Shown here piece by piece: positions 1 through 64,000 of a stretch of 64,000 bases of DNA. The translations under genes were made by a program, and so were the position numbers. The stretch comes from Sandaracinus amylolyticus (lineage in GTDB: Bacteria > Myxococcota_A > Polyangia > Polyangiales > Sandaracinaceae): assembly GCF_021631985.1 (NCBI RefSeq), contig NZ_CP070225.1, positions 2,542,001-2,606,000 on the forward strand. Direction: 5' to 3'. The stretch's first letter is position 1, and every line of letters begins with the position of its first letter. Below the pieces are notes generated by a model that did no database searches, had not been told where the DNA came from, and saw only the letters and a program-made list of their open reading frames with translations.

Positions 1-3801
<3,801 letters not shown>

Positions 3802-3835
3802 TCGCTGTGACTCGCGCTGGCACACCTGCCGGCGC

Positions 3836-4711
3836 ATGCGTGCATTCACCCCAGTCGCGCTCGGCGTTGCGCTTCTCGTCCTCGGCTGTGCGACCAGCGC
3901 GCGCGTGCGTCGCGACGGGCGCGTCCACTCGGGCGTCGTCACGGGCGGCGCGCGGCTGTCGATCGAGCGAGCGAGCCGCGAGATCCCTTGCCGCCGCGAG
4001 GATCTCGTCGTCGAGGACCTGGGTTCGGGCGGCTACCGTGTCGTGGGCTGCGGGTCCGTGATGACCTACACCTGCCTCGGCAACGGGTTCGGCGGTGGTG
4101 TCTGCGAGCTCAACGAGCGCCGCTACCCCGAGCGCGACCTGGCGCCGCCGGTCCATCGCGGGGACACGTGGACCGATGGGCAGGTGCGCGAGCTGCGCGC
4201 GACGATCCATGACGAGATCATGCGGTGCGTTCCAGAGGGCACCGACTCCGTGCGCTTGCAGCTCGCGCTCTCACCGCGCGGCGAAGTGCGTCGCATCGGA
4301 CGCAGCCAGGTCGACGCGGCAGCGGGTCGTTGCATCGATGACGCGCTCTCGCGTGCGCAGATGCTCGGGACCGCGTCCGAGCAGCGCGTGGTCGTGATGG
4401 ACTTCCAGCGGACGCAATCGGTCGCTGCCGCCCCGGCCGCGGTCACCCCGATGCCGGCGACCGTGCCTGTCGGGCCCGACGGCGCCGCGCGCGCCGCGGT
4501 GGACACGCGCGCTCCGTCGATCCTCGCGTGTGTCGAGGCCGAGGCGATCGCGATGCAGGTCTCGTGGACCGCCGAGGGCCGGCTCGATGTGCTGCTCCGC
4601 GGTGATCGACAAGGCACACCCGAGGAGTCGTGCGTGCGCGCGATCGTGCAGCAGCTGACGATTCCCGCGCCCGGCGCGGCCGGCACCATCGTGCACGCCG
4701 TCCAGCGCTGA
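3836..4711 (+). CDS. Putative lipoprotein with two TonB-C-like segments
   Basis: Function unknown; 291 aa. The first 18 residues form a lipoprotein signal peptide with a lipobox ending VLGC, so the protein is probably anchored in a membrane. After a variable N-terminal part there are two similar segments (roughly residues 120-190 and 225-285) of the pattern 'x-L-x-x-G-x-V ... C-(I/V)-x-x-A'. This pattern recalls the C-terminal repeats of myxobacterial proteins that resemble TonB C-terminal domains. That comparison is by eye and uncertain. A Pro/Ala/Val-rich linker separates the two segments. It starts 35 bases after uvrA on the same strand and ends face to face with the next gene. Confidence 0.8.
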   Translation: MRAFTPVALGVALLVLGCATSARVRRDGRVHSGVVTGGARLSIERASREIPCRREDLVVEDLGSGGYRVVGCGSVMTYTCLGNGFGGGVCELNERRYPERDLAPPVHRGDTWTDGQVRELRATIHDEIMRCVPEGTDSVRLQLALSPRGEVRRIGRSQVDAAAGRCIDDALSRAQMLGTASEQRVVVMDFQRTQSVAAAPAAVTPMPATVPVGPDGAARAAVDTRAPSILACVEAEAIAMQVSWTAEGRLDVLLRGDRQGTPEESCVRAIVQQLTIPAPGAAGTIVHAVQR

Positions 4712-4720
4712 GCTCAGCGC
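4705..4720. terminator. Perfect palindrome between convergent stops
   Basis: GCGCTGAGCTCAGCGC is a perfect 16-base palindrome lying across the stop codons of the two convergent genes ending at 4711 and 4714. It can fold into a 6-bp stem with an AGCT loop on either strand. No T-run follows, so it is at best a weak or Rho-assisted bidirectional terminator. Confidence 0.35.
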
Positions 4721-5403
4721 GGCGCGAGCGCCGCATCGAGCGCGGCGGCCCACCGCGCGAGGTGACGCGCGCACTCGCCGATCCGGATGAAGCGCGCGTT
4801 CAGGTCCTCCGAGCGCACGTGGATCAGTCGCTCGGTCGCGACGACCGCGTCGCGCAGCGCCTGCGCCAACCGCTTCGCACGCTCACGCCCGACCTCGTCG
4901 ATCCACGCGCGCATGTGGACCGGCGCGATCTCGAACGCGTCGATGCCGCAGCAGCCCGCGACGCAGTGGACCTCGCACGCCCGCAGGAGCCCGCGCGCAT
5001 CCTCGTCGAGCTCCAGCGCGTGCCCCTCTGGGTGATCGACCAGCCACACCGTGCGGGCGCGCTCCGCGAGCGTTCCGGTGCTCCAGCGATTCGCCGCGAA
5101 GTCGAGCCGGAGCGAGCGACCCGTGCGATCGATCCGGAGCGTCTCCTCGCGCTCGCCACCGACGTGCTGGGTGCCGGCGACGTGCGTCGCGATCTCCCGC
5201 AGCAGCCACGCCCAGCTCGACGTGCGATCGTCGGCCTCGCCTTCCGCGTCGACACCCGCGACCAGCGCCTCGAGCCCGCGCGCGATCGCCCCGCTCTCGT
5301 CGAGCTCGACGAGCGCCGCGATCTCGTCGAGTCGATCCCGCTCGAGCTCGTCGGGCACTCGGCGGACCGCGCTGAAGAAGAGCCCCTCGAGCGTTCCGCG
5401 CAT
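4714..5403 (-). CDS. DUF6331-like hypothetical protein
   Basis: 229 aa when started at the ATG at 5403 (MRGTLEGLFF). The open frame continues upstream, but that extension is Arg/Ser-rich shadow sequence overlapping the neighbouring gene. The central Cys-containing segment CEVHCVAGCCGIDAFEI followed by HMRAWI resembles the family annotated as DUF6331; this is recalled, not searched. The clustered Cys residues could bind a metal, which is inference. No signal peptide or membrane segment is visible. It lies 19 bases downstream of the lipoprotein gene at 5423-6475 on the same strand and may be co-transcribed with it. Confidence 0.7.
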   Translation of the reverse strand: MRGTLEGLFFSAVRRVPDELERDRLDEIAALVELDESGAIARGLEALVAGVDAEGEADDRTSSWAWLLREIATHVAGTQHVGGEREETLRIDRTGRSLRLDFAANRWSTGTLAERARTVWLVDHPEGHALELDEDARGLLRACEVHCVAGCCGIDAFEIAPVHMRAWIDEVGRERAKRLAQALRDAVVATERLIHVRSEDLNARFIRIGECARHLARWAAALDAALAPR

Positions 5404-5422
5404 GCGCGGCGATCTACCCCGT

Positions 5423-6475
5423 TCAGATCGGCGCGTCGATCGGCGGCAGAGGAGGCTCGCACGCCGGATCCATCGCCGCGAGGTACGCGGCGCAGCGTCC
5501 TTCGAGGCACAAGCACCGTCCGCCGCAGTCGAGCGTGCCCGCGCGACACTCGAGCGTGCACGCCTCGCCATCGCACTCCGGTGCGTCGCTCGCCGCCCCA
5601 CACGCGTCGGCGTGACAGCACTCCGCGGGCACGCAGTCGGCGTCGCTCTCGCACGCGATCTCGGTCGGCTCGACGCGCGCCGCTTCGCACCCTGCGCTCA
5701 CGACGAGCGGGAGCGTCGCGCTCGCGCTCCCCGCGCGCACCACGAGGGCCGTCTGCCCGCTCGCGAGCCCCTCGAGCACGACGAGCGGTCCCTCCGCGAC
5801 CTCGCCGCTGCACACGCCGCTCGCCGGGCCCACGCTCGCGATGCGCTCGTCCGCGACCCGCGCGCTCGGCGCTGCGCTCGCGAGCAGTCGCTCGCCGTCC
5901 GGCGCGATCGCGACGAGCGACACCCGCATCGCCTGTCCCGCGCGCAGCGCGATCGACCGCAAGCGCCCGTCGATCCACGCCAGGTCGGGCGAGTCGGTCG
6001 TGGCGATCGCCGGCACGACGTTCACCTCGATCGCGTCGTCGACGCGCACCGGCACCGTCCCGATCACCTCGTCGCCGTCGCTGATCTCGATCGCCGTCTC
6101 GCCGACGCCCAGCGCGCGCATCACCACGCGCGGCCGCGTCGTCACCTCACCGCCGCACGTGATCTCCGCGTCGTGCATGCGGGTGCAGCTCGCTCCCACG
6201 CCCGTGCCGCAACAGAGCCGCACCGGCTCGACCCACGCGCTCATCGTCGCGCCGTCGATTGCGCGCGCCTCGATGCGATCGAGCTCGATCGTCGTCAGCA
6301 CGTCCGCGACGAGCTCGGCGCCGATCAACACCGGCGCGTCGAGCGCGCAGCCGCTCGCGCACGCCGCACTGTCGCGCACCACGAGCGACGCCGTGGCGTC
6401 GCCGCCGAGCGGCTCACGCGACGTGCACCCGATCGCGACGAGCACCGTGACGAGCAGGGCGATCCGGAGCGACAT
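5423..6475 (-). CDS. Cys-rich secreted lipoprotein
   Basis: 350 aa, function unknown. The N-terminus (MSLRIALLVTVLVAIGC) is a typical lipoprotein signal peptide with the acylated Cys at residue 17. The middle consists of beta-rich, Val/Asp-rich segments resembling Ig-like or bacterial surface domains. The last 80 residues are dense in Cys (for example CESDADCVPAECC and CGGRCLCLEGRC), typical of the disulfide-rich tails of secreted myxobacterial proteins. It probably sits on the outside of the cell. The gene is followed at 19 bases by the DUF6331-like gene. Confidence 0.8.
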   Translation of the reverse strand: MSLRIALLVTVLVAIGCTSREPLGGDATASLVVRDSAACASGCALDAPVLIGAELVADVLTTIELDRIEARAIDGATMSAWVEPVRLCCGTGVGASCTRMHDAEITCGGEVTTRPRVVMRALGVGETAIEISDGDEVIGTVPVRVDDAIEVNVVPAIATTDSPDLAWIDGRLRSIALRAGQAMRVSLVAIAPDGERLLASAAPSARVADERIASVGPASGVCSGEVAEGPLVVLEGLASGQTALVVRAGSASATLPLVVSAGCEAARVEPTEIACESDADCVPAECCHADACGAASDAPECDGEACTLECRAGTLDCGGRCLCLEGRCAAYLAAMDPACEPPLPPIDAPI

Positions 6476-6526
6476 GCGCGGGCATCGTGCAACCCACGAT
6501 CCGCTCCGGTTCGCCGGGGCGCGTCG

Positions 6527-7189
<663 letters not shown>

Positions 7190-7194
7190 CTGGA

Positions 7195-7911
7195 TCACGC
7201 TCCCTTCTTCTGCGTGCCGCTCTTGGGCTGCACGGTACGGCGCTCGATGCGCTTCTCGTGCTTGCCCGCGACGACGCGGTGCACGTAGACGCCGGGGGTG
7301 TCGATCTCGTGCGGCGCGAGCGCGCCGACCTCGACGATCTCCTCGACCTCGGCGATGGTGATGCGACCCGCCATCGCGGCGAGCGGGTTGAAGTTCTTCG
7401 CGGCGAGGCGGTACACGAGGTTGCCGTAGCGGTCGGCCTTCCACGCCTTCACGATCGCGAAGTCGGCGACGATGCCGCGCTCGAGCACGTAGTGCTTGCC
7501 GTCGAACTCGCGCGTCTCCTTGCCGTCGGCGACGGTCGTGCCGTAGCCGGTCGGCGTGTAGAACGCGGGGATGCCCGCACCGCCCGCGCGAAGGCGCTCG
7601 GCGAGCGTGCCCTGCGGCGTGAGCTCGACCTCGAGCTCGCCGCTGAGGTACTGGCGCTCGAACTCCTTGTTCTCGCCGACGTAGCTCGAGACCATCTTCT
7701 TGATCTGCTTGTTCTGCAGCAGGATCCCGAGGCCGAAGTCGTCGACGCCGCAGTTGTTCGAGACGAAGGTCAGGTTCTTCACGCCGCGCTCGCGCAGGGC
7801 CGCGATGCAGAGCTCGGGGATGCCGCAGAGACCGAAGCCACCGGCGGCGAGGGTCGCGCCGTCGGGGATGTCGCGCACCGCGGCGAGGGCGCTCTCGTAG
7901 ACCTTGTCCAT
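7195..7911 (-). CDS. scoA: 3-oxoacid CoA-transferase subunit A
   Basis: Alpha subunit partner of the downstream scoB product; 238 aa from the ATG at 7911 ([18 protein letters not shown]). The motif [15 protein letters not shown] and the segment [15 protein letters not shown] are characteristic of this family, as is YTPTGYGT near the middle. The open frame runs on upstream, but only through the repeat region, so the ATG at 7911 is the natural start. The stop at 7195 is directly followed by scoB. A short Lys-rich tail ends the protein. Confidence 0.93.
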
Positions 7912-7975
7912 ACGGGGCTGGGTCGTATCAGACCTCGCGTCGGGGTGGCAACGCGAACGGGAGCGCTTCGGTGCG

Positions 7976-8150
7976 GGCGCGTGGCATCGCTCCCTCGCTA
8001 GTCCTCGCGAGCTGCCGATCACGAACCGGTGAGACGTCGGGAAGCGGAGTGTCCGCGTCGCACGCGAAGCGTGCGTCGCGGACCGTGCACGCTCGGTGGG
8101 GCGTCGTGCGGCCCTCGCTGCGGGATCGCTCGGGAGCGATGCCACGCGCC
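7976..8150. repeat. Perfect 19-bp inverted repeat, arms 137 bp apart
   Basis: Bases 7976-7994 (GGCGCGTGGCATCGCTCCC) and 8132-8150 are exact reverse complements. The interval also holds shorter palindromes such as GCACGCGAAGCGTGC. This is the upstream edge of the 1.1-kb gene-free stretch 7912-9022 between scoA and the GT2 gene. All reading frames there stay open only because of the base composition. An imperfect long hairpin follows at 8213-8249, where the arms GGAACG...CGATCCCG and CGGGATCG...CGTTCC pair. Confidence 0.8.
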
Positions 8151-8253
8151 CTGCTGCACGGCGTCGGCATGCATGGGCGAGACGCAGCGGTCTGGGCTTT
8201 GGGTGGGCTGGCGGAACGCGCGATCCCGCGGAGCGGGATCGCACGTTCCGGGA

Positions 8254-8352
8254 TCGGCGCCGCGCTTCGCGCGAGCGTGCCGAATGATCGGCGCCGCGCT
8301 TCGCGCGAGCGTGCCGAATGGGTCGGCGCCGCGCTTCGCGCGAGCGTGCCGA
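8254..8352. repeat. Three tandem copies of a 34-35-bp unit
   Basis: Three near-identical units begin at 8254, 8288 and 8323. Each contains GCGCCGCGCTTCGCGCGAGC, which is itself rich in self-complementary GCG/CGC blocks, followed by GTGCCGA. They form the first of three adjacent tandem arrays in the scoA-GT2 gap. Confidence 0.85.
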
Positions 8353-8402
8353 GTGCGGCATCGGCCGCGGACGGCAAGGTGCGCGGCGTTGCCGGCGATG
8401 CC

Positions 8403-8652
8403 GAAGGGGTACTGGAAGGTGCCGTGGGCCATTGCCCGCGAGGCAGGGGGTACGGGAACGTTCCGCGGGCTGTTGCCCGCGAGGCAGAGGGGTACGGGAA
8501 CGTTTCCGCGGGCGATTGCCCGCGAGGCAGAGGGGTACTGGAAGGTGCCGTGGGCCATTGCCCGCGAGGCAGAGGCGTACGGGAGGTGCCCCGGGGCATT
8601 GCCCGCGAGGCCGAGGGGTACGGGAAGGTGCCGTCGGGCGTTGCCGGCCGCG
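8403..8652. repeat. Six tandem copies of a 40-43-bp unit
   Basis: Units start at 8403, 8446, 8487, 8530, 8572 and 8613 and share the core GGGGTAC(G/T)GGAA...(C/G)CG(C/T)GGGC and a conserved end ATTGCCCGCGAGGC. Units 1 and 4 are nearly identical, and so are units 2 and 3, which suggests two-unit duplication. The unit length varies by 1-3 bases, so no single reading frame is kept. A more decayed copy may precede the array at about 8372-8402. Confidence 0.9.
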
Positions 8653-8686
8653 CATTGGCGCACGGAGCTTCGTGCGCCAATGCGCG
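8649..8686. repeat. Perfect 16-bp stem hairpin between two repeat arrays
   Basis: The left arm 8649-8664 (ending CGCATTGGCGCACG) and the right arm 8671-8686 are perfect reverse complements around a 6-base loop, GAGCTT. The hairpin stands exactly between the 42-bp and the 41-bp arrays. No T-run follows on either strand. It could be a structured RNA element, a protein site or a recombination scar. Confidence 0.85.
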
Positions 8687-8697
8687 CGACGCGCTCG

Positions 8698-9011
8698 CTG
8701 GTGCGCCGGAAGGTTCGGCGCGGCATTTCCGCGGCGCGCTGGTGCGCCGGACGGTACGGCGCGGCATTTCCACGCCGCGCTGGTGCGCCGGACGGTACGG
8801 CGCGGCATTTCCACGCCGCGCTGGGGCGCCGGAAGGTACGGCGCGGCATTTCCGCGGCGCGCTGGTGCGCCGGACGGTACGGCGCGGCATTTCCGCGGCG
8901 CGCTGGTGCGCCGGACGGTACGGCGCGGCATTTCCGCGGTGCGCTGGCGCGCCGGACGGTCCGGTGCGGCATTCCACGCCGCGCTGGCGCGCCGGAAGGT
9001 CCCGCGGCGCG
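8698..9011. repeat. Seven full and one partial 41-bp tandem repeat
   Basis: Units start at 8698, 8739, 8780, 8821, 8862, 8903, 8944 and 8984. The consensus begins CTGGTGCGCCGGACGGTACG and continues with GCGCGGCATTTCC, ending in ACGCCGCG or GCGGCGCG. Unit 7 is 40 bp and unit 8 is truncated. A 41-bp period is not a multiple of three, so a protein repeat is unlikely. The array stops about 11 bases after the stop codon of the GT2 gene, so it lies 3' of that gene and upstream of scoA. Confidence 0.95.
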
Positions 9012-9022
9012 CCGGGCGACCT

Positions 9023-10045
9023 TCAGGCTGCTTCGTCGTCCGCGCCGGTCGAGCCCGTCGTCTTCGGCGTCGCGGGCTTCTCCGGCGCCGGCTTCACGGG
9101 GACCGGCAGGCCGAAGTTGTATCGCAGGAAGTCGCGGAAGAACCCGAACGGGTTCGGGTCCTTCTTGTTCTGGATCCGCGCCCGCACCTTGTAGACGCCG
9201 TGCGTCGCCGCGAACACGACGTCGGCCGCGCGGCGGTACGCCTCGCCGTGGTTCTTCGTGAAGTAGTGCTTGCGCGAGTCGAACCAGTACGTCGGGACGC
9301 GACGCCATTCCTTCATGCCCGTCGACGCGCTGCCGACGTGCGCGACCTTGCTCTCGACGACGTACCACGTGGGCCAGCCCGCGAGCTTCGCGCGGCGGCA
9401 CAGGTCCGTCTCCTCGAAGTAGAGGAAGAACGTCTCGTCGAAGAGCCCGATCCGGCGCAGCACCTCGGCGCGCATCATCATGCTCGCGCCCGCGAGCCAA
9501 TCGACCTCGCGGGTCTGGCTCGGGATCGGCTCGATCGCGACGCGATGCTCGTCGAGCAGCTTCGACACCACGCCCAGCGCGAGGCCGCTCTCGAGCTCGC
9601 TCCACAGGCTCGGGAAGCGGAACGCCGTGTGGTGCGGCACTCCGTCGGTCCCGTGGATGAAGCTCCCGACGATGCCGACCTCGGGGCGCGCCTCGAGGAA
9701 GTCGACCAGCACCTCGATCGCGTCCGGCGCGGGGAACGCGTCGGAGTTCAGGATGTACACGAGCTCCGGCGGATCTCCGCTCTCGAGCGCGCGACGGATC
9801 GCGTAGTTGTTGCCCGCGCCGAATCCGCCGTTGCGATCGCTCGCGAGCACCCGGACGCGCTCCGGCGCGTACCGGCCCTCGCGCACGCCAGCGACGAGCT
9901 TCTCGTAGCTGCCGTCCTGCGAGTCGTTGTCGACGATGTCGATGCGCGCGTCGGGGATGTTCTCGAGCGCGTGATAGGCGCTCTTCAGCGCCTTCAGCGT
10001 CATGTCGGGAGTGCGGTAGTTGAGCAGAACGACGAGCAGCTTCAC
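9023..10045 (-). CDS. Family 2 glycosyltransferase
   Basis: Inverting GT-A glycosyltransferase, probably transferring rhamnose or a similar sugar from a nucleotide donor during polysaccharide synthesis; 340 aa. The N-terminus has the GT2 fold start [15 protein letters not shown] and the donor-site segment [23 protein letters not shown] and LNSDAF (a DxD-like position) follow, as does [14 protein letters not shown] near residue 225, which is characteristic of rhamnosyltransferase-like members. The start is GTG at 10045, with GGAG seven bases upstream. The C-terminus is Pro/Lys/Thr-rich. It follows the PKS gene on the same strand after 177 bases and probably belongs to the same sugar and natural-product locus; dTDP-rhamnose genes lie at 27-30 kb. 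Confidence 0.88.
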
Positions 10046-10152
10046 GCGATCACTCCACGCTGAGACCGACGAACGGACGCACCGCGATCTCGGCGCTGAT
10101 CGTCGCCCTCGGCCTGCGCGCGGTCCTCACGTACCCGAGTACGCTCCGGTCC

Positions 10153-10180
10153 GTGCTCGGCCTCGGGCGCCGCTGAGCAC
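10153..10180 (-). terminator. Hairpin downstream of the PKS gene
   Basis: Bases 10153-10161 pair with 10172-10180 (GTGCTCGGC with GCTGAGCAC, one G-T wobble) around a 10-base loop, some 40 bases past the PKS stop. No T-run follows. Next to it CGTAC-CCGA-GTACG forms a second small hairpin. A partial stop or processing site between the PKS and GT2 genes is possible. Confidence 0.3.
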
Positions 10181-10222
10181 CGAGCTCGCGGCGCGCGCCA
10201 CCAGGTGCCCGGATCACGCGAC

Positions 10223-13200
10223 TCACTCCTCCGCGCCCGCCGCGGCGTCCGCGATCGACGTCTCCTCGAGCGCCTCGCGCATCGCGATGCGTGCGGGGCT
10301 CGGGCGCGTGCCCGATGCGTCGTCGCGGTGCGTCTCGCCGTTGGCGCGACCGCTCGTGAGGCGCGGCGTGCGCTCGACCGCCTCGATGCACTTGCGCAGA
10401 CGTCGCGCCAGCACGCGCACGTTCGGCTCGAGCACCATCGAGTCGTGATCGCCCGGCACCTCGTGGATCTCGAGCTGCGAGACCCACGGCGTCCACCCGT
10501 TGTCCGCGAGGATGTAGTGCCGGTCCTTGTCGATCAGCACGCCCTCGCCGAGCACCCACTGCGGCTGCGGCGCCGGGCGGAAGAGCGTGACCTTCCCGGT
10601 GTACTGCCGCATCACGTAGCGCGGCAGCGCGTCGCGGAACGCCTGTCCGATGAGCTCGCTGCGGAACTCGTCGGAGCGCGTGTCGCCCTCGGGCTCCTCG
10701 AAGCGCTTGCGAAGCTTCGAGGCCTCCCACTCGAGCCGGCGCTGCGCCCACTCCGCGACGTAGGCCGGGCCCTTCTGCTTGAGCTCGACCAGCTTGATCG
10801 CCGCGCGATCCTTCGCCGAGAGCGGCGCGCGCAGCGGCAGCGGCGTGTCGAGCAGGAGCAGCAGCGAGACCTCTTCGCCCGCCTTGCGGAGCTGGTGCGC
10901 CATCTCGTACGCGGTGATGCCGCCGCCCGAGAAGCCGCCGATCATGTACGGCCCGTGCGGCTGCACCGTGCGCATCTCGGTGAGGTACGCGTGGGCCATC
11001 TCCTCGAACGTCTCGTGCGGCTTGCTGTCGCCGTAGAGGCCGAGCGCCTGCAGGCCGTAGAAGCGGCGATCGGTGCCGATGAGATGCGCGAGGTGGCGCA
11101 GGTTCAGCACGTTGCCGAACATGCCGGCGACGATGAAGAACGGCGTCTTGGTCTTGTCCTCGTCGCGCCCACCGGGGTGCATCGCGACGAGGTGCGTGTA
11201 GCGCGTCTTGGGCTTCTCCTCGCGCGGCGCGGCGACGCCGCCGGGCGTCGTGGTGCTCGCCTCGGGCGTGCTCGGCGCGACGCGCTCGCGGATGCGATCC
11301 GAGATGCGCTCGATCGACGGCGCCTCGAAGAGCACCGAGATCGGGAAGTCGACGCTGAACGTCTTCTTGATCTTCGCGAAGAGGCGCACCGCGATCAGCG
11401 AGTGCCCGCCGAGATCGAAGAAGCTGTCGCGCACGCCGACCATCTCGACGCCGAGCAGATCCTGGAAGTAGCCGACGAGCGTGCGCTCGATGTCGTCGCG
11501 CGCCTCGACGTACTCGTTGTCGAGGTTGGGCCGCGCGAACTTGGTGCCGCCGCTCTCCGCCTTGGTCTCGGTCGCAGCCAGGTCGGCCTGCTTCACGAGC
11601 TTCTCGAGGTTCATCGACGAGACGACGACGCGCGGCTGCGAGAGGCCCTCCATCACGCGCTCGAACGCGTCCGCGCCCTCGTGGGGGAGGATGCCGCGCT
11701 CGAGGTTGCGCGCGAGCTGCTGCTCGGCGGGCGAGAGCTCGCGATCCGCGCCCTTCTCGAGCTCGACCTCGCTCGGCGAGGGACGCGCCGCGAGCGCGAA
11801 CTCGCCGGTGCCCGCGGTGCGCTTGATCGAGAAGCCCTTCACCTCGACGAGCGTGTTGCCCGCGGGATCGCAGAGCACCACGTCGAAGCTCGCGAGGTCG
11901 ACGCCCGGCTTCGCCTCGCCCGTGTAGCGCACCCAGCTCCGGATGCGCGACGTGAGCGGCGCGTGGACCTTCACGCTCTCGTACGAGAGCGGGACCCAGA
12001 GCGTCTTCGCGTCGTAGCCCGGGATGAGATCCATCGCGTAGCCGGTCGCGAGATCGAGCAGCGCGGGGTGCAGCCCGTACTCGCTCACCTCGCCCTCGAA
12101 GCGCGGATCGAGCGCGAGGTCGGCGATCGCCTCGCCGCGTCCCCAGCGCACCTCGTGCAGGACGCGCCAGCGCGGCCCGAAGCGGAGGAACTGCTCCTGC
12201 GGCGTCTTGATGCCCGCGATGTCGGCCTGGCGGCGCAGATCACAGCGCGCCTCGATCGACTCGACCGGCACCTTGCGCGGCTCGCCGAGCTTCGCGAGCG
12301 AGAGGCTCGCCTGCGCGTGCAGCTCCCAGCCGACCTTGCCGTCGAGCTCGATGCGGCTGCGCACCTCCATTGCGTAGCCGGCCTGCGTCGGCTCGAGGCG
12401 CACGCGCACTTCCTTCGCCTCGTCCTCGCCGACCGCGAGCGGGCGGATGAAGAAGAGATCCTGGATCTCGAACGCGCTCGTGCCTCCCGTCGGCGCAGCC
12501 CCGAGCGCCGCGAGCGCCTCGCGCGCGAGCTCGAGGTACCCGGTGCCGGGGATCAGCGCGTGACCGGCGGCGGTGCGGTGCTCGTCGAGGAACCAGCACG
12601 TCGCGTGGTGCCAGCGCGCGATCAGCGTCTCGCGCCGGCCGGCGCCGCCCTCGCGCGCGACCGCGTCGAGCATCGGCTGGCCCGCCTCGCCCACGATCTC
12701 GATCGACGAGCCGCGCGACTTCGAGGTCATCGCCTCGTGGGCCATGCCCACGTCGTTCCAGATGCCCCACGCGATCGCGGTCGCGGGCAGCCCGCGCTCG
12801 CGACGGCTCTGCGCGAACGCGTTGAGGAACGCGTTCGCCGCGACGTAGTCCACCTGGCCCGCCGCGCCGATCAGGCTCGACGTCGACGAGAAGAGCACGA
12901 AGAAGTCGAGCGGCTTGCCCGAGAGCACGCGGTCGAGGACGAGCGTGCCGTGGATCTTCGGCGTGAAGACGTCCTCGCACTCGCCCTGGGTCTTCTGCGA
13001 GATCAGCGCGTCGCGCACGACGCCCGCGGTGTGCAGCACGCCGTCGATGCGACCGAACTTCTGCTCGGCGCGGCGCACCACGTCGCGCATCTCGCTCTCG
13101 ATCGTCACGTCGGCCGCGGCGACCATCACCTCGGCGCCGATGCGCTCGAGGGCGCGCACCTTCTGGATCCGCTGGCTCGTCTTGTCGTCGGGGCCGAACG

Positions 13201-16200
13201 CGCGCAGGTGCGCGTCCCACTGCTCGCGCTCGGGCAGCTCGGTGCGACCGACGAGGATCAGCTTCGCGCGGCGAGACGACGCGAGGTGCTCCGCGAAGAG
13301 CAGGCCGAGCCCGCCGAGGCCGCCGGTGATCATCACCACCGCGCCGTCCTTCACGCGCCCGTGCAGCGTGCGCTCGATCGTCGGCAGCTTCTGCTGCTCG
13401 AGCGCCTCTTCGAAGCGCACCGCGCCGCGCAGCGCGACGACCGCGTTGCGCGCGGGCGCGAGCACCTCGGCCTCGAGCTTCTTCGCGAGGTCCTCGAGCT
13501 CCTCCTGCGCCGCCTTGCGGCCCGCGAAGGGATCGATGAGCGCGTTGAAGAGGTTGCCGCCGAAGAGCTTCGAGCTCGTCTCGGGCAGGCGCAGATCGAT
13601 CGCGCTGCACGTGACGCCCGGCATCTCGCGCGGGATGACCTTCACCGGCCCGAGCAGCGTCGACTTCTCGGGGTAGGGCAGGGCCTCGTGCTCCACTTGC
13701 GCGAGGCCGTTGCCGACCATCGTGATGTGGATCGGCGTCGCGAGCGCCTCTTCCTGCATCGCCTGCCCGAGGAAGAGCAGCGAGTAGAAGCCGCGCTCCT
13801 GGTTGCGATGGAAGAAGCTCGAGCCGGGACGGAACGACTCGTCCGCGGTGACCATCCACAGGTGCGCGATGCGCGACGGCGCGTGCCCGCTCTTGATCAG
13901 ATCCTGGAGCAGCGCGACGTAGCCCTCACGGCCGCGCTCGGGCGCGATCGCGTACTCGGTGTCGCTGCGACGCACGTACGCATCGCCTTCCCACACCGAG
14001 ATCACGTTGTGGCCGTGCGACGCGAGCCGCTCGCGCAGGCGCTTGCCGAGGCCCGCCGAGTCCATGAAGACCAGCCACGTCTGCGGCTTCGTCGACTCCG
14101 GCGGCTGCACCAGCGAGGGCCGCCACACCGGGCGCCAGCCCCACTCGCTCACGTCCTCGAGCTTCGGCAGGTCGCGCACGTCCTCCTCGAGGACCTGCAC
14201 CTTGCCGGGCTGGATGAAGAAGTACTGGCGCTGGAACGCGTAGGTCGGCAGCGGCACGCGCTTGCGCGTCTCGCCGGCCCAGAGGCGGTCCCAGTCGAAC
14301 GTCCCGCCCGCGGCCCACACGCGGCCGAGCTGCGTGAGGAAGTACGCCGCGTCGTCGACGACCTCGTCCTTGTGGCGCAGCGAGACGAGCGCGTGGGTCT
14401 GCGCGCCGCCCGACGGATGCTGCTTCGCGAGCGAGCTCAGGGTGCGGCCGGGGCCGACCTCGATGACGACGCGATCCTTCGTCTCGAACAGCGTGGCGAG
14501 GCACTTCGAGAAGTCGACCGAGCCCCGCAGATGCCCGACCCAGTACTCGGGATCGATCGCCTGCGCGTCGGTGATCCAGGTGCCGGTGCGATTCGAGAGG
14601 AACGGCGTCTTCGGCTTGCTCAGCTTGATCGACTTCAGGTACGCGCGGAACTCGCCGAGGATCGGCTCGAGCATGCGCGAGTGCGCTGCGACCGGGATCG
14701 CGAGGCGCTTGTGCTCGATCTCGCGCTCCGTGAGCTGCGCCTCGAGCGCCTCGATCGCGGGGAGCGGGCCCGACACGACGGTCACGTCGGGCACGTTGAT
14801 CACCGCGATGTCGACCGCGCCGCCGACGATCGGCTCGAGGTCCTCGCGGCGCAGCGCGACGCTCGTCATCGCGCCGCCGGGCACCTTCGCGAAGAGCTTG
14901 CCGCGCAGCGCGACGAGGCCGAGGCAGTCCTCGAAGCTCATCACGCCCGCGAGGCACGCCGCGGTGTTCTCGCCGAGCGAGTGACCGAGCAGCGCCGCGG
15001 GCTCGACGCCCCAGCTCTTCCACAGCTGCGCGAGCGCGTATTCGACGATGAAGATCGCCGGGAGCTGGTGCGGCATCGCCTCGAGCTCGGCGTTCGCGCC
15101 TTCGAGCTCGTCGGGCTTGCAGAAGAGCAGCGGGCGCAGGTCGATCCCGTGCTTGCTCTTCAGCAGGTCGAGCCCGCGATCGACGTGCTGCTTGAACACC
15201 GGCTCGGCGTCGTAGAGGTCCGCGCCCATGCGCGCGTACTGCGCGCCGCCGCCGGGCAGCAGGAACACGATGCTCGGCTTGTCCGCCTTCGTGTCGCCGA
15301 ACACGCGGCGCGGGTCGCTCTCGCGCAGCAGCTTCGCGGCCTCGGCGTGATCGCGCGCGACGACGACGCGACGCTTGTCGAACTCGCGACGCCCGACGTG
15401 CAGCGTCCACGCGATGTCGGCGAGCTTCGTCTGCGGGTTCGCTTCGAGGTACGCAGCGAGACGCTTCGCGTTGTCGTCGAGCGCCGCGTTGTTGCGCCCG
15501 CTCACCGTGAGGAGCTGCCACGGGCGCTTCGCGTCGCTCGACGCCTTCGGCTCCGGCGCTTCTTCGAGCACCGCGTGCGCGTTCGTGCCGCCGACGCCGA
15601 GCGAGTTGACCGCCGCGCGTCGCGGGTGATCGCCGCGCTTCCACTCGGTGAGCCGATCGTTCACGACGAACGGGCTCGTCGCGAAGTCGATCGTCGGGTT
15701 CGGCTTCTCGTAGTTGAGGCTCGGCGGCATCTGCCGGTGGTAGAGCGCGAGCGACGCCTTGATCAGGCTCGCGACACCGGCCGCGTTGTCGAGGTGCCCG
15801 ATGTTCGACTTCACCGAGCCGATGCGGCAGTAGCCGACGCGCTTGGTCTCCTTGCGGAACGCCTGCGTCAGCGCGGCGATCTCGATGGGGTCACCGAGAT
15901 ACGTGCCCGTGCCGTGGGTCTCGATGTAGTCGATGGTGTCGGGCGAGACGCCGCTCAGCCCGTACGCCTCGACCATGCAGCGCGCCTGACCGTCGACGCT
16001 CGGCGCGAGGTAGTTGACCTTCGTCGAGCCGTCGTTGTTGACCGCGGTGCCCTTGATGATCGCGTAGATGTGATCGCCATCGGCGAGCGCATCATCGAGG
16101 CGACGCAGCACCACGATGCCGGTGCCGCTGCCGAACACGGTGCCCTGCGCGCGGTGATCGAACGCGTGGCAGTGCCCGTCGGGGGAGAGCACCTCGCCCT

Positions 16201-16903
16201 CGTGATACAGGTAGCCGCGGCGATGCGGCATCTCGACGGTGACACCACCGGCGAGCGCCATGTCGACCTCGCGCGCGAGGAGCGACTGCACCGCGAGGTG
16301 CACCGCGGTGAGCGACGACGAGCACGCCGTCTGCACCGCCATGCTCGGCCCGTGCAGGTTCAGCAGATACGAAACGCGCGTCGGGAGGAAGTCCTTGTCG
16401 TTCCCGGTGTGGCGCAGCAGGAAGAGCCCCACGTCGCGCGTGAGCTCGGGGTTCGTGCAGAGGTTGAACGCGAAGTAGAAGCCGGGGCCGCACCCGCTCC
16501 ACACACCGACGGGACCGTCGAACTTCTCGGGCGGATGGCCCGCGTTCTCCATCGCCTCCCAGGCCGCCTCGAGGAACTGGCGGTGCTGGGGATCCATGAT
16601 CGCCGACTCCTTCGGGCTGAACCCGAAGAACTCGCCGTCGAACATCTCCATGTCGTCGAGCGGCGCGCCTGCGCGGACGTAGTTCTTCTTGCGCAGGTTC
16701 TCGGGCGACTCGCCCGCCGCGAGCAGCTCTTCGTCGGTGTAGCGACGGACCGACTCGACGCCGTTCTTCAGGTTCCGCCAGTACTCGTCGACGCTTCGCG
16801 CGCCGGGCACGCGCGTGGCCATGCCGACGATCGCGATCGCGTTGCCGTCGACCTCGCCCTCGTCGTCGACGTTCTGGTCCTCGATGGAAGTCTGGTCCGA
16901 CAT
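10223..16903 (-). CDS. Type I polyketide synthase, KS-AT-KR-DH-ACP-TE
   Basis: Single-module modular PKS of 2226 aa. It is started at the ATG at 16903 (MSDQTSIEDQ), after which the conserved KS begins (IAIVGMATRVPG, residue 22). The KS active residues are intact: Cys194 in TACSSS, His330 in ETHGTGT and His370 in NIGHLDNAAG. The AT has GHSLGE with Ser642; the specificity segment reads VAAHS, which I do not assign to a substrate. A KR follows (MITGGLGGLGLL near 1190, Tyr near 1353 in GQVDYVAANAF). Then comes a DH (LDEHRTAAGHALIPG near 1440; one residue longer between His and Pro than the usual HxxxGxxxxP). The carrier domain has DLGGHSL with Ser1835. The TE has GGFSGGG with Ser1992. The enzyme should run one elongation with ketoreduction and dehydration and release its own product. 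It diverges from the gene at 17241 and is followed by GT2. Confidence 0.96.
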   Translation of the reverse strand: MSDQTSIEDQNVDDEGEVDGNAIAIVGMATRVPGARSVDEYWRNLKNGVESVRRYTDEELLAAGESPENLRKKNYVRAGAPLDDMEMFDGEFFGFSPKESAIMDPQHRQFLEAAWEAMENAGHPPEKFDGPVGVWSGCGPGFYFAFNLCTNPELTRDVGLFLLRHTGNDKDFLPTRVSYLLNLHGPSMAVQTACSSSLTAVHLAVQSLLAREVDMALAGGVTVEMPHRRGYLYHEGEVLSPDGHCHAFDHRAQGTVFGSGTGIVVLRRLDDALADGDHIYAIIKGTAVNNDGSTKVNYLAPSVDGQARCMVEAYGLSGVSPDTIDYIETHGTGTYLGDPIEIAALTQAFRKETKRVGYCRIGSVKSNIGHLDNAAGVASLIKASLALYHRQMPPSLNYEKPNPTIDFATSPFVVNDRLTEWKRGDHPRRAAVNSLGVGGTNAHAVLEEAPEPKASSDAKRPWQLLTVSGRNNAALDDNAKRLAAYLEANPQTKLADIAWTLHVGRREFDKRRVVVARDHAEAAKLLRESDPRRVFGDTKADKPSIVFLLPGGGAQYARMGADLYDAEPVFKQHVDRGLDLLKSKHGIDLRPLLFCKPDELEGANAELEAMPHQLPAIFIVEYALAQLWKSWGVEPAALLGHSLGENTAACLAGVMSFEDCLGLVALRGKLFAKVPGGAMTSVALRREDLEPIVGGAVDIAVINVPDVTVVSGPLPAIEALEAQLTEREIEHKRLAIPVAAHSRMLEPILGEFRAYLKSIKLSKPKTPFLSNRTGTWITDAQAIDPEYWVGHLRGSVDFSKCLATLFETKDRVVIEVGPGRTLSSLAKQHPSGGAQTHALVSLRHKDEVVDDAAYFLTQLGRVWAAGGTFDWDRLWAGETRKRVPLPTYAFQRQYFFIQPGKVQVLEEDVRDLPKLEDVSEWGWRPVWRPSLVQPPESTKPQTWLVFMDSAGLGKRLRERLASHGHNVISVWEGDAYVRRSDTEYAIAPERGREGYVALLQDLIKSGHAPSRIAHLWMVTADESFRPGSSFFHRNQERGFYSLLFLGQAMQEEALATPIHITMVGNGLAQVEHEALPYPEKSTLLGPVKVIPREMPGVTCSAIDLRLPETSSKLFGGNLFNALIDPFAGRKAAQEELEDLAKKLEAEVLAPARNAVVALRGAVRFEEALEQQKLPTIERTLHGRVKDGAVVMITGGLGGLGLLFAEHLASSRRAKLILVGRTELPEREQWDAHLRAFGPDDKTSQRIQKVRALERIGAEVMVAAADVTIESEMRDVVRRAEQKFGRIDGVLHTAGVVRDALISQKTQGECEDVFTPKIHGTLVLDRVLSGKPLDFFVLFSSTSSLIGAAGQVDYVAANAFLNAFAQSRRERGLPATAIAWGIWNDVGMAHEAMTSKSRGSSIEIVGEAGQPMLDAVAREGGAGRRETLIARWHHATCWFLDEHRTAAGHALIPGTGYLELAREALAALGAAPTGGTSAFEIQDLFFIRPLAVGEDEAKEVRVRLEPTQAGYAMEVRSRIELDGKVGWELHAQASLSLAKLGEPRKVPVESIEARCDLRRQADIAGIKTPQEQFLRFGPRWRVLHEVRWGRGEAIADLALDPRFEGEVSEYGLHPALLDLATGYAMDLIPGYDAKTLWVPLSYESVKVHAPLTSRIRSWVRYTGEAKPGVDLASFDVVLCDPAGNTLVEVKGFSIKRTAGTGEFALAARPSPSEVELEKGADRELSPAEQQLARNLERGILPHEGADAFERVMEGLSQPRVVVSSMNLEKLVKQADLAATETKAESGGTKFARPNLDNEYVEARDDIERTLVGYFQDLLGVEMVGVRDSFFDLGGHSLIAVRLFAKIKKTFSVDFPISVLFEAPSIERISDRIRERVAPSTPEASTTTPGGVAAPREEKPKTRYTHLVAMHPGGRDEDKTKTPFFIVAGMFGNVLNLRHLAHLIGTDRRFYGLQALGLYGDSKPHETFEEMAHAYLTEMRTVQPHGPYMIGGFSGGGITAYEMAHQLRKAGEEVSLLLLLDTPLPLRAPLSAKDRAAIKLVELKQKGPAYVAEWAQRRLEWEASKLRKRFEEPEGDTRSDEFRSELIGQAFRDALPRYVMRQYTGKVTLFRPAPQPQWVLGEGVLIDKDRHYILADNGWTPWVSQLEIHEVPGDHDSMVLEPNVRVLARRLRKCIEAVERTPRLTSGRANGETHRDDASGTRPSPARIAMREALEETSIADAAAGAEE

Positions 16904-17240
16904 CGTCTCGGTCTCGTCCGTCAATCGCGAAACTGTTTGCAGGCTCGCGGACTGAACGCCGCGAACGCGCGAGGCCCCCGCCTCAGGCGGCGAGCGCCAA
17001 GGTGCCCCGCCCCGCTGCGTTTCGCAATCGGTCGAATGAGTGCGCCTGCACTGTGAGTGCAGCACGCGCGGACACGGTTCCCCCGACCCTCCGATCACCT
17101 CTTGCCGAATCGCGCGACTCCCCGCGCGCACCGCCCGCACACGAGGATTCATCGACACCCCGTGACGGGCTCGCAACGTCGACGAATCGCGCTTGCTCGC
17201 GTCGGATGGGGCTGGCTTGCGGTCCACGCGAGGGGAACGT
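16904..17240. promoter_or_regulatory. Divergent intergenic region with inverted repeat
   Basis: This 337-bp gap separates the minus-strand PKS gene from the plus-strand Fe-S gene and must contain both promoters. The one clear symmetric element is CTGCACT-GTG-AGTGCAG at 17046-17062, a perfect 7-bp inverted repeat with a 3-base spacer. Its size and placement suit a dimeric repressor or activator. No convincing -35/-10 pair was identified. An A/T-enriched stretch around 17100-17160 is the likeliest promoter zone. Confidence 0.4.
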
Positions 17241-17711
17241 ATGCGATGGGCTCGAATGGTGGGGCTGCGAGTGAACGGCGAGGACCTCGAGGTCGACGCG
17301 CCGGACGACATGCCGCTCCTCTGGGTGCTGCGCGACGTGCTGGCGCTGACCGGCACGAAGTACGGCTGCGGCATCGCGCAGTGCGGCGCGTGCACGGTGC
17401 ACCTCGACGGTGAGCCCGTGCGCTCGTGCGCGACGCCGATCTCCGCGGTCGCGGGGCGCGCTGTGACGACGATCGAAGGGCTCTCTCGCGATCGATCGCA
17501 TCCGGTGCAACGCGCGTGGATCGCCGAGGACGTGCCGCAGTGCGGGTACTGCCAGTCGGGCCAGATCATGGGCGCGGCTGCGCTCCTCTCGCGTCATCCG
17601 CAGCCCGACGACGCCGCGATCGACGAGGCCATGCGCGGGCACCTCTGCCGCTGCGGGACGTACGCGCGCATCCGTCGTGCGATCAAGCGCGCGGCGGGGG
17701 AGGGCGCGTGA
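17241..17711 (+). CDS. Molybdenum-hydroxylase [2Fe-2S] small subunit
   Basis: 156-aa electron-transfer subunit of the xanthine dehydrogenase / isoquinoline oxidoreductase (IorA, CoxS) family. The N-terminal plant-type ferredoxin cluster is [15 protein letters not shown] with a later Cys (VRSCATP). The C-terminal helical cluster is [10 protein letters not shown] ... [10 protein letters not shown]. The ATG at 17241 is chosen because AGGGGA lies five bases upstream. Normally the gene is followed by the large molybdopterin-binding subunit. Here it is followed, with a GTGA overlap, by a MocA-like enzyme and no large subunit is present in the window, so the catalytic partner must be encoded elsewhere. 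Confidence 0.93.
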
Positions 17712-18268
17712 GCGAGGTCGCGGGCATCGTGCTCGCCGCAGGGCGGAGCGTGCGCGCGGGGCGCATCAAGGCGCTCGCCACGCTCGAGGGCGAGACGTGG
17801 ATCGCGCGTGCCGTGCGCGCGCAGCGCGAGTCGGGCATCGAGCGCGTCGTGGTCGTGCTCGGCGAGCCGCACGCCGCGCCCATCGCACGTGCGCTGCCCG
17901 AGGGCGCGCGATGGGTGCGCAATCCCACGCCCGAGCGCGGCATGCTCTCGTCGCTGCAGGTCGCGCTCGCGACGCTCGATGCCGAGCGCGTCGTCGTCTC
18001 GCTGATCGATCATCCGCGCGTGCGCGCGTCGACGGTGCGCGCGCTGATCGCCGCCCTCGATGCGGGCGCGCTGGTCGCGCGGCCTCGCTTCGCGGGTCGT
18101 CGCGGCCATCCCTACGCGGTCGCCGGTGCCGCGATTCGCGCCCTGCGCGAGGCCCCACTCGATCGCAGCGCGCGCGACGTGTTACTCGGGATGGTCCCCG
18201 CGCTCGACGTCGAGGTCGACGACCCCGGCGTGCTCGACGACCTGGATTCACGGAGCTCCGTCGGATGA
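17708..18268 (+). CDS. MocA/MobA-like nucleotidyltransferase
   Basis: 186 aa from a GTG that overlaps the previous stop by four bases. The start [20 protein letters not shown] is the nucleotide-binding loop of the NTP-transferase family that includes MocA, which cytidylylates molybdopterin for xanthine-dehydrogenase-type enzymes. Further family signs are [19 protein letters not shown] (in place of the usual DQP or DMP) and GRRGHPYAV. The neighbour with a 2Fe-2S hydroxylase subunit supports a role in molybdenum cofactor maturation. A generic NTP transferase cannot be excluded. Its end overlaps the GT4 start as ATGA. Confidence 0.82.
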
Positions 18269-19536
18269 AGATCGCCTATCTCATCAACCAGTACCCCGCG
18301 ATCAGCCACACCTTCGTGCGCCGCGAGATCCAGGCGCTCGAGCAGCTCGGCGTCGAGGTCGTGCGGTTCAGCGTCCGGCGCCACCCCGCGGGCCTGAAGG
18401 ATCCCGAGGACCAGAAGGAGCTCGAGAAGACCCACGTGCTGCTCGAGCACGGTGCGCGCGGCCTCGCAGAGGCGCTCGCGCGCTGGTCGCTCACCCGCCC
18501 GGCGCAGCTCGCGAAGGCGGCGAAGCGCGCCACCGAGCTCGGCCTGAACAGCGATCGCGGCGTGCTCTATCACGGCGCGTATCTCGCCGAGGCGTGCGTG
18601 CTCGTCGAGCAGCTCGAGAAGCACGGCGTGCAGCACGTGCACGCACACTTCGGCACGAACTCCGCGACCGTGGCGATGCTCGCGCACGAGCTCGGCGGCC
18701 CTCCGTTCTCGTTCACCGTCCACGGCCCCGAGGAGTTCGACAAGCCCGAGACCATCAAGCTCGGCGAGAAGATCCGCGCGTCGCGCTTCGTCGCCGCGAT
18801 CTCGAGCTTCGGTCGGAGCCAGCTGTGGCGTCGCGTTCCGTCGACCGAGTGGAGCAAGGTGCACGTCGTGCGCTGCGGGCTCGACGCGAGCTTCCTCGCG
18901 AAGGAGCCGACGCCGGTGCCCGACGTGCCGCGCGTGGTGTGCGTCGGTCGACTGCACGAGCAGAAGGGCCAGGCGCTCTTGGTCGAAGCGGTCGCGCGCG
19001 TCGCGAAGTCGGGCACGCCGATCGAGCTCGTGCTGGTCGGCGGTGGCGAGCTCGAGGAGGAGATCAAGGCCGCGGTCGCGCGCCACGGCATCGAGAAGAA
19101 CGTGCGCTTCACCGGCTGGGCGAGCGGCGACGTGGTGCGCCGCGAGGTCGAGGGGGGTCGCGCGATGGTGCTGCCGAGCTTCGCCGAGGGCCTGCCGGTG
19201 GTGATCATGGAGGCGCTCGCGCTCGGGCGTCCGGTGATCAGCACGTACGTCGCGGGCATCCCCGAGCTGGTCGCGCCGGGCGAGTGCGGATGGCTGTGCG
19301 CCGCGGGCAGCGTCGAGCAGCTCGAGACCGCGCTGCGCGAGTGCCTCGCGGCGCCGATCACGAAGCTGAACGCGATGGGCCACGAGGGGCGCCGTCGCGT
19401 GCTCGCGATGCACGACATCCGCGTCAGCGCGCAGCGACTCAAGACGCTGATCGAAGGTGGCTCGCTCGAGGACGACGGAGTCGCGCGCGAAGAGGGCTCG
19501 GGCGAGCGCGTCGTGCCCGCGAACGTCGTGGGCTAG
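18265..19536 (+). CDS. Family 4 glycosyltransferase
   Basis: Retaining GT-B glycosyltransferase, 423 aa. The N-terminal domain opens [20 protein letters not shown], typical of colanic-acid-type (WcaL/AmsK-like) enzymes, with HVHAHFGTNSATVA near residue 130. The C-terminal domain has VGRLHEQKGQ, and the donor-binding E(x7)E region is LPSFAEGLPVVIMEALALGRP followed by IPELV. It starts inside the stop of the MocA-like gene (ATGA), so translation is coupled although the functions differ. It probably adds a sugar to the polysaccharide or lipid-linked glycan made by this locus. Confidence 0.93.
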   Translation: MKIAYLINQYPAISHTFVRREIQALEQLGVEVVRFSVRRHPAGLKDPEDQKELEKTHVLLEHGARGLAEALARWSLTRPAQLAKAAKRATELGLNSDRGVLYHGAYLAEACVLVEQLEKHGVQHVHAHFGTNSATVAMLAHELGGPPFSFTVHGPEEFDKPETIKLGEKIRASRFVAAISSFGRSQLWRRVPSTEWSKVHVVRCGLDASFLAKEPTPVPDVPRVVCVGRLHEQKGQALLVEAVARVAKSGTPIELVLVGGGELEEEIKAAVARHGIEKNVRFTGWASGDVVRREVEGGRAMVLPSFAEGLPVVIMEALALGRPVISTYVAGIPELVAPGECGWLCAAGSVEQLETALRECLAAPITKLNAMGHEGRRRVLAMHDIRVSAQRLKTLIEGGSLEDDGVAREEGSGERVVPANVVG

Positions 19537-19643
19537 ACGTCGTCGCGCACGAGCCGCTTGCCGTAGCTCACCACACGATCGTCGGTGAACCCGAGGCGCT
19601 CGTAGAACGCGATCGCCTCGAGGTTGTCGTGGCGGATCTCCAT
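19533..19643 (-). pseudogene. GNAT acetyltransferase C-terminal remnant
   Basis: A 36-residue reading frame from the ATG at 19643 (MEIRHDNLEAIAFYERLGFT) to a TAG overlapping the GT4 stop. The sequence matches the last third of a GNAT acetyltransferase: the 'N-x-x-A-I-x-F-Y-E-x-L-G-F' helix and the closing strand ending YGKRL. The acetyl-CoA loop and everything before it are missing, and the MFS gene ends only three bases upstream. It is therefore either the scar of a deletion that fused the MFS gene to the end of a GNAT gene, or a very small coupled ORF. No signs of function. Confidence 0.6.
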
Positions 19644-19646
19644 CGC

Positions 19647-20813
19647 TCACCCCTCTCGCGCGCTCGCCGCACGCACGATCGCGGGGCCCGCCGCGATCGC
19701 CACGACCGCGCCGATGCCCGCGACGACTGCTGCGACCAGGTACGCGTCGCCGTGCATCCGCTCGTAGAGCGCGCCCGCTGCCGGCGTCGCGAGGCCGTAC
19801 ACGAGCCCGAGGATCGCCGTGTACATCCCTTGGCCGGTGCCGAGCTTCGTGATCGGCAGCGCGCGCCGCACGAAGTCCATCGCGCCGAGGTGCGTCGCGC
19901 CGAACGAGAGCGCGTGCAGCAGCTGCGCGACGGCGATCCACGCCACGTCGCTCGCGTGCGCGAGCAGGACCCAGCGCAGCGCGGCGGCGAGCGCTCCTGC
20001 GATCCACATGGGCGCGGGCCCCACCCGCGCGACGATGGGCGGAGCGAGCGCGAAGAGCACGATCTCCGCGACCACACCCTCCGCCCACAGCGCCCCGATC
20101 GTCGTCTCGTCGAGCCCGAGCGCGCTCCAGCGCAGGCTCCCGAACCCGTAGTACACCGCGTGCGTCGCCTGGATCGCGCCCGCGAGCACCATGCCCGCGA
20201 CGAGCGCGCCCCACGCGACCGCGCGCGGCTTCGCAGGCTCGCCCTCGTCGCTCGCGACCGGCACGCGCGCGTCCGCGCGCTTCGGCATCTGCTGCGACGC
20301 GACGAGGCACGCGAGCGTCCCGCCCGCCATGAGCCAGGGCACGACCTCGACGCCGACGCCCTCCACGAGCCACCCTGCGCCGGCGGACGCCACGATGAAC
20401 GCGAGCGAGCCCCAGAGCCGCACCCGCCCGTAGCGGGCGTTCCCGGCCGCTGCGTGCGCCTGCGTGATGCTCTCCGCGAGCGGCAGCAACGCCGCGTGCG
20501 CGCCGAACGTGATCACCCCGAGCACCGCGAGCGCCGGCACGCCCCACGCGAACGAGAACGCGACGAACCCCAGCGTCGCGATCACCGCGAGCACCGCCAT
20601 CGGAGGCCTCGCCGCGCCCACCCGATCCGAGATGCGCCCGGCCAGCGGCGAGCTCGCGATCGACACCCAGTATCCGAGCCCGATCAGCACGCCGATCCCG
20701 TCCGCGGGCACGTCGCGCGACGCGAGCCAGAGCGCCCAGAACGGGAGGTGGATCCCCGTGCAGGTGAAGTGCGCGACGTAGTACGCCGAGAGGCGCGCAG
20801 GGACGTGGCGCAT
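19647..20813 (-). CDS. MFS transporter, phenylpropionate-permease-like
   Basis: 388-aa integral membrane protein with about twelve hydrophobic helices and no signal peptide. The N-terminal pattern LSAYYVAHFTCTGIHLPFWALWL and the loop GRISDRVGAARPP are typical of the HcaT/MFS_1-like branch, which includes sugar and aromatic acid permeases. The segment YGRVRLWGSLAFIVAS after helix 4 is another mark of this branch. The substrate cannot be told from sequence. It diverges from the hypothetical gene at 20929 and is followed at three bases by a GNAT remnant. Confidence 0.88.
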   Translation of the reverse strand: MRHVPARLSAYYVAHFTCTGIHLPFWALWLASRDVPADGIGVLIGLGYWVSIASSPLAGRISDRVGAARPPMAVLAVIATLGFVAFSFAWGVPALAVLGVITFGAHAALLPLAESITQAHAAAGNARYGRVRLWGSLAFIVASAGAGWLVEGVGVEVVPWLMAGGTLACLVASQQMPKRADARVPVASDEGEPAKPRAVAWGALVAGMVLAGAIQATHAVYYGFGSLRWSALGLDETTIGALWAEGVVAEIVLFALAPPIVARVGPAPMWIAGALAAALRWVLLAHASDVAWIAVAQLLHALSFGATHLGAMDFVRRALPITKLGTGQGMYTAILGLVYGLATPAAGALYERMHGDAYLVAAVVAGIGAVVAIAAGPAIVRAASAREG

Positions 20814-20928
20814 GGGGCGCGAAGGGGTAGCACGCGCCGCCTCGAGGCGACGATCTGCGCGAACGCACGCGGATCGCCGGGGGCGACCGCCAGAGCGCAG
20901 GCGTAGGAGTCACGCGCGGAGGTGCTCG

Positions 20929-21582
20929 ATGCTCTGGTGGATCCTCGGTGCCGTGGTGGTGATCGTCGCGCTCGTCGGTGGGCTCCTCGTCGCGGCGGAC
21001 GCGAGCGCGAAGCGCGCCGCGCGCGAGGCCGAGCTCGCGAAGGGCAACGCGCTCGGCACGTGGACGGTGTTCTACGACGTGCCGGGGCGTCGCATCGGGC
21101 TCTCGGGGACGTTCGGCGAGCGCGACCTGCTGCGCTATCTGCTCCTGCGCGCCCACGATCTCTTCGAGTACAACCAGGGCCTCGAGAACGAGCGACGCGC
21201 GCTCGCCGACGCTCTCCGCGCTGCGTCGCGCGGCAACCCGGGCGAGCCGTGGACGCTGCTGTTCCCGGTGCCCGAGAGCGAGTGCTTCCACGCGCACGAG
21301 CGCCCCGACGCGAAGCTGTTCAAGTACTTCGACGGAACGCTCTTCGAGCACGCGATCACGCAGCCCCGCTTCCTCGGCGGCGACTCGATCGCGAAGCAGA
21401 AGGGCCTGGTCGGCGAGTGCGTGGCGATCGCCGCGCACCTCAGCGGGGACCCCGCGCGCTCCGCGCAGGTCGCGCGCGCCATCGATCGCCTCGTGCAGCG
21501 CGAGCTCGCCGAAGGCACGTCGTCGCCGGGCGCGAAGTTCTGGGACCGCCCCAACGACGCCCTCCGCCAAGCGGGCGCGTGA
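20929..21582 (+). CDS. Membrane-anchored hypothetical protein
   Basis: 217 aa with one N-terminal transmembrane segment (residues 2-24, LWWILGAVVVIVALVGGLLV) followed by a soluble, charged part; no family recognised. The soluble part has a Trp/Phe-containing beginning (GTWTVFYDVPGRRIGLSGTF) and a His/Cys motif ECFHAHERPD near residue 120. It is probably anchored in the inner membrane with the soluble domain on one side. The start is well supported: GGAGG lies six bases before the ATG at 20929. It is convergent with the deacetylase gene and has its own promoter region opposite the MFS gene. Confidence 0.8.
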   Translation: MLWWILGAVVVIVALVGGLLVAADASAKRAAREAELAKGNALGTWTVFYDVPGRRIGLSGTFGERDLLRYLLLRAHDLFEYNQGLENERRALADALRAASRGNPGEPWTLLFPVPESECFHAHERPDAKLFKYFDGTLFEHAITQPRFLGGDSIAKQKGLVGECVAIAAHLSGDPARSAQVARAIDRLVQRELAEGTSSPGAKFWDRPNDALRQAGA

Positions 21583-21683
21583 TCACCGTTCATCGCGCGA
21601 CGCGCATCGCGGGCTCGAGATCACCTGAGCGGCAGGACGCAATCGCCCCGTGCCCCACACCGAAGCCTCGCCCCGCGCGGAGA

Positions 21684-22568
21684 TCACTCCGCAGCCGCCT
21701 CCGAAGTCGAGATCTCCTTACGAACCCGCTGCAGCCGCCACAAATTGCGATCCACCACCCGCCAGGGATCCATCGCGCCCAGCGCGAGCAACCGGAACAT
21801 CCACAGCGCCTCGCCGCCTTCGACCTTCACGCGCGGCAGCGACACCAGCGCGTCCTCGCGCCCCGGCGCCGGGCGAATCGCCCCGTGCTGCGAGTTGAAC
21901 GCGATGTCGAAGCCCGCCTCGCGCAGCGCGCGATCGGTCTCGTCGCTGAAGTCGCCGTGCGTGCCGAACGGATACGCGAACGACTTCACGCTCTGTCCGA
22001 GCTCGCGCTCGAGGATCTCCTTGCTCTTTCGGATCTGCGCGCGCGCATCGCCGATCGACATCTGCCCGAGCGACTTGTGCGCGTGCGAGTGGCTCCCGAT
22101 CGTCATGCCCGCCTTCGCGCACGAGCGGATCTCGTCCCACGTCATGTAGCGCTCGGGCAGCCCGAGGTAGCCCGCGCCCACCAGATCCGTGCTGATGAAC
22201 GCGACGCCGGGGATGCGGTGCTTCTGCATGATCGGCAGCGCGATCTCGAGCGTGCTGATGCACCCGTCGTCGATCGTCACGAGCACTGCGCCGTCGGGCA
22301 GCGCACGCCGCCCGCGCACGAACTCGATCACGTCCTCCTGCGACACCGCGAGCCCCTCGCTCGCGAGCCACGCCATCTGGAGCTCGAACTCCTCCGGCGC
22401 GACGCAGAACGGCTCTTTCTCCTCGCGACCGAAGCGGTGGTACGTCAGCGCGCGCACCCGCGGCCCCGGCGAGACCATGCGCTCGGCCCGCACCACGCCC
22501 GAGCCCCACGCGCCCAGCGCCACGCCGCCGCGCGCCGCCTTCTTCACGTACCAGCGCAGATCGCTCAT
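21684..22568 (-). CDS. Polysaccharide deacetylase family protein
   Basis: NodB-homology carbohydrate esterase (CE4), 294 aa. The metal and catalytic motifs are present: TIDDG (motif 1, near residue 98), SHSHAHKSL (motif 2, two metal His) and FAYPFG (motif 3). It likely removes N-acetyl groups from a sugar polymer. No clear cleavable signal peptide is seen; a mildly hydrophobic stretch (GGVALGAWGSGVV) lies near residues 14-26. The ATG at 22568 overlaps the stop of the adenylation enzyme gene as ATGA, so the two are translationally coupled. It is the last gene of the GNAT / AurF / ACP / adenylation / deacetylase run. Confidence 0.9.
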   Translation of the reverse strand: MSDLRWYVKKAARGGVALGAWGSGVVRAERMVSPGPRVRALTYHRFGREEKEPFCVAPEEFELQMAWLASEGLAVSQEDVIEFVRGRRALPDGAVLVTIDDGCISTLEIALPIMQKHRIPGVAFISTDLVGAGYLGLPERYMTWDEIRSCAKAGMTIGSHSHAHKSLGQMSIGDARAQIRKSKEILERELGQSVKSFAYPFGTHGDFSDETDRALREAGFDIAFNSQHGAIRPAPGREDALVSLPRVKVEGGEALWMFRLLALGAMDPWRVVDRNLWRLQRVRKEISTSEAAAE

Positions 22569-24184
22569 GCCGTCTTTCCCTCCGCCAGCCAGCTCGTGAG
22601 CACCTTGCGGTCCACCTTGCCGTTCGCGTTGAGCGGCCACTCGCGCACGAATCGGATCTCGCGCGGCTGCATGTACGGAGGCAGTCGCTCGTTCGCGGCG
22701 GCGCGGATCGCGTCGGCATCGCCGTGATCGAGGCCGACGAACCCGACGACGCCATCGGCGCCGCTCGCGCTCTTCGGCCATCCGATCGCGATCGCGACAT
22801 CACACTGCGCGACGTCGCGCAGCACGGCCTCGATCTCTCCGAGCTCGACGCGATAGCCCTGGATCTTGATCTGGTTGTCGACGCGCCCGAGGTAGACCAT
22901 CGGCAGGCCGTCCTTCGGCTTCCGCACACGATCACCGGTGCGATAGAAGACGCGCGTCTCGCCGGGCGGGACCACGAAGGCCTTCGCGGTGCGCTCCTCG
23001 TCGCGGAAGTATCCGAGCGTGAGCTGCGATCCCGTCATCAGGAGCTCGCCGGTCTCACCGGGCGGCACCTCGCGCAGCTCCTCGTCGACGACCTTGATCT
23101 CCATGCCCGGATAGGCATCGCCGATGGGCACCACGCCGAGCTCGCTCTCGCGCGGCGACGTCTCCACGTCCCAGCGATACAGCGTGCACGCGATGGTCAG
23201 CTCGGTCGGCCCGTAGAGGTTCTCGAGCACCGCGCTCGGTGCCGCCTTCGCGAACTGCTGCGTGACCTCGACGGGCAGCGCCTCTCCGCAGAAGAGCGCG
23301 TAGCGCATCTTCGGATAGGTGCCTTCCTTGAGCATGCGGAGCTTGTTCATGAGCACCGCGGTCGACGGCACGCTGAACCAGATCGTGATGTCGCTGCTCG
23401 TCGCGTACTTGCCCGGGAACGCCTTCTGCTGGGCCGTCGGGCAGCACACGCACGCGCCCGACCACCACGCCATGAAGAGGTCGAACACCGAGAGATCGAA
23501 CGTCAGATCGAACGTGTGCGAGAAGCGATCCTCGGGCGTCGGCTGGTAGCGCTCGATCATCGAGTCGAGGAACGCGACGACGTTGCGGTGCGCGACCATC
23601 ACGCCCTTCGGCACGCCGGTCGAGCCCGACGTGAAGAGCAGGTACGCGATGCCGTTCTCGTCGACCTCGCGAGGCGCCCAATCACTCGCCGGCGCGAGAT
23701 CGTGTGCTCCGAGCACACGATGCGTCGGGTACTTCACGCGCTCCGCGGCGACCTCGTCCTCGCTCGCATCGGGCATCAGGATCACGAGCTCGCGCTCGAT
23801 GCCGTGCAGCACCTCGCCGAGCGTCGCGCGCGCGTGCCCGTCGACGATCAGACAGCGCACCTGCGAGCGATCGAGCATCGCGCGCGTGCGGTCCGGCGGG
23901 AACACCGGGTTGAGCGGCACGTAGCCGTGACCGCGCAGCAGCGCGCCGAGGATCCCCGCGAAGGTCGAGACGTGACGGTGCCCGTAGATCGCGGTCAGCG
24001 CGTAGTCTTCGCGCACGCCGTGATCACGCACCGCGCGCTCGAGCGTCGCTGCGATGCGCGCCGCCCGATCACGCAGCTCGCGGTACGTGATCGGCTGTCC
24101 GTCGACCGTCAGCGCGGGGCGATCGGGATATCGCTCCGCCGACGCGAGGAACCCGGTGCGCAGCGTGCGCGCTCGTTCGTGCAT
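22565..24184 (-). CDS. Stand-alone adenylation enzyme (DltA-like amino/acyl ligase)
   Basis: 539-aa AMP-forming ligase that activates a carboxylic acid, most likely an amino acid, and loads it on a carrier protein. Core motifs in order: LLFTSGSTGVPKGVM (P-loop), LYGPTELT, YRTGDRV, IQGYRVELGEIEAVL and the C-terminal catalytic Lys in NANGKVDRK. The overall pattern resembles D-alanine:carrier ligase (DltA) and NRPS A domains more than fatty acyl-CoA ligases, for example the fold start PDRPALTVDGQPITYRELRD. A free ACP gene precedes it by 75 bases, the natural partner. The substrate code was not resolved by eye. Confidence 0.9.
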   Translation of the reverse strand: MHERARTLRTGFLASAERYPDRPALTVDGQPITYRELRDRAARIAATLERAVRDHGVREDYALTAIYGHRHVSTFAGILGALLRGHGYVPLNPVFPPDRTRAMLDRSQVRCLIVDGHARATLGEVLHGIERELVILMPDASEDEVAAERVKYPTHRVLGAHDLAPASDWAPREVDENGIAYLLFTSGSTGVPKGVMVAHRNVVAFLDSMIERYQPTPEDRFSHTFDLTFDLSVFDLFMAWWSGACVCCPTAQQKAFPGKYATSSDITIWFSVPSTAVLMNKLRMLKEGTYPKMRYALFCGEALPVEVTQQFAKAAPSAVLENLYGPTELTIACTLYRWDVETSPRESELGVVPIGDAYPGMEIKVVDEELREVPPGETGELLMTGSQLTLGYFRDEERTAKAFVVPPGETRVFYRTGDRVRKPKDGLPMVYLGRVDNQIKIQGYRVELGEIEAVLRDVAQCDVAIAIGWPKSASGADGVVGFVGLDHGDADAIRAAANERLPPYMQPREIRFVREWPLNANGKVDRKVLTSWLAEGKTA

Positions 24185-24259
24185 GGACCGCTAAATGGCA
24201 GTTCCACGCCCGCGTCGCAAGACCCTCGCCCGCAGGCGACGAGGGCTGTCGCGCGACGC

Positions 24260-24520
24260 TCAGGCCGTCTTCCGCAGCGGCTCGAAGAAGCCCTTCCACA
24301 GCGTCTCGACGCTGGTGAACACCTCGGGCTCGATCGCGTCGGTGTCGACTTCCTCGCCGCGCAGCGACTCGATGTAGAGAACGAACTCCACGATGTCGAG
24401 CGAGCTCAGGATTCCCTGCTCCAGGATCGGAGTGTCGTCCTGCAGATCCCCGCGCACCGCCACCTTCGAGTGGTCGAGGATCCAACGCTTGAGGTTCTTG
24501 CGGATCGTCGCTTCGTCCAT
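24260..24520 (-). CDS. Acyl/aminoacyl carrier protein
   Basis: 86-aa carrier protein started at the ATG at 24520 (MDEATIRKNLKRW). The phosphopantetheine attachment region is GILSSLDIVEF near residue 40, with the modified residue likely the second Ser. Acidic flanks and helix spacing are those of a four-helix carrier. It lies just upstream of the adenylation enzyme gene and downstream of the AurF-like oxygenase gene, so it probably carries the substrate between them. The long open frame further upstream is not used; its residues do not look like a carrier domain. Confidence 0.88.
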   Translation of the reverse strand: MDEATIRKNLKRWILDHSKVAVRGDLQDDTPILEQGILSSLDIVEFVLYIESLRGEEVDTDAIEPEVFTSVETLWKGFFEPLRKTA

Positions 24521-24737
24521 CGTCGTCGTCCGGGAGATATCGCCCCGCAAAAGGGTCGCGTCAGCGCCCCATCGGGTGTCGGGGACGCCAGACAGCCTAA
24601 CAGTCTGGTCCCCGTTCAGGCGCGCAAAATGATGCTCGGTCCGAGGGTCCAAAATCGGCTCGCCCGCTCGGGTCCTCCCGTTCGCGTGCTCCGCACGCTC
24701 CGTGCGGGCCCCGCGCAGTCGAGCCCTCCAGCTGGCC

Positions 24738-25637
24738 TCAGAGGCCGGGGGCCTCGGTCAGCATCCCGTTGCGCAGGAAGTACGTGACGAGCTTCTTGCT
24801 CGCCTTCTCGCGGTGCTCGAGGCACTTCGCGTGGGCGAGCGCCATCTGCCGCACCTCGTAGGGATCACCGAGCCCGCTGTCCCGCGTGATGCCGGCGTCG
24901 CGGTACATGGACGGGTTGTAGAAGTCGGCCCACGAGCTCTTGAGGTACTGCGCGAGCCAGCTGCGGAAGCGCGTCAGCACCTCCGGCGGCCACGACGGAG
25001 AGTGCTTCTCCCACATCTCCTTCGCGAACTCGCGACCGAACCCGAGGTGCCGTGCTTCGTCGCGGTGATGGACGAAGTTGATCTCCTGGATCAGCGGGTG
25101 GATGCGCTTGTCCCGCTGCATCACGACGTTGTAGTAGTCGCCCAATTCCTCGACGACCATCACCTTGCAGAAGAAGGTGACCTCGGCCTCGCCCTTCGCG
25201 TACTCGCGGGGAAGGGCGATCTTCTTCTCCGGATACACCTTGCCCAGGTACCGGTGGCAGAAGATGCCGAACATGATCATGTGCTTGTTCTCTTCGTCGA
25301 TGAAGTGATGCAGGTACTCGGTCGCCTGCGGCGTCATCTTCGACGAGTAGAGAAGGTCGCTCATGCCCGCGACGAGCGGGCGCTCGCCCTGGAGCGTCAG
25401 CGAGAAGAAGTTGCCGATCTCGTAGAGGCTCAGCTTCTTCTGCTGCGCCTCGGTCATGCGCTCCCAGAGCTCGGTGCCGTACACGGAGATGAGCTCGGGG
25501 CTCATGTACCAAGCGTCGTCGGGCAGCGACTCGGGCCACTGGAAGTACGAGTACACGTCCCAGAACTGCTTGCGCGAGGCCTTCGTCAGCTGCTCCGCGA
25601 GCATCGAGGACTGGGGAAGCGTGGTCGTCGTCTGCAT
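24738..25637 (-). CDS. AurF-like diiron N-oxygenase
   Basis: 299 aa, a ferritin-like diiron oxygenase of the AurF (p-aminobenzoate N-oxygenase) family, which oxidises amines to hydroxylamine or nitro groups. Iron-ligand motifs are visible: EENKHM near residue 115, VVEELGDYY near residue 160 and HHRDEARHLGF near residue 195. The start is the ATG at 25637 (MQTTTTLPQSS). It lies in a row with an ACP and an adenylation enzyme, which suggests oxidation of an amino group on a carrier-bound or free amino acid. A desaturase or hydroxylase role is the alternative, since the family is diverse. Confidence 0.82.
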   Translation of the reverse strand: MQTTTTLPQSSMLAEQLTKASRKQFWDVYSYFQWPESLPDDAWYMSPELISVYGTELWERMTEAQQKKLSLYEIGNFFSLTLQGERPLVAGMSDLLYSSKMTPQATEYLHHFIDEENKHMIMFGIFCHRYLGKVYPEKKIALPREYAKGEAEVTFFCKVMVVEELGDYYNVVMQRDKRIHPLIQEINFVHHRDEARHLGFGREFAKEMWEKHSPSWPPEVLTRFRSWLAQYLKSSWADFYNPSMYRDAGITRDSGLGDPYEVRQMALAHAKCLEHREKASKKLVTYFLRNGMLTEAPGL

Positions 25638-25696
25638 TGTCGATGCTCCTGGGATCGTACGAGCGTCGTGAAAAGATTCCTCGATGAGGCGGCGCG

Positions 25697-26851
25697 CTAC
25701 AAGCCCATGGGGCCGTGACCGTCCATGTTGGTCAGGAACAGCCCGTTGCGGGTCTCCTCGAACGGCGCCAGCGCCTCGCGCAGCGGGGGTGAGCCCGCGA
25801 AGAGGCGGCGATGCGGGATCAGCACGAAGCCCTGCTCCTCGAACGCGCGCAGCCACGTCGGGTGCGACTGGTTGGCGATGACGATGTCCACGCCACGCGC
25901 CTTCAGGTGATCGAGGCCCGCGGCGACCACGTCGCCGGCGTCGTCGGGATGCGCGAAGTAGTCGACGAGCGTGCCGACGTGGAGCGCGCCGAAGCGCGGA
26001 TCGTCACGCATCTGTCGCGCGCTCACCGCGACCCAACCGATCGTGTGCCCGCCGCGATCCACGCGGAGACGCGTGTGCGGCGACCACTCGGGCGAGGTCC
26101 AGCCGGGCGGCATCAGCAGGTTGAGCGTCTCCGCGTCGCGCACCGCGAGCGCGGCGTACTCGTCCTTCACGCGATGCCAGAGCTCGTCGGCCCAGGGCCC
26201 GAACGAGTCGACCTCGGTCACCTCGACCTTCGGCTTGCGACGCGGACGACCGATCGGCGCCGCGCGGCGCGACGACGCCCACTGCAGCGCGGAGAGCGCG
26301 GCGTTGCCGATCCCCGTGAACGCGAGACCGTCGAGGAAGAGACGTCGCTCCGGCGTGCCGCGCAGCTGGCGATTGAGGCGCAGGAAGCGATACGCGTCGA
26401 CCACGTGCAGCGCGAATGGCGTCGGGTGCATGAGCCACCCCATGCGACGCAGCATCTGCACGATCGGCTCCTCGTCGCTGCCGTGGCCCCACGAGTAGAG
26501 GAGAGGCCTCTTCTTGAGCATGTCGCGCACGAGGCGCAGGCCGAGCGAGTTGAATTTCCGGCTGATCGCGCCCTCGCTGACCGGTCCCTGCCAGTCGGTG
26601 ATCACGAGGGAGCGACCGCGGACGCGCCACTCCTGCGGCTTCAGGCCGTAGCCACCGCGCACCTGATCGTTGCCCTCGACCGCGAGCCAGTACTCCATCC
26701 AGACGCGCTGGTCGTCGCGACGCTTCGCGATCCACGCGGGGACTGGCTCGACGTACCAGCCCCAGCGGGAGCCACCGAGGCGCATGCGACGGTTGAACGC
26801 CTCGACGGCGTCCTTCCATCGCTCGGCATGAGGCACGATCGCGATCGACAT
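25697..26851 (-). CDS. GNAT-like acyltransferase
   Basis: 384 aa from the ATG at 26851 (MSIAIVPHAERWKDAVEAFN). The architecture looks like two GNAT-type halves: an N-terminal one with RMRLGGSRWGWYVE and GLKPQEWRVRGRSLVITDWQGPV, and a C-terminal one ending in LDHLKARGVDIVIANQSHPTWLRAFEEQGFV, the 'sibling-position' helix of GNAT folds. It may acylate an amino sugar or amino acid; no catalytic residue can be named safely. It heads the minus-strand run toward the deacetylase gene (59 bases before the AurF-like gene) and diverges from rfbB. Confidence 0.7.
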   Translation of the reverse strand: MSIAIVPHAERWKDAVEAFNRRMRLGGSRWGWYVEPVPAWIAKRRDDQRVWMEYWLAVEGNDQVRGGYGLKPQEWRVRGRSLVITDWQGPVSEGAISRKFNSLGLRLVRDMLKKRPLLYSWGHGSDEEPIVQMLRRMGWLMHPTPFALHVVDAYRFLRLNRQLRGTPERRLFLDGLAFTGIGNAALSALQWASSRRAAPIGRPRRKPKVEVTEVDSFGPWADELWHRVKDEYAALAVRDAETLNLLMPPGWTSPEWSPHTRLRVDRGGHTIGWVAVSARQMRDDPRFGALHVGTLVDYFAHPDDAGDVVAAGLDHLKARGVDIVIANQSHPTWLRAFEEQGFVLIPHRRLFAGSPPLREALAPFEETRNGLFLTNMDGHGPMGL

Positions 26852-26971
26852 CGAGGGCGCGCGAGTATGCGGGCGCGCGCGCACATTCGCAAAGCGGTGA
26901 AGAGATCTTCCCCAGGTGGCAAGTCCAGTCGAGGAGTCTATGCTGCGGCGCGAAGGGGCAAGAGATCGCGA

Positions 26972-28033
26972 ATGAACGTCCTCGTGACCGGCGGCGCGGG
27001 TTTCATCGGCTCGAACTTCCTGAACCTGATGGTGCCGCGCTACCCAGCGCACCGTTTCGTCTGCGTCGACAAGCTGACGTACGCGGCGAACCTGCAGTCG
27101 CTCGAGGCGGTGTCCGGCGCGGCGAACTACGCGCTCGAGCGCGTCGACATCGCCGACTGGGACGCGGTCGATCGCCTCTTCGCGAAGGAGACGCCCGACC
27201 TCGTCATCCACTTCGCGGCGGAGAGCCACGTCGATCGCAGCATCCTCGGCCCTCGCGACTTCGTGAAGACGAACATCGAGGGGACGTTCAACCTCCTCGA
27301 GGCGTGCCGCAAGGCGTGGGGCAACACCAAGGAAGGCGCGAAGAAGCAGGGCCTCTTCCACCACGTCTCGACCGACGAGGTCTACGGCTCGCTCGGTGAC
27401 GAGGGCCTCTTCACCGAGGAGACGCGCTACGACCCCTCGAGCCCGTACTCCGCGAGCAAGGCGTCGAGCGATCATCTCGTGCGTGCCTATTCGCGCACCT
27501 ACGGGATGCCCGTGAAGATCACGAACTGCTCGAACAACTACGGTCCGCGGCAGTTCCCCGAGAAGCTCATCCCGCTGATGATCCAGCACATGCTCGAGCG
27601 GAAGCCGCTGCCGATCTACGGCAAGGGCCTCAACGTGCGTGACTGGCTCTACGTCGACGATCACTGCGAGGCGATCTGGGCGGTGATCGAGCGCGGCGTG
27701 GTCGGCGAGACCTACAACGTCGGCGGCAACTCGGAGAAGAAGAACATCGAGGTCGTCGACACGCTCTGCGCGATCGTCGCGCAGGAGACGGGCACGAAGG
27801 TCGACGAGCTGCTCGGGCTCAAGACGTACGTGACCGATCGTCCGGGCCACGACCTCCGCTACGCGATCGACGCGACGAAGATCCGTCGTGAGTGCGGCTG
27901 GACGCCGAAGGAGACCTTCGAGACCGGCATGCGCAAGACGGTGCGCTGGTATCTCGACAACCGCGCTTGGGTCGAGGCCGTGAAGAGCGGCGAGTACCGC
28001 AAGTGGATGGACGCGAACTACGGGGGACGCTGA
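26972..28033 (+). CDS. rfbB: dTDP-glucose 4,6-dehydratase
   Basis: Second enzyme of dTDP-L-rhamnose synthesis, converting dTDP-glucose to the 4-keto-6-deoxy sugar; 353 aa, a normal length. NAD-binding [11 protein letters not shown] is at the N-terminus. [21 protein letters not shown] (with the Asp-Glu catalytic pair), [15 protein letters not shown] (Tyr-Lys pair) and [17 protein letters not shown] are all diagnostic. It begins the four-gene rfbBACD operon; the 120-bp upstream region is shared with the divergent GNAT-like gene. TATGCT at 26939-26944 is a possible -10 box, but no good -35 was found. Confidence 0.97.
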
Positions 28034-28035
28034 AG

Positions 28036-28923
28036 ATGTCGATCCAGAAGGGGATCATCCTCGCGGGCGGATCGGGCACGCGCCTCTGGCCGATGACGAA
28101 GTCGGTCAGCAAGCAGCTGATGCCCATCTACGACAAGCCGATGATCTACTACCCGCTGACCACGCTGATGTTGGCGGGGATCAGCGACGTGCTGGTGATC
28201 ACCACGCCGCACGAGCAGGCGCTCTTCAAGAACCTGCTGGGCGACGGCGCGCAGTGGGGCATGTCGATCCGCTACGCGGTGCAGCCGAAGCCCGAAGGGC
28301 TCGCGCAGGCGTTCCTCATCGGCAAGGAGTTCATCGACGGCCAGCCCTGCGCGCTGGTGCTCGGTGACAACATCTTCTACGGCCACGGTCTGCAGGGCCT
28401 GCTCGAGGACAGCGCGAAGCGCGACCAGGGCGCGACGGTCTTCGGCTACTGGGTGAAGAACCCGCAGGCGTACGGCGTCGCGGAGTTCGACGCCGAGGGC
28501 AAGGTGATCGGCCTCGAGGAGAAGCCGCAGAACCCGCGCTCGCACTACGCGGTCGCCGGCCTCTACTTCTACGACGCGCAGGTCGTCGACCTCGCGACGA
28601 GCCTCAAGCCGAGCAAGCGCGGCGAGCTCGAGATCACCGATCTCAATCGCGTCTATCTCGAGCAGGGCAACCTGCGCCTCGAGAAGTTCGGGCGCGGCGT
28701 GGCGTGGCTCGACACCGGCACGCCGGAGTCGCTGCTGCAGGCTGCGAACTTCATCCAGACGATCCAGCAGCGTCAGGGCCTCCAGGTCGCGTGCCCGGAG
28801 GAGGTCGCGTTCCGCAAGGGATGGATCAAGGCGAGCGACCTCGAGAAGCTCGCCGCGCCGCTCGCGAAGACCGAGTACGGCCAGTACCTGATCGCGATCG
28901 CCACCGACGGCCCCGCGCGATGA
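28036..28923 (+). CDS. rfbA: Glucose-1-phosphate thymidylyltransferase
   Basis: First enzyme of the dTDP-sugar pathway, forming dTDP-glucose from dTTP and glucose-1-phosphate; 295 aa. The nucleotide-binding start is [18 protein letters not shown], followed by [31 protein letters not shown] and [16 protein letters not shown], all family signatures. It starts two bases after the rfbB stop. It normally forms tetramers with feedback inhibition by dTDP-rhamnose. Confidence 0.97.
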
Positions 28924-29477
28924 AGGTCACCCAGACCACGCTCCCGGGCGTGCTGCTGATCGAGCCGCAGGTCTTCGGCGACTCGCGCGGGTTCTTCCTC
29001 GAGACGTTCTCGGCGAAGCGGTACGAGGAAGCGGGCATCCGCGGGCCCTTCGTGCAGGACAACATGTCCAGGAGCGCGAAGGGCATCGTGCGCGGGCTGC
29101 ACCTGCAGAGCCCGAACGCGCAGGGCAAGCTCGTCTGGGTCGTGCAGGGCGCGGTGCTCGACGTCGCGCTCGACGTGCGCGTGGGCTCGCCGACGTTCGG
29201 CAAGTGGGTCGCCGAGGAGCTGAGCGAGGACAACAAGCGTCAGCTCTGGATCCCGCCGGGCTTCGCGCACGGCTTCGCGGTCACGAGCGAGAGCGCGGTG
29301 TTCGCCTACAAGTGCACCGAGTACTACGCGCCGAAGGACGAGGTCGGGGTGCTCTGGAACGATCCCGAGCTCGGCATTCCGTGGCCCGTGATCGAAGCGG
29401 TGGTGTCGCCGAAGGATCGCGCGCATCCGCGGCTGAAGGACGTCGATCAGGCGCGACTGCCGAGGTACGTCCGATGA
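28920..29477 (+). CDS. rfbC: dTDP-4-dehydrorhamnose 3,5-epimerase
   Basis: Third enzyme of dTDP-L-rhamnose synthesis, epimerising C3 and C5 of the 4-keto sugar; 185 aa. Diagnostic segments are [34 protein letters not shown] (catalytic His in GLHLQ), [28 protein letters not shown] and [10 protein letters not shown]. The ATG overlaps the rfbA stop by four bases, indicating coupled translation within rfbBACD. Confidence 0.97.
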
Positions 29478-30304
29478 CGACGCTGCTCATCTCGCCCGAC
29501 GGGATGCTCGGGCGCGCGTTCGTGGAAGCGCTCGGTGAGGGCTTCACCGGCGTGTCGTATCCGCAGATCGATCTCACGAAGCCGGAGACGATCGCGACGC
29601 ACCTCGCGCCGGGGATCACACGCGTGATCAACTGCTCGGCGTACACCGACGTCGACGGCGCGGAGACGAACGAAGCGCTCGCGAACGCGATCAACGGGCA
29701 CGGCGTGGAGGCGCTCGCGAAGCGCTGCCGCGAGATCGACGCGACGCTGATCCACTTCGGCACCGACTACGTGTTCGACGGCAACGCGACGAAGCCGTAC
29801 CCGGTGTCGGCGCCGCTCGCGCCGCAGGGCGCGTACGGGCGCAGCAAGGCGCTCGGCGAGACGCTGCTGCGGTCGAGCGGCGCGCAGCACATCTACGTGC
29901 GCACGAGCTGGCTCTACGCGCCGTGGGCGAAGAACTTCGTGCGCACGATCGCGTCGCTCGCGAAGACCAAGAGCGAGCTCAAGGTCGTCGACGATCAGCG
30001 CGGACGGCCGACGAGCGCGGAGCATCTCGCGCGCACGACGCTCGCGCTCTCGGAGCGCGGCAAGCGCGGCACGTGGCACGTGACCGATGGCGGCGAGTGC
30101 TCGTGGTTCGAACTCGCGCGCGAGATCGTGCGGCTCAGCGGGTCGAGCTGCGTGGTGCACCCGTGCACGACCGCGGAGTTCCCGCGCCCTGCGAAGCGTC
30201 CCGCGTACAGCGTGCTCGATCTCGCGGAGACCGAGAGCGTGCTCGGCGCGATGCCGGACTGGCGCGAGAACCTCGCGAGCGTGATGGCGCGGCTCGAGCC
30301 GTAG
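29474..30304 (+). CDS. rfbD: dTDP-4-dehydrorhamnose reductase
   Basis: Last enzyme of the pathway, reducing the 4-keto sugar to dTDP-L-rhamnose; 276 aa. The Rossmann start is [20 protein letters not shown], where the first glycine of the usual loop is replaced (SPDGMLG). NCSAYTDVDGAE, FGTDYVFDG, YGRSKALGE (Tyr-Lys pair) and RTSWLYA are standard. The ATG overlaps the rfbC stop (ATGA). It ends four bases from the convergent metalloprotease gene. The product dTDP-rhamnose is a plausible donor for the GT2 enzyme at 9023-10045. Confidence 0.95.
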   Translation: MTTLLISPDGMLGRAFVEALGEGFTGVSYPQIDLTKPETIATHLAPGITRVINCSAYTDVDGAETNEALANAINGHGVEALAKRCREIDATLIHFGTDYVFDGNATKPYPVSAPLAPQGAYGRSKALGETLLRSSGAQHIYVRTSWLYAPWAKNFVRTIASLAKTKSELKVVDDQRGRPTSAEHLARTTLALSERGKRGTWHVTDGGECSWFELAREIVRLSGSSCVVHPCTTAEFPRPAKRPAYSVLDLAETESVLGAMPDWRENLASVMARLEP

Positions 30305-30308
30305 TCTC

Positions 30309-31337
30309 TCAGCCGGAGGGAGGTCGCGCGTCGTCGTCGGCCGGGCAGCGCAGCGCCGCGGCGACGCGCGGGTGTCGCGCGACGATCTCGTCGATGCGGA
30401 TGCGCCCCGGCGGATGCGTGCGATCGCCTTCGGGCGAGCAGATGGGCTCGAGCGTGCGCGCCAGGTAGCGCGCGGCGTCGTCGCCGCTGCGCGCTTCGAG
30501 ATCGGCGGCGAGGATCTCGGCGGCGATCGCGTCGGCACGGACCTCGGCGTCGCGCGCGGGCTGCAGGCCGACGGTGGGTCCGATCGCGACGTGCCCGAGC
30601 TCGTGGGCGAGCAGGAACGCGATGCGCTCGCGAAACGCCGGGCCGTCGGGCGTGGTGTCGCTCGGGTCGCGCGAGACGAGCAGGAAGCCGGGGCAGAGCG
30701 TGAGCGACTCCGCGTCCTTGGTGACCCACGCGTCGTCGACGAGGAGGTGCTCGCCGCAGCCGACGCGCAGCGCGCGCGGGACGTCGCCGCGGGTGCTCGA
30801 GAGGTCGACCCAAGCGAGCGTGGCGCGCTCCAGGCGCCGGATCGCAGAGCCGTCGGAGTGCCGCGCGGCCAGCGCGAGCGCGCGGAGGCGCTCCATCTCC
30901 TCGCGCACCGCGGTCTCGAGCGGCGCGACGCGGCGCGCGATCTCGAGCCCACGCGCCTTGCGGACCAGACGTTCGACCGCGTCGCGACGCTCCGCCGGCT
31001 GCGACGCGACGTAGGCGCGCCACGCGTCGAGCGAGGGCACGTCCACGCCGAGCTGCGCCGCGACGATCGCGAGGACGGTGCTCTCGATCTCGCGGATCAG
31101 CGCTTTGTGGCGGGATGCGCGGTCGTCGGCGGCCTCGGCGGTCGCGCCGCAGAGGCGCGCGTAGGGGCTCGCGCACTGAGGGTCGCCGTCGTCGGCGCGC
31201 GTCGTGGCGCGCTCGTCGCCGATCGCACGACCCCGCGCGCCGGGCGCGGTCGGGTGCCCCGGCGTGGCGGCGCAGCCCGCCACGATCGCGAGGATCGGAG
31301 CGAGCAGAGCACGGCGGAATGGACGCGAGGACGGCAT
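30309..31337 (-). CDS. Lipoprotein zinc metalloprotease, M48-like
   Basis: 342 aa. The signal peptide ends in a lipobox (AIVAGC, Cys near residue 22), so it is membrane-anchored. A long, Arg/Glu-rich helical middle part is followed by the zinc-protease motif FLLAHELGHVAIG near residue 245 and a downstream acidic segment RDAEVRADAIAAEIL that could supply the third zinc ligand, the arrangement of M48-type gluzincins. It may degrade or trim envelope proteins. The rest of the protein has no recognised domain. It is convergent with rfbD and divergent from the gene at 31445. Confidence 0.82.
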   Translation of the reverse strand: MPSSRPFRRALLAPILAIVAGCAATPGHPTAPGARGRAIGDERATTRADDGDPQCASPYARLCGATAEAADDRASRHKALIREIESTVLAIVAAQLGVDVPSLDAWRAYVASQPAERRDAVERLVRKARGLEIARRVAPLETAVREEMERLRALALAARHSDGSAIRRLERATLAWVDLSSTRGDVPRALRVGCGEHLLVDDAWVTKDAESLTLCPGFLLVSRDPSDTTPDGPAFRERIAFLLAHELGHVAIGPTVGLQPARDAEVRADAIAAEILAADLEARSGDDAARYLARTLEPICSPEGDRTHPPGRIRIDEIVARHPRVAAALRCPADDDARPPSG

Positions 31338-31444
31338 CGCGCGGAGCTGAGCGAGGGCTCAGCAAACCGCGGGCCGCGCGCGACGATTTCGCGGACGCGC
31401 GCGATCTCGAGACCGTCTCGAGCGCGACCCTCCAGAATGCGGGG

Positions 31445-32056
31445 ATGAAGCCAGCGGCGGCGCTCACGTTCTTGTTCGTGTCGCTGGTGCTGGCGCCCGT
31501 CGCGTCCGCGCAGGATGTCGCGCCGCCTCCTCGGCGCTGGACGCTCGAGATCGCGCTCGACCACGGCGTCATGCTCGATGCCCCCGAGGGCGCGCCGCTC
31601 CAGGCGCTGCCGAGCGGGAGCTTGGACGTGCGATTCCACGCACCGATCGGGCTGGGCGGGATGGTGCGCGTCGACGCAGTGCAGCTCGCGCTGTCGCGGC
31701 TCGCGCTCGAGCTCGGGCCCGCCGCGCGCGTCTGGCTGCATCGCGATGGTCCTCGCGGCCTGCAGCTCGGCGGCTCGCTCGGGCTCGCGGTCGACCTGCG
31801 CTTCGACGGCCCACGCCCCGGGCTGCTCACCTCGATCTGCGTGCTCGACGACACGGGGCGGCGCTGCCGCGGGCCCTACGACGGCCGCGTCGGACCCTAC
31901 GGGACCGTGCAGCTGGACTACCGTGAGCACGCGTTCTTCGTCGGCATCGCGGTGCTCGCGCGCTGGCTCCCGCACGATCTACGCGGCCCGCAGCGCGACG
32001 GGGAGCACGCGTCGTTCTCCGCGCTGCTGCGCGCGGGCGGCGAGATCGAGCTGTGA
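31445..32056 (+). CDS. Secreted hypothetical protein, outer-membrane-like
   Basis: 203 aa. A clear cleavable signal peptide (MKPAAALTFLFVSLVLAPVASA, cut after ASA) precedes alternating hydrophobic/polar strands such as GLGGMVRVDAVQLALSRLALELG and GLQLGGSLGLAVDLRFDG. This pattern suggests an eight-strand-size beta-barrel or a small periplasmic beta protein. No family recognised. It stands alone between a divergent metalloprotease gene and a convergent flavoprotein gene six bases away. Confidence 0.75.
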   Translation: MKPAAALTFLFVSLVLAPVASAQDVAPPPRRWTLEIALDHGVMLDAPEGAPLQALPSGSLDVRFHAPIGLGGMVRVDAVQLALSRLALELGPAARVWLHRDGPRGLQLGGSLGLAVDLRFDGPRPGLLTSICVLDDTGRRCRGPYDGRVGPYGTVQLDYREHAFFVGIAVLARWLPHDLRGPQRDGEHASFSALLRAGGEIEL

Positions 32057-32062
32057 GGGCGA

Positions 32063-32977
32063 TTACGAGGACGTCGCTCCGAAGCGCTCGGCGGTCAGCA
32101 TCTCGACGAGGGACATCGCGACCTGCGCGCCGTCGGTCGCGGCGCTCAGCGCGTTCGTGCGTCGCCCTGCGGCGTCCCCCACCACGTGCACCCGCGGCAT
32201 CGACGTCTCGCCCACCGCGTCGCTCCGCACGAGCCCCCGCTCGTCCAGCGCGAGCCCGGCGTAGAGCGCGACGTCGGAGGAGCGCGCCGCCGGATGCAGG
32301 AAGAGCGCGCCGCACGCGACGTGCTCGCCGCCCTCGAGCTCGACGCCGCGCAGCGCGCCGTCCTCCGCGACCACCCGCGTCACCGCGCGCGCCTCGATGC
32401 GCACGCCGGCCGCACGCAGCGGCGCGAGCTCGCTCTCGGGCACGTCGGTGCGCCCGTGCAGCAAGAGCACGAGCTCGCGCGCCCACGCGCGCAGCGGCAA
32501 CACGGTGCGCGCCACGCCGCGCTCCAGCGCGAGCACGGCCCACGTCATGTCGGCGTGCTCGAAGCCGTGGCAGTGGGCGCACGAGAACGCGTCGCGGCCC
32601 CACACCTCGCGCAGCCCCGCGAGCTTCGGCAGCACGTCGACGATCCCGGTCGCGAGGATCACGCGCCGCGCGCGCAGCACCGCGCCGCTCGCGAGCTCGA
32701 CCCGCACTCCGCTGGTCTCGCGTGCGAGCGAGGCCACGCGACCGTCGATCACGTCGACGCTCGGATACCTCGCGAGATCGGCGCGACCGCGACCCCGCAG
32801 CTCGTCGGGCGAGACACCGTCGTGCCCGATCCATCCGTGGGTCGCGAGCGCGCTCGCGTTGCGCGCCGGGCCTCCGTCGACGAGCAGCGTGCGCATGCGT
32901 GCGCGCCCGAGCACCAAGGCGGCCGAGAGCCCCGCCGGCCCGGCACCGACGATCACCACGTCGTGCGTCGGCGTCAT
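32063..32977 (-). CDS. Thioredoxin-reductase-like FAD oxidoreductase
   Basis: 304 aa, class II pyridine-nucleotide disulfide oxidoreductase fold. The FAD-binding GxGxxG is VVIVGAGPAGLSAALVLGR. The redox pair is CAHC in AFSCAHCHGFE near residue 135, in the thioredoxin-reductase position. The C-terminal FAD motif is RVHVVGDAAGRRTNALSAATDGA. A normal NADPH-binding GxGxxA loop is not obvious, since the segment AVLALERGVARTVLPL lies where it should be. That is typical of reductase-like proteins that use other donors. It starts within the stop of the DUF2378-like gene (ATGA overlap), so the pair is co-translated. Confidence 0.88.
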   Translation of the reverse strand: MTPTHDVVIVGAGPAGLSAALVLGRARMRTLLVDGGPARNASALATHGWIGHDGVSPDELRGRGRADLARYPSVDVIDGRVASLARETSGVRVELASGAVLRARRVILATGIVDVLPKLAGLREVWGRDAFSCAHCHGFEHADMTWAVLALERGVARTVLPLRAWARELVLLLHGRTDVPESELAPLRAAGVRIEARAVTRVVAEDGALRGVELEGGEHVACGALFLHPAARSSDVALYAGLALDERGLVRSDAVGETSMPRVHVVGDAAGRRTNALSAATDGAQVAMSLVEMLTAERFGATSS

Positions 32978-33555
32978 CGCTGCGCTTGATAGCGGATGAC
33001 GACCTCGAAGCGCGCGTCGCCGTCCTGCCCGCCCGAGATCACGCGGCTCGGGAGCCTCGTGAGCCGCATCAGCTCGATCACCGCCTCGATGCCGCCCAGG
33101 AAGTCGTCCCACATGCGCCGCGTGTAGCCGTGGAACTCGTCGAACGAGAAGTGGATGTGCCCTTCGCGCGCGTCGATCACGGTGATGCGCCCGCCGTCGA
33201 CGTAGCGCGACACGATGCGGGTCGCGTTCACGAGCGCGCTGCGCGGTGAGACCACGAGCGAGATCACGCGGAACAGCGTGGAGAAGTCCTCGACCACCGC
33301 GGCGCGCGAGAGCTCGCGGCACACCCCGTCGTCGGTGGCGCGGGATGGAACCTCGCGCTCGATCGACGCGAGCAGCGCGTCGTACCAGCTCGCCGGATAC
33401 CAGCCGTTCGTCACGATCTCGCCATCGCGCAGCGCGACACCGCCGGGGCCCTCGACGCGCGAACGCACGCGCACCAGCACGTCGTCGCCGTAGCGCCGCT
33501 CGAGCGCGCGCAGCGTGCCGTGGAAGTTGACGCCCTTGAGCCTGCGCTCCTGCAT
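32974..33555 (-). CDS. DUF2378-like myxobacterial protein
   Basis: 193 aa, cytoplasmic, no signal peptide. It resembles the myxobacterial paralogous family TIGR02265/DUF2378, with opening LKGVNFHGTLRALERRYG, then NGWYPASWYDALLASIE and HFSFDEFHGYTRRMWDDFLGGIE. Function of the family is unknown. It is translationally coupled to the flavoprotein gene, so it may be a partner or sensor for it. Family assignment was made by eye. Confidence 0.65.
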   Translation of the reverse strand: MQERRLKGVNFHGTLRALERRYGDDVLVRVRSRVEGPGGVALRDGEIVTNGWYPASWYDALLASIEREVPSRATDDGVCRELSRAAVVEDFSTLFRVISLVVSPRSALVNATRIVSRYVDGGRITVIDAREGHIHFSFDEFHGYTRRMWDDFLGGIEAVIELMRLTRLPSRVISGGQDGDARFEVVIRYQAQR

Positions 33556-33601
33556 CGCGCGCCGACACCTTACCGGATCGACGCCGCGAGCGCGCGGCAG
33601 G

Positions 33602-34078
33602 TCACTCGTCGAGGAATCGGCGCAGGCGCGTGATCAGCTGCGTGCTCGCGTAGGGGCCGAGCGTCTTCTCGGACGAGAGGCCGTCGATGCGATCGAGCGC
33701 CTGCGCGAGATCGGTCGCATCCCACGCCACCGGCACGCGCCCCAGCGACTGGAAGCGCTCGGCGGTCGCGACCTGGTGATCGTTGCGCGTCTCGCGCAGC
33801 GCCGCGCGTCGCGGCATCACGAGGATCGGCTTGCCCAGCTCGAGCGCCTGCAGGATCGAGCCGGTGCCCGCGTGCGCGACGATCACGCTCGCCTCGCGAT
33901 AGCGCGCGAGGAAGTCGTCGGGCTCGAGGAAGCGCGTCCACTTCACGTGCCTCGGCACGTAGTCGGCAGGCCCGATCTGCGCGAACACGTCGGCGCGCTT
34001 GCGCGCGGCGGCCCACTCGTCGACGGCCTTCACCATGCGGTCGAAGGGCATCTGCGCGCCGACGGTCACGAAGATCAC
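33602..34078 (-). CDS. Glycosyltransferase catalytic subunit, Alg13/PssE-like
   Basis: 158 aa, the C-terminal (donor-binding) half of a split GT-B glycosyltransferase. MIFVTVGAQMPFDRMVKAV and VIVAHAGTGSILQALELGKPILVMPR are the Alg13/PssE signature, with HAGTGS binding the UDP-sugar. The partner half is the product of the gene just upstream. Start is a GTG that overlaps its stop by four bases (GTGA). In exopolysaccharide loci such pairs add the second sugar to the lipid-linked unit. Confidence 0.92.
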   Translation of the reverse strand: MIFVTVGAQMPFDRMVKAVDEWAAARKRADVFAQIGPADYVPRHVKWTRFLEPDDFLARYREASVIVAHAGTGSILQALELGKPILVMPRRAALRETRNDHQVATAERFQSLGRVPVAWDATDLAQALDRIDGLSSEKTLGPYASTQLITRLRRFLDE

Positions 34079-34557
34079 AGGATCGCCCCCGCGTACTCGG
34101 GCCCGCCCGCGCGCTCGAGCTCGCGCCACTGCGTGAGCCAGAGATCCGCGAAGGGGCCGACCTTCGCGCCCGACATCGAGAGCTCTTCGACGTTCGCGAT
34201 GCTGTCGACCCAGATGGTCCGGCACCCGAGCGACTTCCCGAGCACGATGCCGAAGAAGCCGGGGAGGGCGCCCGTCGAGATCACGACGTCGGGTCGCTCC
34301 GCGACGAGCACGCCGAGCACGCGCGCGGCGCACTTCACGAGACCCACGCGATCCCAGCGCGTCACGTCGGGCACCACGCGCAGCTTCTCGCCTGGCACGT
34401 GCGAGCGATACGTCTCCGAGACCGTCACGTAGACGACCTGGTGCCCTTCGAACGCGGGGCGAAGCCGCATCAGCTCGATCCAGTGCCCTCCGCCGGAGGA
34501 GATCGCGAGGATCTTCTTCCGACCTCTCCGGCGGGGCTTGAGCAGGCGTCCGATCAC
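34075..34557 (-). CDS. Glycosyltransferase membrane subunit, Alg14/PssD-like
   Basis: 160 aa, the membrane-associating, acceptor-binding half of the split transferase. ILAISSGGGHWIELMRLRPAF, YVTVSETYR, RPDVVISTGALPGFFGIVLGKSLG and TIWVDSIANVEELS are typical of Alg14/PssD. It begins with an Arg/Lys-rich segment that could help bind membrane. The GTG start overlaps the stop of the Wzz-like gene by four bases, so chain-length control and glycosyl transfer are co-translated. Confidence 0.92.
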   Translation of the reverse strand: MIGRLLKPRRRGRKKILAISSGGGHWIELMRLRPAFEGHQVVYVTVSETYRSHVPGEKLRVVPDVTRWDRVGLVKCAARVLGVLVAERPDVVISTGALPGFFGIVLGKSLGCRTIWVDSIANVEELSMSGAKVGPFADLWLTQWRELERAGGPEYAGAIL

Positions 34558-36614
34558 TCGCGCGTCGCGCTCCAGAACGCCTCGACGTTGCCGCTGCGGT
34601 CCGGGAGCGTCGAGTACTCGTCGGCGATGCCGACGACCGCGTAGCCGACGCCCTCCTTGCGGCCGAGCCGGTTCGCGAGATCGCCGAGCTGCGTCACCGT
34701 GATCGCGCCCGAGGGGACGACGACGAGCACTCGATCGGCGAGACGCGCCGCGCGGCGCAGCTGCTGTCCGTTGAGCGGGCCTTCCCATGCGGTCGGGATC
34801 AGGCGCTCGGTCTCGTCGCTCATCGGCGTCGAGCTCAGCACGCCGTAGGGCGCGACCGCGCTGACGATGGTCGGCGGGCCGAGGAGCTCGAACGAGCCGC
34901 CGCGCTGCACCTGCGTCGGCGCGGCCTCGAACTCCTGGGTCGACAGGCCCGCCGAGGGGCCCGCGCTCGCCGGGAGCGAGCGCCGCCCGATGTCCACCGG
35001 GATCGGGCTCACCAGCGTGTCGCGCCCCATCTCGATGAGCGTGGTGTCCGTCCAGTCCGCCGCGAGCTGCTTGGCGAGCTCGGTGGCGAGCGGCATCTCG
35101 TGCTCGGTCGCGCCCACGACGAGCATCGTGCCGGTCGACTTCGGGACGAAGTCGTCCATGTCGGCGACGAGGTCGCCCGCGGCGCTGGGATCACGCGGCC
35201 ACGTCGTGGTGCCGACCACCGGCCCGTTGCCCCAGAACGAGATCTCCGACGCGGTGTGGAGCTTGAGCCCGCGCAGCTCGCGCCCGACGACCACCACGAG
35301 CACGAGCAGCACGAGCGCCAGCGGGACGCCCGCCGCGACGTAGTACTTGCGCTTGCTGGGCGCGGCGCTCTCGGGCGCGACCGCGCGCGCGATCACGCGG
35401 AACCCGGTGTCCGGGTTCTCGATCATGTTCTGCAGGCGCGCGCGGTGGTTCTGCAGGTTGTTCAGCAGCGTCTGCTTCACCTGCACGTCGGCGAGGAGCG
35501 CGGTCGCGTCGCCCTCGATCGCCGAGAAGGCCGCGACACGCTGCTGCGCTTCCTGCGCGAGCCGCTGGAGCTGCACCGAGCGCTGCCGCGCCGCCTCGAG
35601 ATCGGCCGACGCGGTCGCGAGCGCGGTCGCAGCGGTCTCGAACGTCGAGCTCGCGCCCATCGACACCGAGCCGACCTTGCTGCCGCCACCCGAGCGCACG
35701 CGCTCGCGCAGCGCGCGCACCTGGCGGTCCGCCACCTGGAAGCGAGGGTGATCCTCGGAGAGCTGCCCGCGGAGCTGCTCTAGGTGCGCCTCGGCGCGCG
35801 CGAGCTCGGTCTGATCGACCGACTCGCTCTGCGACGAGACGACCTGCATGCGCGGCTGGCGGCGCACCTCTTCGCGGAGCTCGCGCACCCGCGCCTCGAG
35901 CGACGCGATCTCGGCCGCCGCGAGGTCCGCCTCGGCGCGCAGATCGGCCGCCTGCTCGAGCGCGGCCTCCTGCTCGGTCGTGAGGTCGGTGACGCCGTGC
36001 TCGGTGCGGAACGCGTCGTAGCGCGAGCGCGTCCCGTCGAGCTCCTGGCGCGCCGCGACGATGCGCCCGTCGAGGTTCGCGATCTCCGTCTCGATCTCAC
36101 GACGGCGCGCACCGAGCTGGTACTCGATGAACGTGTCGACGATCGTGTTCGCGAAGCGCGCCGCCTCTTCGGGCGTCGTCGAGTGCGCGGTGATCGTCAC
36201 CAGGCCCGCCTCGGCGTCCTGGGTGTTCTCGAACAGGTTCTGCAGCGCGGCGAGGGGCACGGGATCCATGCCCATGCGGTGGCGCACCTCGCGCAGGACC
36301 TCGTCACGCCGCAGCGACTCCAGGCGCGAGGGCAGGTCGCGCCGCACGTCCTGCGACGACGCCTCCGCGCCCTCGGCGAGGGGCTGCACACCCTCGAAGC
36401 GCATGGACGCGCTCGAGTCGTAGTTGTGCTTGATGACGAATTTCGCGAGGACGACGCCGACGACGACGCCGATCACGGCGGCGACGAGCAGCCACCATCG
36501 TCCGCGTCGGATCGCACGGAGGAGCCGCGCTGGCTCCACGGGGAGGCCGGGTCGGCCCCGGCTCGGAGCTTCGCCGCTCTCGGGGGCCTCGGCCTGGTCG
36601 TTCTGAGCGGCCAT
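34554..36614 (-). CDS. Wzz/Wzc-like chain-length protein with dead kinase domain
   Basis: 686 aa, polysaccharide co-polymerase type. It starts at the ATG at 36614 with a Pro/Glu-rich cytoplasmic tail, then a first transmembrane segment (about residues 40-62, WWLLVAAVIGVVVGVVLAKF), a long periplasmic coiled-coil region (about 150-400) and a second transmembrane segment near 425-445 (VPLALVLLVLVVVVG). The cytoplasmic C-terminal domain has the place of a bacterial tyrosine kinase, but the Walker A position reads GATEHEMPLATELAKQLA, without GK[ST], and no Tyr-rich tail exists. It is therefore a degenerate, presumably inactive kinase domain. It regulates polymer length or export with the Wza-like protein. 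Confidence 0.9.
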   Translation of the reverse strand: MAAQNDQAEAPESGEAPSRGRPGLPVEPARLLRAIRRGRWWLLVAAVIGVVVGVVLAKFVIKHNYDSSASMRFEGVQPLAEGAEASSQDVRRDLPSRLESLRRDEVLREVRHRMGMDPVPLAALQNLFENTQDAEAGLVTITAHSTTPEEAARFANTIVDTFIEYQLGARRREIETEIANLDGRIVAARQELDGTRSRYDAFRTEHGVTDLTTEQEAALEQAADLRAEADLAAAEIASLEARVRELREEVRRQPRMQVVSSQSESVDQTELARAEAHLEQLRGQLSEDHPRFQVADRQVRALRERVRSGGGSKVGSVSMGASSTFETAATALATASADLEAARQRSVQLQRLAQEAQQRVAAFSAIEGDATALLADVQVKQTLLNNLQNHRARLQNMIENPDTGFRVIARAVAPESAAPSKRKYYVAAGVPLALVLLVLVVVVGRELRGLKLHTASEISFWGNGPVVGTTTWPRDPSAAGDLVADMDDFVPKSTGTMLVVGATEHEMPLATELAKQLAADWTDTTLIEMGRDTLVSPIPVDIGRRSLPASAGPSAGLSTQEFEAAPTQVQRGGSFELLGPPTIVSAVAPYGVLSSTPMSDETERLIPTAWEGPLNGQQLRRAARLADRVLVVVPSGAITVTQLGDLANRLGRKEGVGYAVVGIADEYSTLPDRSGNVEAFWSATRE

Positions 36615-36786
36615 GTGGAATGCAGCTGGGGGCCGAGTTTTACGCCGATCCGGCGATCGGTCCAGGGGTGGAGAGAAGCGTTCTTCCTGGGGGGCTCGGA
36701 ACTCTCGCACGGTACCAGAGAGCCATGGGCACCGGGTGTGATTCCGACGAGCAGCGCACGCTTTGATCCCGGCGCGAAACGCACGA

Positions 36787-36816
36787 CGGGCCCGGCACCT
36801 TCCGATGCCGGGCCCG
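36787..36816 (-). terminator. 11-bp GC hairpin between NRPS and Wzz genes
   Basis: CGGGCCCGGCA (36787-36797) pairs perfectly with 36806-36816 around an 8-base loop, 30 bases past the NRPS stop codon. The stretch after it on the minus strand has a few Ts but no run. It could terminate or attenuate transcription before the Wzz-like gene, separating NRPS and polysaccharide export expression. Confidence 0.55.
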
Positions 36817-36845
36817 CTCACGTGTGGCGTCGATGCGACGATCGA

Positions 36846-39800
36846 CTACCGGCGGCGGACCTGGTTGCGGCGGTTCATCATCTCGCGCCGCTGGGCCGCG
36901 CGATCCGCGGTCTTGCCGAGCTCCTCCGCGCCGCCGCCCGCGTCGCCGCCGCCACCGAGGTAGCTCGCGAGCGCCGCGATCGTCGGGAACCGGAAGATGT
37001 CGGTGATCGTCAGGTCCTTGCCGGTCGCCTGCTTGATCTCGCGGTGCGCCTGGACGGCGAGCAGCGAGTGACCGCCGAGCTCGAAGAAGTTGTCCTGGGT
37101 GCCCACCTTCGAGAGCCCGAGGATGCGCATCCAGATCGCGGCGATCTGCTTCTCGATCTCGCTCTCCGCGGCGACGAACTCCGCGGCCGAGGCGCGCCCC
37201 GCGCTCTCGTCGGGCTTCGGGAGCTGCTTGCGATCGATCTTGTTGTTCGGCGTGAGCGGGAAGCGCGCGAGCTCCACGAAGTGCGAGGGCACCATGAACT
37301 CGGGGAGCGTCACGCGGAGGTGCGCGCGCAGCTTCTCGGGGTCGGGCGTGTGGCCCTGGGCCGCCGTGTAGTACGCGACGAGGCGCTTGTCGCCCGGGTT
37401 GTCCTCGCGCGCGACGACGACCACCTCGCGCACGTCCTCGTGGTTCGACAGGCGCGACTCGATCTCGCCGAGCTCGATGCGGTAGCCGCGGATCTTCACC
37501 TGGTGATCCACGCGACCGAGGAACTCGACGCGCCCGTCGCCGGCCCAGCGCACGAGGTCGCCGGTGCGGTACATCCGCGCGCCCTCGATCTTCACGAAGG
37601 GATCGGGGACGAAGCGCTCCTCGGTGAGGTCGGGGCGCTGCCAGTAGCCGCGCGCGACGCCCGCACCGCCGATCCACAGCTCGCCCGGCGCGCCCACCGG
37701 CACCGGCTGGCGCGCGGCGTCGAGCACGTAGAGCTGCGTGTTCGCGATCGGCTTGCCGATCGACACCGTGCCCTCGACCGGCGCCGCGACCTCGGTGGAC
37801 GACCAGATGGTCGTCTCGGTCGGGCCGTACATGTTCGTCAGTGTCGCGCGCGTCGCCTGTGCGAGCTCCGCGACGAGCGAGCCCGGGAGCGCCTCGCCGC
37901 CGACGAACATGTGCTTCACGTGCGCGAGCGCGGTGCGCGCCTCGTCGTTGCCGAGGAGCATGCGCAGCATGCTCGGCGTGCACTGCAGGTGCGTGATGCG
38001 GTGCCGGACGATCTGCGCGGCGATCGACCAGTCGTCCTCGTCGACGCGCGGCTTGGGCTCCGCGGCGAGGCGCAGTCGATTGAGGTGATCGAGGTGCGCG
38101 AGCACGGTGTCGCTGTCGATCCCGTAGTCGATGAGGCACGCGATCTCGTCGACGCCGATCGCCTTGCACTCGTTCACGCGCTGGAGCGCGCTCTCCGGCG
38201 TGCCGAAGAGACCGCTCGTCTCGTAGTAGCGCTCGAACGCGTGATCGAGCAGCGCGTCCGCGTCCTCCTGCGAGAGCGACGTGAAGTTGTCCTCGAAGGT
38301 CGCGCCTTCCTTCGCGTGCTTCTTGAACGCGGGGAACGCCCACGCGTGCGCGGCGATGAGGTTCATCGAGCTGCGCAGGTAGTCCTTCATCGGCTCGCGC
38401 GCGGTCTCCTTCACGGCGCGCTCGTCGTCTCCGATGAACGTGTGGAGCATGAGGGTGACGTGCCCCTCGCCCTCGTGGCCCGAGTCCTTCCAGGCCTTGC
38501 GATAGACCGCGACCTTCTCGCGCACCTCGTCGAGGCTCTGACCGAGCAGGTGCGTGAGGATGCCGGCGCCCATGCGGCCTGCGGCCGCGAACGTCTCGGG
38601 GTTGCCCGCGGCCGTGACCCACACCGGCAGCTCGGGCTGCACCGGGCGCGGCAGCGTCTTCACCTTCACGGGGCCCTTCGGGCCTTCGAACTCGAGCGTC
38701 TCGCCGCGCCAGAGCTTCCGGACGATCTCGATGTCGCGCACCATCGCGCCCTTCGCGTTCGCGAAGTTCTCGGGGCGCAGCACGAAGTCGTTGGGGTGCC
38801 AGCCGCTCGCGAACGAGATGCCGACGCGACCGTTCGAGAGGTTGTCGACGAGCGCCCACTCCTCCGCGACGCGGATCGGGTGGTGCAGCGGGAGCACGCA
38901 CGAGCCCGAGCGGATCTTCACGTGCTGCGTGACCGCGGCGATCGCGGCGCTCGCGACGCTCGGGTTCGGATAGAGACCGCCGAACGCGCCGAAGTGTCGC
39001 TCCGGGGTCCACACCGCCTGGAAGCCGTTGCGATCGGCGAGCTTCGCGCCCTCGAGGAGCAGGCGGTACTTGCCCGCGTTCTTCTCGCCCTCGTCGCTCG
39101 CGAAGTAGAAGAGCGAGAACCCGATCTTGCGATCGCTGCCGGGCGCACGACCGCTCGAGACGAGCGCGCGATCCTCGTCGCTCGAGAGCACGACCTCGAA
39201 GCCGCGGCAGAGCGTCCAGAAGAGCTCGAGCACCGAGATGTCGAACGAGAGGCTCGTCACCGCGAGCCAGCGCGCGTCCGTCGGTCGCGGGATCACCGGG
39301 TCCATGCCGGTGAAGAAGTTCGCGACGTGACGGTGCTCGATCATCACGCCCTTGGGGCGGCCGGTCGAGCCCGACGTGTAGATGACGTACGCGAGGCTCG
39401 CGCTGTCGGTCTCGCGCGCCGGGCGGGTGCGCGGCTCGCTCACGAACGACGACGCGTCGGCGTCGAGGCGGAGGATCGTCGCGCCCGTCTGCGGGAGCGC
39501 GTGCGCGAGGTGCTCCTTCGTGAGCACCACCTTCGCCTGCGAGTCCTCGACGTAGAGCGCGACGCGATCCGCGGGGTAGCTCGGATCGACGGGCACGTAC
39601 GCGCCGCCCGCCTTCCAGATCGCGAGCGCGCCGATCACGAGCTCGGGCGAACGATCGACGTGCAGCGCGACCAGCGTGTCGCGACCGACGCCGAGCGCGA
39701 TCAGCTTGTGCGCGAGCTGGTTCGCACGCTCGTCGAGCGCGCGGTACGTGAGGCGCTCGCGCTCGAACGCGAGGGCGATCGCGTCGGGCGTGCGATCGAC

Positions 39801-41516
39801 CTGCGCCTCGAAGAGCTGGTGCACCGAGCGATCGGCGGGGTAGTCGGTCGTCGTCGCGTTCCACTGGCGGAGCACGCGATCGAGCTCGTCGGCGGGCAAC
39901 AGCGGCAGGCGCGCGACCTGCGTCGCGGCATCGCTCGCCGCGCCCTGCAGCAGCGTGCCGAAGCGGCCGACCATCTTCTCGAGGTGCGCCGCCGCGACGC
40001 GCGTGCTGTCGATGATCAGCGTCGCGCGCGAGCCATCGGGGCTGATCGCGATCTCGAGCACCTCGCCGGCGCGCGGCTTCACGGTGTCGAGCGCGTCGGT
40101 CTCCTCGACCGCGATCTCGATCTTCGCGGCGCCGAGGCCCGGCGTACGCGCGACGAGATCGCGCGGGAAGGTGAGGTGCTCGCGCAGTCGCTCGCGATCG
40201 GCCGCGATCTTCTCGCGCAGCTCGGCGAACGTGACCGAGTCGCCGAGCTCGACGCGCAGCGGGACCGACTGCGCGAAGAAGCGCTCCACGCCCTGCGTCG
40301 CGCTGGTGATCGCGCCGTGGCGATAGCCGACGTCGAACGTGCGGTTGCCCGTGATGCGCGCGAGCCACGCGATCGCGGCGGCGAGCGTCGACGCTGCGTC
40401 CATCCCCGCCGGCACCGGCACGGGCGCGCGCACGAAGACGGGCGCCTTGCTCGGCGTGCGATCCGCGTACGGGAGCTCGATCGGCGCGACCTGCGCGAGG
40501 CGCTTCGCCCAGAACGTCTCGTGCTTCGCGAGCTGCTGATCGGCCTCGCCGAGGCGCGCCGCGCGCGTCTCTTCGAGCGCGGGAAGACGCGCGCCCTTCA
40601 CGATGCCGTGCTTCGCGAGCGCGGCGTCGTCCTGCGGGATGCCGCTCACGCACGTCGCGCGGGGGAAGCGCAGCGTGCCCTGGCCCGTCGCGACCTCGAT
40701 CGCACCGTGCTCGATCGCGACGATCGTGCCCGGCTCGTCGCTCGCCTCGGCGCTCCCCTCGATCACCTCGGGGAGCAGCAGCGGATCGGTCGAGGTCTGC
40801 GTCTTCGCCGCGCCGACCGGGTTCGCGTAGCGCGGGCCGAAGTCGAGCGCGCGGATCAGCGCCGCGATCTTCGACGCGGGCTGCGCCCAGTCGATCGTGC
40901 ACATCGCCGCGGGACGGTCGTAGCGCCCGAAGTACGTGCGCTGCGAGAGGTCCTGCTTGGTGCGCTGCTCGGTGCCGGTGCCGAGCTGATCGACGAGCTC
41001 GCTGAACGACTCGATCGCCGCCTCGTAGCAGCGCGTGTTGAGCACCACCGAGGTGTCGCGCTCGCCGATCCCGAACGTGCGCTGCGCGAGGATGTCGCCC
41101 TCGTCGACGCCGCCCTCGATGACGTGCCAGCTGATCCCGTGGCGCGGCTCGGCGTTCAGGATCGCCCACATCGGCGCGTTGAGGCCGGCGTAGCGGGGCA
41201 GCGGGCCGTCGTGGAAGTTGATCGAGCCCCGCTTCGGCATCGCGAGGACGTCGTCGGGGATGATCGTCAGGTTCGCGATCGAGAAGAGCCAGTCGAACTC
41301 GCCTCCTCCGATCGACTCGGTGTGCGCGCGCAGGCGCTCGGCGAGACCCTTGCCCGGCGCGATGCGCGCGACGCCGTTCTGGTCCGCCCACTTCCCGATG
41401 CCCTCGTCCGACGAGACGATGCCGAGCACGGCGTGGCCTCGCGCTCGCAGGATGTCGGCGCACTGGATCGCGAGCGATTCGTTGCCGATCACGTAGCAAC
41501 GGAACGGACTGGACAT
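36846..41516 (-). CDS. NRPS: formyltransferase - partial C - A with inserted luciferase-like monooxygenase - PCP
   Basis: 1556 aa; AAGGGAG stands five bases before the ATG at 41516. Residues 1-310 are a formyltransferase domain with the Asn-His-Asp set visible (INFHDGPLPRYAG near 97-109, GGVDEGDIL near 135). Residues about 330-550 resemble the C-terminal half of a condensation domain without an HHxxxDG motif. The A domain starts near 565, has YTSGSTGRPKGVM near 710, and is then interrupted near 795 by about 335 residues of FMN-dependent luciferase-like monooxygenase (KIGFSLFYFASDEGE to near 1130). It resumes near 1160 and continues with MYGPTETTIW, YRTGDLV and IRGYRIELGEIESRL. A PCP ends it (ELGGHSL, near Ser1480). 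The inserted domain matches the type named MupA/Atu3671 (TIGR04020). There is no TE. It sits between the Wza and Wzz genes. Confidence 0.93.
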   Translation of the reverse strand: MSSPFRCYVIGNESLAIQCADILRARGHAVLGIVSSDEGIGKWADQNGVARIAPGKGLAERLRAHTESIGGGEFDWLFSIANLTIIPDDVLAMPKRGSINFHDGPLPRYAGLNAPMWAILNAEPRHGISWHVIEGGVDEGDILAQRTFGIGERDTSVVLNTRCYEAAIESFSELVDQLGTGTEQRTKQDLSQRTYFGRYDRPAAMCTIDWAQPASKIAALIRALDFGPRYANPVGAAKTQTSTDPLLLPEVIEGSAEASDEPGTIVAIEHGAIEVATGQGTLRFPRATCVSGIPQDDAALAKHGIVKGARLPALEETRAARLGEADQQLAKHETFWAKRLAQVAPIELPYADRTPSKAPVFVRAPVPVPAGMDAASTLAAAIAWLARITGNRTFDVGYRHGAITSATQGVERFFAQSVPLRVELGDSVTFAELREKIAADRERLREHLTFPRDLVARTPGLGAAKIEIAVEETDALDTVKPRAGEVLEIAISPDGSRATLIIDSTRVAAAHLEKMVGRFGTLLQGAASDAATQVARLPLLPADELDRVLRQWNATTTDYPADRSVHQLFEAQVDRTPDAIALAFERERLTYRALDERANQLAHKLIALGVGRDTLVALHVDRSPELVIGALAIWKAGGAYVPVDPSYPADRVALYVEDSQAKVVLTKEHLAHALPQTGATILRLDADASSFVSEPRTRPARETDSASLAYVIYTSGSTGRPKGVMIEHRHVANFFTGMDPVIPRPTDARWLAVTSLSFDISVLELFWTLCRGFEVVLSSDEDRALVSSGRAPGSDRKIGFSLFYFASDEGEKNAGKYRLLLEGAKLADRNGFQAVWTPERHFGAFGGLYPNPSVASAAIAAVTQHVKIRSGSCVLPLHHPIRVAEEWALVDNLSNGRVGISFASGWHPNDFVLRPENFANAKGAMVRDIEIVRKLWRGETLEFEGPKGPVKVKTLPRPVQPELPVWVTAAGNPETFAAAGRMGAGILTHLLGQSLDEVREKVAVYRKAWKDSGHEGEGHVTLMLHTFIGDDERAVKETAREPMKDYLRSSMNLIAAHAWAFPAFKKHAKEGATFEDNFTSLSQEDADALLDHAFERYYETSGLFGTPESALQRVNECKAIGVDEIACLIDYGIDSDTVLAHLDHLNRLRLAAEPKPRVDEDDWSIAAQIVRHRITHLQCTPSMLRMLLGNDEARTALAHVKHMFVGGEALPGSLVAELAQATRATLTNMYGPTETTIWSSTEVAAPVEGTVSIGKPIANTQLYVLDAARQPVPVGAPGELWIGGAGVARGYWQRPDLTEERFVPDPFVKIEGARMYRTGDLVRWAGDGRVEFLGRVDHQVKIRGYRIELGEIESRLSNHEDVREVVVVAREDNPGDKRLVAYYTAAQGHTPDPEKLRAHLRVTLPEFMVPSHFVELARFPLTPNNKIDRKQLPKPDESAGRASAAEFVAAESEIEKQIAAIWMRILGLSKVGTQDNFFELGGHSLLAVQAHREIKQATGKDLTITDIFRFPTIAALASYLGGGGDAGGGAEELGKTADRAAQRREMMNRRNQVRRR

Positions 41517-41579
41517 GGGGCTCCCTTGGCGTGTCGAGGTCGAGTGGCGTTCAGGTCGAAGCGAAGCGCGCGGCCGCGC

Positions 41580-42632
41580 TCAGCGTCCCGAGCCGATGAT
41601 CAGCGACGGCACCGTGATCGACGCCGCGGTGATCGGGATCGAGAGGAGCAGCGAGAGCGAGTTCATGACGTCGCGCAGGTCGGCGTGACCGGCGGAAGCA
41701 ACGTACACGATGTCGCCCGGCGCGAGCACCACGTCATGCGCGTCACCGTCGACGATCGCCGCAACACTGGTCGAATAGACCATCGGATCGGACGCCTCAC
41801 CGCGGATCACACGGACGTCGCCCCAGTTCCCGTCGCGGGTCACGCCGCCCGCGAGCGAGAGCGCGTGGGTCAGACGCATGCCGGGCCGGAACGCCATGAT
41901 GCGCGGCGACCCGACCTGGCCGAGCACGCTCACCAGGCGCCCGAGGTCCGCCGGGACGTAGAGCGTGTCGCCGGGGCGGACGCGGATGTTGTGGCGAGGA
42001 TCGCCGGTGAGCGCGACCTCGAGCGAGATCGGCAGGGCCTCGCCGTTGCGCACGAGGCGCGCGCCGCCGAGGTCGCCCGACGGCATCGAGAAGCCTTCTT
42101 CCTCGGCGACCGCTGCACCGCCCGCCGCGGCGAGCAGGTCCGCGAGGCGCATGCCCGGCGTCACCGCCACGCGCCCGGGCGTGCCGACCGCGCCGAGCAC
42201 GCTCGCGAAGTGCCCGCTGGGCTCGCTCACCACGAGCGACACGCGCGACGTGCGATCGAACTGGCGCATCGCCTCTTCGACGCGACGCTCGGCGTCGGTG
42301 AGGTCGAGACCGCCGACCGGCACGTCGCCCGCGAGCGGGATGTGCAGCACGCCGCGCTCGTCGACGACCAGGCCCTCGTACTCCTCGGTCTCGGTGCTGA
42401 TCAAGCGAAGCGTCACGACGTCGCCCGGGTAGAGCTGCATCGCGGCGGCCGCGTCGTCGGCCATGCCCGGCGGAGTCAGATCGGCGCGTTGGAAGCGCGC
42501 GTCCTCGCTCGGCGTGGTGGGCGTGCGTGGCAGGTTCGGCGAACAGCCTGGACCGAGCGAGCCAGCGATCGCCGCCGTGAGGACACAGGAGAAGAGGTTC
42601 CAGTGTCGACGGAAAGGCGAGCTGATGGTCAT
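41580..42632 (-). CDS. Wza-like polysaccharide export lipoprotein
   Basis: 350 aa outer-membrane polysaccharide export protein. Lipoprotein signal ends GSLGPGC (Cys near residue 30). The poly-export domain is YPGDVVTLRLISTE ... GLVVDERGVLHIPLAGDVPVGGLDLTDAE. Two SLBB-type beta-grasp segments follow (SVLGAVGTPGRVAVTPGMRL and SVLGQVGSPRIMAFRPGMRL), each with a VRPGD- or LAPGD-type turn later. A hydrophobic C-terminal helix (SLSLLLSIPITAASITVPSL) would form the export pore. It lies directly upstream of the NRPS gene on the same strand (63-base gap). Confidence 0.93.
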   Translation of the reverse strand: MTISSPFRRHWNLFSCVLTAAIAGSLGPGCSPNLPRTPTTPSEDARFQRADLTPPGMADDAAAAMQLYPGDVVTLRLISTETEEYEGLVVDERGVLHIPLAGDVPVGGLDLTDAERRVEEAMRQFDRTSRVSLVVSEPSGHFASVLGAVGTPGRVAVTPGMRLADLLAAAGGAAVAEEEGFSMPSGDLGGARLVRNGEALPISLEVALTGDPRHNIRVRPGDTLYVPADLGRLVSVLGQVGSPRIMAFRPGMRLTHALSLAGGVTRDGNWGDVRVIRGEASDPMVYSTSVAAIVDGDAHDVVLAPGDIVYVASAGHADLRDVMNSLSLLLSIPITAASITVPSLIIGSGR

Positions 42633-42698
42633 CGGAGTCCCACCTACTCCCCCGGCGACGGGCTTGCAAGCGGCGAGTATCGCCGTTCGGACGTCCGC

Positions 42699-43952
42699 TC
42701 AGAGCTGCGTGATCTCGCGCGGCGGCAACGTGCGACACGTCGGCAGCAGTACGAAGTCACGCAGGGTCACGCCGTCCGCGTCGACGTCGAGGCGATGCAC
42801 GCCGCGCGCGTCCGCGTCGGGGACCAGGAGCAGGCCGCGAGCGGGATCGAGCGCACCGCTGCCGAGCACGAACGAGGCCTCGGCCTCGAGGAGGATCGCC
42901 GTCGAGGCAGCGTCGAGATCGAGCAGCGCGACCACGTCGCGGCCGCTCTCGCCGCGAGGATCGGCGACGTAGATCGCGCGTGATGCGTCGAGGGACACGA
43001 GGCCGGTGGTGGGCGAGGGCGCGCTCTCGTGATCGGATGCGCGCCACACGCGATCGAGCGTGATGCGTCCGTCGGGATCGATCGCGACGCGCGCGATCCC
43101 CGCCTCGCGACGTCGCTCGAGGCCGGGCGCGAATGCGTCGCCGGTGCAGAGGATCATCGCGCGATCGGGCACGCCGGGGATCGCGCGTACGCCGTGGCAC
43201 CCGCTGAGCCCATCGAGCGTGACGAGCTCGGCCCGAGCGCGCGCGACGGGATCGACGACCGCGAGCGCTCCGTCGCCGGTGAGCGTGAAGTCGGCGCTGA
43301 GGCGCTGGAGCCCGACGAGCACGCGGCGCGCGCCGCTCGAATGCGCGATCGGGACGAGCGTGGTCGGGCGCGCGTAGATCGGCGTCCCGTCGGGCGCGCT
43401 GGTGTCGGCGGCGAGATCGATGCGCGTGAGGACGAGCCCCTGCGCGACGTCGACGACGACGACGTCGTTGCCGCGTGCGAGCTCGGGCGCGTCGGGATGA
43501 AAGCTCGGGTTCGCGCGGGCGACGAGCGCGATCGGGCCGTCGATCGCGAGCACGTCCTGCACGTTGGGCGAGTGACCGCTCGGCGCCTCGGGATCGTCGC
43601 CCCGCAGATCGATCTGCCGCACCGCGCCCGTCGCGTAGGCCGCGAGCGTGAGGCGATCGGCGTTGAAGCGCTCGAGCAGCGCGAGCGTGCCGGGCTCGGG
43701 GGTCGCGACGACCACGACGTCGCCGCCGAGGCCCGCGGCGATGCCCGAGGCGCGCGTGCCCGAGTCGATCCACGACTCGGTGATCGCGTCGCCATCCTCG
43801 TCGAGCAGCGCGATCGCGGTCGACGCGTAGTCCGAGAGCACGACGCCGAACGCCGGGGCGCGCGAGATCGGCGCGAGATCCGCGACGTCGCAGGGACGCT
43901 CGGTGCCGCACGCAGCGAGCAGCACGAGCGAAGCGAGGATCGAGCGAGACAC
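42699..43952 (-). CDS. Repeat-rich lipoprotein under cobalamin-riboswitch control
   Basis: 417 aa, no recognised family. The start is a GTG at 43952 (MSRSILASLVLLAACG), with GGAGG six bases upstream and a lipobox LLAAC, so it is a lipoprotein. The body repeats a pattern of beta strands of the 'G-x-V-V-V-x-x-x-x-x-x-L-A-L-L-D/E' type (for example FGVVLSDYASTAIALLDEDG and GDVVVVATPEPGTLALLERF), which suggests a beta-propeller of YVTN/YncE type. A cobalamin riboswitch lies just upstream, so the protein should be made when B12 is scarce. By analogy with BtuG, the B12-binding propeller lipoprotein of Bacteroides, it may capture corrinoids at the cell surface. The function is inference; no btuB lies in the window. 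Confidence 0.82.
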   Translation of the reverse strand: MSRSILASLVLLAACGTERPCDVADLAPISRAPAFGVVLSDYASTAIALLDEDGDAITESWIDSGTRASGIAAGLGGDVVVVATPEPGTLALLERFNADRLTLAAYATGAVRQIDLRGDDPEAPSGHSPNVQDVLAIDGPIALVARANPSFHPDAPELARGNDVVVVDVAQGLVLTRIDLAADTSAPDGTPIYARPTTLVPIAHSSGARRVLVGLQRLSADFTLTGDGALAVVDPVARARAELVTLDGLSGCHGVRAIPGVPDRAMILCTGDAFAPGLERRREAGIARVAIDPDGRITLDRVWRASDHESAPSPTTGLVSLDASRAIYVADPRGESGRDVVALLDLDAASTAILLEAEASFVLGSGALDPARGLLLVPDADARGVHRLDVDADGVTLRDFVLLPTCRTLPPREITQL

Positions 43953-44011
43953 CGGCGACCTCCGAGGCGGGGCGCCCTCCCACGGGACGCCGTGTGCCGT
44001 CGCGCGGATCT

Positions 44012-44255
44012 CGCGCGACACCGTCGGCAGGTCTTCGGGCTCGCAGGCGCTCGGATCGCGATCGATCCGGTCTCTACTGGCCGTCGCTTCCCAGAGGACC
44101 ATTCCTCCAGTGCTCGGGACGGCGTTCGTTCCTGCACACCGCTGCGGGGCAGCTCCGGATTCGCACCGGATTCCCTCGAGGCGCGCGGTCCCACCGCACG
44201 CACCGCTGGCGAGCGCGAACGTGGCGGGCGCAGCGGGAGCCGTCAAACCGGGGCC
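44012..44255 (-). promoter_or_regulatory. Cobalamin riboswitch
   Basis: On the minus strand the element reads in order: GGTTTGACGGCTCCCGC (5' stem), GAGGGAATCCGGTGCGAATC, then CGGAGCTGCCCCGCAGCGGT, GAGCACTGG ... CTGGGAAGCGACGGCCAGTA, and the B12 box GAGCCCGAAGACCTGCCGAC. These are the conserved core motifs of the cobalamin riboswitch class (GGGAA..GGTGCGAATCC, GCTGCCCCGC, CCTGCC). The 3' end lies about 60 bases before the GTG of the lipoprotein gene. The space between holds GGGAGGGCGCCCC and the ribosome site GGAGG, so control by blocking translation is plausible. The minus-strand promoter must overlap the 5' end of the divergent RCC1 gene. Confidence 0.95.
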
Positions 44256-44292
44256 GGATGGAAATCCGCGCCCGTCCGGCGTACCAGCGGGA

Positions 44293-45561
44293 ATGCGTGA
44301 TGCGGTGAGGCTCCCACTGGTGTGCGCGGCGTGCCTGCTCGCGCCGGGCTGTTATCTCGCGCACACGCTCGACGAGCCTGCGCCGATCGACGCGAGCGTC
44401 GTGGATGCGCGTGTGTCGCGTCCCGACGCGGGCCCGCCGCCGCCGCCCGAAGAGCCGCCGCCCGGCACGCGCGTCGTGCAGATCGCGGCGGGCGGGGATC
44501 ACGTCTGCGCCCTCAGCGAGCAGGGCGCGCTCTACTGCTGGGGCGAGAACGAGATCGGCCAGCTCGGCGTGAACGAGCGGCGCTCGACCACGCGACCGCT
44601 GCGCGTTCACGGCCTGCCGCGCGTCGCGTCGGTGAGCGCGGGGCCGAGCCACACCTGCGCGGTGGACCTCGACGGCGGGCTCTGGTGCTGGGGCTTCGAC
44701 TACTACCGTCAGCTCGGCGTCGCGCGCGAGGACGTGCCCGACTGCGGTCGCGCGGTGTGCAGCCCGATCCCGCTGCGAGTGCCCGACCTGCCTCCGATGC
44801 GACGCGTGTGGATCGGCGTCCACGCCACGTGCGCGGAGCTCGCCCCGGGCGACGAGCTGCGCTGCTGGGGCAACGACGCGGCGTCCCGCGCGGTCGTGCG
44901 GTCCGGGCTGCGCCAGGCGCGCGACCTCGGGATGGGGCTCGGACACGCGTGCCTGTGGCTGCCGGATGGACGCGTGCGGTGTGTGGGCGACGCGACGTTC
45001 GGGCGCTCGGGCGACGAAGGACGGGGCGACGGCTTCGTCGATCTCGAGGGCGTGATCGACATCGAGGTGGGGACGGATCACGCGTGCGCGCTGCTCGCCG
45101 ACACCCGCGTGCTCTGCTGGGGATACAACTGGGACGGCGCGCTCGGCATCAAGGAGGGGCTGCCCTACTGCGTGCACGGCGACACCGGCGGTCCGTGCGC
45201 CATCGCGCCGGTCGCGCCCACGGGCGAGCCCACCGGGACCGCGCTCTCGATCGGGAGCCATCGCTCGTGCGTGATCGAGACCGGCGGCGGGGTGACGTGC
45301 TGGGGCCCGTGGACGATCGACGGCAGCACGAGCTGGTGCGGCGGCGGAGCGCTCCCCGACGAGTGCGATCCGACGCCGACGCGCGTGCCCGGCCTCGAGG
45401 CGGCGCGCGCGATCGCGACCGGCGACAGCGTCGCGTGCGCGATCGTCGAGAACGGCGGCGTCGCGTGCTGGGGCTGGGGCTCGCACGGACAGCTCGGGCA
45501 CGGCCGCGAGGAGGGCGCGATCGTGCGCGAGCCGGTGCGCGTCATCGGCTTCGGCGAGTGA
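44293..45561 (+). CDS. RCC1-repeat lipoprotein
   Basis: 422 aa from the ATG at 44293. Lipoprotein signal ends LLAPGC, followed by a Pro-rich linker (PPPPPEEPPPG). The rest consists of about seven RCC1-type propeller blades of the form 'I-A-A-G-x-x-H-x-C-A-L-x-x-x-G-x-L-x-C-W-G-x-N-x-x-G-Q-L-G', each with Cys residues that probably pair. This Cys-rich RCC1 type is common in extracellular myxobacterial proteins; ligand unknown. Its 3' end overlaps the convergent gene at 45542 by 20 bases. Confidence 0.92.
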   Translation: MRDAVRLPLVCAACLLAPGCYLAHTLDEPAPIDASVVDARVSRPDAGPPPPPEEPPPGTRVVQIAAGGDHVCALSEQGALYCWGENEIGQLGVNERRSTTRPLRVHGLPRVASVSAGPSHTCAVDLDGGLWCWGFDYYRQLGVAREDVPDCGRAVCSPIPLRVPDLPPMRRVWIGVHATCAELAPGDELRCWGNDAASRAVVRSGLRQARDLGMGLGHACLWLPDGRVRCVGDATFGRSGDEGRGDGFVDLEGVIDIEVGTDHACALLADTRVLCWGYNWDGALGIKEGLPYCVHGDTGGPCAIAPVAPTGEPTGTALSIGSHRSCVIETGGGVTCWGPWTIDGSTSWCGGGALPDECDPTPTRVPGLEAARAIATGDSVACAIVENGGVACWGWGSHGQLGHGREEGAIVREPVRVIGFGE

Positions 45562-45889
45562 GCCAGGCCTCGAACGCGCGCGCCTCGGCGCGCGGATGGA
45601 ACGCGTGCATCGGGACCTCGCGGTGGTACGCGCGGAAGAGCGCGGCGAACACCCGGGGATCGAGCTCGGCACGGTGGGCGGCTTCGTCGCTGCCCGCGAT
45701 CAGGCGCTCGAACCGGAGGCGCGCGACGAGGAGCGCCTGCATGCGCGCTCCGTCGGGATCGACGCGCGCGAGCGCATCGCGCGTGGCCTCGTCGAGCGCG
45801 GGATCGCCGGCGGCTTCGCGCAGCGCGGCGACGGGATCCTCGGCGCGCATCGCCGCCGCGAGGATCTGCTCGAGGCGCGCGCGGCTCAT
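45542..45889 (-). CDS. Small protein of the DUF692 operon
   Basis: 115 aa, cytoplasmic, helical, function unknown. It begins MSRARLEQILAAAMRAEDPV and holds a conserved-looking stretch DPRVFAALFRAYHREVPMHA followed by FHPRAEARAFEAWL. It overlaps the DUF692 gene end by four bases (ATGA), so it is made together with it. In known MNIO systems a small partner binds the substrate peptide; this protein is a candidate partner, but it does not resemble MbnC or DUF2063 by eye. It is the last gene of the operon. Confidence 0.75.
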   Translation of the reverse strand: MSRARLEQILAAAMRAEDPVAALREAAGDPALDEATRDALARVDPDGARMQALLVARLRFERLIAGSDEAAHRAELDPRVFAALFRAYHREVPMHAFHPRAEARAFEAWLTRRSR

Positions 45890-46767
45890 CGTCCGGCCCT
45901 CGCGATCGCGCCGCGGATGCGCGTGAGCTCCTCGTCGAGGGCGCGCGCGGTCGCGGCGTCGGGGACGGTGCCCTCCATGCGCTCCAGCGTCACGCCGCGC
46001 AGGTGAGCGCAACGCGGGAGCACTTCGTCGAGCAGCGTCCACACCGGCTCGGGCACCGCGTCGTCGTGACCATCGAGCCGCATCGTGCGGCCCGACGGGA
46101 GCCAGCGCGGATCGCTCTCGCGCCCGCCGCTCACGTGGAGCTCGATCACGCGATCGAGCGGCGCACGCGCGAGCCACGCGTGCGGATCGAAGCCGTGGAG
46201 CAGCGACATCGTGTGCAGGTTGTGCAGGTCGAGCAGCAGGTGACGCCGCGGTGCGTCGAGCGCGCTCGCGAGCAGGCGCGGCTCGTCGAGGGGATCGCCG
46301 AGCACGAAGTAGACGACCGAGTTCTCCACGCCGACGTCGGGCACCACGCGCGACATGAGCTCGAGCCGTGCGCGCAGCGTCGTGGTGGTCCGCGCGTCGT
46401 AGGGCATCGGCATCGGGAGCGCCGTGACCTCGCCGCCCAGCGTCGTCGCGCCGAGGTGATCGGTCCACCACGCGTAGCCGAAGAGCGCGGCGTCCTCGCG
46501 CATCCGCTCGAGCCATGCGCGGGTGCGCGCCTCGTCGCCCTCGCTGCAGGTCGAGAACCCGACACCGTGCGCGACCACCGGCTTGTCCCACGCGCGCACC
46601 GCCGCGAGGAAGCGCGCGTGGAAGCCGTTCGGCACCAGCGCGCCGTCCTCGCGATCGATCCACGTCGTCTCGGGCGTGATCTCGAGGTAGTCGGCGCGGC
46701 GCGCGATCCGCGCCACGCGCGCCAGCGTCTCGTCGTCGGGCGGCAGCGCGAAGCCGACGCCGATCAC
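45886..46767 (-). CDS. DUF692 / MNIO family iron-dependent oxidase (MbnB-like)
   Basis: 293 aa TIM-barrel enzyme of the multinuclear non-heme iron oxidase family, whose members (MbnB, BufB) modify Cys residues of peptides. Family motifs in order: GFALPPDDETL, YLEITPETTW, VVAHGVGFSTCS, WWTDHLGATTLGG, DVGVENSVVYF, LLLDLHNLHTMSLLHGFDP, IELHVSGG, LDGHDDAVPEPVW and VTLERMEG. These hold the His, Glu, Asp and Asn positions that bind the irons in the family. The GTG start overlaps the upstream stop by four bases (GTGA). The operon order is lipoprotein, Tat-like protein, DUF692, small protein. Confidence 0.93.
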   Translation of the reverse strand: MIGVGFALPPDDETLARVARIARRADYLEITPETTWIDREDGALVPNGFHARFLAAVRAWDKPVVAHGVGFSTCSEGDEARTRAWLERMREDAALFGYAWWTDHLGATTLGGEVTALPMPMPYDARTTTTLRARLELMSRVVPDVGVENSVVYFVLGDPLDEPRLLASALDAPRRHLLLDLHNLHTMSLLHGFDPHAWLARAPLDRVIELHVSGGRESDPRWLPSGRTMRLDGHDDAVPEPVWTLLDEVLPRCAHLRGVTLERMEGTVPDAATARALDEELTRIRGAIARAGR

Positions 46768-47663
46768 GGCGTGAGATACCAGTCGAGGAAGCGCGCGCTG
46801 CGCTCGGGCACGTGGCCCATGCCGCACGCCATCATCAGCGACGTGTCGCCCTCCCGCCGGCGCTCCTCTTCGGTCAGCTCGACCTGGGTGCCGCAGCCGC
46901 CGCCGATCGCCCAGCGGCTCCCGGGCACGCGACCGCGCCGCCATCGCTCGATGCCGAGATCGCGCAGCGTGTCGCGGAATTCGCGATGGCTCGCGAACAC
47001 CGCGGGGGCGAGCGCGACGGCGGCGCGATCCGAGACGTCGCGCGTTCCGATCGCGAGCTCGACGCGCTGGCGTCGATCGATCGGCAGCGCGGCCAGCGCG
47101 ACCGCGGCGCGACGGCGCAGCGCGGCATCGTCGGGCGCGAGCGCACCGTGCACCATCGCCGTCAGGGCCGCGATGCGCTGATCGATGACGGTGTTCTCGC
47201 GCGCGACCCGCTCCTCGTAGGACATCTCTTCGTCGCGCTGGAAGATCCAGTACTCGGGCACCTCGGGGAGCGCTCCGTCGATCGCGCGCGCCGTCGCGGG
47301 CACGTGCTCGGGCTCCACGAGGACCATCAGCGGCTCGCCCGCGGGCGCCTGCGGGACGAGCGTGCGCAGCGTCGACATCGTCGCGCACACGACCTCCGCG
47401 AGCGCGAGATCGACGAACGCCTGATCGGGCCCGTGGTTGAGCAGCTCGCCGAACGCGCCCGCGCGCTCCCAGCGAGACTCGCGCTGCGCGGGGATCACGA
47501 TCACGAGGAGCGGGCGCCCCGCGCGCTGTGCGCGGCGATACGCCTCCGAGAGCGCGGCGAGCCCGGTGTCGTCGCTCTGCGCGAACGCGCGCGCCATCCA
47601 GGCCGGGCACGCGAGCACGCCCGCGAGGGTTGCCGCACCACCGAACAGAGCCCTTCGCTTCAT
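46764..47663 (-). CDS. Secreted Cys-containing protein of the DUF692 operon
   Basis: 299 aa with a twin-Arg-type leader (MKRRALFGGAATLAGVLACP...ARAFAQ), so export, possibly by Tat, is likely. The next part (RAGRPLLVIVIPAQRESRW) resembles the start of a thioredoxin-like fold, but no CxxC follows. Two conserved-looking Cys motifs lie near the C-terminus: GGGCGTQVE and MACGMGHVPERSARFLDWY. It is coupled to both neighbours by four-base overlaps. Because the next gene is an MNIO enzyme that acts on Cys, this protein is a candidate substrate or electron/metal partner; that is inference. Confidence 0.78.
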   Translation of the reverse strand: MKRRALFGGAATLAGVLACPAWMARAFAQSDDTGLAALSEAYRRAQRAGRPLLVIVIPAQRESRWERAGAFGELLNHGPDQAFVDLALAEVVCATMSTLRTLVPQAPAGEPLMVLVEPEHVPATARAIDGALPEVPEYWIFQRDEEMSYEERVARENTVIDQRIAALTAMVHGALAPDDAALRRRAAVALAALPIDRRQRVELAIGTRDVSDRAAVALAPAVFASHREFRDTLRDLGIERWRRGRVPGSRWAIGGGCGTQVELTEEERRREGDTSLMMACGMGHVPERSARFLDWYLTP

Positions 47664-48496
47664 TCGATCTCTCCCGTGTCCTGGAACATCTCGATGGTCG
47701 CGGGCGCGAGCCTCACTCCGACGTCGTCGACCAGCGCGTCATTCCAGAGCCGCATGTGGATCGTCGTCTCGCTGCCGCTCGGCGCGAGCTCGATGCCGCC
47801 CGCGATCGGCCGGTAGGTGCCGCGCGTCGTGCCCTCGGCGGTGCGCAGCAGGAATCCGCCCGCCGCGTCGAGCACGAAGAGCACGTCGGAGTACGCGTAC
47901 GCGCCGACGAGCGCCGCGGCGTCGGGGATCGCGCCGTCCGGCGCGGGCACCTCGACGACGTCGTCGAGCGTGACCGGCGTTCGATCGCGCCAGGTCTGGT
48001 CGCTCGCGGCGAGCGCCTGCTCGAACGAGCTCGCCGCGCGCACTCCGTCGAGCTCGACGCCGTGGAGCAGCGCGGCGATCCACGTGACGCCCGGCGCGTG
48101 CAGCGCGTAGCGCGCGTCGCTCAGCGGCTCGACCCGCGCACCGAGCATCTCGCCGAGCGAGAGCGCGCCCGCCTGGGTGCCGGTGATCACCAGACGATCG
48201 GGCTCGACCGCGCCGCGCCGCACGTCGCCGTCGGCACCGTGGATCTCGACGAGCTCGCCGGGCACCAGCGCGAGCCGCTCGCGTCCGTCGGGCCGCACCA
48301 CGTACGCGTCGTCGTCGATCGCGACCGGGACGGGCAGGGCGCTCTCGACGGTCTCGCCCGCGACCTCGAGCGCGATGCCCGCGGCGCGAGCGTCCTCGTC
48401 GAGCAGGAGCAGCGCGGTCTCCTCGGCATCGGGCGCAGCGCACGAGCCCAGGGTCAGGAGCAGCAGCGCGAGCGCACGGGCAGGGGATCGTCGCAC
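47660..48496 (-). CDS. Lipoprotein heading the DUF692 operon
   Basis: 278 aa from the GTG at 48496, with GGGAGG six bases upstream. Signal peptide with lipobox LTLGSC (Cys near residue 19). The rest is acidic, Ala/Val/Asp-rich and beta-like, with no recognised domain. The last part, GTTRGTYRPIAGGIELAPSG, suggests a small lipocalin-like or beta-sandwich fold. It is the first gene of the four-gene unit and overlaps the next by ATGA. The promoter should lie in the 87 bases before it. Confidence 0.8.
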   Translation of the reverse strand: MRRSPARALALLLLTLGSCAAPDAEETALLLLDEDARAAGIALEVAGETVESALPVPVAIDDDAYVVRPDGRERLALVPGELVEIHGADGDVRRGAVEPDRLVITGTQAGALSLGEMLGARVEPLSDARYALHAPGVTWIAALLHGVELDGVRAASSFEQALAASDQTWRDRTPVTLDDVVEVPAPDGAIPDAAALVGAYAYSDVLFVLDAAGGFLLRTAEGTTRGTYRPIAGGIELAPSGSETTIHMRLWNDALVDDVGVRLAPATIEMFQDTGEIE

Positions 48497-48583
48497 CTCT
48501 CGCCTCCCTCGGTGACGGTGCTGACCGAGACAGCTCGGAGCAGCTTGGGTTCCGCCTGGGACGAGCGAGGGTACGTTCGGATC

Positions 48584-49357
48584 TCAGCCGAGCTTCTTGA
48601 GGCGCGCGTACTCGCCGTCGCCGGCGCGCTCGAAGCCGTCGGCCTCCATCGCGAGCTTCAGCGCGGTCGTGCGCTCGCGTCCTCCCGCGGGCGGGAAGAT
48701 GCGCTCGATCAGCGCCTCGGCGCGGATGACGTCGAGCGCGCGCGTGATCACCAGCGCGTCGGTCGGCGCGGTGTCGGTGATCAGGATCGGCGAGAGCCGT
48801 GCCGCCCCGGCGCGACCTCCGTGCAGCGAGAGCGCCTGATCGACGTGCTCGCTCTCGCCGCTCGCCACCGAGACCGCCGCGACGTCCGCACGATCCTCGA
48901 TCACGGCCGCGAGCGCCGCGGGGTGGGTCCCCACGAAGTCCTGCGACACGAACGTGCGATCGAGATCGATCCCCCGCTCCCGCAGGTGCTGGGCGACCAG
49001 CAGGTACCCGCCGATCGATCGCCGATCGACCCACGCCGCGCGCTTCCCCGCGAGCCCCGCGATCGAGACGTGCGCGTCGGCGCGTGCGATCAGCGCCGAG
49101 CGATACGTCGATCGCCCGGCGCGCACGACCTTGAACACCGCGCGCGCGTCGTCGGCGACGTGCGCGCAGATCGCCGCGGGCGCCCACAGCAGCTCGGCCC
49201 CCGCATCGCGCGCCACGCGCTCGAAGGTCGCGTAGTCGGGCGCGACCTCGACCTGCACCCGATCCCCGAGGTCGTTCGAGAGCGAGCGCTCCAGCAGCTC
49301 GCCCCGGGCCTGGGCGCGCGCGACACCGACCGAGGGCGGGACCAGGAACCGCAGCAC
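48584..49357 (-). CDS. PhnD-like phosphonate-type binding protein without signal peptide
   Basis: 257 aa of the PhnD/PF12974 type, the periplasmic binding fold for phosphonate, phosphite or related ligands. The start LRFLVPPSVGVARAQARGEL and the middle segments SIAGLAGKRAAWVDRRSIGGYL, VSQDFVGTHPAAL and LITDTAPTDALVI are typical. A GTG at 49357 is used because longer starts would run into the divergent gene's region. No signal peptide or lipobox is present, and no permease or ATPase gene is adjacent, so it probably works in the cytoplasm, for instance as a sensor domain. Confidence 0.8.
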   Translation of the reverse strand: MLRFLVPPSVGVARAQARGELLERSLSNDLGDRVQVEVAPDYATFERVARDAGAELLWAPAAICAHVADDARAVFKVVRAGRSTYRSALIARADAHVSIAGLAGKRAAWVDRRSIGGYLLVAQHLRERGIDLDRTFVSQDFVGTHPAALAAVIEDRADVAAVSVASGESEHVDQALSLHGGRAGAARLSPILITDTAPTDALVITRALDVIRAEALIERIFPPAGGRERTTALKLAMEADGFERAGDGEYARLKKLG

Positions 49358-49436
49358 AGCTCTGGGCAGGCTAGCAGCCCCGGTACGGGACGCCCGGCGT
49401 TGCCTCGGGATCGTCACTCTCGTACAGTGCGCGCGA

Positions 49437-50423
49437 ATGTCGGCGAATCCGCCGGGCGGCGCGCGCATCCACGCGCCTGCGACTCGTTTCACGCCTCCGC
49501 TGACCGTCGAAGAACGTCGCGTCGTATCGTTCGACGGCACCGACATCGCGTACCACCTGGTCGGTGAGGGGCCGCCGATCCTGCTCGCGAACGGGCTCGG
49601 CGGGTCGTGGCGCGCGTGGACCCACCAGCTGAGGCACTTCTCGGACCGGTACCGGTTCGTGTCGTGGGACCAGCGCGGGCTCTACCGCTCGGGCCCGCCC
49701 CCCGATCGCGGTGCGCTCGACATCCCGGCCCAGGCGCGCGACGCGCTCGCCGTGCTCGACGCCGAGGGCCTCGACCAGGTCGCGATCTGGGGCTGGTCGA
49801 TGGGCGTGCAGGTCGCGCTCGAGCTGTGGCGCCGGGCGCCCGAGCGCATCGCGTCGATCGTGCTGATCAACGGCGTCGCGGGGAAGCCCTGGGACACGCT
49901 CGCGAACGTGCCCAAGGTCGGGCTGCTCGCGCCCTACGTGCTCTCGACGCTGCGGCGCATGCCGCTGCTCGTGTCGTCGGTCACCCAGCGCGCCGTCGCG
50001 TTCAAGAGCACGCCGCAGTGGGCGATGCGCCTGGGCCTCGCGAGCCGCACCCTCGACGTCGCGATCTTCGAGGAGCTCGCGGGCTCGTTCGGCGGGCTCG
50101 ACATGGGCATCTACGTGCACACGCTCGAGCAGATCGGAGAGCACGACGCGCACGACGTGCTCCCGACCGTGCGGGTGCCGCTGCTCATGCTCGCCGGCGG
50201 GCGCGACCTGATGACGCCGCGCAACGCGGCCGAGCGCATCGTGCGCGAGGTGCAGGGCGCCGAGCTGCTCGTGGTGCCGGGCGGGACGCACTACCTCGCG
50301 GTCGAGTATCCCGAGCTCGTCAGCCTGCGCATCGAGCGCTTCCTGCGCGATCGCGGGTATCCGCCGCGCGGCGAGTCGCGGCGTCGATCGTCGCGTCCTC
50401 CGCCGTTCGGAGGCGCGCGGTGA
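49437..50423 (+). CDS. Alpha/beta hydrolase
   Basis: 328 aa. The fold start is LVGEGPPILLANGLGGSWRAW (oxyanion GLGG), the nucleophile elbow is GWSMGV (Ser near residue 120), the acid LAGGRDLMTP and the catalytic His near GGTHYLAV at about residue 286. No signal peptide. It is probably an esterase, lactonase or haloalkane-type hydrolase; the substrate is unknown. It starts a plus-strand run with the lipoprotein and trpGDC genes, whose stop and start codons touch or overlap (TGATG at 50421-50425). Confidence 0.92.
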   Translation: MSANPPGGARIHAPATRFTPPLTVEERRVVSFDGTDIAYHLVGEGPPILLANGLGGSWRAWTHQLRHFSDRYRFVSWDQRGLYRSGPPPDRGALDIPAQARDALAVLDAEGLDQVAIWGWSMGVQVALELWRRAPERIASIVLINGVAGKPWDTLANVPKVGLLAPYVLSTLRRMPLLVSSVTQRAVAFKSTPQWAMRLGLASRTLDVAIFEELAGSFGGLDMGIYVHTLEQIGEHDAHDVLPTVRVPLLMLAGGRDLMTPRNAAERIVREVQGAELLVVPGGTHYLAVEYPELVSLRIERFLRDRGYPPRGESRRRSSRPPPFGGAR

Positions 50424-51046
50424 TGCGCGCGCTCGTCCTCGGCGCGCTCGCGTCGCTCGCGATCGCGTGCTCGGGCAGTGGCGAGAGCGCTCCGAGCGCG
50501 TCGGTGCAGGCGGACGCGGCGGCGCTGCAGGAGCTGCTCGGGAGCGACCCCTCGCGCACCGTGCTGCGCGAGGTCGAGGACGCGGTCGACGGAGAGCGAC
50601 CGGTGATGGCCGCCGAGATGATCGAGTCCGCGGCCGCGCCCGCGGTGCGACGTCAGATCGAGCGCCTGCAGCACGCGTCGGTGTCGACCCAGGAAGGGCG
50701 CCGCCTGCGCACCCGCGCGGTGCGCGTCCATCGCGAGCGCCTCACGGCCCTCGAGCGCTACGGCCAGCTGCTCGCGCGCGGCATCGGCACCGAGGACACC
50801 GAGCTGCTCGACGCGATGCACGCGTACGCCGACGCCGAGCTCGCGATCGTCGCGCTGCACGACGATCTCTCCGCGATCCGCCCGCTCGCGGCAGGCGCCG
50901 ACGACGAGCGCGAGGCGCGCCTCGGTGGTCTGCCTCCGCTGCGCCGCGACGAAGAGCCCGTCGACGAAGGCGAGGCGCGCCCCACGCTTCCGCCCGAAGG
51001 TCCCGCCCCGAGCGCCGGCGAGCCCGCCGAGCCGCTGCCCGAATGA
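50423..51046 (+). CDS. Small lipoprotein
   Basis: 207 aa. Signal peptide with lipobox SLAIAC (Cys near residue 16). The mature part is helical and charged, with Arg/Glu-rich stretches ([20 protein letters not shown]), and ends in a Pro/Glu-rich tail. No family recognised. It begins on the last base of the hydrolase stop (TGATG) and is followed by trpG after 19 bases, so it may be transcribed with the tryptophan genes. Confidence 0.8.
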
Positions 51047-51065
51047 CGACGAGGGAGAACGCGCC

Positions 51066-51659
51066 GTGATCCTGGTGATCGACAACTACGACTCGTTCAC
51101 GTTCAACCTGGTGCAGTACCTCGGCGAGCTCGGCGCGGCGGTGAAGGTCGTGCGCAACGACGCGATCGATCTCGCGGGCATCGACGCGCTCGATCCCGAG
51201 GGCATCCTGCTCTCTCCGGGCCCGGGCACGCCGGACGAGGCGGGGATCACGCTCGACGTGATCCGGCACCAGTCGGGCAAGCGACCGATCCTCGGGGTGT
51301 GCCTGGGGCACCAGGCGATCGGCCAGGCGTTCGGCGGCCGCGTGATCCGCGCGCCGCGCCTCATGCACGGGCGCACCTCGCCGATCCTCCACTCGAGCGA
51401 AGGCGTGTTCGAGGGCCTGCCGAGCCCGTTCGAGGCGACCCGTTACCACTCGCTGATCGTCGAGCGCGAGACGCTGCCCGAGGTGCTGCGCCCGACCGCG
51501 TGGACCGCGGAGGGCGAGCTGATGGGCATGCGCCACCGCGACCTCGACGTCGAAGGCGTGCAGTTCCACCCCGAGTCGTTCCTGACCGAGCACGGCCACG
51601 CGATGCTCGCGAGCTTCCTGCGGCGCCTCCCGCGCGGCGGGACGAAGGCGGCCGCGTGA
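51066..51659 (+). CDS. trpG: Anthranilate synthase component II (glutamine amidotransferase)
   Basis: Class I glutamine amidotransferase that supplies ammonia to TrpE (or PabB) for anthranilate or aminodeoxychorismate; 197 aa. Start GTG at 51066, giving [19 protein letters not shown]. The active-site Cys is in [12 protein letters not shown], with the oxyanion glycines at LLSPGPGTP and the catalytic His-Glu in [14 protein letters not shown]. Component I (trpE) is not in the window. The end overlaps trpD by four bases (GTGA). Confidence 0.95.
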
Positions 51660-52672
51660 GCACGTCGGTGCGCGACGCGCTCGCGCGCGTGCTCGAGGGG
51701 CGTGCGCTCGACGCCGACGCGATGGAGTCCGCGATGGACGCGATCCTCGCGGGGGAGGCGACGCAGGCGCAGATCGCGGGGCTCGCGATCGCGCTGCGGA
51801 TGCGCGGCGAGAGCGCGACCGAGCTCGCGGCGGCGGCGCGCGCGATGCGACGTCGCGTGGTCCCTCCCTCGATCGAGATCGACGGCGTGCTGCTCGACAC
51901 CTGCGGCACCGGCGGTGACGGCGCGGGCACGTTCAACGTGAGCACGACCTGCGCGATCGTCGTCGCGGCGTGCGGCGTGCGCGTCGCGAAGCACGGCAAC
52001 CGCGCGGTCAGCTCGCGCGCCGGCAGCGCCGACGTGCTCGAGGCGCTCGGCGTGCGCGTCGACGCGAGCCCCGAGATCGTCGCGCGCCACGTGCGCGAGC
52101 TCGGCATCGGGTTCCTCTTCGCGCCCGCCTACCACGCGGCGCTGCGGCACGCGGCGGGCGTGCGGCGCGAGCTCGGCGTGCGGACCTTCTTCAACCTGCT
52201 CGGGCCGCTGGCGAACCCCGCGAGCGCGACGCACCAGCTGGTCGGCGTCTACGACGCGGCGCGGGTGCGCACGATGGCCGAGGTGCTCGGCCTGCTCGGT
52301 GTGAGCGCGGCGTGGGTGGTGCACGGGCACGGCGGGCTCGACGAGATCGCGCCCGAGGGCGCGACGCGGGTCGCGCGGCTCGAGAGCGGGCGCGTGATCG
52401 AGGACGAGATCGTGCCCCGCGACTTCGGGCTCGACGACGCGCCGATCGCCGGGCTCAGCGGCGGCGATGCGCACGACAACGCGCGCCTCGTGCGCGCGGT
52501 GCTGGGCGGCGAGCGCGGGGCGCGGCGGAACGCGGTGCTGATGAACGCGGCGGCGGCGCTGCTCGTCGCGGGCGCGGAGCGCGATCGAGTCGCGGCGCGC
52601 GAGCGCGTCGAGGCGGCGATCGACTCGGGCGCGGCGATCCGACTGCTCGATGCATGGGTGCAGGCCGCGTGA
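51656..52672 (+). CDS. trpD: Anthranilate phosphoribosyltransferase
   Basis: Transfers phosphoribose to anthranilate in tryptophan synthesis; 338 aa from a GTG overlapping the trpG stop. Diagnostic motifs are [18 protein letters not shown] (PRPP-binding GTGGD), [31 protein letters not shown] and [14 protein letters not shown]. The HGHGGLDE segment is also standard. Coupled with trpG before and trpC after (GTGA overlaps). Confidence 0.97.
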
Positions 52673-53457
52673 CCGATCACCTGTCTGCGATCCTCGAGCG
52701 CAAGCGCGGCGAGGTGATCCGCCGCGCGCGTCATCCGCTCCCGGCGATCGACGACACGAGCGATCGCGGGGCGCGCGCCCTCGCGGCGCTGCGTCGCCCG
52801 GCGGGCGCGCCGCCGCGCGTGATCGCGGAGATCAAACGACGCAGCCCGAGCGCGGGGGTGATCCGTCCCCGCGCGCTCGGCGACATCGTCGCGATCGCGC
52901 GCGCCTACGAGGCGAGCGGCGCGGCGGCGGTGAGCGTGCTCGCCGACGGCCCGGGGTTCGGCGGCGGGGTGCTCGACGTGCGGCGCGCCGCGCGCGCGGT
53001 CGGCTGCCCGGTGCTGTTCAAGGAGTTCGTGATCGACCCGCGCCAGATCGATCTCGCGCGCGCCTCGGGCGCCAGCCTGGTGCTGCTCCTCGTGCGCGCG
53101 CTCACGGGCCCGGAGCTCGACGTGATGATCGACGCGGTGCGCCGTCGCGGGATGGAGCCGGTCGTCGAGGCGGCCGATGCGGCCGAGCTCTCGCGCGCGC
53201 TGCAGACGAACGCGACGATCGTCGGGGTGAACGCGCGCGATCTGCGCAGCTTCCAGCTCGACGGGGGCGCGGCGTCGAGGGCGCTCCAGGAAGTTCCCAA
53301 CGACCGCATCGCGGTGTACATGAGCGGCGTGGGAACGAGGGAGGACTTCGCACGCGTGGCCGACGGACGAGCGGATGCGGTGCTGATCGGCACCGAGCTC
53401 ATGCGCGCGCCCGATCCGGGCGCACGGCTGCGTGAGATCCTGGGAGATCGCGCCTGA
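52669..53457 (+). CDS. trpC: Indole-3-glycerol-phosphate synthase
   Basis: TIM-barrel enzyme that decarboxylates and cyclises the CdRP intermediate of tryptophan synthesis; 262 aa from a GTG that overlaps the trpD stop by four bases. Conserved motifs: VIAEIKRRSPSAGVIRP, SVLADGPGFGGG, PVLFKEFVIDPRQID, VGVNARDLRSFQ and GVGTREDF. Its TGA shares its last base with the ATG of the next gene (TGATG at 53455-53459), linking it to an SDR-type gene. Confidence 0.96.
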   Translation: MTDHLSAILERKRGEVIRRARHPLPAIDDTSDRGARALAALRRPAGAPPRVIAEIKRRSPSAGVIRPRALGDIVAIARAYEASGAAAVSVLADGPGFGGGVLDVRRAARAVGCPVLFKEFVIDPRQIDLARASGASLVLLLVRALTGPELDVMIDAVRRRGMEPVVEAADAAELSRALQTNATIVGVNARDLRSFQLDGGAASRALQEVPNDRIAVYMSGVGTREDFARVADGRADAVLIGTELMRAPDPGARLREILGDRA

Positions 53458-54527
53458 TGCCCGAGACGCTGCTCGTCACCGGCGCCGCAGGGACCGTCGG
53501 CAACTACGTGGTCGGGCTCGCCGAGGCCGCGGGCTACCGCGTGATCGCGAGCGATCTGCACCCGAAGGGCGTCGCGGTTCCAGTGCGCGGCGAGGTCCGC
53601 CCCGGCGACATCCGCGATCGCGCGTTCCTCGAGAAGCTCGTGAAGGGCGTGGACCACGTGATCCACACCGCGGCGATGCTCGACGTCGGCGCGCCCTTCG
53701 AGACGCTGGCGGCGGTGAACAGCGAGGCGGTGGTCGCGCTCTACGACGCGGCGGCGCGCGCCGGCGCGAAGCGCTTCGTGCACGTCTCGACCGCCATGCT
53801 CTACGCGCAGGGCCAGGACGGTCCGCTCACCGAGGAGGCGCGCGTCCTGCCGCGCGGTCCGCACGGCCGCACCAAGCACGAGGCGGAGCGCGCGCTGATG
53901 GAGCGCTCGCAGCGCGGCGGGCCGGCGTGGACGATCCTGCGCGCGGCGCCGCTCTACGGACGGCGCGGGCGTCACTACGCGGCGAGCCTGCTGGTGATCG
54001 GCCCGGTGCTGCGGCTGATGACGCCGGTGCTCCCGCGGTGGCGCGGTGGTCCGGTCGCGAACCTGGTGCACGCCGAGGACGTCGCGCGCGCCGGGGTGTT
54101 CGTGCTGCCGAAGCGCGAGTGCGAGGGCGAGATCTACAACGTCGCCGACGACGATCGGATGACGCTCGGCGACCGCATCAGCGAGACCTATCGCGCCTAC
54201 GGGCTGCCCACGGTGCCCGCGGGACAGCTGCCGCGGCCGGTGCTCGATCGCATCGGGCAGTTCTTCCAGCGCGACGCCGCGTACACCGGGCTCGATCGCT
54301 CGCTGCTCGCGGCGTGGAAGCTCGTGGTGCTGCGGCACCGGCTGAAGCCTGCGCTGCGCGCGCGGCTCGACCGCGAGGCGCTGACGCTGCTCTACGACGA
54401 CCTGCCGGTCGACACCGGGAAGCTGCGCGTGCTCGGGTGGAAGCCGCGGTTCCCGACGTTCGTCGAGGGGTGGCGGCAAGTGCTTCGGTGGTATCAGGCG
54501 GAGCGCTGGGTTCCTCGGTACGCCTGA
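53457..54527 (+). CDS. NAD-dependent epimerase/3-beta-HSD-like SDR, catalytic Tyr replaced
   Basis: 356 aa extended short-chain dehydrogenase. NAD(P)-binding start is LLVTGAAGTVGNYVVGLAEA, then HTAAMLDVG and FVHVSTAMLYAQG. The position of the catalytic YxxxK reads PHGRTKHEAERAL, so the Tyr is replaced by His while the Lys is kept. The later part (LVHAEDVARAGVF, IYNVADDDRMTLGD) is like sterol/sugar epimerases. The activity may be altered or lost. It shares the end of trpC (TGATG) but is not a known tryptophan enzyme. Confidence 0.85.
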   Translation: MPETLLVTGAAGTVGNYVVGLAEAAGYRVIASDLHPKGVAVPVRGEVRPGDIRDRAFLEKLVKGVDHVIHTAAMLDVGAPFETLAAVNSEAVVALYDAAARAGAKRFVHVSTAMLYAQGQDGPLTEEARVLPRGPHGRTKHEAERALMERSQRGGPAWTILRAAPLYGRRGRHYAASLLVIGPVLRLMTPVLPRWRGGPVANLVHAEDVARAGVFVLPKRECEGEIYNVADDDRMTLGDRISETYRAYGLPTVPAGQLPRPVLDRIGQFFQRDAAYTGLDRSLLAAWKLVVLRHRLKPALRARLDREALTLLYDDLPVDTGKLRVLGWKPRFPTFVEGWRQVLRWYQAERWVPRYA

Positions 54528-54950
54528 GGCTCTCGAGAGGCAGCGCTTCGGCGAGAGGCGCGAGGGGGTGGGTTCGGCGGCCGGGGTGCTGTCGTAGTCA
54601 AGTGCGGACGCGCGTGATCGACGGATCGGGCGCTTCTCGCACCCGCTGATCCGCACACCGGGCCCTTCTTGCGCGAGGTGACTCGCCGCGAACGAGGCTT
54701 GGTGTGCGGTGGCTTCAGGCGGTCGGATCGGAGAGCGACGGGACGGATAGGCCCGAACTGTCTTGTCGGACGTCCACGTGAGCGGCGTCGGGTCGGCCTC
54801 GTTGGGCATTTCGCCCGCCGCGTCGATCTCGAGGGTGCGCTGGGACTCGCGGTGCAGCCTCTCGGGGCTCCAGCACTCCAGGTGAGCGTCACCCGCTCGA
54901 TCTTCGCGCCTTGGAGCGGAAGCGAAGGGAAGAGAGCGCGAAGCTCGCCG
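54528..54950. other. Gene-free stretch downstream of the transposase
   Basis: 423 bases between the SDR gene and the convergent transposase gene, with no credible coding sequence. It contains one arm of the 26-bp inverted repeat at 54557-54582. The part between that arm and the transposase stop (about 370 bases) has several G/C-rich palindromes. In the IS1111 branch of the IS110 family the guide RNA is encoded 3' of the transposase, so this stretch is one candidate site for such an RNA. No promoter could be assigned. Confidence 0.5.
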
Positions 54951-56493
54951 TCAGGAGCCGACGAGCGAAGATTGGCCCGCGTCGCGTGAAGGCGACGCGG
55001 TCACGGCGGTCATCGATCGTGTGTCGAAGAGCTTGGTCGCATCGAAGGGCGCTCCTCGCGCGACGTGCACCATCGCGCGCGCGAGCTTCCGCATCAGCGC
55101 GACGACTGCCTTGAGCTTGATCTCGGCGCGGTAGCCCTTTCGCGCTCGGTACCACTCACGCGCGACGGGGTCGCTCTGCACGAAGCGCAGCGCCGCGAGG
55201 AAGAGATACCTACGCGCCCGTCCGGGGCCGCGTTTCGTGATGTGGATCGTGTGCTGCCCGGCGTTGTTGCCGCTGCTCTGGACCCTGAGGTTGAGGCCCA
55301 TCGCCTTCTCGAAGGACGCGGACGATTCGTAGTCGGCGGGATTGCCGAGGTCGGCGACGAGCGCAGCGGTCGTGACGGCACCGAACGCGGCGCGCATCGA
55401 GTGGAGCTCGCGATGATTGGCGAGCTCGGCTTCGATGCGCTTGTCGACATCGCGGATGTGCTCGCGCAACGAGAGCATGTGACGTGCGAGCGAGCGAAGG
55501 AACGAGCGCTCCTGATCGTGCATCGACTCGCCGAGCGAGCCGACGGCGCAGCCGACGATCTGCTCGATGCGCTCGAAGGAGAGCGCCGCGCGCGAGACGC
55601 GTCGGAGCAGCTCGACCGCATCGCCGCGTCTGGCGCGGACCTCGGCAGGCCCGGGCATCTCGCAGAGCAAGTGCAGGTGCCACGCGGCGTCCATGTCGAG
55701 GTGCTGGGAGAGCTCGGGCCAGTGACGCGCGACGAGCGCTTCGAGCCGTCCGTACGCGGTCTCGAAAGGTCGAGCGTAGAGGTCGCGCTCGTCGATCAGA
55801 CTGCGCATCGCCCTCTGGACTGCGCTCCGCTCTTTCCAGCGCTTCGAGATGCCTTGCGCGTGGAGATGCGCGAGCAGCGTGCACGCCTTGGCGTCGTGCA
55901 GGCTCGGCACTCCGTCGAGCAGCTCGGCTGCATCGTGGACCTTCTTGGCGTCCACGCGGAACACGGGAATCTCGCGCAGCGTGAGCTGGTAGCGGAGCGC
56001 GTCGCCGTAGACGCCCGTCGGCTCCATCGCGACCTCGAGCGCGACGCCGAGCTCGCGGAGACGGCAGAGCAGCTCGAGGAACAGTCGCGTCTGCTTCGGA
56101 TGCTCGAAGCGCACGATCTCGACGCAGCGACCCGCTGCGCTCGCGAAGCCAGCGAACATCTTCGTCTTCGCGAGGTCGATCGCGACGATGCAGCTCGCTC
56201 CGAGCGCACTGGCGAGCTTGCTCGCGTCGACGTGTTGGATCTCGACGGTTCGATAGGTACGCTTGCCCACGGGGACGACCTCCTGCACGGCAGTTTCGAC
56301 TGTCTATTCGAGGCGTCCCCAACTCTCCTACAGCCGACTCGCGGGCTGCTGAACGAGAGGCCGCGAGCGTCGGGACGCGGTGGGCGCATCGCGGCGCGCG
56401 CTCCGCGCCGCTTGCCGCGATGCTGTCGCCAGTCTCTGGTCGGCCTCTGCGAGCCCCCGTCGCACGAGGCCGCCGAACCCACCCCCTCGCGCC
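54557..56493 (-). mobile_element. IS110-family element, provisional borders at a 26-bp inverted repeat
   Basis: Bases 54557-54582 and 56468-56493 are perfect reverse complements of each other (26 of 26) and enclose one transposase gene with non-coding sides of about 370 and 200 bases. IS110 elements usually lack terminal inverted repeats (the IS1111 branch has short subterminal ones). The borders are therefore provisional: the repeat may mark the element or may be a genomic repeat on both sides. No target duplication was identified by eye. Confidence 0.6.
54951..56270 (-). CDS. IS110-family transposase
   Basis: 439 aa DEDD-type transposase that works with a bridge/seek RNA. N-terminal RuvC-like domain: CIVAIDLAKTKMFAGF (first Asp), EVAMEPTGVYGDAL (Glu), and FRVDAKKVHDAAELL with SLHDAKACTLLA (Asp pair). 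C-terminal Transposase_20 domain: FGAVTTAALVADLGNPADY ... GLNLRVQSSGNNAGQHTIH and KRGPGRARRYLFLAALRF, including the conserved Ser region. The GTG at 56270 is preferred because AGGAGG lies eight bases upstream; an earlier GTG at 56288 has no such site. The frame is intact. Confidence 0.95.
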   Translation of the reverse strand: MGKRTYRTVEIQHVDASKLASALGASCIVAIDLAKTKMFAGFASAAGRCVEIVRFEHPKQTRLFLELLCRLRELGVALEVAMEPTGVYGDALRYQLTLREIPVFRVDAKKVHDAAELLDGVPSLHDAKACTLLAHLHAQGISKRWKERSAVQRAMRSLIDERDLYARPFETAYGRLEALVARHWPELSQHLDMDAAWHLHLLCEMPGPAEVRARRGDAVELLRRVSRAALSFERIEQIVGCAVGSLGESMHDQERSFLRSLARHMLSLREHIRDVDKRIEAELANHRELHSMRAAFGAVTTAALVADLGNPADYESSASFEKAMGLNLRVQSSGNNAGQHTIHITKRGPGRARRYLFLAALRFVQSDPVAREWYRARKGYRAEIKLKAVVALMRKLARAMVHVARGAPFDATKLFDTRSMTAVTASPSRDAGQSSLVGS

Positions 56494-56746
56494 CAGTACC
56501 GCGGTTCTGCCGCCTTGGCTCGTGGTGGTGGGGTGGCTCGCGACTGGTCCGCGCTTCGCCGCGGCCCAGACGCTCGCGGTTCGGGCTCTGCTTCGCACTC
56601 GCCCGGATGCGGAGGCGAGGACACGCGCGGAGCGCGGGGCCGCGCCGGTGCTGCTGGAGTAGGCGAGGACACGCGCGGAGCGCGGGGCCGCGCCGGGTGC
56701 TCATGCGCGATCGAGCCGAGCGCTCTACCGTTCGACAGGAGCAACC
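56271..56746. other. Gene-free stretch upstream of the transposase, candidate bridge-RNA region
   Basis: 476 bases between the transposase start and the small plus-strand gene. It contains the right arm of the 26-bp inverted repeat (56468-56493) and, further out, two direct repeats (56613-56696). The approximately 200 bases between the arm and the transposase start are where IS110-group elements encode their bridge RNA; GC-rich hairpins such as CGCGGCGCGC...GCGCCGCTTGCCGCG near 56390-56425 fit a structured RNA. No RNA can be asserted from sequence alone. Confidence 0.4.
56613..56696. repeat. Two 36-bp direct repeats 48 bp apart
   Basis: Bases 56613-56648 and 56661-56696 are identical, beginning AGGCGAGGACACGCGCGGAG. 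They lie outside the provisional IS border and before the small gene at 56747. The palindromic core CGCGCGGAGCGCG suggests a secondary-structure-prone unit. Confidence 0.85.
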
Positions 56747-57157
56747 ATGCACGTCGATTTCTGCGAAGAGTCGGTTGTCTATCTCATCGTGGCCTGCTCG
56801 AGCGGCATCACCTACTCGGCCCAGGCCGGCGGCGTCGCGTGCCTGCATCCGTCCGTCGAAGGGGCCGTGATCGCAGCTGCCCTCGAGCCATCGGCTCAGC
56901 GGCTGGCAGCCGCGATGCACGAGGTCAGTTGTTGGCACGAGGTGCCGTGGCTCCTCGCTGACGTCGAGCGAGCCAACCTCGTGCTCGGCGAGATGCGCTT
57001 CGAGTGCTTCAGCGAGATCGTCTCTCTGCGCCTCGATCCCGAGCGCCTCGGTGAGAGCGTCGAGGGGTGGTGGTGGGTCACGTTCGAGCTCCGCGATCCG
57101 CTCGACGGTGTGACGGTGCAGTCGCGCGGCGTGCTCTGCGGACCCAACTGCGACTGA
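56747..57157 (+). CDS. DUF6210-like small protein
   Basis: 136 aa; CAGGAG lies five bases before the ATG at 56747, which supports a real gene. Sequence features: VVYLIVACSSGITYSAQAGG near the N-terminus, CLHPSVEGAVI, and a Trp-rich end GWWWVTFELRDPLDGV. These fit the family annotated DUF6210, by recollection. Function unknown; small single-domain proteins next to mobile elements are sometimes immunity or regulatory proteins, but nothing here shows that. Codon usage is slightly less GC-rich than the neighbours, a weak hint of transfer. Confidence 0.75.
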   Translation: MHVDFCEESVVYLIVACSSGITYSAQAGGVACLHPSVEGAVIAAALEPSAQRLAAAMHEVSCWHEVPWLLADVERANLVLGEMRFECFSEIVSLRLDPERLGESVEGWWWVTFELRDPLDGVTVQSRGVLCGPNCD

Positions 57158-57189
57158 GGCAGTCCGTCGGGCGAGACGGTCGACCGTGA

Positions 57190-57476
57190 GGTTACGGGTC
57201 GGACCATCCGAGGGTTGGTCGAACCCGTAAGGTTGCGGGTTGGACCATCCCCGAGGGTGGTCGGATCCGTAAGCGTTGCGGTTGGACCATCCCCGAGAGT
57301 GGTGAAATCCATAAGCGTTACGGTTGGACCATCCCCGAGGGTGGTGCGATCCGTAAGGGTTACGGTTGGACCATCCCCGAGGGTGGTGAGATCCGTAAGC
57401 GTTACGGGTTGGACCATCCCCGAGGGTGGTGAGATCCGTAAGCGTTACGGGTTGGACCATCCCGGAGAGTGGTAGG
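57190..57476. repeat. Seven tandem 42-43-bp palindromic repeats
   Basis: Units start near 57190, 57231, 57273, 57315, 57357, 57399 and 57442. Each contains two symmetric elements: CCGTAA-GCG-TTACGG at the junction between units and ACCATCC-CCGA-GGGTGGT inside the unit (one wobble). Copies 3 to 6 are almost identical. No spacer sequences separate them, so this is not a CRISPR array. The array fills most of the gap 57158-57615; the rest of that gap (57477-57615) is C/G/T-rich simple sequence in which only the promoter of the lipase gene is expected. Confidence 0.95.
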
Positions 57477-57615
57477 CGCCGGTCGAGGCGGTGCTGGGCC
57501 GTCGCCGGTCTAGACCCGCGATCCCTGCTCGTGCTCGTGCTCGTCCCGCGTGCTCGTCCCTCGTGCCACCTGCGCGTGCTCGGCCGTGCTCCCTCCGCGC
57601 GCTACGCTGTCGGAC

Positions 57616-58320
57616 ATGCCCCCCGCCGCCGCCCGCAACCTCTTCCGCCAGCTCGGCCGCGAGGTGCGCGCCGTCGCGCGACAAGGGCAGCTCATCGCCG
57701 CCGCGCGCAACCGCGCGACACCGAGCATCCCCGGCGAGCGCGTCGTCGTGTTCGTGCACGGCTTCATGGCGGCCGGGCCGGTCTTCGATCCGATGCGGGC
57801 GTTCGTCGAGCAGCGCGCACCCGTGGGCACGGTCGACATCACCTACGGGCCGCTCGAGCGCTTCGATCGCGCGGTCGATCGCCTCGCGTCCATCGTCGAT
57901 CGTGTCGCCGAGGGACGTCGCGTCGACATCGTCGGGCACTCGCTCGGCGGCATCGTCGCGCGCTGGTATCTCCAGGAGCGCGGGGGCGCGGCGCACGTCG
58001 ATCGCCTCGTCACCCTCGCGAGCCCCCACGCCGGCACCCGCGCTGCGCGCGTCGCGATGGGGCCGCTCGTCGCGGGCTCGCTCCTCGAGGCCATCCGTCC
58101 CGACAGCCGCGTCATCCGCACCCTCCGCGACGGGCGCGCGCGCGCCTCGCGCGTGATCCACACCGCCGTCGTCGCCGGGCTCGATCGCATGGTCACGCCG
58201 CCCGAGAGCGCCGCGTCGATCGAGGACGCGACCATCCACTGGCTCCACGACGTCGGGCACAACGAGATGCTCTTCGAGCCGCGCGCCTTCGCGCACGTGC
58301 ATGACGGCCTCACGCGCTGA
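57616..58320 (+). CDS. Lipase/esterase-like alpha/beta hydrolase
   Basis: 234 aa, cytoplasmic by sequence. VVVFVHGFMAAGPVFDPM holds the oxyanion region, VDIVGHSLGGIVARWYLQ the nucleophile Ser (GHSLGG, near residue 117), and ASPHAGTRAA and DVGHNEMLFEP (His) complete a triacylglycerol-lipase-like arrangement. Likely a lipase or thioesterase acting on acyl esters. The ATG at 57616 begins MPPAAARNLFRQLG. Its end overlaps the convergent pilS gene by 11 bases. Confidence 0.88.
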   Translation: MPPAAARNLFRQLGREVRAVARQGQLIAAARNRATPSIPGERVVVFVHGFMAAGPVFDPMRAFVEQRAPVGTVDITYGPLERFDRAVDRLASIVDRVAEGRRVDIVGHSLGGIVARWYLQERGGAAHVDRLVTLASPHAGTRAARVAMGPLVAGSLLEAIRPDSRVIRTLRDGRARASRVIHTAVVAGLDRMVTPPESAASIEDATIHWLHDVGHNEMLFEPRAFAHVHDGLTR

Positions 58321-60010
58321 TCGCGCCCTGCTCCTCGACCACCGCGTGGCTCGTGCTCGTCCGCGCGCCGCGCCGCGGGAGCACCACGCGGAAGCGCGCG
58401 CCCTCGCCGGGACGGCTCTCGACGCGCACCTGACCGCCGTGCGCCTCGACGATCTGCTTCACCAGCGCGAGCCCGAGCCCCACGCCGTGGCGCCGCTTCG
58501 TGAAGAACATATCGAAGACCTTCTCGAGGTCCTCCTCCGCGATCCCGGCGCCGCGATCCTCGACCTCCAGCAGCACCGTGCCGTCCTCGGGCGCGCGCAC
58601 CCGCACCGTGACCAGCGCGCCCCGCGGCGAGAACTGCATCGCGTTCTTCACGAGGTTCCACAGCACCTGGCGCAGCTGCGCCGGGTCCGCGTGCGCGTGC
58701 ACGTCCTCGTCGGACTCGAGCCGCACCTCGACGCCCGCGCTGCGCGTCGGCCCGCGCCGCGCGACCTCGATCACCTCGCCCGCGAGCGAGCGCAGATCCA
58801 CGTCGACGCGATCCGGCGTCACCGGCCGTCCCACGTCGAGCATCGTCGTCACCAGCTCGTTCAGGCGCTCGACCTCGCCGAGCACCATCCCGAGCAGCCT
58901 GCGATCCTCCTCGCCCAGCTCCTTCGCGTCGCGCACCAGCTCGACCGATCCCGAGATCGATCCCAGCGGGTTCCGGATCTCGTGCGCCAGGCCCGCCGCG
59001 AGCTGACCCAGCACCGCGAGCCGCTCGGCCTTCTCCGCCTTCGCGCGCAGCTGCGCGATCTCGGTGAGGTCCTGGAAGAGCACGAGCGTGCCGTGCTGCG
59101 TCCCGTCCGCGCCGACCAGCGGCGTGCGGGTGAACCCGACCGGGAGCTCGCTGCCGTCGGGGCGCGTGGCGAACGACTCGCCGCGCTCGCCCTGTCGCGC
59201 CGGCGAGCTCATCGGCGTCGCGGAGATGCGCGGCAGGATCTCGGTGACCGGCGTGCCGATCAGCGCGTCCGCGCTGGTGCCGAGGATGCGCGCGCCCGCG
59301 TCGTTGATCGATCGGATGCGCCCATCGAGATCGGTCGTGATCAGCCCCGAGCCGAGCGAGCGCACGATGTCCTCGGTGAGGCGCGCGTAGCCCGCGGCGC
59401 TCGCGGTCGCGATCCGCAGCTCGCCGCCGGTGCGCCGGAGGCGCGCGCTCAGCACGTTCGCGAGCAGCCCCACGAGGAAGAGCCCGACCACGTTGCGCAG
59501 CAGCGCGATGCTGAGCTCGGTGGGCTCGAGCGCCGCCATCTGCCCGCTGGGATCGGGCAGCCATCCGCTCGGCAGCGCGATGCCGATCGACACGTAGAGC
59601 ACGCCCGCGAGCCCCGCCGTCGCCGCGACCTGGTTGGGCCCCGCGACCAGCGCCGAGAGCAGGATCACGACGCCGTAGAGGAAGCTGAACGAGCTCACCG
59701 CGCCGCCGGTGAGCCACACCAGCGCGCTCGCGATCGCGAGGTCCGCCGCGAGCTGCGCGACCACCAGCCCGCGCACGCTGCGCCGCCACTGCATCCACAG
59801 CAGCGAGCCGAGCGACGTCGCGTACACCGCGACCACCAGCCACGTCAGCGCGGACGCGCCGAGGTCCGCCCCGCCGAGCACGACCGTGCCGCCGAGCAGC
59901 ACGGTGCCGACGACCAGCCGGCCTCCGACGAGCCACGGGATGCGACGCTGCGTGATCGCGTCGTCGTCGGCGATCGTCGCGACCGGCGGCGCCGGCGCGG
60001 GGATGCTCAT
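58310..60010 (-). CDS. pilS: PilS-like sensor histidine kinase
   Basis: 566 aa inner-membrane sensor that would control pilin transcription with an NtrC-type regulator. About six transmembrane helices (residues 25-190) are followed by a PAS domain (about 205-320, LGSGLITTDLDGRIRSINDAG). The dimerisation/phospho-acceptor helix is AAGLAHEIRNPLGS with His near residue 343. The ATPase domain has the N-box NLVKNAMQFSP, the G1 box DRGAGI and VGLGLALVKQIVEAHGG. The arrangement and the pilC neighbour point to PilS rather than NtrB. The partner pilR is not next to it: a convergent lipase gene follows. Confidence 0.88.
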   Translation of the reverse strand: MSIPAPAPPVATIADDDAITQRRIPWLVGGRLVVGTVLLGGTVVLGGADLGASALTWLVVAVYATSLGSLLWMQWRRSVRGLVVAQLAADLAIASALVWLTGGAVSSFSFLYGVVILLSALVAGPNQVAATAGLAGVLYVSIGIALPSGWLPDPSGQMAALEPTELSIALLRNVVGLFLVGLLANVLSARLRRTGGELRIATASAAGYARLTEDIVRSLGSGLITTDLDGRIRSINDAGARILGTSADALIGTPVTEILPRISATPMSSPARQGERGESFATRPDGSELPVGFTRTPLVGADGTQHGTLVLFQDLTEIAQLRAKAEKAERLAVLGQLAAGLAHEIRNPLGSISGSVELVRDAKELGEEDRRLLGMVLGEVERLNELVTTMLDVGRPVTPDRVDVDLRSLAGEVIEVARRGPTRSAGVEVRLESDEDVHAHADPAQLRQVLWNLVKNAMQFSPRGALVTVRVRAPEDGTVLLEVEDRGAGIAEEDLEKVFDMFFTKRRHGVGLGLALVKQIVEAHGGQVRVESRPGEGARFRVVLPRRGARTSTSHAVVEEQGAISA

Positions 60011-60029
60011 GCGCGACCCGGCAGCGGCA

Positions 60030-61241
60030 CTAGTGCCCCTGCACCTTCCCCGCGATGTCGAAGATCGGCATGTACATGGCGATCAGCATGAAGCCGACCA
60101 TGCCGCCGATGACGACCATCATGATCGGCTCGAGCAGCGACGTGAGCGCAGCGACCGCGACGTCGACTTCCTCTTCGTAGAAGTCGGCGATCTTGTTGAG
60201 CATCTGATCGAGCGCGCCGGTCTGCTCGCCGACGCCGATCATCTGCACGACCATCGGCGGGAAGACCTTCGTCTCCATCAGCGGCTCGGCCATCGTGCGG
60301 CCCTCGCGGATGCGATCGGAGGTGTTCTTGATCGCCGCCTCGACGATCACGTTGCCCGAGGCCTTCGCGACGATGTCGAGCGCCTCGAGGATCGGCACGC
60401 CCGACGCGAGCAGCGTCCCGAGCGTGCGCGTGAAGCGCGACACCGCGATCTTGCGCATCACGGGCCCGAGCACCGGCACCTCGAGCAGGAAGCGATGCCA
60501 GAACCTCTTCCCGCCCGGCGTCCGGTAGCTGTACGAGATGCCCGCGCCGATCGCGAAGAGCCCGGCGAAGATGAAGACGAAGTTCCCGACGAAGAACTCC
60601 GACATGTTGATCACGAGCTGGGTCGGGCCCGGCAGATCTCCGTCGTCGCCGAAGTCGGCGAACATCGACTGGAAGCTCGGGATGACCCAGGTGAGCAGCA
60701 CGGTGAGCACGACGCCCGCGATCACCATGACGGCGCTCGGATAGACGAGCGCGCTGCGCACCTGGCGCTTCAGCTTGACGCGCTTCTCGATGTAGACCGC
60801 GAGGCGCCCGAGGATCGTGTCGAGGATGCCGCCGACCTCGCCGGCCTGGACGAGGTTCACGAAGAGCTCGTCGAAGACCTTGGGGTGGCGCCGCAGCGAG
60901 TCGGAGAACGTCGCGCCCTGCTCGACGTTGGCCTTCACGTCCTTGAGGATGCGGTTGAACGCCTTGTTGTCGCCCTGCGCCGAGAGGATGTCGAGGCACT
61001 GCACGAGCGGCAGGCCCGCGTCGATCATCGTCGCGAACTGACGGATGAAGACGACGAGCTCCTTCTCGGAGACCGGCGCGCCGAACTGCAGGCTGACCTC
61101 GCGCGGCTTCTTGCGGACGCGCGTCGGCGTGAGGTTCTGGGTCTTGAGGCGATCCTGGACGGCGGCTTCGTTCGCCGCCTCCATGATCCCCTTGCGCACT
61201 TCGCCGGTGCGCGTGCGCGCCTCCCAGACCCACTCCTGCAT
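60030..61241 (-). CDS. pilC: Type IV pilus inner-membrane platform protein PilC
   Basis: 403 aa platform protein of the type IV pilus machine (T2SF family), which links the motor ATPases to pilin assembly. It opens QEWVWEARTRTGEVRKGIME and has two T2SF domains: FIRQFATMIDAGLPLVQCLDIL with TFSDSLRRHPKVFDELFVNL, and FTRTLGTLLASGVPILEALDIV with FPPMVVQMIGVGEQTGALDQ. Three strong transmembrane segments are visible, the last near the C-terminus (VIGGMVGFMLIAMYMPIFDI). It lies 19 bases before pilS and 86 bases after pilT. Confidence 0.96.
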   Translation of the reverse strand: MQEWVWEARTRTGEVRKGIMEAANEAAVQDRLKTQNLTPTRVRKKPREVSLQFGAPVSEKELVVFIRQFATMIDAGLPLVQCLDILSAQGDNKAFNRILKDVKANVEQGATFSDSLRRHPKVFDELFVNLVQAGEVGGILDTILGRLAVYIEKRVKLKRQVRSALVYPSAVMVIAGVVLTVLLTWVIPSFQSMFADFGDDGDLPGPTQLVINMSEFFVGNFVFIFAGLFAIGAGISYSYRTPGGKRFWHRFLLEVPVLGPVMRKIAVSRFTRTLGTLLASGVPILEALDIVAKASGNVIVEAAIKNTSDRIREGRTMAEPLMETKVFPPMVVQMIGVGEQTGALDQMLNKIADFYEEEVDVAVAALTSLLEPIMMVVIGGMVGFMLIAMYMPIFDIAGKVQGH

Positions 61242-61327
61242 GCCGCTGCGATGCTACAGGCGCGCAGCCGAGAACGTCAAAATCGACTTGGAATTCCAGC
61301 CCGATCGGACGGGCGGAGATCCCCCGA

Positions 61328-62482
61328 TCATCGACCGCCGCGCGCCGTCCCGGCGGGGACGACGGGGGAGCGCCCGTCGATCATCGCCTGGAGCTCCGCG
61401 GGCTCGCTCGAGTAGCCCATCGCGTCCTCGATCGTGATCATGCGGCGCTGGTAGAGCGAGTAGAGCGTCTGGTTCATCGTCTGCATCCCGCTCTTCCCCT
61501 GTCCCATCTGCATCTGCGAGTACATCTGGTGGACCTTGTCCTCGCGGATGAGGTTCCGGATCGCGGCGTTGGGGATCATCACCTCGCACGCCATGACGCG
61601 ACCGGGCCCGTCGGCGCGGGGCAAGAGCAGCTGGGTCATCACGCCCTGCAGCACGAACGAGAGCTGCGCGCGGATCTGCGACTGCTGGTGCGCGGGGAAC
61701 ACGTCGATGATGCGGTTGATCGACGAGATCGCGCTGTTGGTGTGCAGCGTCGCGAACACGAGGTGACCGGTCTCGCTGATCGTGAGCGCGGCCTCGATGG
61801 TCTCGAGGTCGCGCATCTCGCCGACCAGCACGACGTCGGGATCCTGGCGGAGGATGTACTTGAGCGCGTCCTTGAAGCCCTTGGTGTCCGCGCCGACCTC
61901 GCGCTGGTTCACCACGCAGAGCTTCGAGAAGTGCTCGAACTCGATCGGGTCCTCGACCGTGATGATGTGCTGGCGCGTCTCGCGGTTGATCTTGTCGATG
62001 ATCGACGCGAGCGTCGTGCTCTTGCCCGAGCCGGTGGGGCCGGTGACGAGCACCAGGCCGCGCGGCAGCGACGCGAGATCGGAGATCACGGGCGGCAGCC
62101 CGAGCTCGTCGAAGCTGCGGATCTTGTGGGGGATCGCGCGGAACGCGGCGGCGACCGCGCCGCGCTGCATGAACACGTTGCCGCGGAAGCGCGACACGCC
62201 GCGCACGCCGAACGAGAAGTCGAGCTCCCACGTCTTCTCGAACTTGATCTTCTGCTCTTCGTTGAGCGCCGAGTAGACGAGCTGCTTGGTGTCCTCGGCG
62301 CGCAGCGGCGGCATCTTCAGGGGCACGAGGCTGCCGTCGATCCGGAACTGCGGCGGCGTGTCCTTGGTGATGTGCAGGTCCGACGCGCCGCGATCGATCA
62401 TCGCGCGCAAGAGCTGGATCAACGTGACCTGGAGCGGAGCGTTCGCGTCGGACGGAGGCGGCTGCATCTCGTCCGCGATCAT
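61328..62482 (-). CDS. pilT: Pilus retraction ATPase PilT
   Basis: 384 aa hexameric ATPase that retracts type IV pili, driving twitching (social) motility. N-terminal PAS-like part: LLRAMIDRGASDLHIT. Walker A VTGPTGSGKSTTLA (near residue 149), Asp box EDPIEFEH, Walker B DVVLVGEMRDLETIEAALT, His box ETGHLVFATLHTNSA. The C-terminal retraction motif is the AIRNLIREDKVHQMYSQMQM region. Length and motifs fit PilT rather than PilB. It starts at the ATG at 62482 (a second ATG lies five codons later). The divergent upstream gene encodes a PEBP-family protein. Confidence 0.96.
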   Translation of the reverse strand: MIADEMQPPPSDANAPLQVTLIQLLRAMIDRGASDLHITKDTPPQFRIDGSLVPLKMPPLRAEDTKQLVYSALNEEQKIKFEKTWELDFSFGVRGVSRFRGNVFMQRGAVAAAFRAIPHKIRSFDELGLPPVISDLASLPRGLVLVTGPTGSGKSTTLASIIDKINRETRQHIITVEDPIEFEHFSKLCVVNQREVGADTKGFKDALKYILRQDPDVVLVGEMRDLETIEAALTISETGHLVFATLHTNSAISSINRIIDVFPAHQQSQIRAQLSFVLQGVMTQLLLPRADGPGRVMACEVMIPNAAIRNLIREDKVHQMYSQMQMGQGKSGMQTMNQTLYSLYQRRMITIEDAMGYSSEPAELQAMIDGRSPVVPAGTARGGR

Positions 62483-62547
62483 ACACGGGTTGCGATGACG
62501 CCCGTGCTCGTGCGATGCGTGTGCGCGGGACGATCAAGGAGGACGAG

Positions 62548-63183
62548 ATGGAGCTCCGCAGCGACAGCTTCGCCGATGGCGCGGCGATCCCGACGAAGAA
62601 TGCGTTCGGGCGCTTCCACCCCGAGACCCACGTCGAGCTCAGCGAGAACCTGAGCCCACACCTCGCGTGGAGCGGCGCGCCCGAGGGCACGAAGTCGTTC
62701 GCGATCCTCTGCACCGACAGCGAGGTGCCGAGCCGCGGCGATGACGTGAACCAGGACGGTCGCACCGTGCCGCTCGATCTGCCGCGCGTGGAGTTCGTGC
62801 ACCTCGCGCTGGTCGATCTGCCGGCGAAGGTGCGCGAGCTCGAGGAGGGCGCGCTGAGCCGCGGCGTGACGGTGCACGGCAAGGGCACGCTCGGTGTGCA
62901 CGGCAGCAAGCAGGGCCTCAACGACTACACCGGGTGGTTCGCGGGCGACCCCCACATGAAGGGCGACTACCACGGGTACGACGGGCCCTGTCCGCCGTGG
63001 AACGACGAGCGCCTCCACGTCTACACGTTCACGGTGCTCGCGCTCGACGTCGAATCGCTGGAGCTCGGAGAGTCGTTCACGATCGCCGCCGCGCGCGAGG
63101 CGATGAAGGGCCACGTGCTCGCGAAGGCGTCGATCGTCGGGACCTACGCGATCTACCCGAAGGCGGTGCGCGCTCCGAAGTGA
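62548..63183 (+). CDS. PEBP/YbhB-family protein
   Basis: 211 aa of the phosphatidylethanolamine-binding (YbhB/YbcL) family, a cytoplasmic anion-binding fold whose bacterial role is unclear. Signs: NLSPHLAWSGAPEGTKSFAI, LCTDSEVP, FVHLALVDLP, GYDGPCPPWNDERLHVYTF and LALDVESLELGE. The start is the ATG at 62548, with AAGGAGG about eight bases upstream. It diverges from pilT and ends before a strong hairpin. Confidence 0.92.
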   Translation: MELRSDSFADGAAIPTKNAFGRFHPETHVELSENLSPHLAWSGAPEGTKSFAILCTDSEVPSRGDDVNQDGRTVPLDLPRVEFVHLALVDLPAKVRELEEGALSRGVTVHGKGTLGVHGSKQGLNDYTGWFAGDPHMKGDYHGYDGPCPPWNDERLHVYTFTVLALDVESLELGESFTIAAAREAMKGHVLAKASIVGTYAIYPKAVRAPK

Positions 63184-63190
63184 TCACGAG

Positions 63191-63222
63191 GATCGAGGGC
63201 GCTCGGCGGAGCGCCCTCGATC
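63191..63222. terminator. Bidirectional terminator hairpin
   Basis: GATCGAGGGCGCTC (63191-63204) and 63209-63222 are perfect reverse complements around the loop GGCG, a 14-bp stem between the two convergent genes. The minus-strand stop codon of the gene at 63221 lies at its edge. No long T-run follows on either strand, but the stem strength makes termination likely. Confidence 0.65.
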
Positions 63223-63805
63223 ACGCGAACCGCAGCTCGAAGCGACAGCGACGCGCGCCTTCCGAGATGCACGACACACGCGTCGAGCCCACGAGGCGCT
63301 CGCCCTTCATGCCCTCGCTGATCGCGATCAGCGTCCCGAGCAGCGTCATGCAGAGCAGCGGGCCGTGCCCCGCCCAGTCGCTGCGCTCGATGGCCAGGAC
63401 GCGTCGGGTCTCGTCGAACGAGCCGTCGACGTGGCCCGAGTCGTAGACCTGCTGCCACATCGAGCCCATGTGCCGCGCGAGGCGCGTCGGCGTCGCGAAG
63501 AGGCTCATCACGGTGCCGCCCACCGGGCCTGCGGCCTCGAGCAGCACGCTGCCGCCGATGTCGCGCGCGTAGTCGACCGGATCGCGCCCGAGCATCCGCG
63601 CGGGACGCGCGATGAGCTCTTCGGTGCCTGCGACCGAGTACCACTGCGTCGCGACGAAGCGCTCGGTCAGCAGCCGCCGCACCTCGGGCGGTGCGTCGTC
63701 GATCAGCCGCGCGTGCTGCGCGGGCGAGAGCTCGCGCTTGAGCGCCTTGCGCACGGCCATGCCGAGCTTGCCCTTGAAGCGGGCGCCCCGTTCCCCAGCG
63801 TCCAC
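63221..63805 (-). CDS. DUF2378-like hypothetical protein
   Basis: About 194 aa if started at the GTG at 63805; an ATG at 63760 (MAVRKALKRELSPAQHARL) is an alternative and an ATG at 63895 is less likely because the added residues do not look conserved. The sequence ATQWYSVAGTEELIARPARM and the C-terminal half (GHVDGSFDETRRVLAIERSDW) resemble the myxobacterial DUF2378/TIGR02265 type, and the gene at 32974 encodes a similar one. Cytoplasmic, function unknown. No good ribosome site was found for any of the starts. Confidence 0.6.
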   Translation of the reverse strand: MDAGERGARFKGKLGMAVRKALKRELSPAQHARLIDDAPPEVRRLLTERFVATQWYSVAGTEELIARPARMLGRDPVDYARDIGGSVLLEAAGPVGGTVMSLFATPTRLARHMGSMWQQVYDSGHVDGSFDETRRVLAIERSDWAGHGPLLCMTLLGTLIAISEGMKGERLVGSTRVSCISEGARRCRFELRFA

Positions 63806-63926
63806 GGGTCGATATTGCCATTTCGGAAATGCAATCGAAACGCGTGAGGAGGCGCTCGGACATCCTCTTGACCGATCGATAGAATCGGTGACCATCGGGT
63901 CATCATTCTTGGATGGGGGTGCGTCA

Positions 63927-64000
63927 TGCGACGACGGTGGGCGCTCGCGTGTCTGGTGGGGGCGGTGCTCGGGGGCTGCGACGATGCCGGCGGGGACCTG
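63927..64000 (+). CDS. Lipoprotein, N-terminal fragment (cut by window end)
   Basis: Only the first 24 codons are inside the window. MRRRWALACLVGAVLGGC is a lipoprotein signal peptide with a lipobox LGGC (Cys18), followed by DDAGG. A G-rich stretch (GGATGGGGGTG) just before the ATG at 63927 can serve as ribosome site. Nothing else can be said about its function. Confidence 0.75.

Follow-up and report, generated by a model that had tools for sequence, protein, structure and literature searches.

A BtuG-like lipoprotein gene behind a cobalamin riboswitch in Sandaracinus amylolyticus and its relatives in Myxococcota

BtuG1, BtuG2 and BtuG3 are surface B12-binding lipoproteins of Bacteroides. In the available part of PMC6143338, BtuG homologues are given as exclusive to Bacteroidetes on the basis of BlastP against 313 human gut strains, and the lipoprotein export signal is described as exclusive to the same group. 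Lipoprotein-capped TonB transporters likewise seem exclusive to Bacteroidetes according to the accessible text of PMC10404256. The accessible portion of PMC13398666 reports the PF16819 propeller domain beside DUF4465 proteins and mentions Myxococcota for DUF4465 only. In PMC9304148, a paper on B12 in myxobacteria, the words "uptake", "BtuB" and "riboswitch" do not occur. No BtuG-like protein in myxobacteria appears among the matches listed in the literature searched by titles and the starts of abstracts, a scope that leaves most subscription papers outside. Within that literature, in its accessible parts, the BtuG-like family described here belongs to a phylum for which published work reports no BtuG.

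The member from which the family was traced, P0001, is encoded in a 64,000-nt stretch of an S. amylolyticus contig (NZ_CP070225.1, positions 2,542,001 to 2,606,000), hereafter the window. From sequence comparison and predicted structure, we consider it quite probable that P0001 is a corrinoid-capturing lipoprotein that serves a BtuB-type receptor and is a distant homologue of BtuG. A preliminary description of this DNA had already proposed a corrinoid-capturing protein functionally like BtuG. The riboswitch, its linkage to the family and the predicted fold support that proposal, in which binding is a prediction.

The riboswitch, the lipoprotein gene and the host

A covariance-model search, as the preliminary description had suggested, returned a cobalamin riboswitch aptamer upstream of the lipoprotein gene (Table 1). 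The match has a cmscan score of 80.8 bits, where 31.5 is the cut-off, and an E of 2.6e-18; it spans positions 1-189 of the 189-position RF00174 model and is the sole Rfam match at gathering scores in the whole window. Its assignment to RF00174 rests on a score above the gathering cut-off across the entire aptamer. The element had been placed at 44012-44255 on the minus strand, which agrees with the match to within about 33 nt, and the predicted gap of about 60 bases to the GTG measures 56 nt. A Shine-Dalgarno-like GGAGG at 43959-43963(-) lies 6 nt 5' of the GTG at 43952. No terminator-like site was found on the minus strand in 43850-44400, and since none separates the aptamer from the gene, the sequence makes action on translation likelier than action by a terminator. 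The leader fold (43935-44060) is not unusually stable relative to shuffles (z -0.98), and for this reason no expression platform is named. Repression by B12 is usual for the cobalamin riboswitch class, and by analogy we infer the same sense of regulation here. The pairing recurs in a second genome of the genus, with 57 nt between riboswitch and gene and a protein that is 90% identical.

Table 1. Features of the window and of related riboswitch loci; positions are those of the window unless a locus is named
Feature	Location	Strand	Basis or remark
Cobalamin riboswitch aptamer (RF00174)	44009..44222	-	cmscan; one of six RF00174 matches in the host genome
56-nt leader, aptamer to start codon, presumed expression platform	43953..44008	-	sequence
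Lipoprotein P0001, 417 aa, GTG start, predicted BtuG-like beta-propeller	42699..43952	-	translation; AF2; PDB comparison; downstream of one of the host's six riboswitches
Short signal peptide and lipobox-like LAAC, Cys15	43908..43952	-	motif read by eye
Predicted propeller body, residues 30-417	42702..43865	-	alignment A1 of 35; model strands
Polysaccharide export (SLBB/Poly_export) gene	41580..42632	-	Pfam PF02563, PF10531, PF22461
Ribonucleotide reductase large chain	L007		downstream of host riboswitch
Cobalamin-independent methionine synthase	L008		downstream of host riboswitch
242-aa lipoprotein, then CobT-type phosphoribosyltransferase and CobS	L009		downstream of host riboswitch
Riboswitch, TonB receptor, lipoprotein paralogue, Peripla_BP_2, FecCD, ABC ATPase, CobU	L010, G000:C1:5.93 Mb		host operon, in this order
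398-aa lipoprotein	L011		downstream of host riboswitch; no Pfam match
LIC_13355-type lipoprotein family	L009:2352-3080; L045, L046, L047, L050, L051, L053, L063, L077	+ (L009)

The 417-aa lipoprotein with a GTG start had been anticipated, and the open reading frame bears it out. Its N-terminus reads MSRSILASLVLLAACGTE (first residue printed as V, from GTG), and the lipoprotein signal expected of a BtuG is present, with LAAC at residues 12-15 (by eye). The sequence profiles named below are A1, built from 35 members of the P0001 family; A5, from 14 divergent Myxococcota members; and A6, a combined profile. The Cys15 column is at least 90% conserved in A1, and a loose lipobox pattern occurs in 29 of 35 A1 rows, some of which have no N-terminus, and in 9 of 14 A5 rows. 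Ten residues are invariant in all 35 A1 members (N130, D133, R146, G161, D163, P196, C252, C269, G271 and D339); with two cysteines among them, this pattern is compatible with an extracytoplasmic protein of one conserved function. P0001 has no Pfam or NCBIfam family above cut-off, its best Pfam matches lying below it at E 0.044. The term "repeat-rich", applied to it earlier, is apt only in the sense of the irregular strand repeat of a propeller.

The polysaccharide export gene begins 66 nt after the P0001 stop codon with no terminator-like site in between, so the two genes may be co-transcribed. We do not think that the export gene is part of B12 uptake; a relative of it also follows the P0001 homologue in the genomes G001 and G002. 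No receptor gene lies beside the window copy of the lipoprotein gene. The protein had been called a lone lipoprotein, which holds insofar as no B12 genes adjoin it and fails insofar as the next gene, possibly co-transcribed, follows so closely. As a description of the family it also falls short, the family being much wider and including a receptor-linked paralogue in the same genome. Three further genes lie nearby: a RiPP-modifying enzyme of the MbnB/TglH/ChrH family (PF05114) at 45886-46767(-), in the same-strand gene run upstream of the riboswitch gene; a large protein with formyltransferase, AMP-binding, luciferase-like monooxygenase and carrier domains at 36846-41492(-), adjoining the polysaccharide export gene; and an RCC1-repeat protein with a signal-peptide-like N-terminus at 44293-45561(+), divergent from the riboswitch gene.

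The host genome (10.96 Mb) has six RF00174 matches (Table 1). In the L010 operon the ABC genes are BtuF/C/D-like, and the lipoprotein paralogue, encoded at G000:C1:5931314-5932534, is 37% identical to P0001. The third host paralogue, at L011, points away from its riboswitch. There, and likewise at L132, a riboswitch is followed by a lipoprotein that lacks a Pfam match (L011:2411-3607(+), L132:1989-3347(-)) and the divergent BtuG-like paralogue faces the opposite way across the same intergenic region. The search for corrin-ring genes in the host covered CbiC (PF02570) and CbiD (PF01888), neither of which gave a match; among 14 control genomes, the CbiC search was positive in 7 and the CbiD search in 6. 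This apparent absence points to dependence on external corrinoids, and the host is therefore probably unable to build the corrin ring and imports or scavenges corrinoids. The genome of another Sandaracinus strain is said to have a cobalamin biosynthesis pathway (PMC9306752, in its accessible part); that pathway may comprise late steps only, or it could weaken the scavenger argument.

Clustering found a second lipoprotein family, LIC_13355, at nine loci, each time 3' of a cobalamin riboswitch. It stands beside a BtuG-like gene or its receptor at eight of the nine, in a set of loci fetched for riboswitches or BtuG-like genes. Two of three members scanned exceed the LIC_13355 NCBIfam cut-off. The 240-aa neighboring lipoprotein (cluster c2) had been considered as a DUF4465/BtuH protein and was rejected as such: a Pfam scan showed no DUF4465, and NCBIfam placed it in LIC_13355. 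The Leptospira protein LIC_13355 has reportedly been studied for binding activities (PMC11891782). It is worth asking whether lipoproteins of this type have a B12-related role.

Distribution of the family and its linkage to riboswitches and TonB receptors

With the window protein as query, relatives were found at 38 places in 36 of 56 genomes, host included. The preliminary description had asked whether homologues also follow riboswitches, and most of them do. At 28 of the 38 order-level places, the window's own among them, a cobalamin riboswitch lies within 4.5 kb 5' of the gene, always on the same strand and at a distance of 57 to 4,420 nt. The chance expectation is 0.03 (P about 1e-81 if places were independent, a yardstick only, as relatives are not independent). 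The other ten places have no riboswitch, and a second gathering-threshold search of those ten loci found none; two of them begin at a contig end. In G002, which is of the same genus and has the relative that comes next after the 90% one, 52-53% identical to P0001, there is no riboswitch at the locus even at E up to 10.

Across the phylum, a profile search found the BtuG-like family in 104 of 377 genomes (E up to 1e-3). Outside the order, a same-strand 5' riboswitch occurs at 10 of 20 strong places and 11 of 15 weak ones. The strong set is 20 of the 29 strong places outside the order (E <1e-30), at least a few of which had shown a riboswitch before selection. Riboswitch counts in the weak set are biased, its 20 regions having been picked from weak profile matches and several of them for a nearby riboswitch; one region (L132) was chosen for its divergent paralogue, and of the remaining 19 four contained no place of the family, which leaves the 15. 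An alignment-based contig scan with one peptide pattern gave 35 loci and says little about other phyla. The 35 named loci L078-L112 partly duplicate loci carrying genome handles; 23 of them were examined for riboswitches, and 17 of these have a same-strand riboswitch no more than 4.5 kb 5' (16 by a script that kept the nearest riboswitch, L099 by hand), one of the 17 (L089) being cut by a contig end. No P0001 relative was found in the plasmid records or in a single-sequence scan of the genome contigs.

A 35-member tree places the window protein, with weak support, in a clade whose nine copies all come from the family Sandaracinaceae. Five of the nine belong to riboswitch operons that include a LIC_13355-type lipoprotein, and one of these five adjoins a receptor as well; two of the nine lack a riboswitch. 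The host paralogue that is linked to a receptor branches elsewhere, with modest support.

TonB receptors are frequent neighbors of the family. In raw counts, 18 of 38 order-level places (here with the window left out and a second, divergent member at L050 included) have a same-strand receptor of cluster c1 no more than 500 nt away, and a c1-type receptor is equally close at 16 of the 20 strong places and 13 of the 15 weak ones outside the order, where receptors were recognized by the c1-cluster profile alone, which cannot tell B12 receptors from other TonB receptors. Of the 35 named places, 26 have a TonB receptor as neighbor. Six of the 18 c1-cluster members were scanned with Pfam; all six have the TonB barrel and five the Plug domain, the sixth being cut by a contig end. 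Whether homologues neighbor btuB, as had been asked, thus has a divided answer: many adjoin TonB receptors, and the two linked receptors that were compared with BtuB (TIGR01779, cut-off 599.7 bits) score far below it, at 66.0 for L010 and 71.6 for L054. The L010 receptor matches the siderophore receptor MxcH better than BtuB in NCBIfam.

Predicted fold and relation to BtuG

An AlphaFold2 model of P0001, made from a 34-sequence alignment of the window protein and related loci, has a mean pLDDT of 90.5 and a pTM of 0.89 and is an all-beta repeat, that is, a beta-propeller. The "likely beta-propeller body" proposed earlier is thereby upheld as a prediction, and in the suggested comparison with BtuG and YncE the closest solved structures by Z are BtuG. 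The top Foldseek match in the PDB is BtuG2 (8bn0, E 3.4e-9), with non-BtuG propellers directly behind this first chain (1.3e-8) and further BtuG chains after them; XusB stands above some BtuG chains, and BtuK1 (9s6c) is a lower match at rank 41. VIA-align, a second look at Foldseek's own matches, gives BtuG1, BtuG2 and BtuG3 of Bacteroides as the first ten PDB rows (Z 29.5-27.5). The margin is small, with 1l0q at Z 27.4, tied with the lowest BtuG rows, and N2O reductase at Z 26.3. All 50 entries among the matches listed have Z of at least 24. Residues 19-417 align with BtuG2 (Z 29.5, rmsd 3.2, 319 aligned), and the seven-bladed propeller of BtuG is matched through this alignment of the predicted model rather than by a blade count. 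Identity to BtuG in structural alignment is 8-11%.

The family member L105, which belongs to a different class and is related to the host at phylum level only, separates BtuG from other propellers more clearly than P0001 does in the predicted models. Its model (pLDDT 91.4, pTM 0.92) has BtuG as the first 13 Foldseek chains (E 3.2e-14 to 2.4e-12), the next chain following at 2.5e-9. Ranked by Z, BtuG fills the first eight rows (33.9 to 31.4), ahead of 1l0q in ninth at 30.9. Structural identity to BtuG is 15-19%, with 19% to BtuG2 over 309 residues.

Profile searches give a partial bridge in sequence. A1 found no BtuG and nothing usable among PDB sequences. A5 ranks BtuG chains best (E 4.3e-5) and matches A1 at E 2.4e-32 in an HMM-HMM comparison, and the combined A6 ranks E. 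coli YncE first (1.8e-7). Lp49 of Leptospira (PDB 3bws) comes close behind BtuG in the A5 search, at 6.4e-5. BtuG presumably belongs to PF16819, and P0001 is not a member by that measure: the domain is not among the matches for P0001, the 35 A1 members or the 14 A5 members, has no match in the host, and in 377 genomes occurs at 13 places that all lie clear of the BtuG-like family. Outside that family, a weak PF16819 (DUF5074) match below cut-off lies at G017:C993:30754-31281(+), 239 nt after a cobalamin riboswitch. The Foldseek and Z ranks of the two models, taken together with the A5 bridge, make it likely, short of proof, that the family is a distant homologue of BtuG. In view of the missing PF16819, the low BtuB scores of the two receptors compared, the riboswitch-free G002 locus and the lack of a receptor gene beside the window copy, P0001 is filed as a member of a BtuG-like family and not as BtuG.

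Proposed role, alternatives and comparison with known systems

When intracellular adenosylcobalamin is low, the riboswitch would permit synthesis of the lipoprotein, whose anchor would sit in the outer membrane and whose propeller would most likely point outward. Corrinoids, the presumed ligands, would be captured in the central cavity of the propeller and handed to a BtuB-type TonB-dependent receptor. Many relatives have the gene for this receptor as a direct neighbor; for the window copy it would be encoded elsewhere, and the L010 operon carries one.

The same ligand could be handled on the other side of the membrane, by a periplasm-facing lipoprotein that takes corrinoids over from the receptor and delivers them to BtuF, with no outside cap. 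The BtuF-like and BtuCD-like genes in the operon of the L010 paralogue would suit such a ferry, but by Z the nearest folds are those of the surface lids BtuG1-3, and in several divergent members the lipobox cysteine is followed by acidic stretches, as is common in surface lipoproteins; we regard the ferry as unlikely. The window copy might instead be a paralogue with another ligand (another corrinoid, cobinamide, dimethylbenzimidazole or a non-corrinoid) and an accessory role under the riboswitch. It has no adjacent receptor while a receptor-linked paralogue, 37% identical, is encoded in the same genome, and one Sandaracinus strain makes dimethylbenzimidazole-based products (PMC9306752, accessible part). 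Against this stand the five of nine tips of its weakly supported clade whose riboswitch operons include a LIC_13355-type lipoprotein, and the family-invariant residues, which P0001 keeps, so that a change of ligand appears distinctly improbable.

Two other readings would take the protein further from B12. That P0001 is a generic YncE- or lactonase-like propeller, under riboswitch control by chance and with no binding role, is suggested by the first rank of YncE with A6 (1.8e-7) and by the Z of at least 24 shared by all 50 entries among the matches listed; the linkage to riboswitches and TonB receptors, and the Foldseek result for L105, in which BtuG is clear of other propellers, make this very improbable. 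A partnership with a siderophore or heme TonB receptor, on the model of XusB of Bacteroides, could draw on the position of XusB above some BtuG chains in the P0001 matches and on the resemblance of the L010 receptor to MxcH. It is hard to reconcile with cobalamin riboswitches and CobU in the operons, and the best BtuG chain outranks XusB for both models; we give it almost no credence.

Corrinoid capture in the manner of BtuG is thus the reading that we retain for P0001. More broadly, and with moderate confidence, we favor the view that the BtuG-like family is widespread in Myxococcota, has diverged deeply and forms pairs with BtuB-like receptors under the control of cobalamin riboswitches. In Sandaracinaceae one copy would have parted from the receptor and become a corrinoid trap on its own, still under riboswitch control and perhaps scavenging from prey or neighbors. 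Capped transporters would then not be a specialty of Bacteroidota. If so, this strategy of B12 capture is older or more mobile than thought, unnamed Myxococcota genes gain a suggested function, and the evolution of B12 competition becomes testable in a second lineage.

Among described proteins, the YncE/YVTN propellers share the fold class and rank lower by structure for P0001; they are not known to be linked to B12. BtuH, BtuJ (DUF4465) and BtuK of Bacteroides are comparable as accessory B12-binding proteins of riboswitch loci, but BtuK1 is the lower structural match noted above, and BtuJ is a jelly roll (PMC13398666, accessible portion). The lipoprotein-capped BtuB-BtuG transporter (PMC10404256, accessible text) resembles the present loci in that genes for a receptor and a propeller lipoprotein stand side by side behind a B12 riboswitch. 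It differs in that the two receptors compared here fall far below BtuB cut-offs and their complex with the lipoprotein is a putative one. Closest are BtuG1, BtuG2 and BtuG3 themselves (PDB 3DSM, 8BMY, 8BN0, 8OKV, 8P97). The likeness lies in a lipoprotein with a predicted propeller fold, in B12-riboswitch loci, in a TonB receptor that is often a neighbor within the family and in BtuFCD-like genes in some operons. The differences are a structural identity of 8-11% for P0001 (15-19% for L105), no match to PF16819, a window copy without a neighboring receptor, and a home in another phylum.
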